Assembly (NCBI GenBank): GCA_024638845.1
Contig: JAHEJN010000012.1
Span: 1-57,438, forward strand
DNA: 57,438 nucleotides
Direction of reading: 5' to 3'
DNA from: Acidimicrobiales bacterium
GTDB lineage: Bacteria > Actinomycetota > Acidimicrobiia > Acidimicrobiales > JAHEJN01
The notes below the pieces were generated by a model, which was not told the origin of the DNA, did not search any database, and saw nothing but the letters and a program-made list of their open reading frames with translations. How positions within the stretch are numbered: the stretch's first letter is position 1; every line of letters begins with the position of its first letter. Below, one piece after another: positions 1 to 57,438 of this stretch. A program made the translations under genes and the position numbers.

Positions 1-945
1 GGCATCGATCATCTCATCGCGTGTGAACACCCAACCGGTCGCACCGAACTCCTCGTTCGCAGCAACGTAGAGGTCGTCGAGGGCCCCCGGGCGGGCGTGG
101 AACCAACGGAACCGGCCCTCACCCGACTGGAGAGTCACCAGCGACAGCAGCCCCTCGCTGGGCTCGACGATGCGATCGCCGACGTGGACCTGTCCGTGAT
201 CGGCGGTGACGAGCAGCGCGGCCCCCGGTGGCAACGAGTCGAGCACGTCGGCGACCAGCTGATCGGAACGATGTAGCTCGGCATCGTAGAAGTCACCGAA
301 CCCTCGCTCGTGGGCGATCTTGTCGATCTCGCCGTAGTAGGCGTACACGAAGCGCTCGCCGGCCCTGAGTTGCCGTCCCACATCGACCGCCAATGACGAC
401 GACGCCCGGTATCCGACGGGCTTGCCGCCGCGCAGGTGGGCGGCGCTGAACGCCGTGTAACCGAGCTCGTACGGGGACACGATGGGCACCTGCTCGCCGA
501 GGAAGGCCGGGTACCGCTGGACCTCGGCCGGGGGCTGCGAACGGCTGCGATCCTTTCCACCGGCCGCCCACCGCAGCACGTTGACCACCTCGCCGCCCAG
601 CACCATGCGGTAGCCGATGAGACCGTGCTCGCCCGGTGTGAGACCGGTGGTGATCGAGCTGAGCGCCGTCGCCGTCGTGGTGGGGGCGACCGTGGTGATC
701 GGCCCGCCTGACAGCCCGGAGATCGTCGGCGCGAACTCGCGGTGATCCTGCAACTGCTCCCAGCCCAGCCCGTCGAGCACGAGCAGCACCACCTGCTTCG
801 CCTCCGACACGATCTCGGGCATCCACACCGGCAGCGACGACTCCCACGACGGCGGCCCGAGCAAGGCCGGCACGATGCCGCGCACGTTCGCGCCGGCGTA
901 GTCGGGAAGGATCGGGCCGTGGTGGGAGTCGTCGGTGGTGGTCAC
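1..945 (-). CDS. Alkaline phosphatase superfamily phosphodiesterase, 3' end cut by window
   Basis: Type I phosphodiesterase/nucleotide pyrophosphatase-like hydrolase; about 315 codons are visible and the C-terminus lies outside the window. Seen: a hydrophobic strand ending in a metal-ligand Asp (VVLLVLDGLGW), a Thr-rich nucleophile region (APTTTATALSS), and a late metal site (TADHGQVHVGD). These are the core elements of the superfamily. No signal peptide is visible, so it may be cytoplasmic. The GTG at 945 is the chosen start; the frame is open further upstream, so the start is uncertain. It is divergent from the Rrf2 gene. The natural phosphoester substrate cannot be told from sequence. Confidence 0.8.
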   Translation of the reverse strand, partial: MTTTDDSHHGPILPDYAGANVRGIVPALLGPPSWESSLPVWMPEIVSEAKQVVLLVLDGLGWEQLQDHREFAPTISGLSGGPITTVAPTTTATALSSITTGLTPGEHGLIGYRMVLGGEVVNVLRWAAGGKDRSRSQPPAEVQRYPAFLGEQVPIVSPYELGYTAFSAAHLRGGKPVGYRASSSLAVDVGRQLRAGERFVYAYYGEIDKIAHERGFGDFYDAELHRSDQLVADVLDSLPPGAALLVTADHGQVHVGDRIVEPSEGLLSLVTLQSGEGRFRWFHARPGALDDLYVAANEEFGATGWVFTRDEMIDA

Positions 946-1015
946 GCAGGCGCTAGTCCACCACCTTCTGTGTGTCGGGGCCAAGCGAACCAGGCTTCCG
1001 ACCCACTCGAACACC

Positions 1016-1021
1016 TACGCT
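1016..1021 (+). promoter_or_regulatory. -10 element (TACGCT), predicted leaderless promoter of the Rrf2 gene
   Basis: TACGCT ends 7 nt before the GTG at 1029, placing the expected transcription start at the start codon. No good -35 is seen. Confidence 0.5.
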
Positions 1022-1028
1022 GGGCGGC

Positions 1029-1475
1029 GTGCGAGTGTCGACCCGAGGTGACTATGCGTGCCGCGCGCTGCTCTCGTTGGCCCTCCGCGACGACGACGGC
1101 CCGACCTCGGTGCGCGACATCGCGGAACGCACCGCCCTCCCCCAGCCCTACCTCGAGCAGATCCTGCTCGCCCTCAAGGGCGCCGGCCTCGTGCGCTCGA
1201 AACGCGGGGTGGGCGGCGGCTACATCCTCGCCCGCTCCCCGGGTGAGATCCTGCTGTCCGAGATCCTGAGCGCCGTCGACGGGCCGATCACGCTCGGCGA
1301 CTTCGGCGAGCCCCACGAAGACGGCGCCTGCGATCACGAGGGCCAATGTGTGCTGCTCGCGATCTGGAAGCAGGCCGGTGAGGTGATGCGACGCCACCTC
1401 GAGGGCTACACGCTCGCGTCGATCACCGAAGTTGCCCGGGGCGAGGCGCCCTGGCCGGCGACCGACCAGGCCTGA
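1029..1475 (+). CDS. Rrf2-family transcriptional regulator
   Basis: 148-residue Rrf2/IscR-type regulator. The N-terminal winged helix is typical (VRVSTRGDYACRALLSLAL, then TSVRDIAERTALPQPYLEQIL and GGGYILARSPGEI). The cluster-binding region has only two cysteines, spaced C-x5-C (ACDHEGQCVLLAIW); the first cysteine of the usual three-cysteine Fe-S set is missing. The family senses Fe-S status, redox or NO, but the ligand here is unknown. GTG 1029 is preferred over an upstream GTG at 972 because family members begin right at this motif and a -10 box sits 7 nt upstream. It ends in a hairpin shared with the rluD-type gene. Confidence 0.88.
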   Translation: MRVSTRGDYACRALLSLALRDDDGPTSVRDIAERTALPQPYLEQILLALKGAGLVRSKRGVGGGYILARSPGEILLSEILSAVDGPITLGDFGEPHEDGACDHEGQCVLLAIWKQAGEVMRRHLEGYTLASITEVARGEAPWPATDQA

Positions 1476-1488
1476 CGACCGCTCGTCA
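1473..1488. terminator. Bidirectional hairpin between convergent Rrf2 and RluD-type genes
   Basis: Perfect 6-bp stem TGACGA-ccgc-TCGTCA. The first arm begins with the Rrf2 stop (TGA) and the second contains the opposing gene's stop. There is no T tract, as is common for actinobacterial hairpins. Confidence 0.5.
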
Positions 1489-2418
1489 CGACTCGTCGAC
1501 GACGCGATGCAGGGTGGCGAGCCGCGCCGCCAGATCGGCGGCGAGCTCGCTGCGGAACGACACCGTCTCGCCGGTGCCCGGGTGCTCGAATGCCAACTCG
1601 GCGGCGTGGAGGAACGGCCGCTCGACCTGCAGCTTCGGGCGCCGCTGCCCATAGATCGGGTCGCCGACCAGAGGATGGTTGATCGAGCTGAGGTGGACGC
1701 GGATCTGGTGGGTGCGCCCGGTCTCGAGCCGGCACTCGAGGAGCGCCAGATCGGCGGGACGATCGAACTGCTCGAGGACCCGATACTCGGTGCGCGCCCA
1801 GCGTCCGTCGGCAACGACCGCCATGCGGAGCGGATCGCGACGCGACCGGCCGATCGGGGCGTCGATGATGCCGTGCGGCGCCGACGGGTGTCCCCACACC
1901 AGCGCGAGGTACACCCGCGTTGCCTCGTGATCGGCGAACTGGCCGATCAGACGGTCGGCCGCATCCTGGGTGCGGGCGACCACCAGCAGACCCGAGCTCC
2001 CGGCGTCGAGTCGGTGCACGATGCCGGGCCGTACCGGCTCGCCGACCCCGGCGAGCTCGGGGAAACGGGCGAGGAGACCGTTGACCAAGGTGCCGTCCGG
2101 GTTGCCGGCCCCCGGGTGCACGACGAGCCCCGCCGGTTTGTCGATGACGATCACGTCGTCGTCGACGTGGAGCACCGTGAACCCGACCGTCGGGTCGGGG
2201 CCCGGGGGTTCGTCGATCGGGACGGCCGCCGGATCGACGACCACGATCTGCCCCACCGCCAGCCGCACCTTGCCCGACGGTGCGTCGTCACCGTCGACGG
2301 TGGCACCCCCGGCTTCGATGACGGCCGTGGCGGTCTTGCGGCTGACGTCGAGCACGAGCGCAACGACGCGGTCGAGACGTTCACCGTCGAGCGCGGGCGG
2401 CACGATCTCGGTGATCAC
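1486..2418 (-). CDS. rluD: RluA/RluD-family 23S rRNA pseudouridine synthase
   Basis: 310 residues. Converts uridine to pseudouridine in RNA; RluD-type members act on helix 69 of 23S rRNA, but the exact target is inferred. An N-terminal S4 RNA-binding domain (about 1-60; [18 protein letters not shown]) precedes the synthase domain. The catalytic Asp is in [15 protein letters not shown] (about Asp138), and [12 protein letters not shown] follows. The GTG start overlaps the lspA stop as GTGA, so translation is likely coupled. The gene pair lspA-rluD is widely conserved. The symbol is by best family fit. Confidence 0.87.
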
Positions 2419-2924
2419 GGCGTGGTGTCCGGCTCGGCGACGACGTGACGGCTCGCCAACCACGAGGCCAGCACGAGCAGCCCACCACCGATCGTGATGC
2501 CCATGTCGGCGACGTTGAAGATCGGGAACCACTGGAAGTCGATGAAGTCGACGACGGCACCTCGGAACCAACCCGGCGATCGGAAGAGCCGGTCGAGCAC
2601 ATTGCCCACCGCTCCACCCACGATCAGACCGACCGAGAGGTCGGTGAGTCGGCCCGGCTGGCGACGCAGGTTGAGCAACAGCACCACGATCACGACCAGG
2701 GCGACGACCCCGATCACGGGCCCCCAGTTCTGACCACGGCTGAAGGCCATTCCGGTGTTGAAACCCAGGTGGAAGCGCAGGGTCCAGAACAGGTCGATGC
2801 TGCGCGTGTCGAGCGTGTTGACCGCCCAGTGCTTGGACAGTTGGTCGATCGTCGCGACCAAGAGTGCCGTCGCGACCGTCAGCGCCGACGGCCACACGCG
2901 CTCGGCGCGGGCCGCGATCGTCAT
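2415..2924 (-). CDS. lspA: Lipoprotein signal peptidase (signal peptidase II)
   Basis: 169 residues, an inner-membrane aspartyl peptidase that cleaves the signal peptide of diacylglyceryl-modified prolipoproteins, such as the lipoproteins encoded later in this window. Four hydrophobic segments are visible. The two catalytic Asp residues lie in GNVLDRLF and [12 protein letters not shown]; the early DQLSKHW motif is also present. The ATG at 2924 overlaps the stop of the DksA-like gene (ATGA), which fixes the start. Its own stop overlaps the rluD-type start. Confidence 0.95.
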
Positions 2925-3625
2925 CGGCGGCCGATCCCTCCGACCTTCTCCTCGACGAGGACGGCAGCCCACGGGATCGCCTCGAGCCGCTCGCGGGGCA
3001 GCAGGCGTCCCGACACGGTCGAGTACCCGTACGTGCCCGCGAAGATGCGTTCGAGCGCAGCGTCGATCTCGACGACCGCCTCACGGGCCTGGGCGCTCAA
3101 CGCCAGATCGCGCTCGCGCTCGACCACCATCGTGTCGCCCTCGCCACCTTCGTCGTCGAATTGCACATCGCCCATCTCGGCTTCCTCGACCAGCTGATGG
3201 GCTTCGTCCTCCAGGCGCTTGGCTTGCCCGGTGAGGCGCACTCGTTCGTTTTGGAGGGCATCGTGCTGCTGCTTGATGAACGTCAGGTCGAAGTCCTTCG
3301 TGTAGCCGAAACCGTCCTTGTTGAAACGCGGCTTGGGGAGCTCGTGCATGACGTCCTCAACGGGGGGTGCCTTCACCGGTGACTTCTTCTCCTGCAACTT
3401 CTTGGCCGCTGCCTTCTTGGCGGGGGCCTGCTTCTTGTCCTGGGTCTTCTTGGCGGGGGTCTTCTTGGCCGGGGTCTTCTTGGCCGGGGTCTTCTTGGCC
3501 GGGGTCTTCTTGGCCGGGGCCTTCTTGGCCGGGGCCTTCTTCGGCGCCGTCCTGGTGGTGCCCTTGGCCGGCCGCTTGGCGGCCGACGGCTTCTTCGTCG
3601 TGGTCTTCTTGGTGCTCTGGGCCAT
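2921..3625 (-). CDS. DksA/TraR-like protein with a Lys-Ala-Pro-rich tail and no zinc-ligand cysteines
   Basis: 234 residues. The first ~85 are a basic low-complexity region made of repeats such as PAKKT, like histone-H1-type tails that bind nucleic acid. Then comes an alpha-helical coiled-coil section ([18 protein letters not shown]) and a DksA/TraR-type C-terminus ([20 protein letters not shown], then [14 protein letters not shown]). In classical members the same positions hold CxxC...CxxC; here Ser, Ser, Val and Glu appear instead, so a C4 zinc finger cannot form. A role at RNA polymerase or DNA is possible but unproven. The ATG at 3625 follows GGGGATTCC, and the gene is coupled to lspA. 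A TACACT box at 3676-3671 may be its -10. Confidence 0.82.
3443..3541 (-). repeat. Tandem 15-bp repeats encoding PAKKT-type pentapeptides
   Basis: About six consecutive near-identical 15-nt units (plus-strand form cttcttggccggggt) encode repeating T/A-P-A-K-K. Copy number is likely to vary between strains by slippage; this is inference. Confidence 0.85.
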
Positions 3626-3788
3626 GGAATCCCCGCTGTTCGGCGCCCTGTGGCACCTTGTGGTCGGCGTAGTGTAGACGCCTGAGCCCCGCCAACCGCG
3701 CCGATCCAGGCTGCATTCCCCATATGGCTCGATACAGGTGTGAGCTCGGTCACAGCGAGCGACGGGCATTGGCCCGCAATGGCGCCGA

Positions 3789-3794
3789 TAGCCT
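3789..3794 (+). promoter_or_regulatory. Candidate -10 element (TAGCCT) of ileS
   Basis: TAGCCT ends 9 nt before the ATG at 3804, leaving a leader of at most a few nucleotides. No T-box elements are visible in the 178-bp gap upstream. Confidence 0.4.
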
Positions 3795-3803
3795 TTGGTC
3801 CCA

Positions 3804-6800
3804 ATGCCGTCGCCGTATCCCTCCGTCGAGCCCAAGCCCGATCTTCCCGCGATCGAACACCGCGTTCTCGATCGGTGGAAGACCGCTGGCACCTTCGAAT
3901 GCTCGATCGAGCAGCGACCGCCCGAGGACGAGTACGTCTTCTACGACGGCCCACCCTTCGCCAACGGACTCCCGCACCACGGCCACCTCCTCACGGGCTT
4001 CGTGAAGGACGTCATCCCGCGCTACCGGACGATGCGCGGCAACAAGGTCTACCGGCGGTTCGGATGGGACTGCCACGGACTCCCCGCCGAGATGGAAGCC
4101 GAGAAGCAGCTCGGTGTGTCGGGCCGAGCCGCCATCACCGAAATGGGCATCGAGAGGTTCAACGACTTCTGTCGGACCTCGGTGCTGCGCTACACGGGCG
4201 AGTGGGAGGCCACCGTCACCCGGCAGGCGCGCTGGGTCGACTTCTCCCACGACTACAAGACCATGGATCTGTCCTACATGGAATCGGTCATGTGGGCGTT
4301 CAAACAGCTGTGGGACAAGGGCCTCCTCTACGAGGCGAACCGGGTCATGCCGTACTCGTGGGGCGCCGAGACACCGCTGTCGAACTTCGAGATCCGTCTC
4401 GACGACGCCACGCGGCCCCGCCAGGACCCGGCCGCCACTGTTTCCTTTCGGCTCACTCCGCTCGCGTCCGACCAGTTCGACGACCTGCGGCTCCTGGCCT
4501 GGACCACCACGCCATGGACGCTCCCGTCCAACCTCGGCCTGGCCGTAGGCCCCGACGTGGAGTACGCCGTCTACGCGCACGACGGCCGCCACGTCGTGCT
4601 CGGCGCCGCGGCAGCCGCGGCCTACGCCAAGCAGCTCGAAGGAGCCGACCTCGTTGCCACCATGCCCGGCTCGGCCCTCGTCGGCCGGAGCTATGAACCC
4701 CTCTTCCCGTATTTCGTCGATCGGTGCGGACCGAACGGTTTCACGGTCCTCGGCGCCGCCTGGATCGACACCACCGAGGGCACCGGGATCGTCCATCTCG
4801 CCCCCGGATTCGGTGAGGAAGACCAAAAGCTGGGCGAGGCCAACGGACTCGGCCTGGTCGTACCCGTCGACGACAGCGGTCGCTTCACCGACGACGTGCC
4901 GGAGTGGGCGGGCGAGAACGTCTTCGAGGCAAACCCCGGCATCCTCCGACACCTGCGCGACCGCGGCGAACTGTTCCGGCACGACAGCTACACCCACAAC
5001 TACCCACACTGCTGGCGAACCGACACACCGATCATCTACCGCGCGCTGCCATCCTGGTACGTACGCGTCACCGAGATCCGCGATCGCCTCCTCGAGCTCA
5101 ATCAGGAGATCAACTGGGTACCCGACAACGTCCGCGACGGTCGCTTCGGCAAGTGGCTCGAAGGCGCACGCGACTGGTCGATCAGCCGCAACCGGTTCTG
5201 GGGTTCACCGATCCCCGTCTGGAAGAGCGATGACCCCGCCCACCCACGCATCGACGTCTACGGCAGTCTCGACGAGATCGAAGCCGACTTCGGCATCCGC
5301 CCCGACGATCTCCACCGCCCGTTCATCGACGAGCTCACGCGACCCAATCCCGACGATCCCACCGGCCGGGCGACGATGCGACGGATCCCCGAGGTGCTCG
5401 ACTGCTGGTTCGAATCAGGATCGATGCCCTTTGCCCAGGTGCACTATCCGTTCGAGAACAAGCAGTGGTTCGAGAGTCACTTCCCAGCCGACTTCATCGT
5501 CGAGTACATCAACCAGACGCGCGGCTGGTTCTACACACTGCACGTGCTGGCGGGGGCGCTGTTCGACAAACCGGCGTTCGAGAACGTCATCTGTCACGGA
5601 ATCCTCCTGGCCGAAGACGGAGCCAAGCTGAGCAAGAAGCTCCGCAACTACACCGAACCCAGCGAGGTCTTCGAGAAGCAGGGAGCCGACGCCCTGCGGT
5701 GGTACTTCATGTCGTCGAACATCGTTCGCGGGGGCGACGCCCGGCTCTCCGATCATGCAATCGACGACGTCGTGCGGCAGGTCATCACGCCCGTGTGGAA
5801 CGCCTACTCGTTCTTCACGCTCTACGCGAACATCGACGAGTACCGCGCCGAGGAGCGAGCCGACAGTCGAGCGGTGCTCGATCGTTACATCCTGGCCAAG
5901 ACCCGTCAGCTGGTCGACGCCACCCAACAGCGCTTCGACGCGTACGACCTGCCCGGCGCCTGCGCCGAGATCCACAGCTTCATCGATGCCCTCAACAACT
6001 GGTACATCCGCCGCAGTCGAGACCGCTTCTGGGCGCCGGCCAACCCGGCCGACGACGGCGACAAGCGCGACGCTTACGACACGCTGTACACCGTGCTCAC
6101 CACGTTGTCGCAGGTCGCGGCGCCCCTCCTCCCCATGGTCACCGAGGAGATCTACACCGGCCTCACCGGCGCCGACAGCGTGCACCTCACGTCGTGGCCC
6201 GACGCCGCCACCTTCCCCGACGACCCACCTCTCGTCGCAGCCATGGATCGCTTGCGCGATGTCGCCTCGACCGCACTGCGACTTCGCGAAGAGCAGGGCC
6301 TGCGCGTCCGCCTACCCCTCAGCTCCCTCACGGTCGCCGGCCATCAAGCGTCGACCCTTGCCCCGTTCGCCGACCTCCTGGCCGACGAGTTGAACGTCAA
6401 ACACGTCGAACTGACCGACGAGATCGGTGAGCTGGCCACCTTCGTGCTCCAACCCGATGGCAAGGTCCTCGGCCCCAAGCTCGGCACGGACGTTCAGACG
6501 GTGTTCGGCGCGGCCCGCTCGGGCGACTGGTCGAGCAACGACGACGGCTCGGTCACCGTTGCGGGGTTCACCCTCGAGCCCGGCGAGTTCCACCTCGGTC
6601 TCGAGTCAGCCGATGGCGTCACCGCCGCACCACTGCGCACCAACGACGCAGTCGTCGGACTCGACACCACGGTCACCGAACCACTCCGCCGCGAAGGAGC
6701 GGCGCGCGATCTCGTGCGCCAGATCCAGCAGGCCCGCAAGGACAAGGGATTCGTGGTCACCGATCGGATCATCGTGCAGGTCAGTGCGCCCGACGAGCTG

Positions 6801-6956
6801 ATCGAGTCGTTCCGTCTGCACGAGAGCCTGGTGACGGCACAGGTGCTCGCCACGGCGATCTCCTACGGTGACGGTCTCACCGAGCCGGCGACGGCGGTCG
6901 AGGCCACCATCGACGGCGAGCCCGTGCGCTTCGATCTCCGTCTGAGCGACGCCTGA
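3804..6956 (+). CDS. ileS: Isoleucyl-tRNA synthetase
   Basis: 1050 residues, a cytoplasmic class Ia synthetase that charges tRNA-Ile. The HIGH-type signature is HHGH (about 58-61, in GLPHHGHLLTGF) and the KMSKS-type signature is KLSKK (about 607-611, in DGAKLSKKLRNYTEP). Between them are the editing domain and the EINWVPDNVRDGRFGKWL and WFESG motifs. The length and sequence match the long form common in Actinobacteria and eukaryotes (IleRS2-like; typed from memory). ATG 3804 is preferred over the in-frame TTG at 3795. The gene runs against the dcw cluster and meets divIVA tail to tail, although in many genomes ileS is co-directional with divIVA and lspA. Confidence 0.97.
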   Translation: MPSPYPSVEPKPDLPAIEHRVLDRWKTAGTFECSIEQRPPEDEYVFYDGPPFANGLPHHGHLLTGFVKDVIPRYRTMRGNKVYRRFGWDCHGLPAEMEAEKQLGVSGRAAITEMGIERFNDFCRTSVLRYTGEWEATVTRQARWVDFSHDYKTMDLSYMESVMWAFKQLWDKGLLYEANRVMPYSWGAETPLSNFEIRLDDATRPRQDPAATVSFRLTPLASDQFDDLRLLAWTTTPWTLPSNLGLAVGPDVEYAVYAHDGRHVVLGAAAAAAYAKQLEGADLVATMPGSALVGRSYEPLFPYFVDRCGPNGFTVLGAAWIDTTEGTGIVHLAPGFGEEDQKLGEANGLGLVVPVDDSGRFTDDVPEWAGENVFEANPGILRHLRDRGELFRHDSYTHNYPHCWRTDTPIIYRALPSWYVRVTEIRDRLLELNQEINWVPDNVRDGRFGKWLEGARDWSISRNRFWGSPIPVWKSDDPAHPRIDVYGSLDEIEADFGIRPDDLHRPFIDELTRPNPDDPTGRATMRRIPEVLDCWFESGSMPFAQVHYPFENKQWFESHFPADFIVEYINQTRGWFYTLHVLAGALFDKPAFENVICHGILLAEDGAKLSKKLRNYTEPSEVFEKQGADALRWYFMSSNIVRGGDARLSDHAIDDVVRQVITPVWNAYSFFTLYANIDEYRAEERADSRAVLDRYILAKTRQLVDATQQRFDAYDLPGACAEIHSFIDALNNWYIRRSRDRFWAPANPADDGDKRDAYDTLYTVLTTLSQVAAPLLPMVTEEIYTGLTGADSVHLTSWPDAATFPDDPPLVAAMDRLRDVASTALRLREEQGLRVRLPLSSLTVAGHQASTLAPFADLLADELNVKHVELTDEIGELATFVLQPDGKVLGPKLGTDVQTVFGAARSGDWSSNDDGSVTVAGFTLEPGEFHLGLESADGVTAAPLRTNDAVVGLDTTVTEPLRREGAARDLVRQIQQARKDKGFVVTDRIIVQVSAPDELIESFRLHESLVTAQVLATAISYGDGLTEPATAVEATIDGEPVRFDLRLSDA

Positions 6957-6969
6957 AGCTCAGGGCTTC
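6955..6969. terminator. Short hairpin between convergent ileS and divIVA
   Basis: GAAGC-tcagg-GCTTC, a 5-bp stem that starts inside the ileS stop codon and carries the divIVA stop in its loop. Only 3 bp separate the two coding regions. Confidence 0.4.
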
Positions 6970-8303
6970 CGGCCCCGCCGCTTGGCCGGTTTGTCGTCCT
7001 CGTCCTGGTCGAAGAAGGCCGCGATGGCGGCGTCGGAGTCGTCGGCCCCGAATTCGTTCTCGGTCGCGCGGCGGAGCTCGTCGAGGAAGCGATCGTTGTC
7101 GGCGTTGTCCCCTTTGAGGAGATCGTCGATGAGCAGGGCTTCGGTCGACGGTCCGTCGCTCTCCGGCATGTCGTCGTCCCACAGGACACGAGCAGACCCA
7201 ACGGTGTCGTCGTCGGGGTAGGGCGAGACAACCGGTTGCGGCGACGGCAGGGGCTCTTCAGCAGGACGCAGCACCTCGTTCCGAGCGGACGCGAGATCGG
7301 TCACCGAAGCCCCAGGGCCATCCTCGAAGGGCGACTCGGCGAGAGTGACGTCGATCTCGTCGTCGGCCCCGCCGTCGTCACCATCATCCCACTCGTGGTC
7401 GCTCCACCGGTCGGGCTCGGCGGCCGGCATTCCGCCACCCACCGATTCGACATCGTCCTCGTCGCCGTCGAAGACGCTGGTCCGAGAATCAGCGTCCACC
7501 GGCGCCGGATCGGCCGCCATGCTGACGTCGGCCTCGTCGTCGTCCCAGCCGTCGTCGTCGCCATCCCACTGGTCGTCGGCGTCGTCGACGGGCGGTGACC
7601 ACTCAGCGTCGAGCGCATCACCTGCGACATCGGGATCCGGCTCGGTGACGGGCTCGAGCGGGGCCTCGAGCCCGGGTGGTTCGGTCGTGCGGAACTCCGC
7701 CGGGTCGTCGAGCACCTCCTGCAAGCGATTCAGCGCGGCACCGATACGAGACCGCTCGTCGTCGATGTGGCTCTCGAGCACGTCGAGATCGGCCAGGAGC
7801 GCGTTTCGTCGACCCTCCAGCGTGTTCATCTCGGTGAGCAGCTCGGAACGGGCCGCCTCGGCCAGACGTCGAGCTTCAGCCGCGGCCTCGGTGACGATGA
7901 GGCGACGCTGCTGGTCGGCCTCAGCGGTGACTTCGGCCGCGTAGGAGTCGGCGTCGGACGTGACCGTCGAGGCGTGGACCTCGGCGTCGCCGACGAGGCG
8001 CTCCGCGTCGTCTCGGGCCTCGGACAGCACTTCGTCGGCGGTCCTCTGGGCAACGGCCAGCATTCGCTGGATGGCACCGTCGGGATCGTGCAGCCGACCG
8101 TCGCTCACCGGGCGCTCCTGCGGGCGACGCGGTGAGGTGGCGCCTCCGGTCTCATTGCCGCGTTCGGCCAACTCGGTGAGCTGGCGATTCAGCTGGGCGA
8201 TCTCGCGCACCAGCTCGGCGTGAAAAGCATCCACCTCGTCGATGTCGTAGCCCCGGAGGCGCTGTGAGAACTCGGTGGTCTCGACCTTCTTGATCAGATC
8301 CAT
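6960..8303 (-). CDS. DivIVA/Wag31-type polar growth and division protein
   Basis: 447 residues. The N-terminus is a clear DivIVA domain (KKVETTEFSQRLRGYDIDEV, then DAFHAELVREIAQL). A coiled coil follows (about 90-220), rich in Glu, Ala and Arg, and then a long acidic Asp/Glu/Pro-rich region ends in a basic tail (KPAKRRGRKP). In Actinobacteria such proteins mark poles or septa and organise cell-wall synthesis. The acidic second half is longer than in compact Wag31 proteins. It is the last gene of the dcw region, 93 nt after sepF, and also has its own leaderless-type promoter. The YggT/YlmG gene often found here is absent. Confidence 0.88.
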   Translation of the reverse strand: MDLIKKVETTEFSQRLRGYDIDEVDAFHAELVREIAQLNRQLTELAERGNETGGATSPRRPQERPVSDGRLHDPDGAIQRMLAVAQRTADEVLSEARDDAERLVGDAEVHASTVTSDADSYAAEVTAEADQQRRLIVTEAAAEARRLAEAARSELLTEMNTLEGRRNALLADLDVLESHIDDERSRIGAALNRLQEVLDDPAEFRTTEPPGLEAPLEPVTEPDPDVAGDALDAEWSPPVDDADDQWDGDDDGWDDDEADVSMAADPAPVDADSRTSVFDGDEDDVESVGGGMPAAEPDRWSDHEWDDGDDGGADDEIDVTLAESPFEDGPGASVTDLASARNEVLRPAEEPLPSPQPVVSPYPDDDTVGSARVLWDDDMPESDGPSTEALLIDDLLKGDNADNDRFLDELRRATENEFGADDSDAAIAAFFDQDEDDKPAKRRGRKP

Positions 8304-8309
8304 GGGGTG

Positions 8310-8315
8310 ATGCTA
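8310..8315 (-). promoter_or_regulatory. -10 element (TAGCAT), predicted leaderless promoter of divIVA
   Basis: On the minus strand TAGCAT is followed by 6 nt and the ATG at 8303. This suggests divIVA can be transcribed apart from sepF. Confidence 0.5.
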
Positions 8316-8396
8316 ACCCCCGGGCCGCCCAGGATGGTGACCCCTCCTCGAACGGATCGCACGACAGCTGCGCCCTTCTGACGTCGGGCGGCCAGG

Positions 8397-8966
8397 TCAC
8401 TCGTCGTGCAGGCCCCGATCGCGCAGCCGTTGCCGTTCCTCCGAGGACACCTCGACATCGGTTGGCACGAGCATGTAGACCTGATCGGCCACCTTCTCCA
8501 TGCGCCCACCAAGGCCGTAGGCGAGGCCGCTGGCGAAGTCGATCAGTCGCCGGGCCAGGTCACGGTCGGCGGCTTCGAGGTTCATGATCACCGGTTGCTT
8601 GCCCTTGAACTTGTCTCCGATGTCCTGGGCATCGTTGAACGAACCGGGGGTCATGACGTGGGGCTTCACCGTGGTGGCGGCCGGAATGGGACGCACCACC
8701 GAGCGCTGTGGGGGGCGGGCAGGTTGGGCACGCTGCGCCGAAGCCGGCGCCAGCGCGCCGGAATCGGACGACAACCCACCGCTGGCGGTGCGCACCACCA
8801 TGGGTTGGGGACCGTGATTCCCTTCGGGCCGTTCGGCCCGAAGCGCTCCCTCGGCCCGGGCCGGTACCTGCTCGCGCGTCTCGACGTGGTCGTAGTCGTC
8901 GTAGTCGTCGTACTCCTCGTCGGCGGCGAGGCCCAACATGAGCTTTGTCTTCTTCCACATTGTCAT
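8397..8966 (-). CDS. sepF: SepF, Z-ring membrane anchor
   Basis: 189 residues. SepF binds the FtsZ C-terminus and tethers the Z-ring to the membrane, which matters here because ftsA is absent. A short amphipathic N-terminus (MTMWKKTKLMLGL) is followed by an acidic Asp/Tyr stretch, a disordered linker (about 30-95), and the SepF core (PGSFNDAQDIGDKFKGKQPV, then VIMNLEAADRDLARRLIDFA). The ATG at 8966 is chosen because GGAGGA sits 7 nt upstream; the next Met is two codons later. It lies 78 nt downstream of yggS on the same strand. Confidence 0.95.
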   Translation of the reverse strand: MTMWKKTKLMLGLAADEEYDDYDDYDHVETREQVPARAEGALRAERPEGNHGPQPMVVRTASGGLSSDSGALAPASAQRAQPARPPQRSVVRPIPAATTVKPHVMTPGSFNDAQDIGDKFKGKQPVIMNLEAADRDLARRLIDFASGLAYGLGGRMEKVADQVYMLVPTDVEVSSEERQRLRDRGLHDE

Positions 8967-9044
8967 CGTCGACTCCTCCGAACACCTTAGTTGCGCATGG
9001 CCCATCCGGCCCCGCGAGGATCGGTGAACCGCTTCGATCGCCCG

Positions 9045-9719
9045 TCAGCGCCGCAAGCGCGGCCCGAACAGCGCCGTGCCCACCCGTACGAGCGTAGACC
9101 CTTCGTCGACCGCCACGTCGAGATCGTCGCTCATTCCCATCGAGCACACCGCCAGCCCGTGGTCGTCGCACAGCCGGCGGAGCAGCCGGAATCCGGGTCG
9201 GGCCGCCTCGGGATCGCCGGTACGGCCGATGGTCATGAGACCATCGACCTGGAGGTGAGCCTCGGCCGCGGTCGCCAGGAGCCGACCGAGCTCGCCCGGT
9301 TCACATCCACCCTTGCCCGGCTCCTCGCTCACGTTCACCTGGAGCAGTACCCGGGCGCCGGGCGCCCGTTTGGCGATCTCGCCGAGCAGCTCGGACCGAT
9401 CGACCGAATCCCAGCTCGTCACCACGTCGGCGATCCGACGAACCTTGTTGCGCTGGAGCCGGCCGATGAAGTGCCATTCGGGTTCGACGACGGAATCGGC
9501 CAACTCGGCGGCCTTGGCCTCGAGCTCTTGCGCGTAGTTCTCGCCGAGCATGGTCAGCCCGACATCGAGGGCGTTGCGAGCGGCCTCGACGACGTGGCCC
9601 TTGGTCACGGCGAGGATCTGCACCTCTTTCCCGCCTCGGGCGTCGATCCGAGCGCGCAGCCGAGCCGACCGCTCAGCCAGCTCGTCGACCGTTGCCGGGC
9701 GCGGGAGATCGTCGTTCAT
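9045..9719 (-). CDS. YggS/PLPBP family pyridoxal-phosphate homeostasis protein
   Basis: 224 residues, a single-domain alanine-racemase-like barrel that binds PLP but has no known catalysis; the family buffers vitamin B6 and affects amino-acid pools. The PLP lysine is in ILAVTKGH (about Lys40). Other family signatures are LGENYAQEL, WHFIGRLQRNK and a late GMSDDLDVAV. The ATG overlaps the pgeF stop (ATGA). Its place between pgeF and sepF is conserved in Actinobacteria and Firmicutes. Confidence 0.93.
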   Translation of the reverse strand: MNDDLPRPATVDELAERSARLRARIDARGGKEVQILAVTKGHVVEAARNALDVGLTMLGENYAQELEAKAAELADSVVEPEWHFIGRLQRNKVRRIADVVTSWDSVDRSELLGEIAKRAPGARVLLQVNVSEEPGKGGCEPGELGRLLATAAEAHLQVDGLMTIGRTGDPEAARPGFRLLRRLCDDHGLAVCSMGMSDDLDVAVDEGSTLVRVGTALFGPRLRR

Positions 9720-10438
9720 GATGGCTCGAGCCATGCCACGCCTACCTGGCGCTCGGTCTCGTGACGGGCTCGGTGGCTGAAATACCGCTCGGCCTCGGCT
9801 GCCGTGTCGCCGCCCACGTTGGCGTGGAGGTCCGCACCCGACCGGCGCAGTGCCGAGCCGACCGCCGCCCGGAGATCGAGGGCGGGTGCGCCCGTCGTCG
9901 TCGAGGCGCGAACGTCCTGTCCGAGGCGATCGGCGATCAGGGCGAGATCGGCCGCACCGAACTCGTAGGCCGCCGGGGCGATGCACGGGCCGATCACCGC
10001 TCGGATGTCGTCGGAGCCGGCCCGCTGCATGGCGGCCACCGTGGCCTCGATCAGCCCGGCGCACACGCCCTTCCATCCAGCGTGTGCGGCAGCCAGCACG
10101 CCGTTGTTGCCCCAGAGGATCACGGGGGCGCAGTCCGCGATGGTGATCGACACCGCGATTTCGGTCGAGCGGGTGATCATCGCGTCGGCCGAGCTGCCGT
10201 TCACCCCCGCGAGATCGTCGACGTGGGCATCGAGGTCGACCACCGTCGCGCCGTGCACCTGTCTCATCCAGGCCCATGGCCGATCGACCACTGCCGCCCG
10301 CCGCGTCGCGAGCGCGGCCGGCGACCCGCCGACGGCGAAGTCACCCGCGGCGCGAGTGGTGAACCGGGCGTGTACACGAGTCCCATCGGCGAGCTCCTCG
10401 TCGACGGCATCCCATGGTTGGATCGATTCGTCCGCCAT
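9716..10438 (-). CDS. pgeF: Peptidoglycan editing factor PgeF (YfiH/laccase-domain family)
   Basis: 240 residues of the multicopper-oxidase-like YfiH family, whose E. coli member prevents misincorporation of the wrong amino acid into peptidoglycan precursors. The metal-site motifs are visible: QVHG, DCAPVILWG, AAAHAGWKG and IGPCIAPAAYEFG. The His and Cys ligands therefore appear intact. The ATG at 10438 lies 52 nt after ftsZ. The stop overlaps the yggS start. An alternative label is purine nucleoside phosphorylase-like activity, which some homologues show. Confidence 0.92.
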   Translation of the reverse strand: MADESIQPWDAVDEELADGTRVHARFTTRAAGDFAVGGSPAALATRRAAVVDRPWAWMRQVHGATVVDLDAHVDDLAGVNGSSADAMITRSTEIAVSITIADCAPVILWGNNGVLAAAHAGWKGVCAGLIEATVAAMQRAGSDDIRAVIGPCIAPAAYEFGAADLALIADRLGQDVRASTTTGAPALDLRAAVGSALRRSGADLHANVGGDTAAEAERYFSHRARHETERQVGVAWLEPS

Positions 10439-10490
10439 CGTCGGAGATTGTCGCGCGACTCGCGCCACCACGGCGACGCAGCAAGCCGGG

Positions 10491-11585
10491 CTACTTGAGG
10501 AACGACGGAACGTCGAACTCCTCGTCGTCTTCCTCGTCGGCGAACACATCGGGCTCGCCGGCCGGGCTCGGAGTGCGGGTGATCATCGACGTGTGGTCGG
10601 CACGACGGGGCGCGGGCTTGCCCGACTTCTCGCCGTCCCAGCGATCGAAGCCGGCGGCGATGACCGTCACCCGCACGCTGTCACCGATCTCGTCGTCGAC
10701 GACCGTACCGAAGATGATGTTGGCGTCGGGATGGGCCACACCCTGGATGACCTCGGCGGCGTCGTTCACCTCGAGCAGCCCGAGATCGCTCCCACCGGTG
10801 ATGGTGAGCAGAATGCCTCGGGCGCCCTCGATGCTCGCCTCGAGCAGCGGGCTCGAGATGGCCTTGCGGGCCGCGCTGACCGCGCGCTCCTCGCCGCTCG
10901 ACTGACCGATGCCCATGAGGGCCGAGCCCGCGTCGTGCATGATCATCTTGACGTCGGCGAAGTCGGTGTTGATGAGGCCCGGTGTCGTGATCAGGTCGGT
11001 GATGCCCGACACGCCCTGGAGCAAGACCTCGTCGGCCATCTTGAACGCGTTCATGATCGACGTCTTGTCGTCGGAAACGGTGAGCAGTCGATCGTTGGGG
11101 ATGACGATCTGGGTATCGACCTTCTCCTTCAGGCGCTCGATTCCCGAATCGGCCTGCACCGACCGGCGCCGGCCCTCGAAGGAGAACGGCCGGGTCACGA
11201 CGCCGATGGTGAGCGCACCCAGGCTCTTGGCGATCTCGGCCACGACCGGGGCACCACCGGTCCCGGTGCCGCCTCCCTCGCCGGCGGTGATGAACACCAT
11301 GTCGGATCCAGCCAGCGACTCTTCGATCTCGGCCCGATGGTCCTCGGCGGCCTGGCGGCCGACCTCGGGGTCCGAGCCGGCGCCGAGACCGCGCGTGAGG
11401 TCACGACCGATGTCGACCTTCACGTCGGCGTCGCTCATGAGCAGCGCCTGGGCGTCGGTGTTGATCGCAATGAACTCGACGCCCCGGAGCCCGGCGTCGA
11501 TCATGCGGTTCACGGCGTTGACGCCGCCCCCGCCGACGCCGACGACCTTGATGACCGCGAGGTAGTTCTGCGGGTTGCCTGCCAT
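10491..11585 (-). CDS. ftsZ: Cell division protein FtsZ
   Basis: 364-residue tubulin-like GTPase that forms the Z-ring. It has the N-terminal [16 protein letters not shown] segment, the tubulin signature [16 protein letters not shown], and the T7-loop region, followed by a short linker. The C-terminal peptide [10 protein letters not shown] should bind SepF. ATG 11585 is preceded by GAAGGAACCAAC, a fair ribosome-binding site. A 227-bp gap upstream carries a dedicated promoter, so ftsZ need not depend on read-through from the long operon upstream. Confidence 0.98.
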
Positions 11586-11657
11586 GTTGGTTCCTTCGCA
11601 CGATTCTTGACGGCTGGGTGACACTTGACGTGTAGTTGAGGTTTATGCTTTACTCTC

Positions 11658-11670
11658 GACTGGAACAGTC
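11658..11670. other. Small inverted repeat in the ftsZ leader
   Basis: GACTG and CAGTC arms separated by 3 nt lie in the relatively AT-rich ftsZ leader. It could be a protein site or a small hairpin; no known operator consensus matches it. Confidence 0.3.
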
Positions 11671-11705
11671 TGTACGTTCACTCTCACTGTCGAGTTCAAC
11701 GTGGC

Positions 11706-11735
11706 ACTGTAACGTCTTCTCCGTCCGAAGGTCAA
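11706..11735 (-). promoter_or_regulatory. Predicted ftsZ promoter (TTGACC, 18 nt, TACAGT)
   Basis: On the minus strand TTGACC (11735-11730) is followed after 18 nt by TACAGT (11711-11706). The expected start leaves a leader of roughly 115 nt before ftsZ. The design matches the mraZ promoter. Confidence 0.55.
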
Positions 11736-11812
11736 CCTCTCGTCGAGGCGGAGGTATCGCCTCGCCGCGGTCCTCGCCGTCGTCGTGGGCGCGGTGCGGG
11801 CCCGGGGCCGAC

Positions 11813-12592
11813 TCAACAGGATGGTCGGCGGGTCAGCACCGGCACCGTGGGTACCTGGAGATCGAGCACATCGACGCAGGTCAGGTCGACCTGTTCGAGC
11901 ATGGTGGCCAGCGCCGTGAACTTCATGTCGAGATCGACCGACTTGCCGAGCACCGCGGCGCCGACGCCGTCGACGAGCAGCTCGATCGAGCCGAGCGACG
12001 TCACCTCCACCTCGTTCACCTGAGGCGCGAGTGACGGCGGAATTGCGGCGGCGACGGCGATCGCATCGAGGGCGGACGAGGCAAGCCACCCGCCGGGCAC
12101 GGTCGAGCCCTGGGCGCCGATCACGGCAACGAGATCCTCGCGAGGGCCATCGACCACGTCGAGCACGCGACCCTCGGCATCGACGATGGTCACCACCGAT
12201 CCGTCGGTGGAGATGGTCTGGGCCGCCGGCTCGCGCTCGGTTATCGCGAAGGTGATCGTTCCGTCCCAGCGGCGCTCGGAGGTGACCGTGTCGACCCACG
12301 GCAGTGCGGCAATGGCGGTGCGGGCGTCGGCCAGGTCGACCGCAGTGAGAGGGTCTCCTGGAGCGATGCCACTGGCCACGCGAACGTCCTCGGCCCGCGT
12401 GTGGCCGATCCCCTTCACGTCGATCGCCTCGACGTCGAGCAACGGCGTACGAGTCGAGATCGCAGCACCGACCAGAAGACCCAACCCTGCCGCGAAGATC
12501 GCAAACCGAAGCCAGCGGCGCCGATCGGCCTCGGCCTCGACTTCCTCGCGTCGCGCGCGAATGCGTGGATCCATCGCGACGGTTGCGGTCAT
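11813..12592 (-). CDS. ftsQ: Cell division protein FtsQ/DivIB
   Basis: 259 residues. A charged cytoplasmic N-terminus is followed by one membrane helix (LRFAIFAAGLGLLVGAAI, about 29-46) and an extracytoplasmic POTRA domain (LLDVEAIDVKGIGHTRAEDV). FtsQ links the Z-ring proteins to FtsL/FtsB and the septal synthase. The ATG at 12592 overlaps the murB stop (ATGA); a second in-frame Met is at residue 7. The murB-ftsQ-ftsZ order is common in Gram-positive dcw clusters. Confidence 0.92.
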   Translation of the reverse strand: MTATVAMDPRIRARREEVEAEADRRRWLRFAIFAAGLGLLVGAAISTRTPLLDVEAIDVKGIGHTRAEDVRVASGIAPGDPLTAVDLADARTAIAALPWVDTVTSERRWDGTITFAITEREPAAQTISTDGSVVTIVDAEGRVLDVVDGPREDLVAVIGAQGSTVPGGWLASSALDAIAVAAAIPPSLAPQVNEVEVTSLGSIELLVDGVGAAVLGKSVDLDMKFTALATMLEQVDLTCVDVLDLQVPTVPVLTRRPSC

Positions 12593-13512
12593 TGCTCCCC
12601 CTCGAAGCCGACGAGATGTGTTTCGGGTTCCAGCACGACCCCGGTGCGCTCGGTCACCCGAGCCCGCACCTCCTGCATCACGGCCAGGACATCGTCGGCC
12701 GAACCGCCTGGGTCGGCCTGGATGAAGTTGGCGTGTTTGGTCGACACCGACGCCGTGCCGACCCGCAGACCCTTGCAGCCGGCCCCATCGATGATGCGGC
12801 CGGCGGAATCGCCCGCCGGGTTCGTGAAGACCGAGCCTGCGTTCTGGCCGCCCGGTTGGTGCTCGCGTCGCCAGCGGACGATCTCGGACAAGGTCCGCTC
12901 GGACTCGGCCCGGTTGCCGAAGGCCAACCGGAGTCGAGCGTCGGCGACGACCTCGTGGGCCTCCAATGCGCTGTGGCGGTAGCGCAGATCCAACGCCTCA
13001 GCCGGTCGTTGTTCGACATCACCGTTGCGCAGGTCGACGACCGTGACCGCCACCAGCACCTCCGCCATGTCGGCACCGTGACCGCCGGCGTTCATCCGCA
13101 CTGCGCCACCGATCGAGCCAGGTACCCCGACGGCCCATTCGAACCCGGTGAGCCCCGCCGCGACCGTCGAACGGGCGAGAACCGGCAGGGCGCGGGCCGC
13201 TCCGGCAACAACCATCTCGTCGACGATCTCCTCGAAGTCGAATCCCGCACCGAGCGCCAGCGCCACACCCGGGAAGCCCCGGTCGGCGACGAGCAGGTTC
13301 GAGCCTCGACCCACCACGAGCGTGTCAGGGCCATCGGTGGCCGTGATGGAGGCCAGCGCGCCCAGATCGGCCAGGTCCTGGACCACGACGAGAACGGCCG
13401 CCGGTCCGCCGACCCGGTAGGTGGTGCGCGGGCCGAGCGGTGCGTCGAGCTCGACGAGGCTCGACGGACACGCCGCCGCGATACGGGCCGCCATCGCCGA
13501 TGCATCGATCAT
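12589..13512 (-). CDS. murB: UDP-N-acetylenolpyruvoylglucosamine reductase
   Basis: 307 residues. An FAD enzyme that reduces UDP-GlcNAc-enolpyruvate to UDP-MurNAc with NADPH. Motifs: PLGPRTTYRVGGPAA, VVGRGSNLLVADRGF, VGVPGSIGGAVRMNAGGHG, and the catalytic-region NAGSVFTNP with GCKGLRVG. The Ser in the GSVF segment is the expected proton donor of the type I enzyme. The start ATG 13512 overlaps the murC stop. Having murB inside the cluster differs from M. tuberculosis, where it lies elsewhere. Confidence 0.96.
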   Translation of the reverse strand: MIDASAMAARIAAACPSSLVELDAPLGPRTTYRVGGPAAVLVVVQDLADLGALASITATDGPDTLVVGRGSNLLVADRGFPGVALALGAGFDFEEIVDEMVVAGAARALPVLARSTVAAGLTGFEWAVGVPGSIGGAVRMNAGGHGADMAEVLVAVTVVDLRNGDVEQRPAEALDLRYRHSALEAHEVVADARLRLAFGNRAESERTLSEIVRWRREHQPGGQNAGSVFTNPAGDSAGRIIDGAGCKGLRVGTASVSTKHANFIQADPGGSADDVLAVMQEVRARVTERTGVVLEPETHLVGFEGEQ

Positions 13513-14909
13513 GCCGCCCGGCTCCCCATCAGGCGAAGCAGCTCGTCGGGCAGTGTCGTGAGATCGCCGGCACCCATGGTGAGACAGAGGTCGCCGGCCC
13601 GCAGCTCCGAGGTCAGGAAGCTCACGAGATCGGCCCGCCCGGGGAGGTAAGCCAGACGGCGCCAAGGGTGGGCGTCGAGCGCGGCGTCGGCCACCAGTCG
13701 GCCGGTGACACCGGGAAGCGGCCGCTCTCCCGACGGGTAGACGTCGGTGATGACCAACAGGTCACATCGGTCGAAAGCGTGCGCGAAGCTGGCGTGCAGG
13801 TCCGCGGTGCGCGTGTATCGATGGGGCTGGAAGACCGCGACGACACGGCCCCATCCCCCATCCGCGGCCGCCGTGAGGGTGGCTTCGATCTCGGTCGGGA
13901 GGTGCGCGTAGTCGTCGACCAAGGTCACACCGTCGACCTCGCCCCGGAACTCGTAGCGCCGGGCTACCCCTGCATAGCGGGCCAGCCCGTTGATGGCCGC
14001 CTCCGGCTCGACGCCGATCGAGACCGCCACCGCATAGGCGGCCGCTGCATTCCGGGCGTTGTGCAGACCAGGAACGGCAAGGGTGAGCTCACGGTCGATA
14101 CCGGCGTGGCGCAGCGTCTGCACCGACGACCGACGCTCGCTTCGATGGTCGATGATCCTGACCTCGGCATCGGCGGCGACGCCGTAGGTGACTGCGTTGG
14201 TCGCCGCAGCGACGAGCCGCCGTACCCCCGCGTCGTCGAGACACACCGCCACCGGACCGTCGGTCTCGTCGACGAATCGAACGAAGCTCTCCTCGAGCGC
14301 GGTGGTCGAGCCGTAGTGCCCGAGGTGGTCGGGCTCGATCGACGTGACCACACCGGCTCGGCGATCGAGGGCGAGGAACGTGCCGTCGCTCTCGTCGGCC
14401 TCGACCACGAACCACTCGGCGTCCGCGTTCCATCGAGCGCTCGTGCCGAGGCTCTCCACCGGGGCGCCGATCACGAAGGCAGGATCGAGGCCGGCCTCGG
14501 TGAGCGCCATGGCGAGCATCGACGAGGTGGTCGTCTTCCCGTGGGTGCCCGCCACCGCGACGGCCGGTTTCTGCCGAGTGATGGCCGCCAGCATCTCGCC
14601 TCGGGACCAGACCGGGACGCCTGCCGCCGCTGCGGCCGTGACCTCGGGGTTGTCGGCCGCCACTGCGGTCGAGACGGTGAGGAGATCGACGCCGTCGACC
14701 TGCTCGGGTTCGTGGCCGACGAAGGTGGTCACCCCGTCGGCTCGGAGACGATCGAGGACGACCCCGGCGACGCGGTCACTCCCCGACACCCGGTATCCCA
14801 TCTCGCTCAGCACGGTGGCAATTGCGCTCATACCGGCACCCCCGGCACCGACCACATGGACGCGAACCGGGTTCTCGGCATCGAGGGCCGGGAGGTGCAA
14901 CTCAGCCAC
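13509..14909 (-). CDS. murC: UDP-N-acetylmuramate--L-alanine ligase
   Basis: 466 residues with the GTG start at 14909. Adds L-Ala to UDP-MurNAc using ATP. The N-terminal Rossmann domain (VHVVGAGGAGMSAIATVL), ATP-binding VAGTHGKTTTSSMLA, and the later EPDHLGHYG and DDYAHLPTEI segments mark MurC rather than MurD/E/F. GTG 14909 is preferred to ATG 14915 because AGGAG stands 7 nt before GTG but only 1 nt before ATG. The gene overlaps murG by 8 nt. Confidence 0.95.
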   Translation of the reverse strand: MAELHLPALDAENPVRVHVVGAGGAGMSAIATVLSEMGYRVSGSDRVAGVVLDRLRADGVTTFVGHEPEQVDGVDLLTVSTAVAADNPEVTAAAAAGVPVWSRGEMLAAITRQKPAVAVAGTHGKTTTSSMLAMALTEAGLDPAFVIGAPVESLGTSARWNADAEWFVVEADESDGTFLALDRRAGVVTSIEPDHLGHYGSTTALEESFVRFVDETDGPVAVCLDDAGVRRLVAAATNAVTYGVAADAEVRIIDHRSERRSSVQTLRHAGIDRELTLAVPGLHNARNAAAAYAVAVSIGVEPEAAINGLARYAGVARRYEFRGEVDGVTLVDDYAHLPTEIEATLTAAADGGWGRVVAVFQPHRYTRTADLHASFAHAFDRCDLLVITDVYPSGERPLPGVTGRLVADAALDAHPWRRLAYLPGRADLVSFLTSELRAGDLCLTMGAGDLTTLPDELLRLMGSRAA

Positions 14910-16011
14910 GAGCATGCTCCTCGGCCAGCGCGGCAACCGCGTCCGCGGCATCGCGGCGGGCCAAGGTGGCCGCTCCCGCCGACATCGTGGCGAGCCGTTC
15001 CGCGTTCGAGAGCACGCCCGTGACCTCGGCGACGAGGCGGTCGGCGGAGAGCTCGGAGTCGGGCACGAGCACGGCGCCTCCAGCGGTCACCATCGCGCGG
15101 GCGTTGGCGGTCTGATGATCGCCTGGCGCTCCGGGGAGCGGCACGAGAATCGACGGAGTCGCGGCGACCGCGAGCTCGGCAACGGTGCTGGCGCCGGCGC
15201 GGCACACCACCACGTCGGAGGCCAGGAGCACGGTGGCCATGTCGGTCTCGTAGCGGACCGGCACGTAGACGTCGGAGGCGATGGGTCGGGCCTCGGTGTC
15301 CCAGTCGCGGCTGCCGACGATGTGACGGAGCACGACATCGCCGGTTGCGGTCAGCTCAGGGGCGGCATGGGCGACGGCCTGGTTGATACGCCGGGCACCG
15401 AGCGAACCGCCGTAGACGGTCACGAGGTCGAGGCCGGCGCCGAGCCCCAGCCGCGCGCGTGCGCCGCCCCGGTCACGCTCGCGGTCGAGATCACGGATCT
15501 CGTCGCGAACCGGGTTGCCGGTCAGGGTCGCACGGGGAAGCGCGGTCTCGGGAAACGAGACGGCACAGGCCCTGGCCCACCTGCTCACCAGGCGATTGGC
15601 CAGGCCGGGCACGGCATTCTGCTCGGCCACGACGACGGGGATGCGCAACGCCCACGCAGCAACGGCGCAGGGCACGCTTGCGTATCCACCGACGGCCACG
15701 ACGACGTGGGGTCGCAGCCGGCGCAACAAGCCGATCGCCTGCCACACCGCCGCGACGATGCCGGCAACGGCCCCGACGTTGGCGAGGGAGAGCTTCCGCG
15801 CGATGCCCCGTCCCGGCAACAGCGTGAGCCCGAGTCCTGCCGCTGGGACCATCTCTCGTTCGATGCCGCGTGTGCTTCCCACGTAGTGGATCGAATCGGA
15901 TGCGTGGCCTCGGCTGACCAGCGCTCTCGCTATGGCTATCCCCGGGCTGACATGTCCGGCGGTCCCTCCTCCGGCAATGACCGCGTAGGTGGCGCCAGTG
16001 CCGGTCGTCAT
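14902..16011 (-). CDS. murG: Lipid II synthase MurG (GlcNAc transferase)
   Basis: 369 residues, a GT28 glycosyltransferase at the inner face of the membrane that adds GlcNAc to lipid I. The N-terminal glycine-rich loop (AVIAGGGTAGHVSPGIAIA) and a second loop (VTVYGGSLGARRINQAV) are visible. The UDP-GlcNAc-binding part is CRAGASTVAELAVAATPSIL, with PGAPGDHQTANA after it. The start ATG overlaps the ftsW stop. Confidence 0.96.
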   Translation of the reverse strand: MTTGTGATYAVIAGGGTAGHVSPGIAIARALVSRGHASDSIHYVGSTRGIEREMVPAAGLGLTLLPGRGIARKLSLANVGAVAGIVAAVWQAIGLLRRLRPHVVVAVGGYASVPCAVAAWALRIPVVVAEQNAVPGLANRLVSRWARACAVSFPETALPRATLTGNPVRDEIRDLDRERDRGGARARLGLGAGLDLVTVYGGSLGARRINQAVAHAAPELTATGDVVLRHIVGSRDWDTEARPIASDVYVPVRYETDMATVLLASDVVVCRAGASTVAELAVAATPSILVPLPGAPGDHQTANARAMVTAGGAVLVPDSELSADRLVAEVTGVLSNAERLATMSAGAATLARRDAADAVAALAEEHARG

Positions 16012-17231
16012 GCTCGAGCCTGCCGCGCGATGTTGAGCAGCACGCCCACCGCGACCATGTTGGCGACGAGGGCAGAGCCTCCGGCCGAGAGGAAGGGCAG
16101 CGGTACGCCCGTGATCGGGAGCCGCCCGGCAACCGCCCCGATGTTCACGAACGCCTGGGTGACGAGCCACGCCGTGATTCCGGCCGCAACGAGCGTGCCG
16201 AATCGATCCGGCGCGTCGAGCGCGATCCGCACGCCGACCAGCCCGACGATCACGTACAGCGCAATCACCGACAAGGCACCGATCAGCCCGAGCTCCTCGG
16301 CCACCACGGCGAAGATGAAGTCGGTGTGGGCGAAGGGAAGGAAGCCCCATTTCGCACGTCCGTTGCCGAGGCCGACGCCCCACACGCCACCGTTGGCGAT
16401 GCCGACGAGCGACTGGATGGTCTGGTAGCCGGTGTTGAGAGGATCGTCCCATGGGTCGATGAAGGCCAGGACCCGTGCCCGGCGGTAGTCCGCGCTCATG
16501 GCCAGCATCGCGGCCGCACCGGTTCCCAACGACCCCCAGCCCGCCAACGGAGCCAAGGGCACGCCGGCGATGAACATCATCACGAAGGTGGTGAAGGCGA
16601 TCACCAGTGCCGTGCCGAGGTTGGGCTGCATCAGGATGAGCGCTCCAACCACGCTGAGCACGACCAGCACTGGACGCAGGCTCAACCGGGTTTCGCGGAT
16701 CCTTGCCGCTCGGCGGGCCAGGAGGTCGCCGACGAAGAGCACGACGGCGAGCTTGGCGATCTCGGACGGCTGAACCGATATCGGTCCCGCGACCAACCAC
16801 CGCTGGGAGCCGTTCGACGACGTGCCCACGTTGGGAATCAGCACCACGACGAGCGCCGCGATGGCCAGGATCAGACCGGGCCCGGCGAGACGGCGCAGCG
16901 ACCGGTAATCGGTGCGCATGGTCACCACCATCGCCACCAGGGCGAGCGCGAACCAGATTCCCTGTCGTTGGAAGTGGTACCAACTCGACCCGGTCTCGTC
17001 GAGCGCCGTGACCGACGAGGCCGAGAGGACCATCACCAGGCCGATGAAGTTCAACGCCACCACCACGACGAGGAGTACGACGAAGGTGACCGATCGTCGG
17101 CCGATCGGTCGCCGAGACCGGCTTCCCCGGGGTTGGCGCTCCGCCGACTTCACCCGGTCGCGACCGGCACCGATCTTCGGGCGTCCGCCCGCCCGAGCCC
17201 TGCGCCCGCGGCTTCCGATGGTGATGGTCAC
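16008..17231 (-). CDS. ftsW: SEDS-family septal peptidoglycan polymerase FtsW
   Basis: 407 residues, about ten membrane helices. FtsW polymerises lipid II at the septum together with its cognate class B PBP, here FtsI. A basic N-terminus (~45 residues) precedes the first helix. SEDS signatures: GSQRWLVAGPISVQPSEIAK, NTGYQTIQSLVGIANGG, HTDFIFAVVAEELG, and PITGVPLPFLSAGGSALV. The GTG start overlaps the murD stop (GTGA). RodA is the alternative, but location beside murD/murG favours FtsW. Confidence 0.94.
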   Translation of the reverse strand: MTITIGSRGRRARAGGRPKIGAGRDRVKSAERQPRGSRSRRPIGRRSVTFVVLLVVVVALNFIGLVMVLSASSVTALDETGSSWYHFQRQGIWFALALVAMVVTMRTDYRSLRRLAGPGLILAIAALVVVLIPNVGTSSNGSQRWLVAGPISVQPSEIAKLAVVLFVGDLLARRAARIRETRLSLRPVLVVLSVVGALILMQPNLGTALVIAFTTFVMMFIAGVPLAPLAGWGSLGTGAAAMLAMSADYRRARVLAFIDPWDDPLNTGYQTIQSLVGIANGGVWGVGLGNGRAKWGFLPFAHTDFIFAVVAEELGLIGALSVIALYVIVGLVGVRIALDAPDRFGTLVAAGITAWLVTQAFVNIGAVAGRLPITGVPLPFLSAGGSALVANMVAVGVLLNIARQARA

Positions 17232-18544
17232 GCGGGTCCTCCGAGTTGGGTCGTGACGATCGCGGCGAACTCGTCGCCTCGGGCGCGGTAGTTCGGATAC
17301 CAGTCGTAGGAGGCACACCCTGGTGAGAGGAGAACCACGTCGCCGGGCCGGGCCAGGCCTCGTGCCGCGGTCACGGCCGCCTCCATCGACTCGGCGGTCA
17401 CGACGGGGCGCAGACCGTCGAACACCGCGCCGACCTCGTCGCCGGACTCACCGATGGCGACGACGGCTCGGATGTGTTCGATGCGGTCGGCGAGTGGAGC
17501 GAGGTCGATGCCCTTGTTGCGGCCACCCGCGATGAGCACGACGGAAGCGAACCCGGCGAGAGCGGCCGAGACGGCGTGGGGAGTGGTTGCCTTGGAGTCG
17601 TCGTAGAACGACACGTCGTCGCTGGTCGCCACCAGCTCGACTCGGTGGGCCAGGCCGCGGAAGTCACGGAGGGCCGATCGAATGCCGTCGAGCGTGGCCC
17701 CGCCCGACTCCACGGTGGCGGCTGCCGCCAGGGCGTCGAAGCGATCGTGGGGCAGCGTGCGCCACAGTTCGTCGACCGACAACAGCTCCACGTCGCCGCT
17801 CCACAGCGTGCCGTTGTGCTCGCGGTAGTCGCCTCGTGATCCGATCGACTTGACCGTCGGTCGGGTCGGACGGTTGCGCATCACCACGGGGTCGTCGACG
17901 TTGACCACGGCCACGTCGTCCTCGCCCTGGTCGCGCCAGATACGAGCCTTGGCCGCCTCGTAGGTCTGGAGGGACGCATGGACGTCGAGATGATCGGGTC
18001 CGAAGTTGAGCCAGGTCGCGACGCGGGGCACGAACCGCTGGGTGTGGGCCAGGCGGAATGACGACGCCTCCACGACGAAGATCTCGGTCGTGGCGTCGTC
18101 GATGGCGGTGACGAGCGGCGTGTCGGTGTTTCCGACCGCTAGAGCCCGCCGGCCGCTCGCCTCGAGCATCTGGGTGGCCCATTCGGTGACCGTCGTCTTG
18201 CCGTTCGTCCCGGTGACGGCCAGGAGCGGCCGATGGTCCCACTCGCGAGCCAGGTCGAACTCACTGCAGATCTCCAGCCCGAGCTCGCAGGCCTTGGCAA
18301 ATGCCTCGTGCGCTTCGGGGAGCCCCGGGGTCGGCAACATCACCTCGACCGTCGCCAGTGCCGCCGCGAGCTGGTCGGTGGTCGGCGCCCCGATCATCCG
18401 CCCACCGAGGGATTCGACGAAGCCCTCCGAGTCGTCGGCGGGCTGGTCGTCGATGGCAACGAAGGCGACGTCGCGCCGGCCGAGGGCTCGGCAGACGGCG
18501 CGACCCGTCACCCCGAGCCCCATGACTGCCACCGGGCCCTTCAC
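17228..18544 (-). CDS. murD: UDP-MurNAc-L-alanine--D-glutamate ligase
   Basis: 438 residues. Adds D-Glu to UDP-MurNAc-L-Ala. Rossmann-type N-terminus (VMGLGVTGRAVCRAL), ATP loop AVTGTNGKTTVTEW, NFGPDHLDVH, the DSKATTPHA element that marks MurD, and SPGCASYDWYPNYRARGDEF near the end. Start GTG 18544 overlaps the mraY stop (GTGA). The 'SPGCAS' form is a small variant of the usual SPACAS. Confidence 0.95.
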   Translation of the reverse strand: MKGPVAVMGLGVTGRAVCRALGRRDVAFVAIDDQPADDSEGFVESLGGRMIGAPTTDQLAAALATVEVMLPTPGLPEAHEAFAKACELGLEICSEFDLAREWDHRPLLAVTGTNGKTTVTEWATQMLEASGRRALAVGNTDTPLVTAIDDATTEIFVVEASSFRLAHTQRFVPRVATWLNFGPDHLDVHASLQTYEAAKARIWRDQGEDDVAVVNVDDPVVMRNRPTRPTVKSIGSRGDYREHNGTLWSGDVELLSVDELWRTLPHDRFDALAAAATVESGGATLDGIRSALRDFRGLAHRVELVATSDDVSFYDDSKATTPHAVSAALAGFASVVLIAGGRNKGIDLAPLADRIEHIRAVVAIGESGDEVGAVFDGLRPVVTAESMEAAVTAARGLARPGDVVLLSPGCASYDWYPNYRARGDEFAAIVTTQLGGPA

Positions 18545-19602
18545 GAGGATCTCCCACCGACGGGGAGGCTCAGGACATCGGCCACTTCGACGTAGTCGAG
18601 GTAGAACAGGCCGAGACCGAGACCGGCGAGCAGTCCGGCGATGATCCAGAAGCGGATGATCACCGTGGTCTCGGGCCAACCGCTCAGCTCGAAGTGATGG
18701 TGAACCGGAGCCATGCGGAAGATTCGGCGGCCACCGGTCGCCTTGAAGAACCCCACCTGGAGGATCACCGACAGCGTCTCGGCCACGTACAGGAACCCGA
18801 TGATCGGCAGGAGCAGATCGGTCTTGGTGGCCAGTGCCATGCACGCGATGGCCGTTCCGAGAGCCAGCGATCCCGTGTCCCCCATGAATATTCGTGCCGG
18901 AGCAGCGTTCCACCACAGGAATCCGGTGGTGGCTCCCAGCACGGTGGCACCGATCACGGCGATGTCGAGGCCATGGGCGACGTCGTAGATGTCGGGGTTG
19001 CGGAACGTCCAGAACGCGATCACGGCGAAGGCCGCCGATGCGAAGATGGCCGATCCACCGGCCAGGCCGTCGAGCCCGTCGGTGAGGTTCACGGCGTTGC
19101 TCGACGCCACGATCAGCGCCGTCGCCCAGATGACCCATCCGACCGGACCGAGATCCCATCCCGGTCGATCGAAGCGGGTGAAGGCCAGTTCGGTGTGCAC
19201 GTCGGTGAAGACCACCATCGCCACGGAGAACCCCACCGCCACCACGAGCAGCCCGATCGACTTGGTCTTTTCGTTCAGGCCGAGGTTTCGCTCGTTGGTG
19301 ACCTTCAACCAGTCGTCGAGCAATCCGACCAGGCCGGCCCCACAGATCGTGAGGACGATGATGATGCCGGTCCGGGTGTAGATGCCGTTGTAGAAGTCGG
19401 AGATCACATAGCCGAGGAAGATGGCAGCGACGATCGCGAGCCCACCCATGGTGGGGGTTCCGGCCTTCGTGTGGTGACCGTCGGGGCCGTCGTCGCGAAT
19501 CGGTTGGCCGATGCGGTGGCCGATGAGCCAATCGATGAGCAACTTGGTGCCGAACAGCGACACGGTGAGCGCGATCCCGGCGGCGATGAGCAGTCGGGTC
19601 AT
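18541..19602 (-). CDS. mraY: Phospho-MurNAc-pentapeptide translocase MraY
   Basis: 353 residues, about ten membrane helices. Transfers phospho-MurNAc-pentapeptide to undecaprenyl phosphate to make lipid I. Key motifs: GLLDDWLKVTNERNLGLNEK with the catalytic Asp pair, NLTDGLDGLAGG, FMGDTGSLALG, and the HHHFELSGWPE loop. Both ends overlap neighbours (ATGA with murE, GTGA with murD). In many genomes murF lies directly upstream of mraY; here murE does. Confidence 0.97.
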   Translation of the reverse strand: MTRLLIAAGIALTVSLFGTKLLIDWLIGHRIGQPIRDDGPDGHHTKAGTPTMGGLAIVAAIFLGYVISDFYNGIYTRTGIIIVLTICGAGLVGLLDDWLKVTNERNLGLNEKTKSIGLLVVAVGFSVAMVVFTDVHTELAFTRFDRPGWDLGPVGWVIWATALIVASSNAVNLTDGLDGLAGGSAIFASAAFAVIAFWTFRNPDIYDVAHGLDIAVIGATVLGATTGFLWWNAAPARIFMGDTGSLALGTAIACMALATKTDLLLPIIGFLYVAETLSVILQVGFFKATGGRRIFRMAPVHHHFELSGWPETTVIIRFWIIAGLLAGLGLGLFYLDYVEVADVLSLPVGGRSS

Positions 19603-21035
19603 GACCGCGGGTGCCTCTCCGTCAACACCTGGCGGGCCACGACGCGATCGTCGAAGGGCTCGACCCGACTGCCGATGGTCTGAGTCTGCTCGTGACCCTT
19701 CCCCGCGATCACGACCACGTCACCCGATTCGGCCTGACCCAGCGCGAGGCCGATGGCCCGACGGCGGTCCGCCTCGATGACGGGATCGACCGCGTCGGCG
19801 GGAATGCCGGCGGCGATCTCCTCGATGATCGCTTCGGGGTCCTCCGAGCGGGGATTGTCCGAGGTGACCACGACGACGTCGGCGAGGTCGGAGGCCACGT
19901 AGCCCATCTCCGGCCGTTTGGAGTGGTCGCGGTCACCGCCGCAGCCGAAAACCACCAGCACCCGGCCGCTGCTCAGCTCACGCGCGGCGGTCAGCACCTT
20001 CGAGAGCCCGTCCGGCGTGTGGGCGTAGTCCACGAGAACCGTGAAGTCCTGGCCCTGGTCGATCCGCTCGACGCGTCCCGGAACCGGCGATGCCGCGGCG
20101 AGACCATCGGCGATCTCCTCGATCGGCAGCCCGAGCTGCTGGGCACACCGGATGACCACGAGCGTGTTGGCGACGTTGAACCGCCCGGCGAGGGGAACCG
20201 AGAACTGGTGCCCATCCAGACGGAAGGTCGAGCCCGTCGGCGTGATGATCAGATCGTCGACCTCGTCGAGGTCGACCTCGATCACTTCGGTGGCAACCCG
20301 ATCGGCCAGGCGACGGCCCATCGGCGAACCGACGTCGATGACCGACACGCCGGTCCGGTCCGGTCGAAACAGCGACGCCTTGGCCTCGAAGTACTCCTCG
20401 AAGGTGGTGTGGAAGTCGAGATGATCGAGGCTCAGGTTCGTGAACGCTGCGATCTCGAACCATGTGCCATCCACGCGGTGCTGGGCGAGAGCGTGCGAGG
20501 AGACCTCCATGACGACCGTCGACGTGCCCGCCGCGACCTCGGCGGCGAGCAGTGCCTGGAGCTCGGTCGACTCCGGGGTCGTGTGCAAACCGCTGAGCGT
20601 TCCGATCGAAGCTGCCGATCGGCCGTTGGCGTTCAGGACCTCGGCCAGCAGGTGCACGGAGGTGGTCTTGCCGTTGGTACCGGTGATACCGACCACGGGC
20701 AGGCTTCGGGACGGGAAGCCGTGGAACGCGGCCGCGAGCCAACCCACCGTCGAACGGGTATCAGGGCTGACGATCTGGGGGATCTCATCGGGGAGATCGA
20801 GGGGATGGTCCACCAGGACGGCGCTCGCCCCCGCATCGACTGCCGCGCTCGCGAAGGCATGGCCGTCGAAGTCGGCGCCGCGAATGCAGACGAACAGCTC
20901 GCCCTCGATGAGCCGGCGCGAATCGAGCGCCAAGCCGGTGATCACCGCCGTCGGCCGCCCGGTCAGCTGGAGGTCGAGGCCGGGCGAAGCGGCTGCGGCC
21001 GTCTCGATCAACGTGGCGACCGTCATCTCAGCCAT
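19599..21035 (-). CDS. murE: UDP-MurNAc-tripeptide synthetase, meso-DAP type
   Basis: 478 residues. Adds the third stem-peptide residue. Motifs: LDSRRLIEGELFVCIRGADF at the start, GITGTNGKTTSVHL, EVSSHALAQHRVDG, NLSLDHLDFH, and DNPRSEDP near residue 393. The DNPR form selects meso-diaminopimelate, so the wall is inferred to be of DAP type. The ATG at 21035 overlaps ftsI by 8 nt; a second Met three codons later is possible. This is a single MurE, not a MurE-MurF fusion. Confidence 0.96.
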   Translation of the reverse strand: MAEMTVATLIETAAAASPGLDLQLTGRPTAVITGLALDSRRLIEGELFVCIRGADFDGHAFASAAVDAGASAVLVDHPLDLPDEIPQIVSPDTRSTVGWLAAAFHGFPSRSLPVVGITGTNGKTTSVHLLAEVLNANGRSAASIGTLSGLHTTPESTELQALLAAEVAAGTSTVVMEVSSHALAQHRVDGTWFEIAAFTNLSLDHLDFHTTFEEYFEAKASLFRPDRTGVSVIDVGSPMGRRLADRVATEVIEVDLDEVDDLIITPTGSTFRLDGHQFSVPLAGRFNVANTLVVIRCAQQLGLPIEEIADGLAAASPVPGRVERIDQGQDFTVLVDYAHTPDGLSKVLTAARELSSGRVLVVFGCGGDRDHSKRPEMGYVASDLADVVVVTSDNPRSEDPEAIIEEIAAGIPADAVDPVIEADRRRAIGLALGQAESGDVVVIAGKGHEQTQTIGSRVEPFDDRVVARQVLTERHPRS

Positions 21036-23016
21036 GTCCGCTCGACTCGTCGCTCGACGTCGCCTCGTCTCCGTCGGCGGCCGAGTCGGTGGAGGACGCC
21101 GACGGTTCGGCGACCGGTTCGGGTGTCACGGCCACTTGGCCCCGAACGCGCGGGGCGACGGCATCGTCGGCAACGGTCGGCTCTGGTACCACCTCGCCCG
21201 ACAGCAGCACCTCGCCCGCCGGCGGGATCTGGAAGTGGCGCATGGCGTACTCGGCGATGTCGGCGAACAACGGAGCGGCGGCGTACCCGCCGTAGATCGC
21301 CGCCGACGGCTCGTCGATCGTCACCAGGATGGAGATCTCGGGCGCTTCTGCCGGTAGGAAACCGGCGAAGCTGGCGTTGTAGTGGTAGTTGCCCGCTCCG
21401 TCGACGTAGCCACCCCCCGACTGGGGAATCCACGCCGTGCCGGTCTTGCCGGCGACCGAGTAGCCCGCGACGGCAGCCTGTTGACCGGTCCCGCGGTCGA
21501 CCACGCCGGCGAGCATGGTCTGGAGCTGACGGGCGGTGCGCTCGGAGACCACCCGACGAGTGGCACCGATCTCCAGCTCGATCGCGTCGCCCCTGCCGTC
21601 GGTTGCGTCGGCCACCAGACGAGGTGGCACGTAGAGCCCGTCATTGGCGATCACGTTGAACGCCGACAGCATCTGCACCGGTGTCACCGAGATCCCCTGT
21701 CCGATCGGGATCGTTGCGATCGAGACCCCCGACCAGTTCTCGAAGTCGATCATCACGCCGCTGCTCTCACCGACCGAGTCGAGCGCTGTCACCCGCCCGA
21801 AGCCGAAGGCCTTGAAGTAGTCGTCGACGGCGTCGCCGCCGAGATCCATGGCCCACAACATGGTGCCGATGTTCGACGACTTCACGAGAATCTCGGTGAG
21901 ACTCCAATCCTCGGTGGGATGCGGACTCGAATCGGAGAACTCGGCGTCGTACAGCTGATACGTCGACGGGACCTCGCGAACTGATGTGGGCGTGGCGACG
22001 CCTTCCTCGAGAATGGCGGCAATGGTCAGCGGCTTGGTGATCGACCCCGGCTCGAATGCCCAGGTCACCGCTTTGTTCTCACCCGATTGAATCACCTCAC
22101 CGTCGTCGTCTCTCGTCACCGTTGCCATGGCCAGGATCTCGCCGGTCGCCGGCTTCATGGCCACGACGGTGCCGCCCTTGGCCCCCATGTCGCGCACCCG
22201 TGCGGCGAGCGTGCGCTCGACCTCGAATTGCAGTGGGCGATCGAGGCTCAGCGTCAGGTCGGCGCCTCGCTCGGCCGGTGTCTCGTCGAGGGTGCCGGTG
22301 GCGATGGTGCGCCCGTCGGGAGCGGTTTCCAGCAGCACCTCGCCCGGTACACCTGCGAGCAGCCCGTCGTACTGGAGCTCGAGGCCGCTGAGCCCGGTGT
22401 GATCGATGCCGACGATGCCCAGGACCGACCCGGCCAGTGCGGGGCCGGACGGATTGAATCGCTTCGGCTCCTCGAGAGTGGCCACTCCGTCGAGGCCGAG
22501 CTCCAACACCGCGTCGGCCACATCGTCGTCGACCTGGCGGGCCAGGTACACGAAGGCGGCGTCGGTGGTGAGGCGTTCGAGCACGAACGCCTCGTCGAGG
22601 TCGAGCACCGGAGCCAGCTGACGCGCCGTCGACTTCGGATCGACGACCAGTCGTGGGTCGGCCCAGATCGTCCGTTGCGGAATGGAGATGGCCAGCTGCT
22701 CTCCGTTCCGGTCGAGAATCGCTCCCCGCCGGCCGGGCAGCGTGACCTGGTGCACCCGCTGGGACTCACCGAAGGCGACGTACTGGGCGGGCGATCGCAC
22801 CTGGAGATCGATCATCCGGTACGACAGCGCTGCGGCTATCAACACGAACAGAACTCCGAGAACCCGCAGACGGCGACGAGGCGACGGTGCTCCGGTGGCG
22901 CGGCCCCGGGTGCTCCCCCGCCGCGTTGGAGTGGTCGAGATGACGCGGGGCCGATAGCTCGGCGGGGAGGAGCGGCGAGCGCGCGAGGCATGCGACGACC
23001 GACCGCGCGCGCTCAT
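21028..23016 (-). CDS. ftsI: Septal class B penicillin-binding protein FtsI/PBP3
   Basis: 662 residues. A basic N-terminus (~50 residues), one membrane helix (RVLGVLFVLIAAALSYRMID), the PBP dimer domain (RRGAILDRNGEQLA), then the transpeptidase with the SxxK motif in EPGSITKPLTI, the SxN motif in VKSSNIGTM, and KTG in VAGKTGTAW. A Ser/Asp/Glu-rich C-terminal tail of ~60 residues follows; no PASTA repeats are seen. It cross-links septal peptidoglycan with FtsW. The start overlaps the ftsL-like stop (ATGA). Confidence 0.96.
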   Translation of the reverse strand: MSARGRSSHASRARRSSPPSYRPRVISTTPTRRGSTRGRATGAPSPRRRLRVLGVLFVLIAAALSYRMIDLQVRSPAQYVAFGESQRVHQVTLPGRRGAILDRNGEQLAISIPQRTIWADPRLVVDPKSTARQLAPVLDLDEAFVLERLTTDAAFVYLARQVDDDVADAVLELGLDGVATLEEPKRFNPSGPALAGSVLGIVGIDHTGLSGLELQYDGLLAGVPGEVLLETAPDGRTIATGTLDETPAERGADLTLSLDRPLQFEVERTLAARVRDMGAKGGTVVAMKPATGEILAMATVTRDDDGEVIQSGENKAVTWAFEPGSITKPLTIAAILEEGVATPTSVREVPSTYQLYDAEFSDSSPHPTEDWSLTEILVKSSNIGTMLWAMDLGGDAVDDYFKAFGFGRVTALDSVGESSGVMIDFENWSGVSIATIPIGQGISVTPVQMLSAFNVIANDGLYVPPRLVADATDGRGDAIELEIGATRRVVSERTARQLQTMLAGVVDRGTGQQAAVAGYSVAGKTGTAWIPQSGGGYVDGAGNYHYNASFAGFLPAEAPEISILVTIDEPSAAIYGGYAAAPLFADIAEYAMRHFQIPPAGEVLLSGEVVPEPTVADDAVAPRVRGQVAVTPEPVAEPSASSTDSAADGDEATSSDESSGHG

Positions 23017-23411
23017 TGCCCGGCAGCTTCCTGGTTCTCGACCGCCGGGCTCAGGTACACGACCTCCGGCGCGTCGACCATTCCGTAGCTACGGGCAGCA
23101 GCGACGATGCGTTCGGGCGCTTCCATCCGGGCCAGCTCCAACTGCAGGCGGTCGTTCACGCTGGTCGTCGTCGCGATGTCGGTATTCATTCGGTCGAGCT
23201 CGCGTTGGCCCTGGACGATCAACGCGTGGAACATCGCCATCAGCAGGAGTACTCCGAGGATGCTCACCAGGGCTGCCGTCCCGAGCATGCGCACCGTCGA
23301 GCGGGTGGGTTCGAGCGCTTCGAGGGATGCGGGCCGCTGGCGCCGGACCTCTGGCGCCGGAGCAGTCGATGCCCGCCTGCGGACCGGTGCGGTCGCGGTC
23401 ATTGCGCTCAT
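23013..23411 (-). CDS. ftsL: FtsL-like small septal membrane protein
   Basis: 132 residues. The protein has the FtsL layout: a basic/Pro-rich cytoplasmic N-terminus, one membrane helix (LGTAALVSILGVLLLMAMFH, about 43-62), and an extracytoplasmic coiled coil (QRELDRMNTDIATTTSVNDR) ending in an acidic tail. FtsL sequences diverge strongly, so the call rests on topology and on position between rsmH and ftsI, where ftsL is nearly always found. It overlaps both neighbours by ATGA. Confidence 0.82.
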   Translation of the reverse strand: MSAMTATAPVRRRASTAPAPEVRRQRPASLEALEPTRSTVRMLGTAALVSILGVLLLMAMFHALIVQGQRELDRMNTDIATTTSVNDRLQLELARMEAPERIVAAARSYGMVDAPEVVYLSPAVENQEAAGQ

Positions 23412-24361
23412 GCGGCGATCTCGAGCTTCTCGAACACCCGAAGTCTCGCACTGGCCGCCCGGGGGTTGCGCTCTTTCTCCTCCGCGGTCGGGGTCACGCC
23501 GCCGCGCCGAATCAACGCGATGGAACCCTCGGGGGCAAGCTCCACGGGGAGACCCCGCGGGGACGGCGAAACCGCCTCGGCCGCCCGCAACACCGCCTTC
23601 ACGATGCGGTCTTCGCCGGAGTGATAGGTGAGGACCGCGCCGCGGCCGCTGGGGAGGAGACGGTCGATCGCCTGTTCCAGCGCCGGTTCGAGCACGTCGA
23701 GCTCCCGGTTGACTGCGATCCGCAAGGCCTGGAACGTGCGCTTGGCCGGATGCCCGCCGCGACGACGCGCCGCAGCCGGAATGGCGCGGCGAACGAGCTC
23801 GGCCAGCTCGGCGGTCCCCGAGACCGGACGAGCGGCGACGATCGCATCGGCGATCCGCGACGCGAAGCGCTCGTCCCCGTAGCGCCTGATCACTGCGGCC
23901 AGTTCCTTGCCGTCGGCCTGGTTCACCAGCACCTCAGCGGTCAGCTCCTGGTCGGTGTCCATCCGCATGTCGAGCGGGCCATCGTTGCGGTAGCTGAAGC
24001 CACGCTCGGGAAGGTCGACCTGCGGCGAGCTGACGCCGAGGTCGAAGAGCACGCCGACCACGTTCGCCACCGAGAGATCATCGAGACTGGCGGCGAGACG
24101 ATCGAACCGGCAGCGGACGAGCCGAACCCGCTCGCCGTGCGATGCGAGTCGATCGGCCGCGGCGGCGAGAGCCATCGGGTCCTGATCGAGTCCGACCAAG
24201 CTGAGATCGTCACGACTCCGGAGAATGGCGTCGGCATGACCGCCGCCGCCGAGGGTTGCATCGACGACGACCCCGGTGGGCACGGCGGCGAACACGTCGA
24301 CGATCTCGGCGATCATCACCGGTTCGTGTTCGAATCCCCCGCCGTTGTGTCGGCCGCCCAT
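23408..24361 (-). CDS. rsmH: 16S rRNA (cytosine1402-N4)-methyltransferase RsmH/MraW
   Basis: 317 residues. SAM-dependent methylation of C1402 in the 16S rRNA decoding site. FEHEPVMIAEIVD near the N-terminus, the SAM-binding VDATLGGGGHADAIL, DLGVSSPQVDLPERGFSY, and the late TYHSGEDRIVK are diagnostic. The ATG at 24361 is used because family members start just before this region and GGAG lies 4 nt upstream. A long open frame runs upstream across the structured leader but looks non-coding there. Confidence 0.96.
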   Translation of the reverse strand: MGGRHNGGGFEHEPVMIAEIVDVFAAVPTGVVVDATLGGGGHADAILRSRDDLSLVGLDQDPMALAAAADRLASHGERVRLVRCRFDRLAASLDDLSVANVVGVLFDLGVSSPQVDLPERGFSYRNDGPLDMRMDTDQELTAEVLVNQADGKELAAVIRRYGDERFASRIADAIVAARPVSGTAELAELVRRAIPAAARRRGGHPAKRTFQALRIAVNRELDVLEPALEQAIDRLLPSGRGAVLTYHSGEDRIVKAVLRAAEAVSPSPRGLPVELAPEGSIALIRRGGVTPTAEEKERNPRAASARLRVFEKLEIAA

Positions 24362-24409
24362 CACGCTCCGAATCGAAAGCGAGGACGGGCGGGCGAGAAG
24401 CCCGAGATG

Positions 24410-24538
24410 GGCTCGTTCATCGGCAGTTCTCCGACCAGCGGGCGCACGTCGGGATGTCTCCCCGATCGAGCTAGATGGCAAGCGGGCGGAGTAGGGGCCT
24501 TCCATCTTGCCGGCCGGAGAACTGCCCATGAACGAGCC
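24410..24538 (-). ncRNA. Structured leader RNA between mraZ and rsmH
   Basis: Two 24-nt arms (24410-24433 and 24515-24538) pair perfectly except for one G-G mismatch and enclose 81 nt. Inside are a GGCAAG/CTTGCC stem (24506-24511 with 24477-24482) and a TCGGG/CCCGA hairpin (24449-24465). An AGATGG/CCATCT pairing would compete with the first inner stem. Just downstream AGCCC-atctc-GGGCT could compete with the outer stem. The site, just before mraW (rsmH) in an actinobacterium, is where the published mraW RNA motif lies; a match to its consensus is untested. Confidence 0.55.
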
Positions 24539-24590
24539 GAGACCGGCACCGAACACGGAGGGGTGGATGGGACATGGGCGGGGTGGCACA

Positions 24591-25004
24591 TCACAACCAC
24601 GCTCCGCTGGAGATCTCCGAGCCCGAGCTGTTCTCCTGGACCTGGGTCCACGCATCAGGGCGGTAGATCTCGATTCGGTTGAGGGCACCGATGACCACGG
24701 TGTCGGCCTCGATCTTCACGGCGTCGCGTTGCGACTGGGGAATGGTGAGCCGTCCTTGCTTGTCGATCCTCACCACGTTGGCTCCCGCCGAGAACACCCG
24801 GAGGCTGTCCTGGGGGAACTCCCCTGCCTGCGCTTGGTGACTCAGGCGGGCAATTGCTTCGGCGAAGCCCTCGGTGCTGTACAGGCAGAGCCTGCCGTTC
24901 ATCTGGGCCAGATAGCCGGTGTCACCGAGGAGGTCACGAAACGAGACGGGCAGGGCCAAGCGGCCCTTGTCGTCCAGTGATCGCTCGAAGGTCCCGACGA
25001 ACAC
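24591..25004 (-). CDS. mraZ: Transcriptional regulator MraZ
   Basis: 137 residues. MraZ is a DNA-binding AbrB-fold protein that represses the dcw operon, including itself. The two repeats are visible: FVGTFERSLDDKGRLALP and VVRIDKQGRLTIPQSQRDA, each with the DxxGR element. The start is GTG at 25004, set by the conserved F-x-G-T-F N-terminus; the upstream AAAGG is about 12 nt away, so initiation may be weak. TGGGG boxes lie over its promoter. Confidence 0.96.
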   Translation of the reverse strand: MFVGTFERSLDDKGRLALPVSFRDLLGDTGYLAQMNGRLCLYSTEGFAEAIARLSHQAQAGEFPQDSLRVFSAGANVVRIDKQGRLTIPQSQRDAVKIEADTVVIGALNRIEIYRPDAWTQVQENSSGSEISSGAWL

Positions 25005-25071
25005 GTTGCCGATCGCCTTTCTCGTGTGGTCCTGCCTGCCCGTGGATCACGAGGGATTCCGGTCCCCCGCT

Positions 25072-25107
25072 CCCCACAGCGCCCCACTTTAGGTCCATCA
25101 ATCCCCA
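25072..25107 (-). promoter_or_regulatory. Putative MraZ operator: three TGGGG boxes
   Basis: On the minus strand TGGGG occurs at 25107-25103, 25086-25082 and 25076-25072. The last two are exactly 10 bp apart, the spacing of E. coli MraZ boxes (TGGGN with 5-nt spacers); the first is 21 bp further up, about two helical turns. One box sits in the promoter spacer and two lie at or just after the -10. Confidence 0.6.
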
Positions 25108-25115
25108 CAGGTCAA
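25086..25115 (-). promoter_or_regulatory. Predicted mraZ/dcw promoter (TTGACC, 18 nt, TAAAGT)
   Basis: TTGACC at 25115-25110 and TAAAGT at 25091-25086 on the minus strand, with an 18-nt spacer and a leader of about 75-80 nt to mraZ. It is the only good promoter in the 201-bp gap before the cluster. Confidence 0.55.
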
Positions 25116-25205
25116 CCATTGATCGCCGATTCGGGGGAAATACCCATCCCGACGCATGCTCATGAGGACGCTCGGGGCCACCCTCTTCGGTCGCGGCGAC
25201 GGGGC

Positions 25206-25919
25206 TCAGCGAGTGGCGATGGCGCGCAGGAACGCGTCGACGACGGCGGCCGAGTCGGCGCCGACCGGACCGGCGATGCGACCGAGGACCGCAAGGGCGG
25301 CGTCTCGCTGGTCGGCATCGACCAGCGTGTCGACCCACCTGGCCGGCGTCCAGGCCAGCAGAGCCGTGCACTGGAACCGGCAGTACCCACGAGTGCGCCG
25401 CTGCGAGATGCCCGTCACCTTGCGACCGCCGAGGGTGACCTCACCGCGACCGACTCCAGCGAAGCAGATCGCCGCCGACAGCGACGAGCTCTGCACGACA
25501 CCGTCGTGGGCCTCGATCGCGGGCCGCCTGGCTGGCGCCACGACCGTGGCCACCGCCTCGGACCACACGGCGCCGAGCCACTCGAAGGCCCGCCCGACGT
25601 CCGCGTCCCACCGGTCGTCGCCGGTCGGCACGAACACGTCGATCCACACCTGGTCGCCCGGTGCCAGATACACCGCCCCGCCGCCACTGCGGCGGACGAC
25701 GACGTCGACATCGAGTCCGAGGCGCTCGACTCGTGCGTCGATCTCGGCCCGCCCCCGACCCTGAGCCGATCCGAGCACCAGCGCAGGGCGGGCGACCTCG
25801 ACGATCCAGATCTGCGGTCTCGACGAGTCGACCGGTTCTGCGGCGTGAACGTCACCGGCGGTTTCGGTGCGCCACTCGACGCTCCACCGACCGACCCACG
25901 CCGGAGTCCGGCCCGACAC
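25206..25919 (-). CDS. Lipoate-protein ligase A-like protein (BPL/LplA/LipB fold)
   Basis: 237 residues. Two signature elements of the biotin/lipoate transferase fold are seen: VVRRSGGGAVYLAPGDQVW, containing the RRxGGG lipoyl-AMP-binding motif, and GRKVTGISQRRTRG, whose Lys is the likely catalytic residue. It lacks the C-terminal accessory domain of E. coli LplA. It could be a lipoate ligase or an octanoyltransferase of the LipM type. Start GTG 25919 lies 8 nt after the HNH gene, so the two are probably co-transcribed. Confidence 0.75.
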   Translation of the reverse strand: MSGRTPAWVGRWSVEWRTETAGDVHAAEPVDSSRPQIWIVEVARPALVLGSAQGRGRAEIDARVERLGLDVDVVVRRSGGGAVYLAPGDQVWIDVFVPTGDDRWDADVGRAFEWLGAVWSEAVATVVAPARRPAIEAHDGVVQSSSLSAAICFAGVGRGEVTLGGRKVTGISQRRTRGYCRFQCTALLAWTPARWVDTLVDADQRDAALAVLGRIAGPVGADSAAVVDAFLRAIATR

Positions 25920-25927
25920 GGCGCGGC

Positions 25928-26431
25928 TCAGGCCGACCGACGGACGTGGAGATACGGCACCCAGGGATCGGGTACCACCGGAGCCGCGGCGGTGAGCAAC
26001 GTCGCACGAGACGGCGCCTCGGGTGCCCGTCGCAGGCCCATCGGCAGCTCACTCAACAAGCGGTCACGCTTCCTGGTGTTGCACGGCCGACACGCGGCGA
26101 CGACATTGTCCCATGTGTTGGCGCCGCCGCGGCTGCGTGGCGTCACATGGTCGATGCTGTCGGCATGGCCTCCGCAGTACTGGCATCGGTGGCCATCGCG
26201 CGCAAACACCGCTCGTCGGCTGATGGCTCGCGAGTTCGTGTACGGGACGTGGACGTAGTACCGGAGTCGAAGCACCGAGGGAATGGGCAGGGCGGCGCGC
26301 TCGGAATGCAGCGCGTGCTCGGACTCGTGGACGATGTCGGCCTTCTGCTCGAACACGAGCAGCGCACCGCGACGGCCCGGCACCACGCTCAGGGGCTCGT
26401 TGGTGGCGTTGAGGACAAGCGACCGAACCAT
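25928..26431 (-). CDS. HNH endonuclease-family protein
   Basis: 167 residues. The C-terminal half has a complete HNH module: CQYCGGHADSIDHVTPRSRG, then NTWDNVVAACRPCN, with CxxC pairs for the structural zinc. The N-terminal ~70 residues (VRSLVLNATNEPLSVV, EHALHSERAALPIPSVLRL) match the form widespread as a single chromosomal copy in Actinobacteria, whose cellular role is unknown. It is not next to a methylase or toxin, so a classical restriction role is not supported. A leaderless-type -10 lies 7 nt before the ATG. Confidence 0.85.
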   Translation of the reverse strand: MVRSLVLNATNEPLSVVPGRRGALLVFEQKADIVHESEHALHSERAALPIPSVLRLRYYVHVPYTNSRAISRRAVFARDGHRCQYCGGHADSIDHVTPRSRGGANTWDNVVAACRPCNTRKRDRLLSELPMGLRRAPEAPSRATLLTAAAPVVPDPWVPYLHVRRSA

Positions 26432-26438
26432 CGGCGTC

Positions 26439-26444
26439 AGATTA
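26439..26444 (-). promoter_or_regulatory. -10 element (TAATCT), predicted leaderless promoter of the HNH gene
   Basis: On the minus strand TAATCT is followed by 7 nt and the ATG at 26431. It overlaps the stop end of the upstream small gene. Confidence 0.5.
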
Positions 26445-26759
26445 GCCCTCGAAGCCGCGTCGACCGGAGTCGCTGTGCGCCGCAGGCGGCGGTGGCGGGT
26501 CGAGACGCCGACACCAGTCGAGCCAGGCGGTGACATCGGCGGCCGGCGGGGCTCCCGATCCGTCGCCTCCGTAGGCGGTGACCATGCGGAATCGGACGAG
26601 CCCCGCATCGGGAAGGGGCAGGAAGGGTCGCCTCGCCCACCACCGCCGCCGCCGGAACCGGACCACCTGACGTATCGCAACCGGCCACAGCCGCGGACGG
26701 CGGAGCACCGCCACGAGCACGGCACGCCACGAAAGGCCCTTCGGGTATCTCGACGTCAC
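26442..26759 (-). CDS. Small conserved actinobacterial protein of unknown function
   Basis: 105 residues from GTG 26759. Basic and Trp-rich: SRYPKGLSWRAVLVAVLRRP, then RLWPVAIRQVVRF, WWARRPFLPLPDAGLVRFRM, and a WLDWCRRL end with a Pro-rich tail. This arrangement resembles short conserved proteins I have seen in actinobacterial genomes, but I know no function. No clear membrane helix or metal site. The start is uncertain because no strong ribosome-binding site is visible. It lies 10 nt before the HNH gene. Confidence 0.6.
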   Translation of the reverse strand: MTSRYPKGLSWRAVLVAVLRRPRLWPVAIRQVVRFRRRRWWARRPFLPLPDAGLVRFRMVTAYGGDGSGAPPAADVTAWLDWCRRLDPPPPPAAHSDSGRRGFEG

Positions 26760-26805
26760 GACCGCCGAGGCTACCGGCCGACCGAGGTACGCGGGAGCGC
26801 TTGGG

Positions 26806-26811
26806 TATGAT
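26806..26811 (+). promoter_or_regulatory. Candidate -10 element (TATGAT) of the moxR operon
   Basis: TATGAT lies about 64 nt before the moxR GTG. The -35 region is not convincing. Confidence 0.4.
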
Positions 26812-26875
26812 CCGGCAGCCGGAGCCGGGACATATCGTGGGCGCCGCGGCATGCTCAAGCAACCATCGGAGAACC

Positions 26876-27841
26876 GTGTCTTCAACGACCGAAGCCCGTA
26901 AGGCGACCTTCGCCGAATTGTTCGAATCGATAGCCAGAAACGTCGAGTCCGTCATCCGGGGGAAGCCCGAGACGGTACGGCTGGTGTTGTTGTGTCTGTT
27001 GAGCGAAGGCCATCTCCTGCTCGAGGATGCGCCGGGCGTCGGCAAGACGTCGATTGCCAAGGCGGTCGGTCGTTCGATCGACGTCGAGGTCGGTCGCATC
27101 CAGTTCACCCCCGACCTCCTGCCCTCCGACGTGATCGGTGTGGCGGTATGGGACCGTGGCACCTCACAGTTCGATTTCCGTCAGGGCCCCGTGTTCAACA
27201 GCATCGTCGTGGCCGACGAGATCAACCGGGCATCACCCAAGACCCAGTCGGCCCTGCTGGAGGCCATGGCCGAGCGGCAGGTCACCGTCGATCGCACAAC
27301 CCATGTGCTTCCTCATCCGTTCCTCGTCATCGCCACCCAGAATCCCCTCGAACACGAGGGCACCTATCCCCTGCCCGAATCCCAGCTCGACCGGTTCATG
27401 ATGCGGGTCAGCGTCGGCTACCCGAGCAGGGCTGCGGAGCTCGAGATCCTCGACGGCCAACAGGGCGGCTCCCGCCTCGAGGAGCTCGAGCCGGTGGTCA
27501 CCGCCGCCGAGATCCGAGGCATGGTGCGCTCGGTCCTCAAGGTCCACGTGGCTCCCACGGTGAAGGGGTATCTGGTCGATCTGGCGGCCGCGTCGCGGTC
27601 GCACCCCGGCATGTCGCTCGGAGTCTCTCCGCGGGCCACCCTCAGCCTTCAGCGCGTGTCACAAGCGCGGGCGGCTGCGCTCGGACGTGACTACGTCACG
27701 CCCGACGACGTCAAGTCGTTGGCGCGACACTGTCTCGGGCACCGCGTCGTCGCGTCACCACAGGCCGTGTCGCGCGGAATGAGCGGCGCCGAAGTCCTGG
27801 CCGAGATCGTGGCGTCGCTGCCCGTACCGGTCGTCACCTGA
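26876..27841 (+). CDS. MoxR-family AAA+ ATPase
   Basis: 321 residues. Walker A (EDAPGVGKTS), Walker B with sensor (VVADEINRASPKTQSALLEA), sensor 1 (FLVIATQNPLEHEGTYPLPE) and sensor 2 region are complete. MoxR ATPases act as chaperones for metal insertion or protein maturation, usually with a DUF58 partner, as here. GTG 26876 is chosen because GGAGAACC precedes it. The next gene starts 3 nt after the stop, so the triad is one operon. Confidence 0.95.
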   Translation: MSSTTEARKATFAELFESIARNVESVIRGKPETVRLVLLCLLSEGHLLLEDAPGVGKTSIAKAVGRSIDVEVGRIQFTPDLLPSDVIGVAVWDRGTSQFDFRQGPVFNSIVVADEINRASPKTQSALLEAMAERQVTVDRTTHVLPHPFLVIATQNPLEHEGTYPLPESQLDRFMMRVSVGYPSRAAELEILDGQQGGSRLEELEPVVTAAEIRGMVRSVLKVHVAPTVKGYLVDLAAASRSHPGMSLGVSPRATLSLQRVSQARAAALGRDYVTPDDVKSLARHCLGHRVVASPQAVSRGMSGAEVLAEIVASLPVPVVT

Positions 27842-27844
27842 CCC

Positions 27845-28984
27845 ATGACGGTCCGAGGCCTCACCACCCTCACGGCCGGCGTCACCGCGCTGCTGGCCGG
27901 ACGTGTCTTCGGGTTGCTCGAGGTGATCGCCATCGGTCTGGTTCTCATCGGGCTGGTGGTGTTCAGCTTCATCGTGGTCGTCTTCCCGCGTGGCCGGCTG
28001 GCGCTCGCGCGTCGATTGCGACCCGAACGGATAACGGTCGGCCAGGCCGCCCACATCGATCTCCGTCTCGAACAGCGGGGACGCCTCTCGTCGGGCATCC
28101 TGCGCCTGCAGGACGGTGTGTCGAACACGGCGGGAGCCGAGCTCCGATCCACGCCCGTCCCGGCGAAGCACACCCGGCTCGCGACCTACCGCGTGCAGCC
28201 ACCCGCGCGCGGCGTCGTCACCATCGGTCCGCTCGAGGTCGAGCGACTCGACCCCTTCGGTCTCGCCCGCCGACGCATCGCCACCCTCGACGTGTCCGAG
28301 CTCGTGGTGCACCCGCAGATCCTGCCCATCGCCGCGCCCACTCGACCACGCGCCGTCGATCTCGCGAGCTCGATCTCGGTGCCCCAACAGGAACTGCGCG
28401 GCGACGACTTCCACGCGCTGCGCCTGTACGAGCTCGGTGACGACCTGCGCCGGGTGCACTGGAAGGCAACCGCGCGGCACGACGAACTGATGATCCGCGA
28501 ACACGACGACTCTCGTGAGGGTCGGACCACCGTGGTGGCCGACGTGCGGGCATCGGCGGTTTCGGCTGCCGCCCTCGAGCGCATTCTCGTCGCCGCGGCC
28601 AGCGTGCTCGACGCGGCGGCCACACGCGGCGACGAGGTCGCGCTTGTCCTCACCGACGGATCCGGTCCCTACAACGCCCTCGATCGGCGCGGCCTCACGC
28701 CGCTGCTCGACGTGTTGGCGCGCGTCCAGCTCGCGCACGGCATCTCGGGCCTCGACAAGACGCTCCAGGTCCTGCGGGCCAATCAGCGGAGCGGAGGGCT
28801 GGTGAGCCTCCTCGGCGACGGTGACACGGGCGACCACGCGGCATCGCTCGCCACCGGTTTCCAAGCCCACCTGCCGTTCGTCTTCGCGTTCCGCGACGAC
28901 GACTCGGGTGCCGTCACCGACGACTTCGGCGATCGGTGGACGGCCGAGATCCAGCGGCGGAGCACCGCCGAGGCTCACCGATGA
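27845..28984 (+). CDS. DUF58 (VWA-like) protein
   Basis: 379 residues. Two N-terminal membrane helices (GVTALLAGRVFGLLEVIAIG and GLVLIGLVVFSFIVVVF) precede a beta-rich region and the DUF58 core, marked by LRGDDFHALRLYELGDDLRR and VHWKATARHDELMIREHDDS. This resembles a von Willebrand A module and is the usual partner of MoxR ATPases. The stop overlaps the transglutaminase start (ATGA). Substrate or ligand is unknown. Confidence 0.92.
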   Translation: MTVRGLTTLTAGVTALLAGRVFGLLEVIAIGLVLIGLVVFSFIVVVFPRGRLALARRLRPERITVGQAAHIDLRLEQRGRLSSGILRLQDGVSNTAGAELRSTPVPAKHTRLATYRVQPPARGVVTIGPLEVERLDPFGLARRRIATLDVSELVVHPQILPIAAPTRPRAVDLASSISVPQQELRGDDFHALRLYELGDDLRRVHWKATARHDELMIREHDDSREGRTTVVADVRASAVSAAALERILVAAASVLDAAATRGDEVALVLTDGSGPYNALDRRGLTPLLDVLARVQLAHGISGLDKTLQVLRANQRSGGLVSLLGDGDTGDHAASLATGFQAHLPFVFAFRDDDSGAVTDDFGDRWTAEIQRRSTAEAHR

Positions 28985-31233
28985 CCCGCCGTTTCTCGCT
29001 GGCCGAGCAATTGGCACTCCTCGTGACCGAGCTCACGCTCGTCGCGGCCACCCTTGCCGCCATCGTCGGCTTCGAACGGTTGTTCTCCGACGAGGTCTGG
29101 CGACGGCCACTGATTCTCACCGTCGCCATCGGCCACGGTGTCGCCATGCTCCTCCGCCGTCTGCGGCTTCCCTCGGTCCTCGCCGTCGTTGCCTTCCTCG
29201 GCGCAGGCGCGATCGCCATCACCCACCTCCTCTACGACACCACCAGCAGCTGGTATCTCCCGACCGGGGCCACCCTCGACGCCCTCCGACCCGATCTCGA
29301 GGCCGCGCGCGACACCTTCGGCACGGCCGTCGCGCCCACCCCGGCCATCCCGGGATTCGTCGTGCTGGCGGCGGTCGCCGTGTGGATCCTGGTCGGACTC
29401 GCCGACGCCATCGCCTTTCGCGCCCGGCTGACCCTCCCCGCCCTCGTTCCCGCCTCCGCCATCGTGATCTTCATCGCCTCCCTCGGCAGCGACGTCCGTC
29501 GCACCCCGCTCCTGGTACTGGTTCTCGGCGCCTCTCTCGTCTTCATCGTCACCCACCGAAGCCTGCTCCTCCCCGCCGATCACACATGGCTCGGGAACCT
29601 CACCGATGCCCGGTCGGCCATGGCCCGGTTCGCTGCACCGGTCGCCGTTCTCGCCGGCCTGTTCGCCATCGCCACGGTGCCCTTCGTTCCGGGTTCGACC
29701 GATTCGCTGGTCCAGTTCAACTCGAGCGGTCCGGGCGACCCGGCTCGCGTGGTCATCAGCCCCCTCGTCGACATACGCGGCCGCCTCGTGAGCCAGCAAG
29801 ACGTCGAGGTGTTCCAGGTCCGCAGCCCCGAACCGGCGTACTGGCGGCTCACGGCGCTCGACACGTTCAACAACCAGGTGTGGAGCAGCCGGGCCGACTA
29901 CGACGGCGCGGGGAGCGAGCTCGAGCCAACGGTCACCTCCGGCACCAGCAGCCGAGCAGTGTCACAGCAGTTCCGCATCCAGGCACTGGCCGCCGTGTGG
30001 CTGCCTGCGGCCTTCCAACCCGACCGCATCGTCGACGTCGAAGGAGCCAGTGTCCAGTGGGAACCCGACTCCGCCACGCTGATCGTGCGGAACGGCACCC
30101 CGACCTCTGATGGCATCGAGTACACGATCGAGTCAGCGGTCCCCGAGTTCCAGCAGACCGATCTGTCGGCGCTCCCCTCCGGCTTCCCCGTGGAGTACGA
30201 GGCGTTCACCGAGCTCCCCGCCGACTTCAGTCCGCTGGCGCGTGATCTCGCTCAGGAGATCGCGGGCGACATTCCGAGCCCATACGGGCAGGCGATGGCG
30301 CTGCAGACCTTCTTCCGATCGTCGTTCACCTACGACATCAACGTTGCCGCCGGGCACGACGTCAATCGCATCGAGGACTTCCTGGCGCTTCGTCAGGGCT
30401 ACTGCGAGCAGTTCGCCGGAACCTTCGCCGCCATGGCCCGATCGCTCGGCCTGCCCGCACGGGTGGCCGTCGGCTTCACCTGGGGCGACAACGATCCCCT
30501 CGATCCCACGCTGTTCCGGGTTCGCGGCGAGCATGCCCATGCGTGGGCCGAGGTGTACATCGACGGAGCCGGGTGGGTGCTGTTCGAGCCCACCCCGGGC
30601 CGCGGTGCTCCCGGCGCCGCCTATACACAGGTCTCCCCCGCTCAAGACGAGACCGGCATCTCCGAGGACGTCGCCGGCTCTCCTCTGGTCCCCGCCATCC
30701 CCGACCTTGCGCCGAACGTGCTCGAGGCGCTCGCCGGGCTCGACGAGGGCTCGACGCTCGCACCAGGAGCCGGCGGCGCAGTCCCCGACTCGAGCTTCAC
30801 GATGCCCGGCTGGGTCCTCGCCGTCGCCATCATCGCCGGAGTCGCCCTCGTCGTCGTGGCCGCCTTCCCCTTCCTTCGCCGCCGCCTGCGGCGAACCCAC
30901 CACCGGGCCCACCTCGATCATCTCCGTCGCCGGGTGCTCGCCGCGTGGGACAACGCCGTCACGAGCGTGGCCCCCCTGGGTCTGCGGCCGACCGGTGCCG
31001 AGACCAGCACCGAATTCGTCCGCAGGGCGACGCCGTTGCTCGGACCTCAGCCTCGCTTCGTGGACCTGGCCAACACGGTCGATCGAGCGCGGTACTCACC
31101 CGAGCCGCTCGACGAGTCCGTCGCCGCCGACGCCGAGGCCGCGGGGCAGCACATCGAGAACCTGGCCCACGATCGAACCACCTGGTGGGATCGCTACCGG
31201 GTGGAGTTCGATCTCGTCGGTCGCCGCCGCTGA
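28981..31233 (+). CDS. Membrane transglutaminase-like protein (DUF3488, transglutaminase core, DUF4129)
   Basis: 750 residues. About six N-terminal membrane helices (to ~residue 240), an extracytoplasmic region, a transglutaminase-type papain-like domain, one more helix (GWVLAVAIIAGVALVVVAAF, about 610-630) and a cytoplasmic DUF4129-like tail. The catalytic triad is complete: Cys in GYCEQFAGTFAA (~475), His in EHAHAWAEVYI (~519), Asp in YIDGAGWVLFEPTPG (~528). It is the third gene of the moxR triad. Such proteins are probably peptidases or transamidases of envelope proteins; the substrate is unknown. Confidence 0.92.
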   Translation: MTRRFSLAEQLALLVTELTLVAATLAAIVGFERLFSDEVWRRPLILTVAIGHGVAMLLRRLRLPSVLAVVAFLGAGAIAITHLLYDTTSSWYLPTGATLDALRPDLEAARDTFGTAVAPTPAIPGFVVLAAVAVWILVGLADAIAFRARLTLPALVPASAIVIFIASLGSDVRRTPLLVLVLGASLVFIVTHRSLLLPADHTWLGNLTDARSAMARFAAPVAVLAGLFAIATVPFVPGSTDSLVQFNSSGPGDPARVVISPLVDIRGRLVSQQDVEVFQVRSPEPAYWRLTALDTFNNQVWSSRADYDGAGSELEPTVTSGTSSRAVSQQFRIQALAAVWLPAAFQPDRIVDVEGASVQWEPDSATLIVRNGTPTSDGIEYTIESAVPEFQQTDLSALPSGFPVEYEAFTELPADFSPLARDLAQEIAGDIPSPYGQAMALQTFFRSSFTYDINVAAGHDVNRIEDFLALRQGYCEQFAGTFAAMARSLGLPARVAVGFTWGDNDPLDPTLFRVRGEHAHAWAEVYIDGAGWVLFEPTPGRGAPGAAYTQVSPAQDETGISEDVAGSPLVPAIPDLAPNVLEALAGLDEGSTLAPGAGGAVPDSSFTMPGWVLAVAIIAGVALVVVAAFPFLRRRLRRTHHRAHLDHLRRRVLAAWDNAVTSVAPLGLRPTGAETSTEFVRRATPLLGPQPRFVDLANTVDRARYSPEPLDESVAADAEAAGQHIENLAHDRTTWWDRYRVEFDLVGRRR

Positions 31234-31235
31234 AG

Positions 31236-31258
31236 ACCGACGAACGTCACTCGTCGGT
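31236..31258. terminator. Bidirectional hairpin between transglutaminase and DUF3040 genes
   Basis: Perfect 8-bp stem ACCGACGA / TCGTCGGT with a 7-nt loop. The DUF3040 stop codon lies in the loop region. Confidence 0.55.
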
Positions 31259-31609
31259 GTTCTCACCGTCGGGTCGGGGACCGCGGAACCCGCGTACCGG
31301 CCGGGAACGGATGTTCTGTGCGATCTGGTCGATGCTGACCTTGCCCAACTGACGGAGGCTGCGCTCGACGTAGATCGCAGATCCGAACATGACGAGGAAG
31401 CCGGAGAAGGCGAGCCAGTACGACGTCGACAGCATGACGATCATGATGGCCAAGCCGACGACACACCCGAGAATGGCCCAGCGCAGGTTGCGCGCCGGAT
31501 CGGTGTACACGGTGGTGGAACGCACCTCGTTGGCGAGGTCGGGATCGGACTCGTAGAGTCGCTGCTCGATCTCGGAGAGGATTCGCTTCTCATCCTCGGA
31601 TAGCGGCAC
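31247..31609 (-). CDS. DUF3040 membrane protein
   Basis: 120 residues. N-terminal DUF3040 signature (PLSEDEKRILSEIEQRLYES, then DPDLANEV) followed by two membrane helices (LRWAILGCVVGLAIMIVML and WLAFSGFLVMFGSAIYV). Small actinobacterial membrane proteins of unknown function; the M. tuberculosis relative also lies near mraZ. GTG 31609 is chosen because GAGGAG stands 7 nt upstream. It is 100 nt downstream of dinB on the same strand. Confidence 0.88.
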   Translation of the reverse strand: MPLSEDEKRILSEIEQRLYESDPDLANEVRSTTVYTDPARNLRWAILGCVVGLAIMIVMLSTSYWLAFSGFLVMFGSAIYVERSLRQLGKVSIDQIAQNIRSRPVRGFRGPRPDGENTDE

Positions 31610-31709
31610 CCGTTCACTCCTCGTCCCCGACGTCGGGCTCGACGTCCCCGGTTCGTACCGAATCCAGTCTCGCACACGCGGGTGCCGCCGACAACGCGCC
31701 GGATGCGAG

Positions 31710-32969
31710 TCAATCCGGCTGCGAAGGACCCCACTGCTGGTCGCCCTGGCGCTTCACGCGCAGGCCCTCGACACCGGCGAGTGCCGCCGGGCCGATGGCT
31801 GCGGCGCCGAAGCGGTCGCGGATCTCGTCGACCGCGCGCTCGGCTTCGCACCAGTGCTCGTCGGGCTGGTCGAAGGACAACTGCTGGGCCACTTCGGTTC
31901 CGAGCGACGAGACGCCCACACCCAGCAGGCGGATACCGGCTCGCATGTCGAGCGCGTCCATGAGATCCCGGGCGGTTCTGACCACGACACGAGCGGAATC
32001 GGTCGGCTGGGCCAACGTGAGCGACCGCGTGAGGGTGGTGAAGTCGCTGTAGCGGACCTTGAGGTTGACGGTTCGTCCCGCCCGCCCGGCAACCCGGAGC
32101 CGGCGGGCCACCGCATCGCCGAGACGAATGAGCTCGCGGTCGACGAGCTCTCGATCGAGCAGATCGCGGGGGAACGTCTCCTCGTGGCTCACCGACTTGG
32201 CCTCGCCATCGGCGACGACGGGGCGGTCGTCGAGCCCGTTGGCCAGCGCGTGGAGGTGGCGGCCCGAGGCCTGACCCACCGCGGAGACCACCGCCGACCG
32301 CGGCAGGGCGGCAAGATCTCCGATCGAGTCGACGCCGAGGCGATCGAGCTTGGCCAGTGTCGCCGGACCGACGCCCCACAGGGCGCGAAGCGGCAGTGGG
32401 TGCAGGAAATCGAGCTCGCCACCGGGTGGGACCACCAGGACGCCGAGGCCGGGAGTGATGCCGGATCGATCGGCGACGGGCTTGGCTCTGGGCGACGCGA
32501 GCTTGGCGAGGAACTTGCACGTTGCCACGCCGACCGAGCACGGCAGCTGTTCGGCGGCGGCGACATCGTCGCGGATGGCACGACCGATGTGTTCCGGCGA
32601 GCCGTGGAGCCGCTGACTCCCGGTGACGTCGAGAAAGGCCTCGTCGAGCGACAGCGGCTCCACCAGCGGTGTGTACCGCTGGAAGATCTCCATGACGCGG
32701 CGGCTCACCTCGCCGTAGTGACCGTGGTCGCCGTCGAGGAACACGAGATCGGGACACAGCGCCGTGGCCCGACGGGAGGGCATGGCCGAGTGGACGCCGT
32801 AGCACCGCGCCTCGTAGGACGCCGCCGCCACGACCCCGCGGGCGCCGCGGCCGCCGACCGCCACGGGCCGGCCGACGAGCTCGGGGTGGCGGAGCAGCTC
32901 GACCGACGCGTAGAACGCATCCATGTCGACGTGCAGGATCGCTCGCGCCTCGGAGGGCCAAGTGCTCAC
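31710..32969 (-). CDS. dinB: DNA polymerase IV (Y-family translesion polymerase)
   Basis: 419 residues. Y-family catalytic motifs are intact: ILHVDMDAFYASVELLRHPE with the first Asp, and VEPLSLDEAFLDVTGS with the Asp-Glu pair. CSVGVATCKFLAKLAS and the little-finger region with NLKVRYSDFTTLTRS follow. It copies damaged DNA with low fidelity. No LexA-type box is evident upstream. A weak -10-like CATACT lies 6 nt before GTG 32969, so the mRNA may be leaderless. Confidence 0.94.
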   Translation of the reverse strand: MSTWPSEARAILHVDMDAFYASVELLRHPELVGRPVAVGGRGARGVVAAASYEARCYGVHSAMPSRRATALCPDLVFLDGDHGHYGEVSRRVMEIFQRYTPLVEPLSLDEAFLDVTGSQRLHGSPEHIGRAIRDDVAAAEQLPCSVGVATCKFLAKLASPRAKPVADRSGITPGLGVLVVPPGGELDFLHPLPLRALWGVGPATLAKLDRLGVDSIGDLAALPRSAVVSAVGQASGRHLHALANGLDDRPVVADGEAKSVSHEETFPRDLLDRELVDRELIRLGDAVARRLRVAGRAGRTVNLKVRYSDFTTLTRSLTLAQPTDSARVVVRTARDLMDALDMRAGIRLLGVGVSSLGTEVAQQLSFDQPDEHWCEAERAVDEIRDRFGAAAIGPAALAGVEGLRVKRQGDQQWGPSQPD

Positions 32970-33012
32970 GTGGCCAGTATGACCGAGTCCGATGACACCG
33001 AGGGGTCCTCGA

Positions 33013-33018
33013 TACGCT
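33013..33018 (+). promoter_or_regulatory. -10 element (TACGCT), predicted leaderless promoter
   Basis: TACGCT ends 6 nt before the ATG at 33025. Confidence 0.5.
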
Positions 33019-33024
33019 TGGGTG

Positions 33025-33306
33025 ATGCCCGAAACGCCCGAGCCCGGTCTCGCCTCGGCGGCGCCCTCACTGCTGTCCCGACTGCTCGCCTTTGCCGCGG
33101 TGATCATCGGTGGCGCGTGCGGCGCGCTGATCGGATACGGCTTCACCGACCTCCAGTGCGAGGGCGACTGTGCGACGTGGCTCGGCCTGAGCACGGTCAT
33201 CGGAGCGCTCGTCGGGGCTCTGGGCGTGGCGGTGGTCGCCGTTCTGGCACTGCGGGCCATGGACGAATGGGACTCGACCCAGAAGCAATCGCCGCGTCGT
33301 CGGTAG
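33025..33306 (+). CDS. Small two-helix membrane protein, function unknown
   Basis: 93 residues. Two hydrophobic segments (LLAFAAVIIGGACGALIGYG and LSTVIGALVGALGVAVVAVL) are joined by a short loop with two cysteines (DLQCEGDCATW) likely exposed outside. A charged C-terminal tail ends in SPRRR. I recognise no family. ATG 33025 is supported by a -10 box 6 nt upstream. It lies between divergent dinB and the inositol-phosphatase gene, 36 nt before the latter, which has its own -10. Confidence 0.7.
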   Translation: MPETPEPGLASAAPSLLSRLLAFAAVIIGGACGALIGYGFTDLQCEGDCATWLGLSTVIGALVGALGVAVVAVLALRAMDEWDSTQKQSPRRR

Positions 33307-33330
33307 CCGTCGACCCGTCGACGGGCTGAC

Positions 33331-33336
33331 TACGCT
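33331..33336 (+). promoter_or_regulatory. -10 element (TACGCT), predicted leaderless promoter
   Basis: TACGCT ends 6 nt before the ATG at 33343; the same hexamer and spacing occur before the gene at 33025. Confidence 0.5.
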
Positions 33337-33342
33337 CGGACG

Positions 33343-34176
33343 ATGCCCGAGCACCGAATGGTCGTCCCGCCCTCGGATGCCCTGCTCGAGCTCGCCACCC
33401 GTGCGGCGAGGCGTGCCGGCGACCATGCCCTGCAGGCGGCCGGGAAAGGACTCGCCATCGAGACGAAGTCGTCGGCCAACGATTTCGTCACCCAGGTCGA
33501 CCAGGAGTGCGAGCGGCTCATCGTCGACTCGCTCCTCGCCGAGCGTCCCCACGACGGACTCGCAGGCGAGGAGGGGGCAGCGACGCCAGGAACCACCGGA
33601 GTCACGTGGCACATCGACCCGATCGACGGCACGACGAACTACGTCTACGGCCAGCCAGGATGGGCCGTCTCGATCGCCGCCGAGGTCGAGTTCCCCGAGG
33701 GCCACATGGCCGTCGGTGTCGTGTTCGACCCGCGCCACGACGAGTTGTTCACGGCGGTCCACGGAGTCGGCGCATGGTGCAATGGCGAGGCGATCGCTCC
33801 GAGATCCGGAGCGCAGCTGACATCGGCGGTGATCGCCACCGGCTTCTCCTACGACGCCGACATCCGTCGCCACCAGGCGGCGGTTCTCGCCGACGTCCTC
33901 CCCGCAGTGGGGAACATCCGCCGGTTCGGCTCGGCCGCCGTCGACCTGTGCTGGGTGGGTCTCGGTCGAGTCGACGCCTACTACGAGACCGGCCTCAACC
34001 TCTGGGACCGCGCCGCCGGGGGGCTCATCGCCGCCGAGGCGGGTGCCCTCGTGCACGATCTCCATCACCGAGAGCCCACCCGACGCTTCACCTTTGCGGC
34101 GTCCCCGGCCATTCACGACCAGCTCCGCGCCGTGCTGGTGGCGGCCGGCGCCGACCGGATCGAGATCGCCGAATGA
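33343..34176 (+). CDS. Inositol-1-monophosphatase-family enzyme
   Basis: 277 residues. Li-sensitive Mg-dependent phosphatase fold: an early SSANDFVTQVDQECERLI, the metal-binding GEE, WHIDPIDGTTNYVYG, and the late GLNLWDRAAGGLIAAEAGA. In Actinobacteria, members hydrolyse inositol-1-phosphate (for phosphatidylinositol lipids), histidinol phosphate or sulfated nucleotides; sequence alone does not decide. A link to PI mannosides is possible because a PimB'-like gene lies 8 kb away. Confidence 0.88.
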   Translation: MPEHRMVVPPSDALLELATRAARRAGDHALQAAGKGLAIETKSSANDFVTQVDQECERLIVDSLLAERPHDGLAGEEGAATPGTTGVTWHIDPIDGTTNYVYGQPGWAVSIAAEVEFPEGHMAVGVVFDPRHDELFTAVHGVGAWCNGEAIAPRSGAQLTSAVIATGFSYDADIRRHQAAVLADVLPAVGNIRRFGSAAVDLCWVGLGRVDAYYETGLNLWDRAAGGLIAAEAGALVHDLHHREPTRRFTFAASPAIHDQLRAVLVAAGADRIEIAE

Positions 34177-34231
34177 CCCCATTTCGGTCCGATGCCAAGC
34201 GCAGCGGCCGAGAATGAGGCACCATCAAGGC

Positions 34232-34912
34232 GTGGGAACAAGAATCCTGACCGTCGAAGACGACGAACGAATCCGCACCGCCGTGAAGTTGGCGCTCGAG
34301 GACGAGGGCTGGCAGGTCCTCGAAGCCGACAACGGCGAGGAGGCGCTGGCCCTGTTCCGCCGCGAGCCGGCCGACGTCGTCCTCATCGACATCATGCTGC
34401 CCGGTATCGACGGATTCGAGGTCTGCCGCTCGCTGCGCCGCAACAGCGACGTGCCCATCGTGATGGTCACCGCACGCGACGACACCCACGACGTGGTTGC
34501 CGGGCTCGAAGCAGGCGCCGACGACTACCTGACCAAGCCCTTCGCCCCCAAGGAGCTCTCGGCCCGCATTCGCGCGCTGCTCCGTCGGGCCCGCACCACC
34601 GAGCCCGGTGTGTCGCGACTGACCTTCGGTGACCTCGAGATCATCCCCGAACAGGGGCGGGTCACGTTGTCCGACGACGATCTGCATCTCACCAAGACCG
34701 AGTTCCGTCTGCTGGTCGAGCTGGCCTCGAGCCCTGGTCGCGTGTTCTCCCGCGAGGTTCTGCTCGAGCGGGTCTGGGGCTACGACTACTTCGGCGACGG
34801 ACGGCTGGTCGACGTGCACATCCGTCGCCTGCGCACCAAGATCGAGGCCGACCCGGCCAACCCGCGCCACGTCGTGACCGTGCGGGGTCTCGGGTACAAG
34901 CTCCAGTCCTGA
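34232..34912 (+). CDS. mtrA: OmpR-family response regulator, MtrA-like
   Basis: 226 residues. Receiver domain with acidic pocket (TVEDDE), phospho-Asp53 in LIDIMLPGIDGFEVC, Thr in VMVTARDD and Lys in YLTKPFAPKEL; then a winged-helix domain (LTKTEFRLLVELASSPGRVF to LVDVHIRRLRTKIE). Order regulator-kinase-GerMN lipoprotein matches actinobacterial mtrA-mtrB-lpqB, which links envelope and division control. GTG 34232 is used; an in-frame ATG at 34214 is an alternative. The kinase starts 3 nt after its stop. Confidence 0.88.
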   Translation: MGTRILTVEDDERIRTAVKLALEDEGWQVLEADNGEEALALFRREPADVVLIDIMLPGIDGFEVCRSLRRNSDVPIVMVTARDDTHDVVAGLEAGADDYLTKPFAPKELSARIRALLRRARTTEPGVSRLTFGDLEIIPEQGRVTLSDDDLHLTKTEFRLLVELASSPGRVFSREVLLERVWGYDYFGDGRLVDVHIRRLRTKIEADPANPRHVVTVRGLGYKLQS

Positions 34913-34915
34913 TCC

Positions 34916-36328
34916 ATGGCCGACGACGCGCCGGAGGTGCTCCTGCGACCGAGGCGGCGCCTCGGTCTGCGGTCCCGGGTCGTTCTGGCGTTCGTCGTGG
35001 GCGCGCTGCTCGTCAGTGGAATCCTGGCCGGCGTCGCCTACACCGTCACCCGGAACAACCTGGTCGACACGCGCGAGCGAACCGGCATCCGCATCGCGGC
35101 GAGCAATGCCGCCGCCGTGCGGGCCCAGCTCAATGTCGAGGACGTCGACCCGGCCGAGATCCTGCTGACGCTGTCGACGCCGCTCCAGTCGGTTCCCACC
35201 CTCCGGCTGGGGAGCGATTCGTGGCTCACGGCCGACCCCCTCCGCTTCGCCGACACCGACGTGAACGTGCTGTTGCTGGGCCAGGTCGAGAGTGGCCAAC
35301 CGTCGCAGATGCGCTATCGGTTCAGCAACGCCCCGTTCCTCGTCGTCGGCGTTCCCCTACCCGATCGCGATGCGCTCTACTTCGAAGCCATTCCTCTCCG
35401 CGACATCGACGACACCCTCCAATCGCTCGGCATCGCATTGACCGGCGGTGCTGTGGTCTCGACCATCGCGGCGGCGATGCTCGGCTGGTGGGCGGCTCGA
35501 CGGGTGCTGTCACCCCTCGAGGAAATCGGCGAGGCCGCCGAGGCCATCGCCGCCGGCGAGCTCGACACCCGCCTCGAGGCAGAGACCGACCGCGATCTCG
35601 GCCGGCTCACCGGCTCGTTCAATCTCATGGCCAGGACTCTTCAGCAACGCATCGAACGCGACGGTCGATTCGCGTCGGAGGTGAGCCATGAGCTCCGGTC
35701 GCCGCTGATGACGCTGGCCGCATCGATGGAGGTCCTGAACAATCAACGGGACGAGATGCCCGATCGGGCGCAGACCGCGCTCGATCTGCTCACCACCGAC
35801 CTCGTGCGCTTCCAGGGGCTGGTCGAGGATCTGCTCGAGATATCGCGGTTCGACGTGGGCGCGGTCAACCTCCAGCTCTCTCGGTTCGAAGTGGCCGAGT
35901 TCGTCCGCCAGGCTGTCGGCGTCGCCGGTCATGAGGTCCCGGTCACCTACCCGAAGCGCGTCGAAGGCCTCTTCATCGAAGCCGACAAGCGTCGCCTGGC
36001 ACGGGTGATCGCCAACCTGCTCGACAACGCCGAGAAGTACGCGGATGGCGCCACCGGTGTCGAGATCAACCGCGACGGCGACACGGTGACCATCACCGTG
36101 CTCGACGAAGGCCCCGGAGTCCCACTCGAGGAACGCGAAGCGATCTTCGATCGATTCTCTCGCGGCGTCGAGGGCGGCCGTCGCGGCACCGGCACCGGCG
36201 TGGGACTGGGGCTTTCACTCGTGGCCGAGCACGTGAACCTGCACGGGGGAACCGTGATGGCGCTGCCGCGCGACGACGGTGCGATCGGGACCCGCTTCGT
36301 GGTCACCCTTCCGGGCGTGGCCCGATGA
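34916..36328 (+). CDS. mtrB: Sensor histidine kinase, MtrB-like
   Basis: 470 residues. Helix 1 (about 22-44), an extracytoplasmic sensor domain of ~125 residues, helix 2 (about 172-194), HAMP (195-250), HisKA with His258 in SEVSHELRSPLMTL, and HATPase with the N-box NLLDNAEKYA (about 367-376), DEGPGVPL and GTGVGLGLSLV. All catalytic boxes are present, so it should be active. The stop overlaps the lipoprotein start (ATGA), which argues for functional coupling. Confidence 0.88.
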   Translation: MADDAPEVLLRPRRRLGLRSRVVLAFVVGALLVSGILAGVAYTVTRNNLVDTRERTGIRIAASNAAAVRAQLNVEDVDPAEILLTLSTPLQSVPTLRLGSDSWLTADPLRFADTDVNVLLLGQVESGQPSQMRYRFSNAPFLVVGVPLPDRDALYFEAIPLRDIDDTLQSLGIALTGGAVVSTIAAAMLGWWAARRVLSPLEEIGEAAEAIAAGELDTRLEAETDRDLGRLTGSFNLMARTLQQRIERDGRFASEVSHELRSPLMTLAASMEVLNNQRDEMPDRAQTALDLLTTDLVRFQGLVEDLLEISRFDVGAVNLQLSRFEVAEFVRQAVGVAGHEVPVTYPKRVEGLFIEADKRRLARVIANLLDNAEKYADGATGVEINRDGDTVTITVLDEGPGVPLEEREAIFDRFSRGVEGGRRGTGTGVGLGLSLVAEHVNLHGGTVMALPRDDGAIGTRFVVTLPGVAR

Positions 36329-36897
36329 GACGAATCATCACGCTCGTTCTCGGCGCGGCCCTCGCGGCATCGTGCGGCGTTCCCGTCGACAGCGAGCCGA
36401 TCGCCCTCGATACCGAGAGCCTGCCTCCGGGCCTCTCGTCGACGACGACCACCACGTTGCCCGAGGAGGAACCGACCGGCATCGAGATCGCGCTCTTCCT
36501 CATCGGCGAGGATGGCCGGCTCGACGCCGTCGATCGGTCCTTCGCCACTCCGGTCACGAGCCAGGCCGTCGTCGAGGCCCTGATCGCCGCGGCCGACGAG
36601 CCCGAGCTCGTCGAACAACAACAGCTCGTATCCGCGATCCCGAGCACGACGACCGTTCTCGGCGTCGAGCGCATGGAGAACATCCTCGTCGTGAATCTCG
36701 GTGAGGAGGGCTTCGCCGAGATCACCGAGCCCGAACAGCGGCTGCGGGCCGTCGCCCAGTTCGTGTACACACTCACCGGGCTCGAGTCGGTCGACGCCAT
36801 ACTCTTCGAGATCGCCGGCGAACGTCGCCAGGTGCCCACCGATGGCGACCCCACCGAGGAGCCCGTCGACCGTGAGGACTTCCGCACCCTCGGCTGA
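36325..36897 (+). CDS. GerMN-domain lipoprotein, short LpqB-like
   Basis: 190 residues. Signal peptide with lipobox-type LGAALAASCGVP (Cys ~17), a Thr-rich spacer, then a GerMN domain (about 48-165; EIALFLIGEDGRLDAVDRSF, VLGVERMENILVVNLGEEGF, LRAVAQFVYTLTGLESVDAI). Full-length LpqB has GerMN plus a beta-propeller; here only the first part exists and the gene ends cleanly. Position after the mtrB-like kinase supports an LpqB-like role in modulating it. The lipobox lacks the usual Leu at -3. Confidence 0.8.
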   Translation: MRRIITLVLGAALAASCGVPVDSEPIALDTESLPPGLSSTTTTTLPEEEPTGIEIALFLIGEDGRLDAVDRSFATPVTSQAVVEALIAAADEPELVEQQQLVSAIPSTTTVLGVERMENILVVNLGEEGFAEITEPEQRLRAVAQFVYTLTGLESVDAILFEIAGERRQVPTDGDPTEEPVDREDFRTLG

Positions 36898-36928
36898 CGT
36901 CCCACTCGCAGCCGAATGCCACTGCGAG

Positions 36929-36934
36929 TACCTT
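36929..36934 (+). promoter_or_regulatory. -10 element (TACCTT), predicted leaderless promoter of glpK
   Basis: TACCTT ends 7 nt before the GTG at 36942. Confidence 0.5.
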
Positions 36935-36941
36935 CGGGCCA

Positions 36942-38426
36942 GTGAGCCACGTGATCGCCATCGATGCCGGCACCACGGGTGTGCGGGCCATCGCCTTCGC
37001 CCACGACGGAACCCCGACCCTGTCGGCCTACCGCGAGTTCACCCAGCACTTCCCTCAGCCCGGTTGGGTCGAGCACGATGCCGACGAGATCTGGCAGGTC
37101 ACCCAGGAGGTGCTCGGGGAGGTGCACGGTGCCCTGGGCACCAACCCGGTGGCCGTCGGCATCACCAATCAACGGGAAACGGTGGTGGTGTGGGATCGTC
37201 GTACCGGCCGGCCGCTGCATCGGGCGATCGTCTGGCAGGACCGTCGCACCGCCGACTACTGCAACCACCTGGCCGATGCGGGTCATCTGCCGATGGTGCG
37301 CGACCTCACCGGCCTGGTGCTCGATCCGTACTTCTCGGCGTCGAAGCTGCGGTGGCTCCTCACCGACGGTGGTGTGCCCGTCGACGACAACCTCGCCTTC
37401 GGCACGATCGACTCGTGGCTCATCTGGAAGCTCACCGGCGGCGCGCGCCACGTGACCGACACCACCAATGCCAGCCGGACGCTGCTGTTCGACATCCGTT
37501 CGATGCGGTGGAGCGAAGAGCTCCTCTCGCTGTGGGGGATCCCGGCATCGTGCCTGCCCGAGGTGCGACCGTCGAGTGGCCGCTTCGGCGACACCGCCGA
37601 CGGCCTCACCCTGCCGGCGGGCACACCGATCAGCGGCGTCGCCGGCGATCAGCAGGCCGCGTTGTTCGGGCAGGCGTGCTTCGCTCCTGGCGCGACCAAG
37701 AACACATACGGAACGGGATCGTTCGTGCTCATGAACGTGGGCTCGACCTGTCCCGAGCCGGTCGAGGGGCTGCTCACCACGGTGGCCTGGACCCTCGAAG
37801 TCGACGGTCGACCCCACACCGAGTACGCGCTCGAGGGGGCCATATTCGTGACCGGCGCAGCCGTCCAATGGCTGCGCGACGGCCTGGGCATCATCGACCA
37901 CGCATCCGATCTCGAGCCGCTGGCGCTGCAGTGCGAATCGAGCGACGGAGTGGTGCTGGTGCCGGCCTTTGCCGGCCTTGGCAGCCCCTGGTGGGATCCC
38001 TACGCTCGAGGCACGATCTGCGGACTCACGCGCGGCTCCGGTCGTCCCCAGATCGCTCGGGCGGTGATCGATGCCATGGTCCACCAGACCCGTGACGTCG
38101 TCGATGCGATGGCCGCAGCGTCGGGGACGCCGCCCGTCGTTTTGCGCGTCGACGGCGGCGCGGCGGCCATGAACACGTTGGTCCAGCAGCAGGCCGATCA
38201 CCTGGGGGTACCGGTTGCCCGCCCCCGTGTGGCCGAGACGACCGCGCTCGGCGCCGCGTACCTGGCCGGTCTCGCCGAGGGATTCTGGCAGTCCCTCGAT
38301 GACATCACCGACAACTGGCAGGTCGACCTCGAGGTCCAGCCCGGCGGTGATCGCGCCACCCTCGACGCCGCCCACGAGCAGTGGCACCGAGGAGTCGAGC
38401 GGGCACGTGACTGGGCCCAGGAGTAG
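36942..38426 (+). CDS. glpK: Glycerol kinase
   Basis: 494 residues, FGGY family. Phosphorylates glycerol to sn-glycerol 3-phosphate. The glycerol-contacting residues known in E. coli GlpK are conserved: Arg-Glu in GITNQRETVVVWD, Trp in IVWQDRRT, Tyr in DPYFSASKLRW, Asp in VAGDQQAALFGQ, Phe in YGTGSFVLMN. No transporter or regulator is adjacent; glpD lies 10 kb away in another operon. A short palindromic repeat-like tract is embedded at 37742-37769. Start GTG 36942 is supported by the -10 box 7 nt upstream. Confidence 0.94.
   Translation: MSHVIAIDAGTTGVRAIAFAHDGTPTLSAYREFTQHFPQPGWVEHDADEIWQVTQEVLGEVHGALGTNPVAVGITNQRETVVVWDRRTGRPLHRAIVWQDRRTADYCNHLADAGHLPMVRDLTGLVLDPYFSASKLRWLLTDGGVPVDDNLAFGTIDSWLIWKLTGGARHVTDTTNASRTLLFDIRSMRWSEELLSLWGIPASCLPEVRPSSGRFGDTADGLTLPAGTPISGVAGDQQAALFGQACFAPGATKNTYGTGSFVLMNVGSTCPEPVEGLLTTVAWTLEVDGRPHTEYALEGAIFVTGAAVQWLRDGLGIIDHASDLEPLALQCESSDGVVLVPAFAGLGSPWWDPYARGTICGLTRGSGRPQIARAVIDAMVHQTRDVVDAMAAASGTPPVVLRVDGGAAAMNTLVQQQADHLGVPVARPRVAETTALGAAYLAGLAEGFWQSLDDITDNWQVDLEVQPGGDRATLDAAHEQWHRGVERARDWAQE
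37742..37769. repeat. Palindromic tract within glpK encoding CPEPVEG
   Basis: CTCGACC (37742-37748) and GGTCGAG (37760-37766) flank an 11-nt centre. The sequence is read in frame as CPEPVEG, a peptide typical of a dispersed palindromic repeat seen in many bacterial genomes. The protein alignment needs no gap here, so it may be chance. Confidence 0.4.
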
Positions 38427-38454
38427 GCCACCGCCGTCGAAGGCGGACGCCTAC
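38423..38454. terminator. Bidirectional two-tier hairpin between glpK and alaC
   Basis: Outer stem GTAGGC/GCCTAC and inner stem CCGCC/GGCGG around a 6-nt loop. Each outer arm contains one of the two stop codons (TAG on each strand). Confidence 0.6.
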
Positions 38455-39632
38455 GGGGCTTCGAGGTCGGTCAAGGTCTTGCGGAGGTTGCGCACGGCTT
38501 GACCGATGCGCTGCTCGTTCTCGATGAGCGCGAAACGTACGTGCCCGTCACCACCCGGGCCGAAGCCGACGCCCGGAGAGACAGCGACATTGGCCTCACG
38601 CACGAGCTTCGACGCGAACTCGATGGAACCGAGGTGCCTGTAGGGCTCGGGAATGGGCGCCCATACGAACATGGTGCCGCGCGGCGGCTCGATGGTCCAC
38701 CCGAGCCGCTCGAGCCCACCGCAAAGGGCGTCGCGCCGACTCTGGTAGATGTCGTTCACGAGCTTGGGGTGCTCGCTGGCCTCGTTCATGACCACCGTGG
38801 CGGCGATCTGGATGGGTTGGAAGGTGCCGTAGTCGAGATAGCTCTTCAACCGGGCCAGCGCCGCGATGGTGTCGGCGTTCCCGGCCAGGAACGCCACCCG
38901 CCAGCCGGCCATGGAGAAGCTCTTGGTCAGTGAGTAGAGCTCGACGGCCACGTCCTTGGCGCCGGGCACCTGGAGGATCGACGGCGGAGAGTACCCGTCG
39001 AAACCGAGGTCGGCGTAGGCGAAGTCGTGGACGAGCAGCACCTCGTGCTCGCGGGCGAAGTCGACCACCCGCTGCATGAAGTCGAGATCGACGCAGAGTG
39101 TGGTGGGGTTGTGGGGAAACGACAGCAGGATCACACGAGGCTTCGGCCACGAGTACTCCCACCGCTCCTGCATGGTCTCGAAGAAATCGACACCCGTACC
39201 CAGGGGGATCTCCCGCACCTCGGCACCGGCAAACAGCGGCGCATACAGGTGTATCGGATAACTCGGTGAGGGCACCAACACGGCGTCGCCGGGTTGGGCC
39301 AGCACCCACATCAGGTGTGACAGACCCTCCTTGGCGCCGATGGTGTTGATCACCTCGGTGTTCGCATCGAGCTCGACCCCGAAGCGCCGCAGATACAGAT
39401 CGGCAAGGGCCTGCCGGAGCTTGGGAATGCCTCGCGACGCCGAATAGCGATGGTTCCTGGAGTTCCGCGCCGCCTCCGCCAGCTTCTCGACGGCGATGTC
39501 GGGCGACGGCAGGTCGGGGTTGCCGAACCCCAGGTCGATGACGTCTTCGCCTGCTCGACGGGCCTCGACCTTCAGTGAATCGATGATCGTGAAGACGTAC
39601 GGCGGCAGCGACGGAATGCGGCGAAACTCCAT
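38451..39632 (-). CDS. alaC: Alanine-synthesising aminotransferase, AlaC-like
   Basis: 393 residues, class I/II PLP aminotransferase. It resembles E. coli AlaC throughout as I recall it: RIPSLPPYVFTIIDSLKVEA, GFGNPDLPSPDI, NTIGAKEGLSHLMW, PSPSYPIHLYAPLFAGAEVR, and the PLP lysine in YSLTKSFSMAGWRV. The enzyme would interconvert pyruvate and alanine with glutamate. LL-diaminopimelate aminotransferase is a close relative and a possible alternative. It has a leaderless-type promoter and converges on glpK. Confidence 0.87.
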   Translation of the reverse strand: MEFRRIPSLPPYVFTIIDSLKVEARRAGEDVIDLGFGNPDLPSPDIAVEKLAEAARNSRNHRYSASRGIPKLRQALADLYLRRFGVELDANTEVINTIGAKEGLSHLMWVLAQPGDAVLVPSPSYPIHLYAPLFAGAEVREIPLGTGVDFFETMQERWEYSWPKPRVILLSFPHNPTTLCVDLDFMQRVVDFAREHEVLLVHDFAYADLGFDGYSPPSILQVPGAKDVAVELYSLTKSFSMAGWRVAFLAGNADTIAALARLKSYLDYGTFQPIQIAATVVMNEASEHPKLVNDIYQSRRDALCGGLERLGWTIEPPRGTMFVWAPIPEPYRHLGSIEFASKLVREANVAVSPGVGFGPGGDGHVRFALIENEQRIGQAVRNLRKTLTDLEAP

Positions 39633-39638
39633 GACCCG

Positions 39639-39644
39639 AGGCTA
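39639..39644 (-). promoter_or_regulatory. -10 element (TAGCCT), predicted leaderless promoter of alaC
   Basis: On the minus strand TAGCCT is followed by 6 nt and the ATG at 39632. Confidence 0.5.
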
Positions 39645-39676
39645 GCGATCACCGACGCCGCCGGGATGGAGGGGCA

Positions 39677-40630
39677 TCAGGGATCATGGCGAGCGAGGAG
39701 GGCTGCACCCAGGGCGCCGGCGCCCGGGCCGTGGGTGGCGAGCTCGATCGAAACTGCCGGGCGGTGGCCGATGTCGTGCTGGTGGCCGACGAACCCTCGC
39801 TGGATGGCAGACAGGAGCGGCTCACCCATCTGCGAGAGCCCACCGCCGATGATGGCCGCCGAGACGTCGAGGACATTCACCAGGTTGGTCAGACCCAACC
39901 CGGCCCACCAACCCAGCTCGTCGAGCACGGCGAGGGCCTCGGGATGCCCTTCGGCCACCAACCCCGAAACGTGTTCGCTCTCGATCGAGTCGATGTCGCC
40001 GACCGATGCGACGATGGCGGGGACGCGACCCTCTCGGGCGGCCTGCCTCGTCAGCCGGCCCAGGGCACGTCCCGACGCATAGATCTCCCAGCAGCCGTGC
40101 CGACCACAGACACACTCGGGGCCGGCGGCATCGACCACCATGTGCCCGGCCTCGCCGGCGAATCCGTTGGCGCCCCTCTGGAGCTCACCGCCGAGCACCA
40201 GGCCCATTCCGATGCCGGTGCCGAGGGCGACGAAGGCAACATCGGTCAGGCCCCGCCCCGCGCCGGTCTGCATCTCGGCCCAGGTAGCGGTGGTGGCGTC
40301 GTTCTCCACGACGGCGCGACGTCGCAGTCTCGACGCCAGTTCGGCCGCCAGCGGGAACTCGATCAGCGTGGGGATGTTCGGCGACGTATGCACAACGCCC
40401 TGGTGATCGACGGTGCCCGCGCATCCGACCCCGACCGCGGCGACGACGGACCCGACGCTGGTCTCGAGCCGCTCCACCAGCCCGACGATCGCATCGACCA
40501 TGTCGACAGGGTCCGCCGGCCGCCGGCAGGCGTCGGAGCCGGCGACCTGGCCGCTGGGGTCGACGAGCACGCCACGAATGTTGGTGCCGCCCATGTCGAA
40601 GCCGGCAACGAGGCGCCCCCGAGCGGGCAC
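39677..40630 (-). CDS. ROK-family sugar kinase, glucokinase-like
   Basis: 317 residues. ATP loop AGFDMGGTNIRGVLVD, a ROK signature with the zinc motif CVCGRHGCWEIYASG, catalytic Asp in VENDATTATWAEM, and a hexose-binding EAGHMV. Most likely phosphorylates glucose or N-acetyl-hexosamine with ATP. GTG 40630 starts 1 nt after the stop of the SRPBCC gene. It ends the six-gene operon starting at 44096 and sits 44 nt before alaC. Confidence 0.88.
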   Translation of the reverse strand: MPARGRLVAGFDMGGTNIRGVLVDPSGQVAGSDACRRPADPVDMVDAIVGLVERLETSVGSVVAAVGVGCAGTVDHQGVVHTSPNIPTLIEFPLAAELASRLRRRAVVENDATTATWAEMQTGAGRGLTDVAFVALGTGIGMGLVLGGELQRGANGFAGEAGHMVVDAAGPECVCGRHGCWEIYASGRALGRLTRQAAREGRVPAIVASVGDIDSIESEHVSGLVAEGHPEALAVLDELGWWAGLGLTNLVNVLDVSAAIIGGGLSQMGEPLLSAIQRGFVGHQHDIGHRPAVSIELATHGPGAGALGAALLARHDP

Positions 40631-40631
40631 G

Positions 40632-41084
40632 TCAGGTGACAACGCGGCGTTCGGCGCGAGCCTTGAGCTCCCCCAGGGCGGTGTGCACGATTCGAGCCTC
40701 GGCGCGACGCTTGACGAAGCCGGGAAGCGGAACGCGCATGTCGACGCTGAGGTTGTAGATGACCCTGGTGGATGATTCGTCGCCTGCCGGTTCGAGCAGG
40801 TATTCACCGTCCATGCGGCTCACGACGTCGCCCTCGGCGAGACGCCACGCCACGCGCAGAGGGTTGCTGCCGTAGTAGTACCGGAGCACGTAGTTGGTGC
40901 TGCGACCCATGGCCGCGGCGCGGTAGGCCACCAGCCCGGCGCGGCCGTCGGCGTCGGATCGGAGGATCTCGACCGACTTGATGTCGGTGGCCCACTCGGG
41001 ATATCGGGCGACATCGAGTACGACGTCGAAGACCAGTTCGGGCGGAACGTCGATGGCGATGATCTGCGTGGTCTGGTCAGGCAC
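40632..41084 (-). CDS. SRPBCC (START-like) lipid- or ligand-binding protein
   Basis: 150 residues, a polyketide-cyclase/START-type fold: TTQIIAIDVPPELVFDVVLD, YPEWATDIKSVEIL, LRYYYGSNPLRVAWRL, then SVDMRVPLPGFVKRRAEARI. Similar proteins lie beside pimB' in mycobacteria (the Rv2185c-type gene), so a link to lipid handling at the membrane is plausible. GTG 41084 overlaps the upstream membrane-protein gene by 8 nt. No catalytic residues are evident. Confidence 0.82.
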   Translation of the reverse strand: MPDQTTQIIAIDVPPELVFDVVLDVARYPEWATDIKSVEILRSDADGRAGLVAYRAAAMGRSTNYVLRYYYGSNPLRVAWRLAEGDVVSRMDGEYLLEPAGDESSTRVIYNLSVDMRVPLPGFVKRRAEARIVHTALGELKARAERRVVT

Positions 41085-41607
41085 CGGAAGAACCCTCTTC
41101 GTCGACGGGTGGTTGCGCTTTGGTCACCGTGCGTTTGGTGCGGAGCACACTGCGGGCACGGAATGAACCGTACTCGGCCGCCCACCGACCGGCGATGGCA
41201 AGACCGAACATGGGTGTCAGGATACCGAAGGCCAGCGACGTGAACGGGCGTATCGACGCCACGGCGATGGCGACGACGACCTGAACGCCGAGCAGCGCCA
41301 GGAGCCATCGCCTCACCACAGCCGGCGCCACACCACCCATGAGCAGGAACAGCTCGGCCACCGAGATCTCCTCGGTGCGACTGCGGTCGACACCGCGCAG
41401 AAACGCGACCAGGAACACCAGGCAGCCAACCGCGAAGAGGATGATCGACACCGCGGCTGCGGCCACGCCGAGAACCGACGGCGCCGCCGCTCCCCCGACG
41501 GCCATCATCACGAAGACCACCGTCGCCCATGCGTCGAGGCGAATCCATCCGGCACCGTCGACGGCAGGAACGCGCAGCCGGAGCGGTCGCAGCACGGGCA
41601 TCATCAT
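41077..41607 (-). CDS. Four-helix membrane protein, function unknown
   Basis: 176 residues with about four membrane helices (WATVVFVMMAVGGAAAPSVL, AAAVSIILFAVGCLVFLVAF, WLLALLGVQVVVAIAVASI, LAFGILTPMFGLAIAGRWAA) and a charged Lys/Arg then Glu-rich tail. I recognise no family. It starts with three consecutive ATG codons; the first (41607) overlaps the glycosyltransferase stop. Its place between a PimB'-like enzyme and an SRPBCC protein suggests an envelope-related role. Confidence 0.75.
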   Translation of the reverse strand: MMMPVLRPLRLRVPAVDGAGWIRLDAWATVVFVMMAVGGAAAPSVLGVAAAAVSIILFAVGCLVFLVAFLRGVDRSRTEEISVAELFLLMGGVAPAVVRRWLLALLGVQVVVAIAVASIRPFTSLAFGILTPMFGLAIAGRWAAEYGSFRARSVLRTKRTVTKAQPPVDEEGSSGA

Positions 41608-42749
41608 GCCACGGCGCTCTCTGGGTCATCGAAGCGGCGGATGGCACCAAGTAGTCGCGCCGCGAGCAGGTCGTAGGAGAAGTGGTCGATGGCGCGTCGG
41701 CGGCCGGCCGCAGCCATCCTCGCGCGGAGGTCGGGATAGTCCACGAGTCGGGCGATGGCCGACACCACCGCGTCGACATCGGTGGGATCGTCGACCACCA
41801 GCCCCGAGACTCCGTGATCGACCGCCTCGGCCGCTCCCCCGCTACGGCCGGCCACCTGCGGCGTGCCCGCCGCCGCCGCCTCGAGGAACACGATACCGAA
41901 GCCCTCCTGCTCCAGCCCACCCCACCGCTTCCGGCACAGCATGGCGAACACGTCGACGCAGGCATGGAGATCGGCGAGGTCGTGGTCGGCCACCCGGCCG
42001 AGGAACCGCACCGGAACGTCGCACTCGGCGGCAACCCGGCGGAGTCGGGAGAGGTCGCGGCCGGTGCCTCCGATCACCACCTCGATGGGTCGCGTCGTCG
42101 ATCGTGCGATCTTCTCGACCGCCCGGATGAGCACGTCGAACCCCTTCCTCGGTACCAGGCGGCTGAGGCCCAGAACGAGGTGCGAGTCGACAGGGAGGCC
42201 GAGTCGACGACGGGCAGCGGCCGAGTCGGCGGCCGCGAGGGGTCGAAACCGCTCGACGTCGACCCCGGGTGGGACATACACGTCAGGGGGCAGCGAGCCG
42301 GCCACCCGAGCCGCTTCGGCCGTGGCATATCCACTCGCCGAAACGATCAGATCGGCCCGGGCGACGGTGCGGGCCAACACCGGTGCGGTGACGGGGAGCC
42401 GACCGGGAACGGTCACTTCGGCACCGTGGAGGATGACCGCGTACCGATGGCGCAGATGCGGTCCGACGGCGCCCACCGGCACGGCGGGGTCGAACACGAC
42501 GAGCCCGGCTCCGATCTCGTCGGCCAGATCGTCGATCGCGTTCCGCATGGGCCAGGTGGGCAGCAGAAACCGCTGGCGGCTCCGCACGATGCGGTACGGC
42601 TCGCCGGCGTCCCATTCGCGGTCGCCGGGATGGGGCCGGGTCAGCACTGCGAACTCGGCCGGCGGGAGCCGGCGCCAGAGCTCCCACAGGTAGTTCTGGA
42701 TGCCGCCCACCTTCGGTGGGTAGTCGTTGGTGACGAGCAGGTGGGTCAT
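41604..42749 (-). CDS. GT4 glycosyltransferase, PimB'-like mannosyltransferase
   Basis: 381 residues. GT-B fold with the N-terminal HLLVTNDYPPKVGGIQNYLW, which closely resembles PimB' (LLVTNDFPPRRGGIQ), donor-site LGLSRLVPRKGFDVLIRA, CRKRWGGLEQEGFGIVFLEA and AGRSGGAAEAV. PimB' uses GDP-mannose to make phosphatidylinositol dimannoside. That activity here is inference; other lipid sugar acceptors are possible. The start ATG overlaps the queG stop and the stop overlaps the next start. Confidence 0.8.
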   Translation of the reverse strand: MTHLLVTNDYPPKVGGIQNYLWELWRRLPPAEFAVLTRPHPGDREWDAGEPYRIVRSRQRFLLPTWPMRNAIDDLADEIGAGLVVFDPAVPVGAVGPHLRHRYAVILHGAEVTVPGRLPVTAPVLARTVARADLIVSASGYATAEAARVAGSLPPDVYVPPGVDVERFRPLAAADSAAARRRLGLPVDSHLVLGLSRLVPRKGFDVLIRAVEKIARSTTRPIEVVIGGTGRDLSRLRRVAAECDVPVRFLGRVADHDLADLHACVDVFAMLCRKRWGGLEQEGFGIVFLEAAAAGTPQVAGRSGGAAEAVDHGVSGLVVDDPTDVDAVVSAIARLVDYPDLRARMAAAGRRRAIDHFSYDLLAARLLGAIRRFDDPESAVA

Positions 42750-43846
42750 GGGGCGAGGGCGTTGCGTTCGGCGTCGACGGCCGGCCCCGCAGGTGCCAAC
42801 GCTACGAGCTGATCGAGACCCAGCCGTCGAGCGGCCCACACCGCGTGGGCGGCGAGGAGGTCGTCGTCGCTGCGAACATACCGTTCGACGACCGCCGCCA
42901 CCCGCGGATCGGCGCGGTCACCGACATTGCCCAGCACCACGAGCGCGTTGCGGCGCAGGAACCGCGGATCGCGCCGGGGCACGTACCAGCGCCCGGCCGT
43001 GGCCATGACCTCGTCGTCGGTTGCGTCCAGCAGGTCGAGCACGGGCACCCAGGCTCGCGACCCGCCCGGCCCCATGTGGGGCTCCACCTCGTGACCGAGC
43101 CAACGGTTGGGCGGGCAGACCTCTTGACAGTCGTCGCACCCGTACAGGCGATCGCCCATGGCCACCCGATGCTCGCGGGGGATCTCACCCGGTGCCTGCA
43201 CCAGCCACGCGAGGCAGCGCCGGGCGTCGAGCACGCCGGGGGCGATGATGGCGTCGGTGGGGCAACCGGTGAGACATCGCGTGCAGGGCCCGCAGCCGTC
43301 GACCACCGGCTGGGTGGCGGGAGGCAGGTCGGCCGAGGTGACGACGGCACCGAGCACGAACCAGCTCCCCCGGCCCGGCAGGAGGATGTTGGTGTTCTTG
43401 CCCTGCCAGCCGATGCCGGCTCGCAGCGCGGCAGCCCGGTCGGCGAGCGCATTGTCGTCGGCGACGACGCGGGTGCGGTGCCCGACCGCCTCGAGGTGGT
43501 CGGCGACCACGGCCAGTGCCTGGCGGAGGTCGGCGTAGTGGTCTACTCGGGCGTAGGCCGCCACCCGGCCACTCGGTTCCCCCGGTGGCGACGCGGGGGC
43601 AGCGACGTCGTAGCGCCACGCGCCGACTACGAGCGAACGGGCACCGGCCAGGATGCGCTCGGGTTCGGTGGAGCGGGCCGGGTTCCGGAACGTGAACTGC
43701 ATGCCACCGTCGAGCCCGGCCGCCCTGCGATCGTCGATGGCGGCTCGGGCCTCGGTGAAGGGCTCGACCGAGGTGAAGCCGACGGCCGCCAGACCCGCGG
43801 CGAGCCCGACGCGGCGCAGGTCTTCGGCGAGCACAGCAGTGGACAT
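42746..43846 (-). CDS. queG: Epoxyqueuosine reductase QueG
   Basis: 366 residues. Reduces epoxyqueuosine to queuosine in tRNA with cobalamin and two [4Fe-4S] clusters. Eight cluster cysteines are seen: CGPCTRCLTGCP plus a distal Cys in ARRCLAW, and CDDCQEVCP. A C-terminal HEAT-like region (RRNALVVLGNVGDRADPRVA) matches the long form. The ATG at 43846 is 37 nt after the small Cys-rich gene. No other queuosine gene is nearby, so precursor or base salvage must come from elsewhere. Confidence 0.93.
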   Translation of the reverse strand: MSTAVLAEDLRRVGLAAGLAAVGFTSVEPFTEARAAIDDRRAAGLDGGMQFTFRNPARSTEPERILAGARSLVVGAWRYDVAAPASPPGEPSGRVAAYARVDHYADLRQALAVVADHLEAVGHRTRVVADDNALADRAAALRAGIGWQGKNTNILLPGRGSWFVLGAVVTSADLPPATQPVVDGCGPCTRCLTGCPTDAIIAPGVLDARRCLAWLVQAPGEIPREHRVAMGDRLYGCDDCQEVCPPNRWLGHEVEPHMGPGGSRAWVPVLDLLDATDDEVMATAGRWYVPRRDPRFLRRNALVVLGNVGDRADPRVAAVVERYVRSDDDLLAAHAVWAARRLGLDQLVALAPAGPAVDAERNALAP

Positions 43847-43883
43847 CCCGCCATGGTCGCACGGACCACCCGCGATCAGGCGC

Positions 43884-44096
43884 CTAGGACGAGTCGGCGG
43901 CCCGCGCCCGGTGGCGCAGCCGGGGCACCAGGCCCGCGTCGCCCATCTCGCGCAGTGCGGCGTACTCGGCCAGCGGAATGACCACGGCTTCGTCGGGTTG
44001 ACGCGAGCAGATGAACGTGACGATGCAGTCACCGCAGGCGTTCGAATGCTGCATGACGCACGTGTCGCAGTCGATGGTGAAGTCGGAGTGCTCCAT
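43884..44096 (-). CDS. Small Cys-rich conserved protein
   Basis: 70 residues. FTIDCDTCVMQHSNACGDC continues to IVTFIC: two CxxC pairs and a fifth Cys suggest a zinc ribbon or small Fe-S site. The rest is VVIPLAEYAALREMGDAGLV and a basic tail. I know no function. A leaderless-type -10 lies 6 nt before ATG 44096. It is the first gene of the operon with queG, which hints at a role with that metalloenzyme. Confidence 0.72.
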   Translation of the reverse strand: MEHSDFTIDCDTCVMQHSNACGDCIVTFICSRQPDEAVVIPLAEYAALREMGDAGLVPRLRHRARAADSS

Positions 44097-44102
44097 GAAC
44101 CG

Positions 44103-44108
44103 ACCGTA
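44103..44108 (-). promoter_or_regulatory. -10 element (TACGGT), predicted leaderless promoter of the queG operon
   Basis: On the minus strand TACGGT is followed by 6 nt and ATG 44096. Confidence 0.5.
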
Positions 44109-44311
44109 GAGACGAGGTGTGACAGGCCCCGGCTGGTAGGGTCGAGCTCGCACCGCCTGGGGTTTCCGGTCGGTGGGTTCGCAGACGGGCACTGGTTCTT
44201 CCGGTCAGATCGAACCACTCCCCCCGAACACATCCTCGTCCTCACCGAGCCGCGTGAGGCATCCGCGAACCCCGATCCGCCGGCGCGCCAGACGCGCCCA
44301 TCAGGAGAACA

Positions 44312-45700
44312 ATGTCCCCCACTTTCGCCCAGCTGGGCGTACCCGAAGCCATCTGCCGCGCTCTCGAGGCCAACGGCATCACGGCACCCTTCGCCATCCA
44401 GGCCGCCACCATCGAGGACTCCCTCGCCGGATACGACGTCTGTGGCCGCGCCCCGACGGGCTCGGGCAAGACCCTCGCCTTCGGCATTCCGCTGGTCATC
44501 GACATCGAACGAGCCACCCCGAAGCGGCCGAGCGGGCTGGTCCTGGCCCCCACGCGCGAGCTGGCCGACCAGATCCACGTCGAGCTGAAGCGCTTCGCCG
44601 GCAACGTGCGCATCGGCGTCGTGTACGGCGGCGTCGGCTACGGCCCCCAGATCAAGTCGCTACGCGACGGAGTCGAGGTGCTCGTGGCCTGCCCCGGCCG
44701 CCTCGAAGACCTCATCCAGCAAGGTCACGTCGATCTGTCGAACGTGAGTCGCGTCGTTCTCGACGAGGCCGATCGCATGGCCGACATGGGCTTCATGCCC
44801 GCGGTCCGTCGCCTGCTCGACGCCACCGCCGACGATCGCCAGACCGTGCTGTTCTCCGCCACCCTCGACGGTGACGTCGCCAAGCTCACCCGCGACTACC
44901 AGCACCATCCGGTCCGACACGAGGTGGGCGACGAGACGCCTGACGTCACGTCCGCGCATCACGTGTTCTGGAAGTCGAGGCAGGACCAGCGCACCGAGCT
45001 CACCGCCGAGGCCATCAATGCGGTGTGGCCCGCCATCGTGTTCTGCCGCACCCGCCACGGAGCCGATCGGCTGGCCAAGCGCCTCGGCCGCGCCGGCGTG
45101 CAGGCGGCCGCGATCCACGGCGGCCGCAGCCAGGGTCAGCGCACTCGCGCCCTCGGTGACTTCACCAAGAACAGGGTGCACGCCCTGATCGCAACCGATG
45201 TTGCTGCTCGCGGCATCCACGTCGACGGCGTCGCAGCCGTGATCCACTTCGATCCGCCCGAAGACCACAAGACCTACGTACACCGCTCGGGCCGCACCGC
45301 CCGGGCCGGCGACGGCGGTGTCGTCGTCTCGCTGGTGCAGCCCGACCAGACCAACGACGTCCGCAAGATGGCCCGCACGATCGGCATCGACGATGCCGTG
45401 ACCGTGCCCGATACCCACGCGCTGCGTGGCCTTTCGAGCACCCCGGCTCCCGAGCGCACCCCGGCCGAGGTCCGCGCCGCCGAGCCGGCCGACGAGCGCC
45501 CCCAGGGAAGCCGCGGCCAGGGCCCGAAGCGAAACGGCAGTCGACACCGCAACGGTCCGCGCGGCAACTCCGGCCCCGCCGGCGGCCGCAAGCGTGGTCA
45601 GGGCCGCGGCAACCGTGGTGGTGGCGGCAGTGGCTCGCGCAAGGGCGGCGCCAACAGCCGCAGCCGTTCCGGTGCCCGGTCGGGGTCTCGTTCTCGTTGA
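44312..45700 (+). CDS. DEAD-box ATP-dependent RNA helicase
   Basis: 462 residues. Q motif region (TFAQLGVPEAICRALEANGI), motif I APTGSGKT, Ia APTRELADQ, motif II DEAD (VVLDEADRMADMGF), motif III SAT, motif V ATDVAARGIHV, motif VI HRSGRTARAG. The last ~80 residues are Arg/Gly/Ser-rich and probably bind RNA. Such helicases act in ribosome assembly, RNA decay or cold adaptation. The ATG follows AGGAGAACA. A leader of up to 215 nt separates it from the divergent small gene. Confidence 0.95.
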   Translation: MSPTFAQLGVPEAICRALEANGITAPFAIQAATIEDSLAGYDVCGRAPTGSGKTLAFGIPLVIDIERATPKRPSGLVLAPTRELADQIHVELKRFAGNVRIGVVYGGVGYGPQIKSLRDGVEVLVACPGRLEDLIQQGHVDLSNVSRVVLDEADRMADMGFMPAVRRLLDATADDRQTVLFSATLDGDVAKLTRDYQHHPVRHEVGDETPDVTSAHHVFWKSRQDQRTELTAEAINAVWPAIVFCRTRHGADRLAKRLGRAGVQAAAIHGGRSQGQRTRALGDFTKNRVHALIATDVAARGIHVDGVAAVIHFDPPEDHKTYVHRSGRTARAGDGGVVVSLVQPDQTNDVRKMARTIGIDDAVTVPDTHALRGLSSTPAPERTPAEVRAAEPADERPQGSRGQGPKRNGSRHRNGPRGNSGPAGGRKRGQGRGNRGGGGSGSRKGGANSRSRSGARSGSRSR

Positions 45701-45727
45701 GATCGAACCGGTGGCGACGGGTCGATC
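45701..45727. terminator. Hairpin between DEAD-box helicase and SRPBCC genes
   Basis: GATCGA and TCGATC arms with a 15-nt interior that can pair partly. The stem begins directly after the helicase stop and overlaps the opposing stop. Confidence 0.4.
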
Positions 45728-46157
45728 AGTCGACCCTCCGACCCCCCAGGGCGGCGATCAGTCCGGTTCCGGCCTTGTCGCCGATGCGGTTGAACGCCAG
45801 TTTCAGCAGAGGATCGAAGATGCCGAGCGGACCGTTGAGCTTCAACTGCGCGTCGTAGACCACCCGTGAGCCTGTGCCTTCGGCATCGACCGTGATGCGG
45901 TCGAGCGACTCGAAGAAGGTGCTCTTGGCCACCACGTAGATCATCTCGTCGGGCCGGTACTCCTTGGTCTCGTAGCGCAGAGTCGTGCCGCTGGCCTTCA
46001 ATCGGTACGCCGCATCGGGTCCGGGGCCGTCTCCGTCGACCAGCTCGGCCTCGGACACGCCGGGATCCCATTCCGCGAAGTTGCGCAGGTCGGCCATGTA
46101 GGCGAACGCCTGCTCGGGTGTCCAGGGGCTGACCACGGCGACGGTGTAGCGAGCCAT
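45726..46157 (-). CDS. SRPBCC (START-like) family protein
   Basis: 143 residues. Begins ARYTVAVVSPWTPEQAFAYM, continues ADLRNFAEWDPGVSEAELVD and ends AGTGLIAALGGRRVD. A hydrophobic-cavity fold that binds lipids or polyketide-like ligands; function unknown. It differs from the SRPBCC gene at 40632. The ATG overlaps the stop of a possible 13-codon upstream reading frame (TGATG), which may couple its translation. Confidence 0.8.
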   Translation of the reverse strand: MARYTVAVVSPWTPEQAFAYMADLRNFAEWDPGVSEAELVDGDGPGPDAAYRLKASGTTLRYETKEYRPDEMIYVVAKSTFFESLDRITVDAEGTGSRVVYDAQLKLNGPLGIFDPLLKLAFNRIGDKAGTGLIAALGGRRVD

Positions 46158-46198
46158 CAGTCGCCGTCCCGACGGGTGCGTGAACGGATGTCTGTCAT
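46157..46198 (-). CDS. Possible 13-residue upstream peptide
   Basis: ATG 46198 opens MTDIRSRTRRDGD and ends in TGA that shares its last base with the SRPBCC ATG. GAGG lies 8 nt before this ATG. No family evidence; it could be a leader peptide or chance. Confidence 0.28.
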   Translation of the reverse strand: MTDIRSRTRRDGD

Positions 46199-46288
46199 GG
46201 CCTGGTCCTCGGTCGGCAACTCGGATGTCAACCCGACCATCTTCGCAGCGCCCGCGCCGAAACGGACATCCGCGTCGGCTGCGAGAAC

Positions 46289-47440
46289 CTAGAGCGGGGC
46301 GAGAACGACCGTCGAGTCGGGTGCAGTCAGGACGACCTGGCCGTCGTCGTCGAAGGTCAGATCGGCTCCGTCGGTGAAGGCGGCGAGCAGGGTCGCCTCG
46401 AGGATGGACTCGATTCCCGCACACGGTGATCCGCTCAGCGCGATCTCGGCGCCGTCGATCCACGAGTACCCGAAATCGGCGCGACCGGTGAGTGTCTGGC
46501 AGCCGGTGGAGCCGGAGAACGCGCCATCGCTGCCGAACAAGAGGGTTGCTTCCGCGAGCGATGGGAGATCGGCGACGGCGGTCGGGCCGACGCTCAGGAC
46601 CTTCCACCCACCGGCGAGCTCCACCGCTGCGCTGGGACAGCCGGCGGTGGCCGCCCACGGCGAATCCGGTGTCACCTGCGTCTGGGGGGCCTGGTACGAG
46701 AGGTCGAGGTCGAGCGTCTCGCGTCGGCCGTCGACCTCGGCCAGCGCGTCGAGGGACACAGAGACCAGGTGACCGTCGCGGTCCTCGACGGTCACCAGGG
46801 TCCCCGAGTCGTAGATGGTCTCGATGCCACCCGGGTCGATCAGCATCGATCGAACTGCTGCCACTGCCTCGGCGGTGAGGGCCGCTGTGGTCGTTCGTTC
46901 GCCGTTGGCCGCCTCGCTCGTGGCCCAGGGCTCCAGGCCGTGGGCTGCCGCGAGGTCCGAGGCCAGCGGCGGGAACGATGCGGCGATGTCGTCGAAGGAG
47001 ATCTCGCCGGATGTGTCGGGCTCGAAGGCGGCCATGCGGCCATCGTAGGAACTGCGACCGAACTGACCGTCGAAGGTCTCGAGGTACTCCGTGCAGCCCC
47101 GGTTGCCGGGCTCGGCGACGCCGCCGATGGCCAAGTAGCCATAGCGGACGGTTTCGTCGATGTCCGCGAGGACCGTCCAGCGCGTCGACGGGCCGGTGAA
47201 CTCGGGCACGTAGGTGCCACCGAAGACGTAGCCCGATTCGATGTCGACCACGACGACCGCCGAGAACGGGTCTCGGAGCACCGCTGCGGGCGGCGCGGCC
47301 GGATCGTCGATGTCGAACGCCAGGTCGTCGACCGGCGCTTCGGGCTCGATCGGGGAAACGGCCATCTCGATCGGGCCTGCGGAACAGCCCACAGCCAGCA
47401 ATCCGACGAGGCCGATCGCGGCCAGTGACGTTCTACCCAT
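46289..47440 (-). CDS. META-domain lipoprotein
   Basis: 383 residues. Signal peptide with lipobox LLAVGCSAG (Cys ~22). A middle region of ~230 residues has no family I recognise (DPFSAVVVVDIESGYVFGG, NRGCTEYLETFDGQFGR). The C-terminal ~105 residues form a META/HslJ-like domain (WKVLSVGPTAVADLPSLAEA, LLFGSDGAFSGSTGCQTLTG). Surface-anchored; META proteins are linked to envelope stress or novobiocin tolerance in E. coli. ATG 47440 is chosen because the signal peptide starts there and AGAAG precedes it. Confidence 0.78.
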   Translation of the reverse strand: MGRTSLAAIGLVGLLAVGCSAGPIEMAVSPIEPEAPVDDLAFDIDDPAAPPAAVLRDPFSAVVVVDIESGYVFGGTYVPEFTGPSTRWTVLADIDETVRYGYLAIGGVAEPGNRGCTEYLETFDGQFGRSSYDGRMAAFEPDTSGEISFDDIAASFPPLASDLAAAHGLEPWATSEAANGERTTTAALTAEAVAAVRSMLIDPGGIETIYDSGTLVTVEDRDGHLVSVSLDALAEVDGRRETLDLDLSYQAPQTQVTPDSPWAATAGCPSAAVELAGGWKVLSVGPTAVADLPSLAEATLLFGSDGAFSGSTGCQTLTGRADFGYSWIDGAEIALSGSPCAGIESILEATLLAAFTDGADLTFDDDGQVVLTAPDSTVVLAPL

Positions 47441-47478
47441 GGACTTCTGATCGGACGACAACGTCGTTTGTTGAGCAC

Positions 47479-48534
47479 TCAGGCGAATCGGTTCGACACC
47501 TCGATCAGCCGATCGAGCACCTCGGCGGCCCGGCCCGACTCGATGGCATGCGTCGCGGCCTCGATCCCGACGACGAACGAGACGGCCTCATCTGCCACCA
47601 TCAGACCGGCTGCGGCGTTGAGCACGACGATGTCGTGCACCGGGCCGCCTTCGCCCGCCAACAGCGCACGAGTGAGCGCAGCGTTGGTCTCGGCATCGCC
47701 GCCACGGATCGACTCGAGCGAGGCCGGGGCGAGGCCGAGTTCGGTCGGATCGAGCGATGTCCGGGTGATCTCACCGGCCCGCAGCTCGAAGACGACGTTG
47801 ACCCCGGTGGTCGACAGCTCGTCGAGACCACCGGCGCCGGTGACCACCAGCGTGCGTTCGGAACCGGTGGCCGACAGCACGGCGATCATGCGCTCGCCCA
47901 CTGCGGGGTCGGGTACGCCGACCACCTGACGAGTCACCTGGCCCGGATGCGACAGCGGCCCGAGGATGTTGAACACCGTCGGAATGCCGAGCTCGGCCCG
48001 GACGGGGGCGGCGAACCGCATGGCGGGGTGGAACCGCCGGGCGTAGGCGAAACCGACGCCTGCTTCGGTCACGCAGGTCTCCACGCCCTCGGCCGGAATG
48101 TCGATGGCGACACCGAGGGCCTCGAGCACATCGAAGCTGCCCGAGGTGGACGACGCCTTGCGATTGCCGTGCTTGCAGACGGTTGCCCCCGCGGCCGCGG
48201 CGACGACCGACGCCATGGTCGACACGTTGAGGGCCGCTTCGCGACCGAGCACCGAACCACCGGCGCCCACCAGATCGACCGTAGCGGCCGGCAGGTCGAG
48301 CGGCGTGGCCGCCGCCCGCATGGCCCGCACCATGCCGGTCATCTCCTCGACCGTCTCCCCCTTCTGGCGCAAGCCGACGACGAATGCCGCGATCTGGGCG
48401 GGCGTGGCCTCGCCGGCGAGGACGGTCCGTAGGCAGGCCTCGGCCGTCTCGGCCGTGAGATCGTTGCCCTGGGTGAGAGTCGCCAGGATCGTCGGCCAGC
48501 CGCCCAGGTCGATCAGCTCGCCGTTCGACTTCAC
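47479..48534 (-). CDS. trpD: Anthranilate phosphoribosyltransferase
   Basis: 351 residues. Transfers phosphoribose from PRPP to anthranilate in tryptophan synthesis. Conserved parts: LTAETAEACLRTVLAGEATP, NVSTMASVVAAAAGATVCKH followed by GNRKASSTSGSFDVLEALG, RRFHPAMRFAAPVRAELGIP with NILGPLSHPG, and metal-binding LDEL. The PRPP loop reads VGAGGSVLGREAALNVS, not the usual GTGGD, so the Thr and Asp are replaced. No other trp gene is adjacent. Confidence 0.9.
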   Translation of the reverse strand: MKSNGELIDLGGWPTILATLTQGNDLTAETAEACLRTVLAGEATPAQIAAFVVGLRQKGETVEEMTGMVRAMRAAATPLDLPAATVDLVGAGGSVLGREAALNVSTMASVVAAAAGATVCKHGNRKASSTSGSFDVLEALGVAIDIPAEGVETCVTEAGVGFAYARRFHPAMRFAAPVRAELGIPTVFNILGPLSHPGQVTRQVVGVPDPAVGERMIAVLSATGSERTLVVTGAGGLDELSTTGVNVVFELRAGEITRTSLDPTELGLAPASLESIRGGDAETNAALTRALLAGEGGPVHDIVVLNAAAGLMVADEAVSFVVGIEAATHAIESGRAAEVLDRLIEVSNRFA

Positions 48535-48541
48535 GTCGCCG

Positions 48542-48547
48542 ACCCTA
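48542..48547 (-). promoter_or_regulatory. -10 element (TAGGGT), predicted leaderless promoter of trpD
   Basis: On the minus strand TAGGGT is followed by 7 nt and GTG 48534. The divergent glpD box is 30 bp away. Confidence 0.5.
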
Positions 48548-48577
48548 GGCCACGAGCAACCCGTTGACACTCCCGCC

Positions 48578-48583
48578 TACCCT
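48578..48583 (+). promoter_or_regulatory. -10 element (TACCCT), predicted leaderless promoter of the glpD operon
   Basis: TACCCT ends 6 nt before ATG 48590. A TTGACA at 48564-48569 is only 8 nt upstream of it, too close to be the matching -35. Confidence 0.5.
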
Positions 48584-48589
48584 GCCTGC

Positions 48590-50266
48590 ATGAGCCTCGG
48601 GATCTTCGATCGTGCGACTGCGATCGCGGCACTGCGTTCACGCGCCTTCGACGTGTTGGTGGTGGGCGGCGGGATCACCGGTGCGGGGGTGGCCCTCGAC
48701 GCGGCGTCTCGGGGCCTACGAACCGCTCTCGTCGAACGCGACGACTTCGCTTCGGGTACCTCGTCGAAGAGCTCGAAGATGGTACACGGCGGGCTCCGGT
48801 ACATCGATCAGGGCGAGATCGGGCTGGTGTACGAGTCGCTGGCCGAGCGGCAGCGTCTGTTCACCAACGCCCCGCACCTGGTACACGAGCTGCCGTTCCT
48901 CTTTCCCGTCTTGTCGCGCCATGGTCTGTTCGACAAGAAGCTGGCCAAGGCGCTCGGAACGACGCTGTGGACCTATGACCTCACCGGCGGCGCGCGCATC
49001 GGCAAGCTGCACAAGCGGCTGTCGGCCGCCGAGACGCTGGCCCACATGCCCGGCCTGCCGGTGGGCAACGTGGCCGGCGGCTATCTGTACTACGACTGCC
49101 GGGCCGACGATGCCCGCCTCACCCTCACCTTGGCCCGTACCGCCGCCATCGACCATGGTGCCACGGTGGCCAACCGGGTCTCGGTCACCGCCCTCCACGA
49201 TCCGATCGACGGTCTACGCCGCGTGACCGTACGAGCCGACGACCAGACCTTCGACGTCAGCACCCACGTCGTGATCAACGCAACGGGCGTGTGGGCCGAC
49301 GGGCTCCGCGACCTCGACGACGGCGACGCGGCGAGCACCATCCGGCCGGCCAAGGGCAGCCACGTCACCGTGCCGTGGTCGAGGGTCGGCACCGACGTCG
49401 CCGTCGTGCTCCCCGTCAGGGCCGACAAGCGGTCGGTGTTCATCGTGCCGTGGGGCGATCAGGCCTACATCGGCACCACCGACACCGACTACGACGGGCC
49501 ACTCGACGATCCGCACTGCACGTCCGACGATGTCGCCTACCTTCTCGCCGGGGTGAACGCCTCGACCACGCTCGATCTGTGCCCCGCGGACGTCACCGGA
49601 ACCTGGGCGGGCCTGCGACCGCTCGTGGCCGATGGCCCCACCACCGGGCGCACGGCCGACCTGAGCCGTCGCCACCGCATCACCACCTCGCCCTCCGGGA
49701 TGGTGAGCGTGACCGGCGGAAAGCTCACGACCTATCGTGCGATGGCCGCCGATGCGGTCGACGCAGCAGTCGACCACCTCGGTCAGCTCGATCTTCCGCT
49801 CACCCGCCGGTGCCGCACCAAACGACTTCCCCTCGTCGGGGCCCGGGGCCTCCGCGAAGCGCGTCGCCACGCGCGGCTGCATCCCCGCCTCGGGCCGGCC
49901 CGCGGTCAGCACCTCGTCGATCGGTTCGGTTCCGAGACCGCCGTTCTGATCGCCATGATCGATGCCGATCCGAGCCTGGCCGAGCCCCTCGATCCTCGCC
50001 TTCCCTATCTCGCCGTCGAGGCGCTCTACGCCGTGCGGTACGAGATGGCCATCACCCTCGACGACGTTCTCGCCCGGCGCACGCGGGCACGACTGCGGAG
50101 CCTCGCCGCAACCTCGAGCATCGCCCAGTCGGTGGCCGAGCTGATCGCAGCCGATCTCGGCTGGTCGGCGGCTCGTTGTCGAGCCGAGGTCACCGAGTGC
50201 CGTCGAGCACTCGCCGCCGACGCGGCCGTCGCATGTCTCCCCGACCCGTTGGCCGTGGCAATCTGA
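48590..50266 (+). CDS. glpD: FAD-dependent glycerol-3-phosphate dehydrogenase
   Basis: 558 residues. Oxidises sn-glycerol 3-phosphate to dihydroxyacetone phosphate and passes electrons to quinone. FAD loop DVLVVGGGITGAGVALDAAS, then SGTSSKSSKMVHGGLRY, IPAKG-type segment (RPAKGSHVTVPW), FIVPWGDQAYIGTTDTDYDG and SVTGGKLTTYR are diagnostic. A C-terminal helical domain follows. It is the first gene of a four-gene operon; whether glycerol 3-phosphate is the true substrate here is open given the unusual kinase partner. Confidence 0.93.
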   Translation: MSLGIFDRATAIAALRSRAFDVLVVGGGITGAGVALDAASRGLRTALVERDDFASGTSSKSSKMVHGGLRYIDQGEIGLVYESLAERQRLFTNAPHLVHELPFLFPVLSRHGLFDKKLAKALGTTLWTYDLTGGARIGKLHKRLSAAETLAHMPGLPVGNVAGGYLYYDCRADDARLTLTLARTAAIDHGATVANRVSVTALHDPIDGLRRVTVRADDQTFDVSTHVVINATGVWADGLRDLDDGDAASTIRPAKGSHVTVPWSRVGTDVAVVLPVRADKRSVFIVPWGDQAYIGTTDTDYDGPLDDPHCTSDDVAYLLAGVNASTTLDLCPADVTGTWAGLRPLVADGPTTGRTADLSRRHRITTSPSGMVSVTGGKLTTYRAMAADAVDAAVDHLGQLDLPLTRRCRTKRLPLVGARGLREARRHARLHPRLGPARGQHLVDRFGSETAVLIAMIDADPSLAEPLDPRLPYLAVEALYAVRYEMAITLDDVLARRTRARLRSLAATSSIAQSVAELIAADLGWSAARCRAEVTECRRALAADAAVACLPDPLAVAI

Positions 50267-50270
50267 GAAG

Positions 50271-51749
50271 GTGACCAACGCACCCACACCACCGATCGCC
50301 CTCAGCGGCGGTGCCGACGCCGCCTCGTCCCGGCTCGACGTCCAGCGGGTTCAGATCCCCGATTCGGTGGCCGCACGACTCGCCACCGCCTGTGAGGTCA
50401 CGGTCGACGCCGCGATTCTGGCCGAAGCGAGCCGCGACTGGTGGCCGCTGGCCATGTCCTGGGCCCGCGCCGGCCAGGTCGCATCGCTGGCGTCGATGGT
50501 GGCCCGGCCCCACACCGCCGACGGCCTGGCCGAGGTTCTCCGCATCTGCAACGAGAGCCGTGTTCCCGTCACCGCCATCGGCGGCCGATCCGGCGTGTGC
50601 GGCGGATCGGTTCCCCTGCACGGTGGTGTAGCCCTCGACCTCACGGGCCTGAGCGGAATCCGCTCGATCGACACCGAGTCGATGGTGGTCGATGTCGCCG
50701 CCGGCACCTTCGGCGACGAGTACGAGGCCGAGCTCCGCAACGAGCACCAGGTCACGGGCGGTCATCATCCGCAGTCGATCGCGCTGTCGACAGTGGGCGG
50801 CTGGCTGGCTTGTCGCAGCGCCGGGCAGTACTCGACCCGCTACGGCAAGATCGAGGATCTCGTGATCGGTCTCGATGTGGTTCTCGCCGACGGCACGCAG
50901 GTCGTGACTGGTGGCGCGCCGAGGGCTGCCGTGGGACCCGATCTCAACCAGCTGTTCGTGGGCTCCGAAGGAACGCTCGGCGTCATCACCGGCGCCAGAC
51001 TGCGAGTGCATCCACTGCCCACCGCCGAGATCCGTCGCGCCTTCGGGTTCGCCTCGTTCGAGGAGGGTCTCGATGCGTGCCGCCGCATCATGCACCGCGG
51101 GGCCACGCCCGCCGTCGTCCGTCTCTACGACGAGACCGAGAGCGGTCGGAACTTCGACATCGACGATCTCCACGTCCTGCTCGTTCTCGACGAGGCCGAT
51201 CCCGAGATCATCACCGCTACAGCCGCGATCGTCGACGCCGAGTGCCGTGAGGCCGTGGCTCTCGATCCCGATCTGGTCGAGCAATGGCTCGGGCACCGCA
51301 ACAACGTGGGAGCGCTCGAGTCGCTGATCGGCGCGGGGTTCGTCGTCGACACCATGGAGGTGGCCGCGCCGTGGGCCGCACTCGAGGCTGTGTACCGAGA
51401 CATGATCGACGCCATCGCCGGCGTCGAGGGAACCATGGCCGCCTCGGCCCACCAGTCGCACTCCTACCGCGACGGCGCCTGCATCTATGTGACCTTCGCC
51501 GGCCACAAGGACATCGTGGGTGCCGACAAGGACGGCTACTACCGCAGGGTCTGGGACGCCGGCAGCCGAGCCGGGTTGGCTGCGGGCGCGGCCCTCTCGC
51601 ACCACCACGGCGTCGGTCTCAACCGATCGGCCTACATGCGCGAAGCGCTCGGAACGGCCATGCACGTGCTCGCCGCCACCAAAGCTGCGCTCGACCCCAA
51701 CGGCATTCTCAATCCGGGCAAGCTCGGCCTGCCCGACCCCTGGGGCTGA
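50271..51749 (+). CDS. FAD-linked oxidase, alkyl-dihydroxyacetonephosphate synthase-like
   Basis: 492 residues. FAD-binding_4 domain (RVPVTAIGGRSGVCGGSVPL, VDVAAGTFGDEYEAEL, TVGGWLACRSAGQYSTRYGK, GSEGTLGVITGARLRVHP) and an FAD-oxidase C-terminal domain with LSHHHGVGLNRSAYM, the His-rich motif typical of alkyl-DHAP synthase (AGPS). AGPS swaps an acyl for an alkyl chain on DHAP to start ether lipids; relatives oxidise hydroxy acids. No acyl-DHAP partner is seen. GTG 50271 begins 4 nt after glpD. Confidence 0.85.
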   Translation: MTNAPTPPIALSGGADAASSRLDVQRVQIPDSVAARLATACEVTVDAAILAEASRDWWPLAMSWARAGQVASLASMVARPHTADGLAEVLRICNESRVPVTAIGGRSGVCGGSVPLHGGVALDLTGLSGIRSIDTESMVVDVAAGTFGDEYEAELRNEHQVTGGHHPQSIALSTVGGWLACRSAGQYSTRYGKIEDLVIGLDVVLADGTQVVTGGAPRAAVGPDLNQLFVGSEGTLGVITGARLRVHPLPTAEIRRAFGFASFEEGLDACRRIMHRGATPAVVRLYDETESGRNFDIDDLHVLLVLDEADPEIITATAAIVDAECREAVALDPDLVEQWLGHRNNVGALESLIGAGFVVDTMEVAAPWAALEAVYRDMIDAIAGVEGTMAASAHQSHSYRDGACIYVTFAGHKDIVGADKDGYYRRVWDAGSRAGLAAGAALSHHHGVGLNRSAYMREALGTAMHVLAATKAALDPNGILNPGKLGLPDPWG

Positions 51750-51756
51750 GGCGACC

Positions 51757-53193
51757 GTGAGCATCCTGGTCATCGACGTGGGGACGAGCGGCATTCGAGT
51801 CGCCGTGGTCGACGCCGACGGGTCGGTTCGCTTCGACCTGCGCCGGCCGAACCTCCCCGACACGCCGTTTCCGGGCCTGGTCGAGTTCGACGCCACCGCC
51901 ATGGCTGCGGTCACCCTCGAGCTCGCCGTCGAGGCGGTCGAGCGGGCCGGCGACGTCACCACCGTCGGCATCACCACCCAGCGAGCCTCGACCATCGTCT
52001 GGGATCGCGCCACCGGTGAGCCCATTGCTCCGGGCATCGGCTGGCAGGATCTGCGTACCGTCGGTGATTGCCTCGTGTGGCAGGCCGAGGGGCACCGGTT
52101 CTCTCCCAACGGCTCGGCGACCAAGGCTGCCCAACTGGTGGCCCAGGCCGGGGCGCGTGACGACCTGTGCATCGGCACGGTCGACTCGTGGATCGCTCAC
52201 ACCCTCTCGGGCGGAGCGCTGCACGTCACCGATGGGACGAACGCGGGCGTCACCGAGCTCACGCACCGTGACGAGGTGGTCTGGAACGCCGACGTGTGCG
52301 AGCTGCTCGGGCTCTCGGTCGAGATGCTGCCGACCATCGTCGACTCGACCGGCGTCGTCGGGCCGGCTTCGGCCCTGCCCGGCGCACCCGTCATCGCCGG
52401 AATCGCCGGAGACCAGCAGGCGTCGCTCATCGGTCAGGGTTGTGTCCGTCCCGGTCTGGCCAAGATCACCTTCGGTACCGGCGCCATGCTCGACGTGTGC
52501 GTCGGCGAGACCCGGCCCGCCTTCGACAAGCGGTCCGAGCACGGCACCTTCCCGATCGTGGCATGGATGGCCGACGGATCGCCGGTGTGGGGCGTCGAGG
52601 CGATCATGCTGGCTGCCGGAAGCAACGTCGAATGGCTGCGCGACGACCTCGGCCTCATTTCCGACGCGGCGGCGTCTCATACGATCGCGTCGTCGGTCGC
52701 ATCGACCGAGGGTGTGGTCTACGTGCCGGCGCCCTTGGGGCTCGGAACGCCCAACTGGGACTTCGGCGCACGCGGCACGCTGCTGGGGCTCACCCGCGGG
52801 AGCACCGGTGCCCACGTCGTTCGCGCCGTGCTCGAGGGCGTGGCTCAGCGGGGGGCCGACCTCGTCGAGGCGGCCGAGGCCGACACCGACCTCGCCTTCG
52901 AGACCCTGCGGGTCGACGGCGGGATGTCGGTGAACCCCACCTTCACCCAGGCTCTTGCCGATGCCTGTGGTCGCCCCATCGAGCTGGCGGCCGAGGCGGA
53001 GAGCACCACCCTCGGCGCCGCCTACCTGGCGGGCATGGCCACCGGCATCTGGAGCGGATGGGACGAGATCGCCTCGTTGGCTCCGCCTCGCACCACCGTC
53101 GAGCCTTCGGGTGCGTTCGATCGCGAGCAGTGGAAGGCCGCGGTGACCCGCTCGACCGGCTGGTTCCCCGACCTGTCGGCCATCGACTTCTGA
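51757..53193 (+). CDS. FGGY-family carbohydrate kinase, substrate not glycerol
   Basis: 478 residues. ATP-binding VIDVGTSGIRVAVVDADG, GIAGDQQASLIGQG, FGTGAMLDV, and LRVDGGMSVNPTF with TTLGAAYLAGMA. It resembles GlpK, but several positions that contact glycerol in E. coli GlpK differ: Glu84 becomes Ala (GITTQRASTIVWD), Tyr135 becomes Asn (FSPNGSATKAA), Phe270 becomes Met. Arg, Trp and Asp remain. It probably phosphorylates another polyol or sugar. GTG 51757 begins 7 nt after the oxidase. Confidence 0.88.
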   Translation: MSILVIDVGTSGIRVAVVDADGSVRFDLRRPNLPDTPFPGLVEFDATAMAAVTLELAVEAVERAGDVTTVGITTQRASTIVWDRATGEPIAPGIGWQDLRTVGDCLVWQAEGHRFSPNGSATKAAQLVAQAGARDDLCIGTVDSWIAHTLSGGALHVTDGTNAGVTELTHRDEVVWNADVCELLGLSVEMLPTIVDSTGVVGPASALPGAPVIAGIAGDQQASLIGQGCVRPGLAKITFGTGAMLDVCVGETRPAFDKRSEHGTFPIVAWMADGSPVWGVEAIMLAAGSNVEWLRDDLGLISDAAASHTIASSVASTEGVVYVPAPLGLGTPNWDFGARGTLLGLTRGSTGAHVVRAVLEGVAQRGADLVEAAEADTDLAFETLRVDGGMSVNPTFTQALADACGRPIELAAEAESTTLGAAYLAGMATGIWSGWDEIASLAPPRTTVEPSGAFDREQWKAAVTRSTGWFPDLSAIDF

Positions 53194-53206
53194 AGGGGAC
53201 GAAGTC

Positions 53207-53932
53207 ATGAGCGCTCCCGAGGTTGCCTTCGTCACCGGCGCCGGAGGCGGTCTGGGCACGCCCATCGTGCACCGACTCGCGGCCGACGGGTTCCATGTGG
53301 TGGCGGCCGACATCGACCTCGATGCGGCCCAGCATGCGGTGGTCGACGTCGGGCGTGCGGCCGCCGTCGAGCTCGACATGGCCGACGTCGATGCCGTGCG
53401 GGCCGCAGTCGATCGTGCTGCCGACACCGGCGCGCTCACCGCCTTGGTGAACAACGCCGCGGTGTTCCCGGCCGGACCGTTCGTCGAGGTGACCGTCGAC
53501 GAGTACGACGCCGCGCACGCCGTCAACCAGCGGGGATACTTCTTCGCCGCCCAGGCCGCCGCTCGACACATGATCGGGCTCGGTCGCGGCAGCATCGTCA
53601 ACATCGGCTCGATCACCGAACACGGTGGCTGGCCGAACATCGTCGCCTATGCGACGGCCAAGGGCGCAGCCGGGGCCTTCACCCGCAGCCTCGCCACCGA
53701 GCTCGGACGCCACGGCGTTCGGGTCAACTGCATCGCCCCTGGAGCGTTTCCCACGGCAGCCGAAGCCATACAACCCGATGGCTACGAGGCCGCCATCTAC
53801 GCCGGGCAGGCCCTCCAACGGCGCGGCCGGCTCGACGAGATCGCCGCTGCGGTGGCCTTCCTGTGCAGCCGCGATGCCGAATTCATCACCGGCCAGACCC
53901 TCAACGTCGACGGTGGGTGGAAGATGCGCTGA
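53207..53932 (+). CDS. Short-chain dehydrogenase/reductase
   Basis: 241 residues. NAD(P) loop VTGAGGGLGTP, NNAA motif (LVNNAAVFPAG), active-site Ser in VNIGSITEHGG, YxxxK (YATAKGAAGAF) and a C-terminal GQTLNVDGGWKMR. An Asp at the end of the second strand (VVAADIDLDA) favours NAD. As the last gene of the glpD operon it may oxidise the polyol handled by the kinase. A GGGGACGAAGTC segment precedes the ATG. Confidence 0.9.
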   Translation: MSAPEVAFVTGAGGGLGTPIVHRLAADGFHVVAADIDLDAAQHAVVDVGRAAAVELDMADVDAVRAAVDRAADTGALTALVNNAAVFPAGPFVEVTVDEYDAAHAVNQRGYFFAAQAAARHMIGLGRGSIVNIGSITEHGGWPNIVAYATAKGAAGAFTRSLATELGRHGVRVNCIAPGAFPTAAEAIQPDGYEAAIYAGQALQRRGRLDEIAAAVAFLCSRDAEFITGQTLNVDGGWKMR

Positions 53933-53950
53933 CGTCGTCGAGCGGCGTCA
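53930..53950. terminator. Bidirectional hairpin between SDR and SnoaL-like genes
   Basis: An 8-bp stem with one G-U pair (TGACGTCG with CGGCGTCA) runs exactly from one stop codon to the other. Confidence 0.55.
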
Positions 53951-54382
53951 CGTGTGCATGATCATGCGGGCGATCCGCGCCGAGATGCGCCAGCCATCCT
54001 CGGTCCGCTGGAACGTGTCCTCGAACTCACCGATGAGATGACTCTCGTTGGCCCTGATGCCCATGTGCCCGTTCGGCGTGTTGTTGGCATCGCAGAAGTA
54101 GATGATGACCACCGTGGTGGCGTGAGCTTCGCGGGACGAGTCGACGTGGACCCGCAGATTCGCGCAGGCGTGGCGGGTGAGGCGGTTGGTCGGCCCGGCC
54201 GCATAGGACGTCTCGATCTCCGCCCGGCCTCGTATCACCTCGCCGTTGGGCCGCTGGACGGTGCCGTCCTGGGTGTAGAGACCGGCGAGGGCAGGCCAGT
54301 CCTTGTGGTCGTTGAAGGTGGCCGAGTCGATCACCAGCTTCTCGCAGGCCCGCTCGATGAGGAGCGTCTCGGTGTCGGTCAT
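53948..54382 (-). CDS. SnoaL/NTF2-like protein
   Basis: 144 residues. Cone-shaped NTF2-like fold: LLIERACEKLVIDSATFNDH, KDWPALAGLYTQDGTVQRPN, GEVIRGRAEIETSYAAGP, then a beta-rich half ending GWRISARIARMIMHT. Members are dehydratases, isomerases or ring-hydroxylating subunits. An aromatic dioxygenase beta-subunit-like role is possible, but no alpha subunit is near. The ATG overlaps the stop of the MetE-like gene, so the two form an operon. Confidence 0.8.
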   Translation of the reverse strand: MTDTETLLIERACEKLVIDSATFNDHKDWPALAGLYTQDGTVQRPNGEVIRGRAEIETSYAAGPTNRLTRHACANLRVHVDSSREAHATTVVIIYFCDANNTPNGHMGIRANESHLIGEFEDTFQRTEDGWRISARIARMIMHT

Positions 54383-55521
54383 GGGGTGCCCTTTCGATTG
54401 TCTGGCGCCAGCTTGGCACCTTCCACGAGCGCGGCGAGTTTCTTGGGTACGACTCCGGCGTCGATCTTGCCGATGCCGGCGAAGGTGCCGAACCCGCAGT
54501 CGGTGCCGGCGATGACCCGCTCGGGGCCGACGATGTCGATGTATCGCCGCAGCAGTTCCGCGATGTGGGCCGGGTGGTCGACGTAGTTCGACGTCGAGGT
54601 GATGACCCCTGGAACCAGGATCTTGTCGTCGGGGATCTGCGCATCGGCCCACACCTGCCATTCGTGGGCATGACGGGGGTTGGCCGCCTCGAACAGGACG
54701 TGGGACGGGCGAGCGGCCATCACCACCGCCAGGATGCGAGCCAGGTCGATGTCGTGATCGTGGGGCCCTTCGTAGTTGCCCCAGCAGATGTGCATGCGCA
54801 TGGCCGCTGGGTCGATGTTGCGAGTGGCGTGGTTCAGCACCTCGACGTGGTGGCGGGCACGGGCGACGAACTCGTCGTCGGTGAGGCCCTGGAAGCCGGT
54901 GTGGCGGGCCATGGCCAGGTCGGGGCAGTCGACCTGGAGCTGGAACCCGGCATCGACGATGGCCTCGTACTCGACCTGCATCGCCTCGCCCACCGCCTCG
55001 ACGTAGGCCTCGTGGGTGGCGAAGTACCCGTTGCCCTGGAAGGCGGTGACCAGGCCAGGAGACGCCGCGTTCATGAATGCCGATCTCGCTCCCGCTCGCT
55101 CGACCGCCGTGCGTAGGTTGGCCAGATCGGCGTGGAGATCGTCGTGACCCACATAGCTCACGGGCCCGACACACGACTGGCGTCGAAACGCCTGGCTGCC
55201 CCCCATGGCCGCGGCCAGCCGGCTGCGGAGCTCGGGATAGGGCGCCAGATCGAGGGCGGGCTGTCGGGGCGTGTCACCGTCGAAACCGCTGAGGCGGTCC
55301 TTCACGTAGGTGCTGTAGGTGATCTTGGACGTCTCCCCGTCGGACACGATGTCGATCCCGAGATCGACCTGCTGCTGCACGACCTCGGCCACTGCCCCGG
55401 CCATGACGGCGTCGAAGGACGCCCGATCGAACGCCGAGCCGTTCTCCCGCTCGAGGAGTACCTCGGCAACCTGGCTGCTGCGTGGTAGCGAGCCGACATG
55501 CGTTGTCTGGATTTGTGTCAC
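54379..55521 (-). CDS. Short cobalamin-independent methionine synthase (MetE)-like protein
   Basis: 380 residues, equivalent to the single C-terminal barrel of MetE. TTHVGSLPRSSQVAEVLLE at the start, DGETSKITYSTYVKDRL, zinc ligands in MRMHICWGNYEGPHDHD (His, Cys) and AGTDCGFGTFAGIGKI (Cys). This H-x-C...C set is shared by methionine synthases and by epoxyalkane:coenzyme M transferase, both of which activate thiols. Being half-length and paired with a SnoaL-like gene, it may serve methyl or thiol-ether catabolism, not methionine synthesis. GTG 55521 is the chosen start. Confidence 0.82.
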   Translation of the reverse strand: MTQIQTTHVGSLPRSSQVAEVLLERENGSAFDRASFDAVMAGAVAEVVQQQVDLGIDIVSDGETSKITYSTYVKDRLSGFDGDTPRQPALDLAPYPELRSRLAAAMGGSQAFRRQSCVGPVSYVGHDDLHADLANLRTAVERAGARSAFMNAASPGLVTAFQGNGYFATHEAYVEAVGEAMQVEYEAIVDAGFQLQVDCPDLAMARHTGFQGLTDDEFVARARHHVEVLNHATRNIDPAAMRMHICWGNYEGPHDHDIDLARILAVVMAARPSHVLFEAANPRHAHEWQVWADAQIPDDKILVPGVITSTSNYVDHPAHIAELLRRYIDIVGPERVIAGTDCGFGTFAGIGKIDAGVVPKKLAALVEGAKLAPDNRKGTP

Positions 55522-55526
55522 GACAC

Positions 55527-55555
55527 AGGGTTTCAACCACGGCGAGCAGGTGCAA
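55527..55555 (-). promoter_or_regulatory. Predicted promoter of the MetE-like operon (TTGCAC, 17 nt, AACCCT)
   Basis: On the minus strand TTGCAC (55555-55550) and AACCCT (55532-55527) are 17 nt apart, and the -10 ends 5 nt before GTG 55521. It lies in the 45-bp gap divergent from rnpB. Confidence 0.4.
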
Positions 55556-55566
55556 GACTGAGGGTC

Positions 55567-55946
<380 letters not shown>

Positions 55947-55949
<3 letters not shown>

Positions 55950-55972
55950 CCACGGACAGCTGTCCGTGGCGA
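55947..55972. terminator. 26-bp perfect palindrome, rnpB terminator
   Basis: Arms of 13 bp (tcgccacggacag and its complement) with no spacer, overlapping the last three bases of rnpB. No T-run follows, so it would act as a U-less actinobacterial terminator. Confidence 0.65.
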
Positions 55973-56274
55973 ATCCGTCGATCCGGGGCCTCTACCGGCG
56001 ATCAGGTACGGATTCACCCGCCTTCCAGGATTGTTCCGATTGCCATCGATGGACATGGTTGACCCGATGGGACCTGACGGGCCCGCGCGGCATCTCGCTG
56101 TTCCGCGCGCGCCTGCCTCCTACGAGTTCCGCCCACCCGTCGGAGGCACTCGGGTTCCCAGGCGAGACGGCCGGGCTGGTGACGCAAGTCGACCAGGCCC
56201 GGCCGTCCTGCCTGCCCGTGACGGCCTGCTCACCTGATAACGTGTCGGGCTCTCGGCGGACCGAAGGAGGCGAG
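55973..56274. other. 302-bp gap between rnpB and the LuxR-type gene
   Basis: No convincing gene. It contains the hairpin at 56167-56206, a possible -10 TAACGT at 56238-56243 without a clear -35, and a strong ribosome-binding site (AAGGAGG) just before the ATG at 56275. Confidence 0.5.
56167..56206. other. Strong GC-rich stem-loop upstream of the LuxR-type gene
   Basis: ACGGCCGGGCTGGT pairs with ACCAGGCCCGGCCGT with one bulged base, around an ~11-nt loop. It could be a second terminator for rnpB transcripts or a leader structure. Confidence 0.5.
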
Positions 56275-56853
56275 ATGGCAGGCGTCCTGTTGGTCACGAC
56301 CCTGCTCACCGATGTACTCCTCGTGGGCATCGCGTGGCGGGCGTGGCGCTTCGGCCAGAGCATCCGCACCCGCTTTGCCAGTCTCCAGACCTCGATCGTC
56401 ATCTTGCTGTGCGCTTACGGTGTGTTCGCGTCGCTCCAGGACATAGGCGTACAGATCACCCGACTGGGTTGGGTCGACGAGGCCGTCGGTAGGCACTTCA
56501 CGGGCAGCATCCATGTCGTCATCGTGATCGTCGGGCTGGTCGTGCTCGTACCGGTGATGGCGCTGCTCTGGAAGCTCACCAAGGAGTTCGCGGTCCTCGA
56601 AGCCGTCACCGACAGACTCGTCGGGCGGTTGCCCAGAGGGGTCACAATGGAGACCGCCGGACTCACCCCCCGGGAGCGCAACGTCGTCGACGCGATCAGC
56701 TCGGGTCAGGTGTCCGACCGCGAGATCGGCGAAGTGCTATTCGTCTCGCCGGCCACTGCGGCCACCCACGTCCGCAACATCATGCGCAAGACCGGCATCA
56801 AACGGCGGGGCGACCTGGCGCTACTGGCCGTGCAATTCGAGGATCAGACCTGA
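56275..56853 (+). CDS. Membrane-anchored LuxR-type transcriptional regulator
   Basis: 192 residues. Three predicted membrane helices (VLLVTTLLTDVLLVGIAW, SIVILLCAYGVFASLQDIG, IHVVIVIVGLVVLVPVMALL) fill the first ~110 residues, then a LuxR/FixJ-type HTH: GLTPRERNVVDAISSGQVSD, REIGEVLFVSPATAATHVRN, IMRKTGIKRRGDLALLAV. No receiver or ligand domain is present, so the signal would be sensed by or near the membrane. AAGGAGG 5 nt before ATG 56275 fixes the start. Targets unknown. Confidence 0.85.
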   Translation: MAGVLLVTTLLTDVLLVGIAWRAWRFGQSIRTRFASLQTSIVILLCAYGVFASLQDIGVQITRLGWVDEAVGRHFTGSIHVVIVIVGLVVLVPVMALLWKLTKEFAVLEAVTDRLVGRLPRGVTMETAGLTPRERNVVDAISSGQVSDREIGEVLFVSPATAATHVRNIMRKTGIKRRGDLALLAVQFEDQT

Positions 56854-56879
56854 GCGCCGCATGACCAACGGTGTTGACG

Positions 56880-57188
56880 CTATGGCGCCCACTGGTAGGT
56901 GGCCCAGCGGCCGAAGGCCAGCAAGCCGACGCCGGCGGCGATGAGCCCGACTCCTGCGACGTGACCCTGCCAACCACTCCCCATGGAACCGGTGGCCAAC
57001 AGCACGCCGGCGAAGATCGGGAACACGGCGATCAGTAGGGCCAGCGTGCCCGCGGCCCAGATCAGGCCTGCGCTCGCCGCCGTCGCCACCGTCGGCGACC
57101 GATCGATCGCCTCCGAGAAGTGGTTCCTCGGCCGAGGTCGCGTTGGGTCGGGGGCCGGACGCGCCTCCCGTTCGGGGTCACTCGTCAC
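56880..57188 (-). CDS. Small two-helix membrane protein, function unknown
   Basis: 102 residues. A charged Pro/Arg-rich N-terminus (~35 residues) then two membrane helices (GLIWAAGTLALLIAVFPIFA and VAGVGLIAAGVGLLAFGRWA). No recognised family. GTG 57188 is preceded at 6 nt by AACACT, a weak -10-like box. It converges on the LuxR-type gene; a small CAAC-ggt-GTTG repeat lies in the 26-nt gap. Confidence 0.65.
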   Translation of the reverse strand: MTSDPEREARPAPDPTRPRPRNHFSEAIDRSPTVATAASAGLIWAAGTLALLIAVFPIFAGVLLATGSMGSGWQGHVAGVGLIAAGVGLLAFGRWATYQWAP

Positions 57189-57252
57189 TTCGCCAGTGTT
57201 TCACAGTGGGCACGCGGCTTGAAGGGGCACGGCTACGGGGCACACTGGCGCA

Positions 57253-57438
57253 ATGAGCTGGTTCCGTTCGGGCCGAGGACCCGAGATCGATGACACCACG
57301 GTCGACGAGATCGTCGAACGTAACGTCGTCCTGGCCACCGCGCTGGGCGACGACCTGCGCTCACGGCATCGTCAGTTGACGAGCGAGCTCATTGCGACGA
57401 AACGCTGGGAGCCCGTCGCCGGGCTCGAGCTCGGCGAC
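57253..57438 (+). CDS. Probable M90 (MtfA-like) zinc peptidase, 5' end only
   Basis: 62 codons before the window ends. SWFRSGRGPEIDDTTVDEIV, then LATALGDDLRSRHRQLTSEL and ATKRWEPVAGLELGD resemble the N-terminus of MtfA-type peptidases, which begin with a similar aromatic/Arg segment and a KxWxGxxGLEL-like element. The catalytic HExxH lies beyond the window, so the call is tentative. A weak -10-like CACACT stands 6 nt before the ATG. Confidence 0.5.
   Translation, partial: MSWFRSGRGPEIDDTTVDEIVERNVVLATALGDDLRSRHRQLTSELIATKRWEPVAGLELGD

Follow-up and report, generated by a model that had tools for sequence, protein, structure and literature searches.

A class-wide structured RNA element between mraZ and rsmH in Acidimicrobiia, with a possible role in the control of rsmH

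The stretch of DNA analysed here (hereafter the window) is 57,438 nucleotides (nt) in length and is one of the contigs of a 3.7-Mb draft genome of an Acidimicrobiales bacterium. On its minus strand lie, in order, mraZ (24591..25004; PF02381 [MraZ], 78 bits, over the cut-off), rsmH, encoding the 16S rRNA m4C1402 methyltransferase (23408..24361; PF01795 [Methyltransf_5], 343 bits, over the cut-off), a DivIC/FtsL-like gene whose DivIC assignment scores under its curated cut-off, and a transpeptidase (FtsI-like) gene. There are two candidate starts for rsmH, a GTG at 24364 and an ATG at 24361, and 229 nt separate the mraZ stop from this ATG. An initial annotation had noted a large multibranched RNA structure in this gap. 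The question raised by the locus is what this structure is, how widely it is conserved, and what it might do to the genes that follow it. (Elsewhere in the window, a bacterial RNase P class A RNA is found at 55573-55947 on the plus strand, with a score of 196 bits.)

The element spans 24410..24538 on the minus strand, on which all of the features described below also lie, and folds as a three-way junction. The coordinates of the initial annotation implied the plus strand; this was wrong, as mraZ and rsmH are encoded on the minus strand and the fold is stronger there (-82.8 kcal/mol, z = -8.8, equalled by 0 of 200 shuffles, versus -72.8 kcal/mol and z = -5.5 on the plus strand). The two 24-nt arms that it described, pairing with one mismatch across 81 nt, were located at 24410-24433 and 24515-24538, and belong to an outer stem, P1, of 29 pairs and 30 nt per side with one G.G mismatch (5' strand, 24509..24538; 3' strand, 24410..24439). 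The two further stems that it placed inside the outer stem were also recovered in the minus-strand fold, each supported by both folding and covariation. P2 (24473..24507) is a hairpin with a 13-nt loop, CCCUACUCCGCCC, closed by AGGC/GCUU and containing the loop core ACUCCGCCCG (24483..24492). P3 (24444..24471) is a hairpin with a CGGGGAGACAUCCCG apex. The proposal of competing alternative pairings found no support: the minimum-energy structure predominates, every P1 pair has a probability of at least 0.976 (the weakest pairs are at 0.50 in P2 and 0.44 in P3), and opening the P1 5' arm costs a computed 46 kcal/mol or so. Of the suggested regulatory switch over the cell-wall operon, one part is supported, in that the element lies where it could control rsmH and its cluster, and the other, a switch between folds, is not. 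Neither a site resembling an intrinsic terminator (a stem plus a U run), the mark of a transcription attenuator, nor a sigma-70-like site was found in 24300-24700 (the promoter scan was limited to the sigma-70 type).

Conservation was surveyed in the order. Among 59 genomes (own included), rsmH was detected in 56, and 30 loci were kept; mraZ was detected in 27 of these, and the three loci with no mraZ match (L022, L030, and L032) were left out. In 25 of the 27 loci (own included), the mraZ-rsmH gap contains a variant of the same loop enclosed by a long stem, a count that rests on the loop pattern and fold. Most of the 25 share the same inner hairpins, and the inner folds differ in others (e.g. 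L015, L021, L023, L029, and L031). In the two loci from which the element is missing, L013 (G007) and L016 (G035), the gaps measure just 17 and 58 nt, which would fit a joint loss of element and gap. The seed alignment, A2, holds 19 of the 25 sequences (own included) and leaves out six that are misaligned or divergent (L009, L010, L015, L020, L023, and L031). Covariation in the outer stem, the check that the initial annotation had named, is present in these 19 sequences: 23 of the 28 modelled P1 pairs show two-sided change, with 93.4% of cells paired. For the whole structure the corresponding values are 32 of 48 pairs and 91.9% of cells, compared to 80.9% in shuffles (none of 500 reached the observed value) and 34-46% when the pairing partners are slid. 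RNAalifold, unaided, recovers P1, the outer part of P2, and the core of P3 (38 pairs); in certain relatives the inner pairing of P2 has no single clear register.

The element extends through the class. A covariance model built from the element alignment (R1), which scores the window copy, a seed member, at 143 bits, matches 237 of 296 class genomes at E<=0.01; the 59 genomes with no match were counted under stricter filters, and some genomes are incomplete. About 31 of the 237 positives are small genomes of a single family, f106, with E-values of only 1e-4 to 1e-2. When five matches from this weakest-scoring family were opened, all were found between mraZ and rsmH and were judged genuine: their rsmH is only about 30-34% identical and the surroundings are AT-rich, the loop retains CUCCGCCC, and an AUG lies within P1. 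In a phylum sample of 296 genomes at E<=0.1, R1 gave 17 matches, 15 in the class and two outside it at E about 0.07; the latter (L096 and L097) are without mraZ, rsmH, or such a loop, and were rejected. The element seems dispensable in some members, given the 59 class genomes with no match and the two order relatives that are without it.

For comparison at class level, 100 loci (own included) were assembled from the 30 strongest matches, 10 found in the phylum run, and 60 hand-picked among the matches listed; being chosen from model hits, this set leans towards good matches, and family f106 is not represented in it. An alignment fitted to the model (A4) comprises 98 of these sequences, as L094 and L095 fell under the E cut used against reverse-strand matches. 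It shows two-sided change in 46 of 48 pairs, with 91.8% of cells paired. Some class members have no P3 and are 93-104 nt in length. The most conserved part of the element is the loop, the core ACUCCGCCCG being identical in 85 of the 100 sequences; no loop was recognised by pattern in L272 and L276. In public data the pattern occurs in at least 120 stretches. Among the 120 listed, 49 have it directly upstream of rsmH, and by script the remaining 71 do not. Five Actinomycetota stretches from among these 71 were opened: in two (L167 and L182) the element is truncated by the end of the stretch yet carries the fold, adding two to the 49, and in the other three the pattern is not enclosed by a long stem. 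We regard the remaining 66 as chance matches. Among inspected cases, rsmH is the sole gene context of the element. Records with the loop upstream of rsmH are labelled, for instance, Acidimicrobiia, Acidimicrobiales, Ilumatobacteraceae, Candidatus Microthrix, and marine actinobacterium MedAcidi-G2B, and it is from such labels that we identify the class as Acidimicrobiia. Other labels are broader or unexpected (Actinomycetota, Actinomycetes, Acidobacteria, and Bifidobacterium breve metagenome-assembled genomes) and may be misnomers.

Within the window, the 3' side of P1 contains the candidate Shine-Dalgarno (SD) sequence (GGAG, 24429..24432, fully paired in P1) and the AUG of a putatively translated 19-codon leader ORF, MNEPISGFSPARPRFRFGA (24361..24420), the UGA of which overlaps the rsmH AUG (UGAUG). 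Both the GGAG and the AUG are paired at 0.99-1.00 in the window fold. The candidate SD of rsmH itself (GGAG, 24366..24369) and the rsmH start are mostly paired when a wider part of the gap is folded. Of the 100 class sequences, 41 have in the 3' strand of P1 both an SD-like sequence and an rsmH start in frame (frequently in the form CGRGGGGCUGNNN-AUG), although the classification needs an SD with ATG or GTG and some of the GTG calls may be spurious. In a further 10 this strand opens a coupled leader ORF ending within 12 nt of an rsmH start, so that one or other start lies inside the closing stem in 51 of 100, P3-less forms among them. In 43 there is no start codon with an SD in P1, and in six the ORF is uncoupled; start burial is thus common but not universal. 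By eye, the GGGGGCUGC-like sequence topping P1 is retained also where no AUG follows, which suggests that P1 is more than a lock on a ribosome binding site. Two other explanations of the conserved core were considered. A small peptide (MEGPYSARLP..., open in the window) was rejected, as 1-base length changes in relatives disrupt the frame (by eye), and base pairing between the loop and mRNA further downstream found no support, the mean best complement being 6.71 nt versus 6.66 nt in shuffled sequences (n = 96).

The fold, covariation, loop conservation, position, and overlap with start sites thus describe a real, class-wide structured RNA element in the mraZ-rsmH gap. As for its role, the best reading, to which we give an even chance, is that of a cis-acting post-transcriptional element that controls rsmH through a trans-acting factor; repression, the factor itself, and an effect on the downstream genes are what we infer. 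The leader would act in cis on rsmH, which follows mraZ in the cluster of division and cell-wall genes, with the very stable, long P1 displaying the P2 hairpin and its conserved 10-nt loop core. Since no part of the element is more conserved than the loop, a recognition site is likely there, and the core would probably be where a trans-acting factor docks; a protein is a likelier candidate for this factor than a metabolite. In roughly half of the sampled relatives the SD and start codon within P1 belong either to rsmH or to a coupled leader ORF, so that folding of P1 should keep rsmH translation low in these. Release could follow if ribosomes leaving mraZ, a helicase, or RNase III opened or cut P1; alternatively, a bound factor may keep P1 closed. 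Simple ligand gating is implausible for so stable a stem.

The nearest counterpart is the mraW RNA (RF01746), with which the initial annotation had considered the element might be identical. Membership of this family was rejected: RF01746 has no match in the window, nor in 24300-24700 at E<=10, it reaches its gathering score (50 bits) in 0 of the 59 order genomes (own included), and the loop and architecture differ. As a positive control the model scored over the cut-off in one of two control genomes (Thermus composti and C. glutamicum), and it did so in 7 of 149 phylum genomes. Other Rfam matches were under the gathering score and are taken as chance, both those in 24300-24700 (SMAD5-AS1_3 and sR53) and those in class loci (microRNA, EBv-sisRNA-2, and CC2171 families). 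The two RNAs resemble each other in their slot between mraZ and rsmH (mraW), their long closing hairpin, their conserved pyrimidine-rich apical loop, and their occurrence in Actinomycetota. They differ in that the mraW RNAs, as read from RF01746 hits rather than from the paper describing them, are single long hairpins with the loop ACUUCCCC or a near variant, whereas the element forms a three-way junction, or a version of it that lacks P3, and carries the loop ACUCCGCCC. In the accessible sections of the literature, mraW is listed for Actinomycetales (PMC2864571), while the element belongs to another class; in Corynebacterium, a transcript start is placed downstream of or inside the motif (PMC5784534, PMC3890552; see also PMC9569102), and these sections report no tested function for it. 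Our literature search, which covered few subscription papers, likewise found no function for mraW and no Acidimicrobiia element at this place.

That the element is an mraW homologue which has diverged past detection by the model, sharing ancestor and function, is a tentative possibility; as it is compatible with the other mechanisms considered here, its probability is not to be added to theirs. The shared slot and long closing hairpin speak for it, and the apical loops can be aligned as ACUYC(G)CCC. Cross-matches do not: RF01746 finds nothing in the window (E<=10) or in 20 class loci (E<=5), and R1 reaches at most 25 bits on seven mraW loci, scores that largely reflect hairpin bias, as the reverse strand is often nearly equal. 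The element appears to be a new variant in an mraW-type leader slot, possibly but not necessarily of common descent with the mraW RNA. Another structured RNA at a dcw cluster, the UpsM leader of Rhodobacteraceae (PMC5089854, as far as the accessible text describes it), lies upstream of mraZ and has a Rho-independent terminator; the element sits elsewhere, and no terminator was found with it. The slot may have other occupants in Actinomycetota. In two AT-rich genomes of phylum family f66 (loci L286 and L293) the gap holds a different long hairpin, in which TTTGTYGGCTGRAG... pairs with its own complement; the two have an apical GCACCTTGGGCGGGG in common and may represent a third type of RNA for this slot. 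In five loci of other families (L282, L332, L305, L323, and L328) it seems, by eye, to hold a small ORF and no conserved hairpin.

Several rival mechanisms were weighed against trans-factor control. P1 may simply be an RNase III site, the 29-pair duplex being cut to part the mraZ mRNA from the mRNA of rsmH onwards and so give the two separate stabilities. The duplex is long and near-perfect, of at least about two helical turns, and an RNase III domain gene is present in the genome (PF14622, 133.6 bits), although cleavage itself is predicted. This reading also suits relatives in which P1 leaves the start codon uncovered. RNase III reportedly cleaves the mraZ mRNA of C. glutamicum, according to a 2016 study, but that cut is in the mraZ coding region rather than in the mraZ-rsmH gap. 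As it also leaves the conserved 10-nt loop and the conservation of P3 unexplained, we consider it somewhat unlikely. A metabolite riboswitch, sensing a cell-wall precursor or SAM, would fit the complex junction, the conserved loops, and the biosynthetic cluster downstream. It is nevertheless very unlikely: no second gene context was seen among inspected cases (several contexts are common for riboswitches, but not obligatory), there is no terminator-like site in 24300-24700, and the outer stem is too stable for gating by a ligand. Least credible, indeed extremely improbable, is a DNA-level feature such as a palindrome, a mobile element, or an MraZ operator. The arms do form a near-perfect inverted repeat, but the covariation includes G-U pairs on the coding strand, the loop conservation is strand-specific, and the element is single-copy. 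A sequence search of the draft genome matches only the element and its own arms, and a model search returns the element, its reverse strand, and one weak match at E 0.49; on this ground a mobile or repeated element was rejected.

A more specific proposal concerns the identity of the factor. Ribosomal-protein leaders and ermC autoregulation are examples of autogenous leaders that mimic rRNA, and the element resembles them in that a structured leader covers the start site of a gene for an rRNA-binding protein; it differs in that its binding is putative and its resemblance to rRNA is within reach of composition. RsmH might regulate itself, the loop core copying 16S rRNA 1396-1405 and bound RsmH shutting down its own translation, which would link the cell-wall cluster to ribosome maturation; we consider this unlikely. 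The same goes for the stronger statement that the element acts as a decoy for the decoding-site strand of 16S rRNA, by which free RsmH would bind the loop and silence its own mRNA and, through coupling, the cell-wall and division genes downstream, and which we hold to be improbable. RsmH would be free when few immature 30S subunits require methylation. If this were true, ribosome maturation would set cell-wall output.

The match on which this proposal is based is 9/10 between the core ACUCCGCCCG and 16S ACACCGCCCG, a segment that includes C1402, the RsmH target; the next-best core match in the 16S and 23S of this genome is 7/10. Composition-matched permutations reach 9/10 at a frequency of 0.0007 in register and 0.004 within 6 nt of the site. 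The restriction of the element to rsmH among inspected cases, and the survival of a C-rich core in the five f106 sequences despite their AT-rich surroundings, also agree with mimicry. On the other hand, about 4% of permuted cores reach 9/10 anywhere in 16S. The same is true of 25 of the 391 10-mers of 24300-24699 (core included), two stretches outside the element matching the same 1400 site at 9/10, so that C-rich composition explains much of the match. Also against mimicry, the U opposite A1398 is invariant (100/100), the G1401 position is A in 4/100, the f106 core ends in A (8/10), and the mraW loop has no match to 16S 1396-1405. In the accessible parts of two reports, RsmH is described as active on the small subunit and not on naked rRNA (PMC6821322), and METTL15, a human RsmH relative, as binding RNA in vitro with no specificity for sequence (PMC10828496).

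Whichever factor is involved, a class-wide RNA with very strong covariation, and with no match over the cut-off in Rfam 15, heads the cell-wall and division cluster of these bacteria. Its overlap with start codons and its conserved loop make control of rsmH and of the downstream cluster experimentally approachable.
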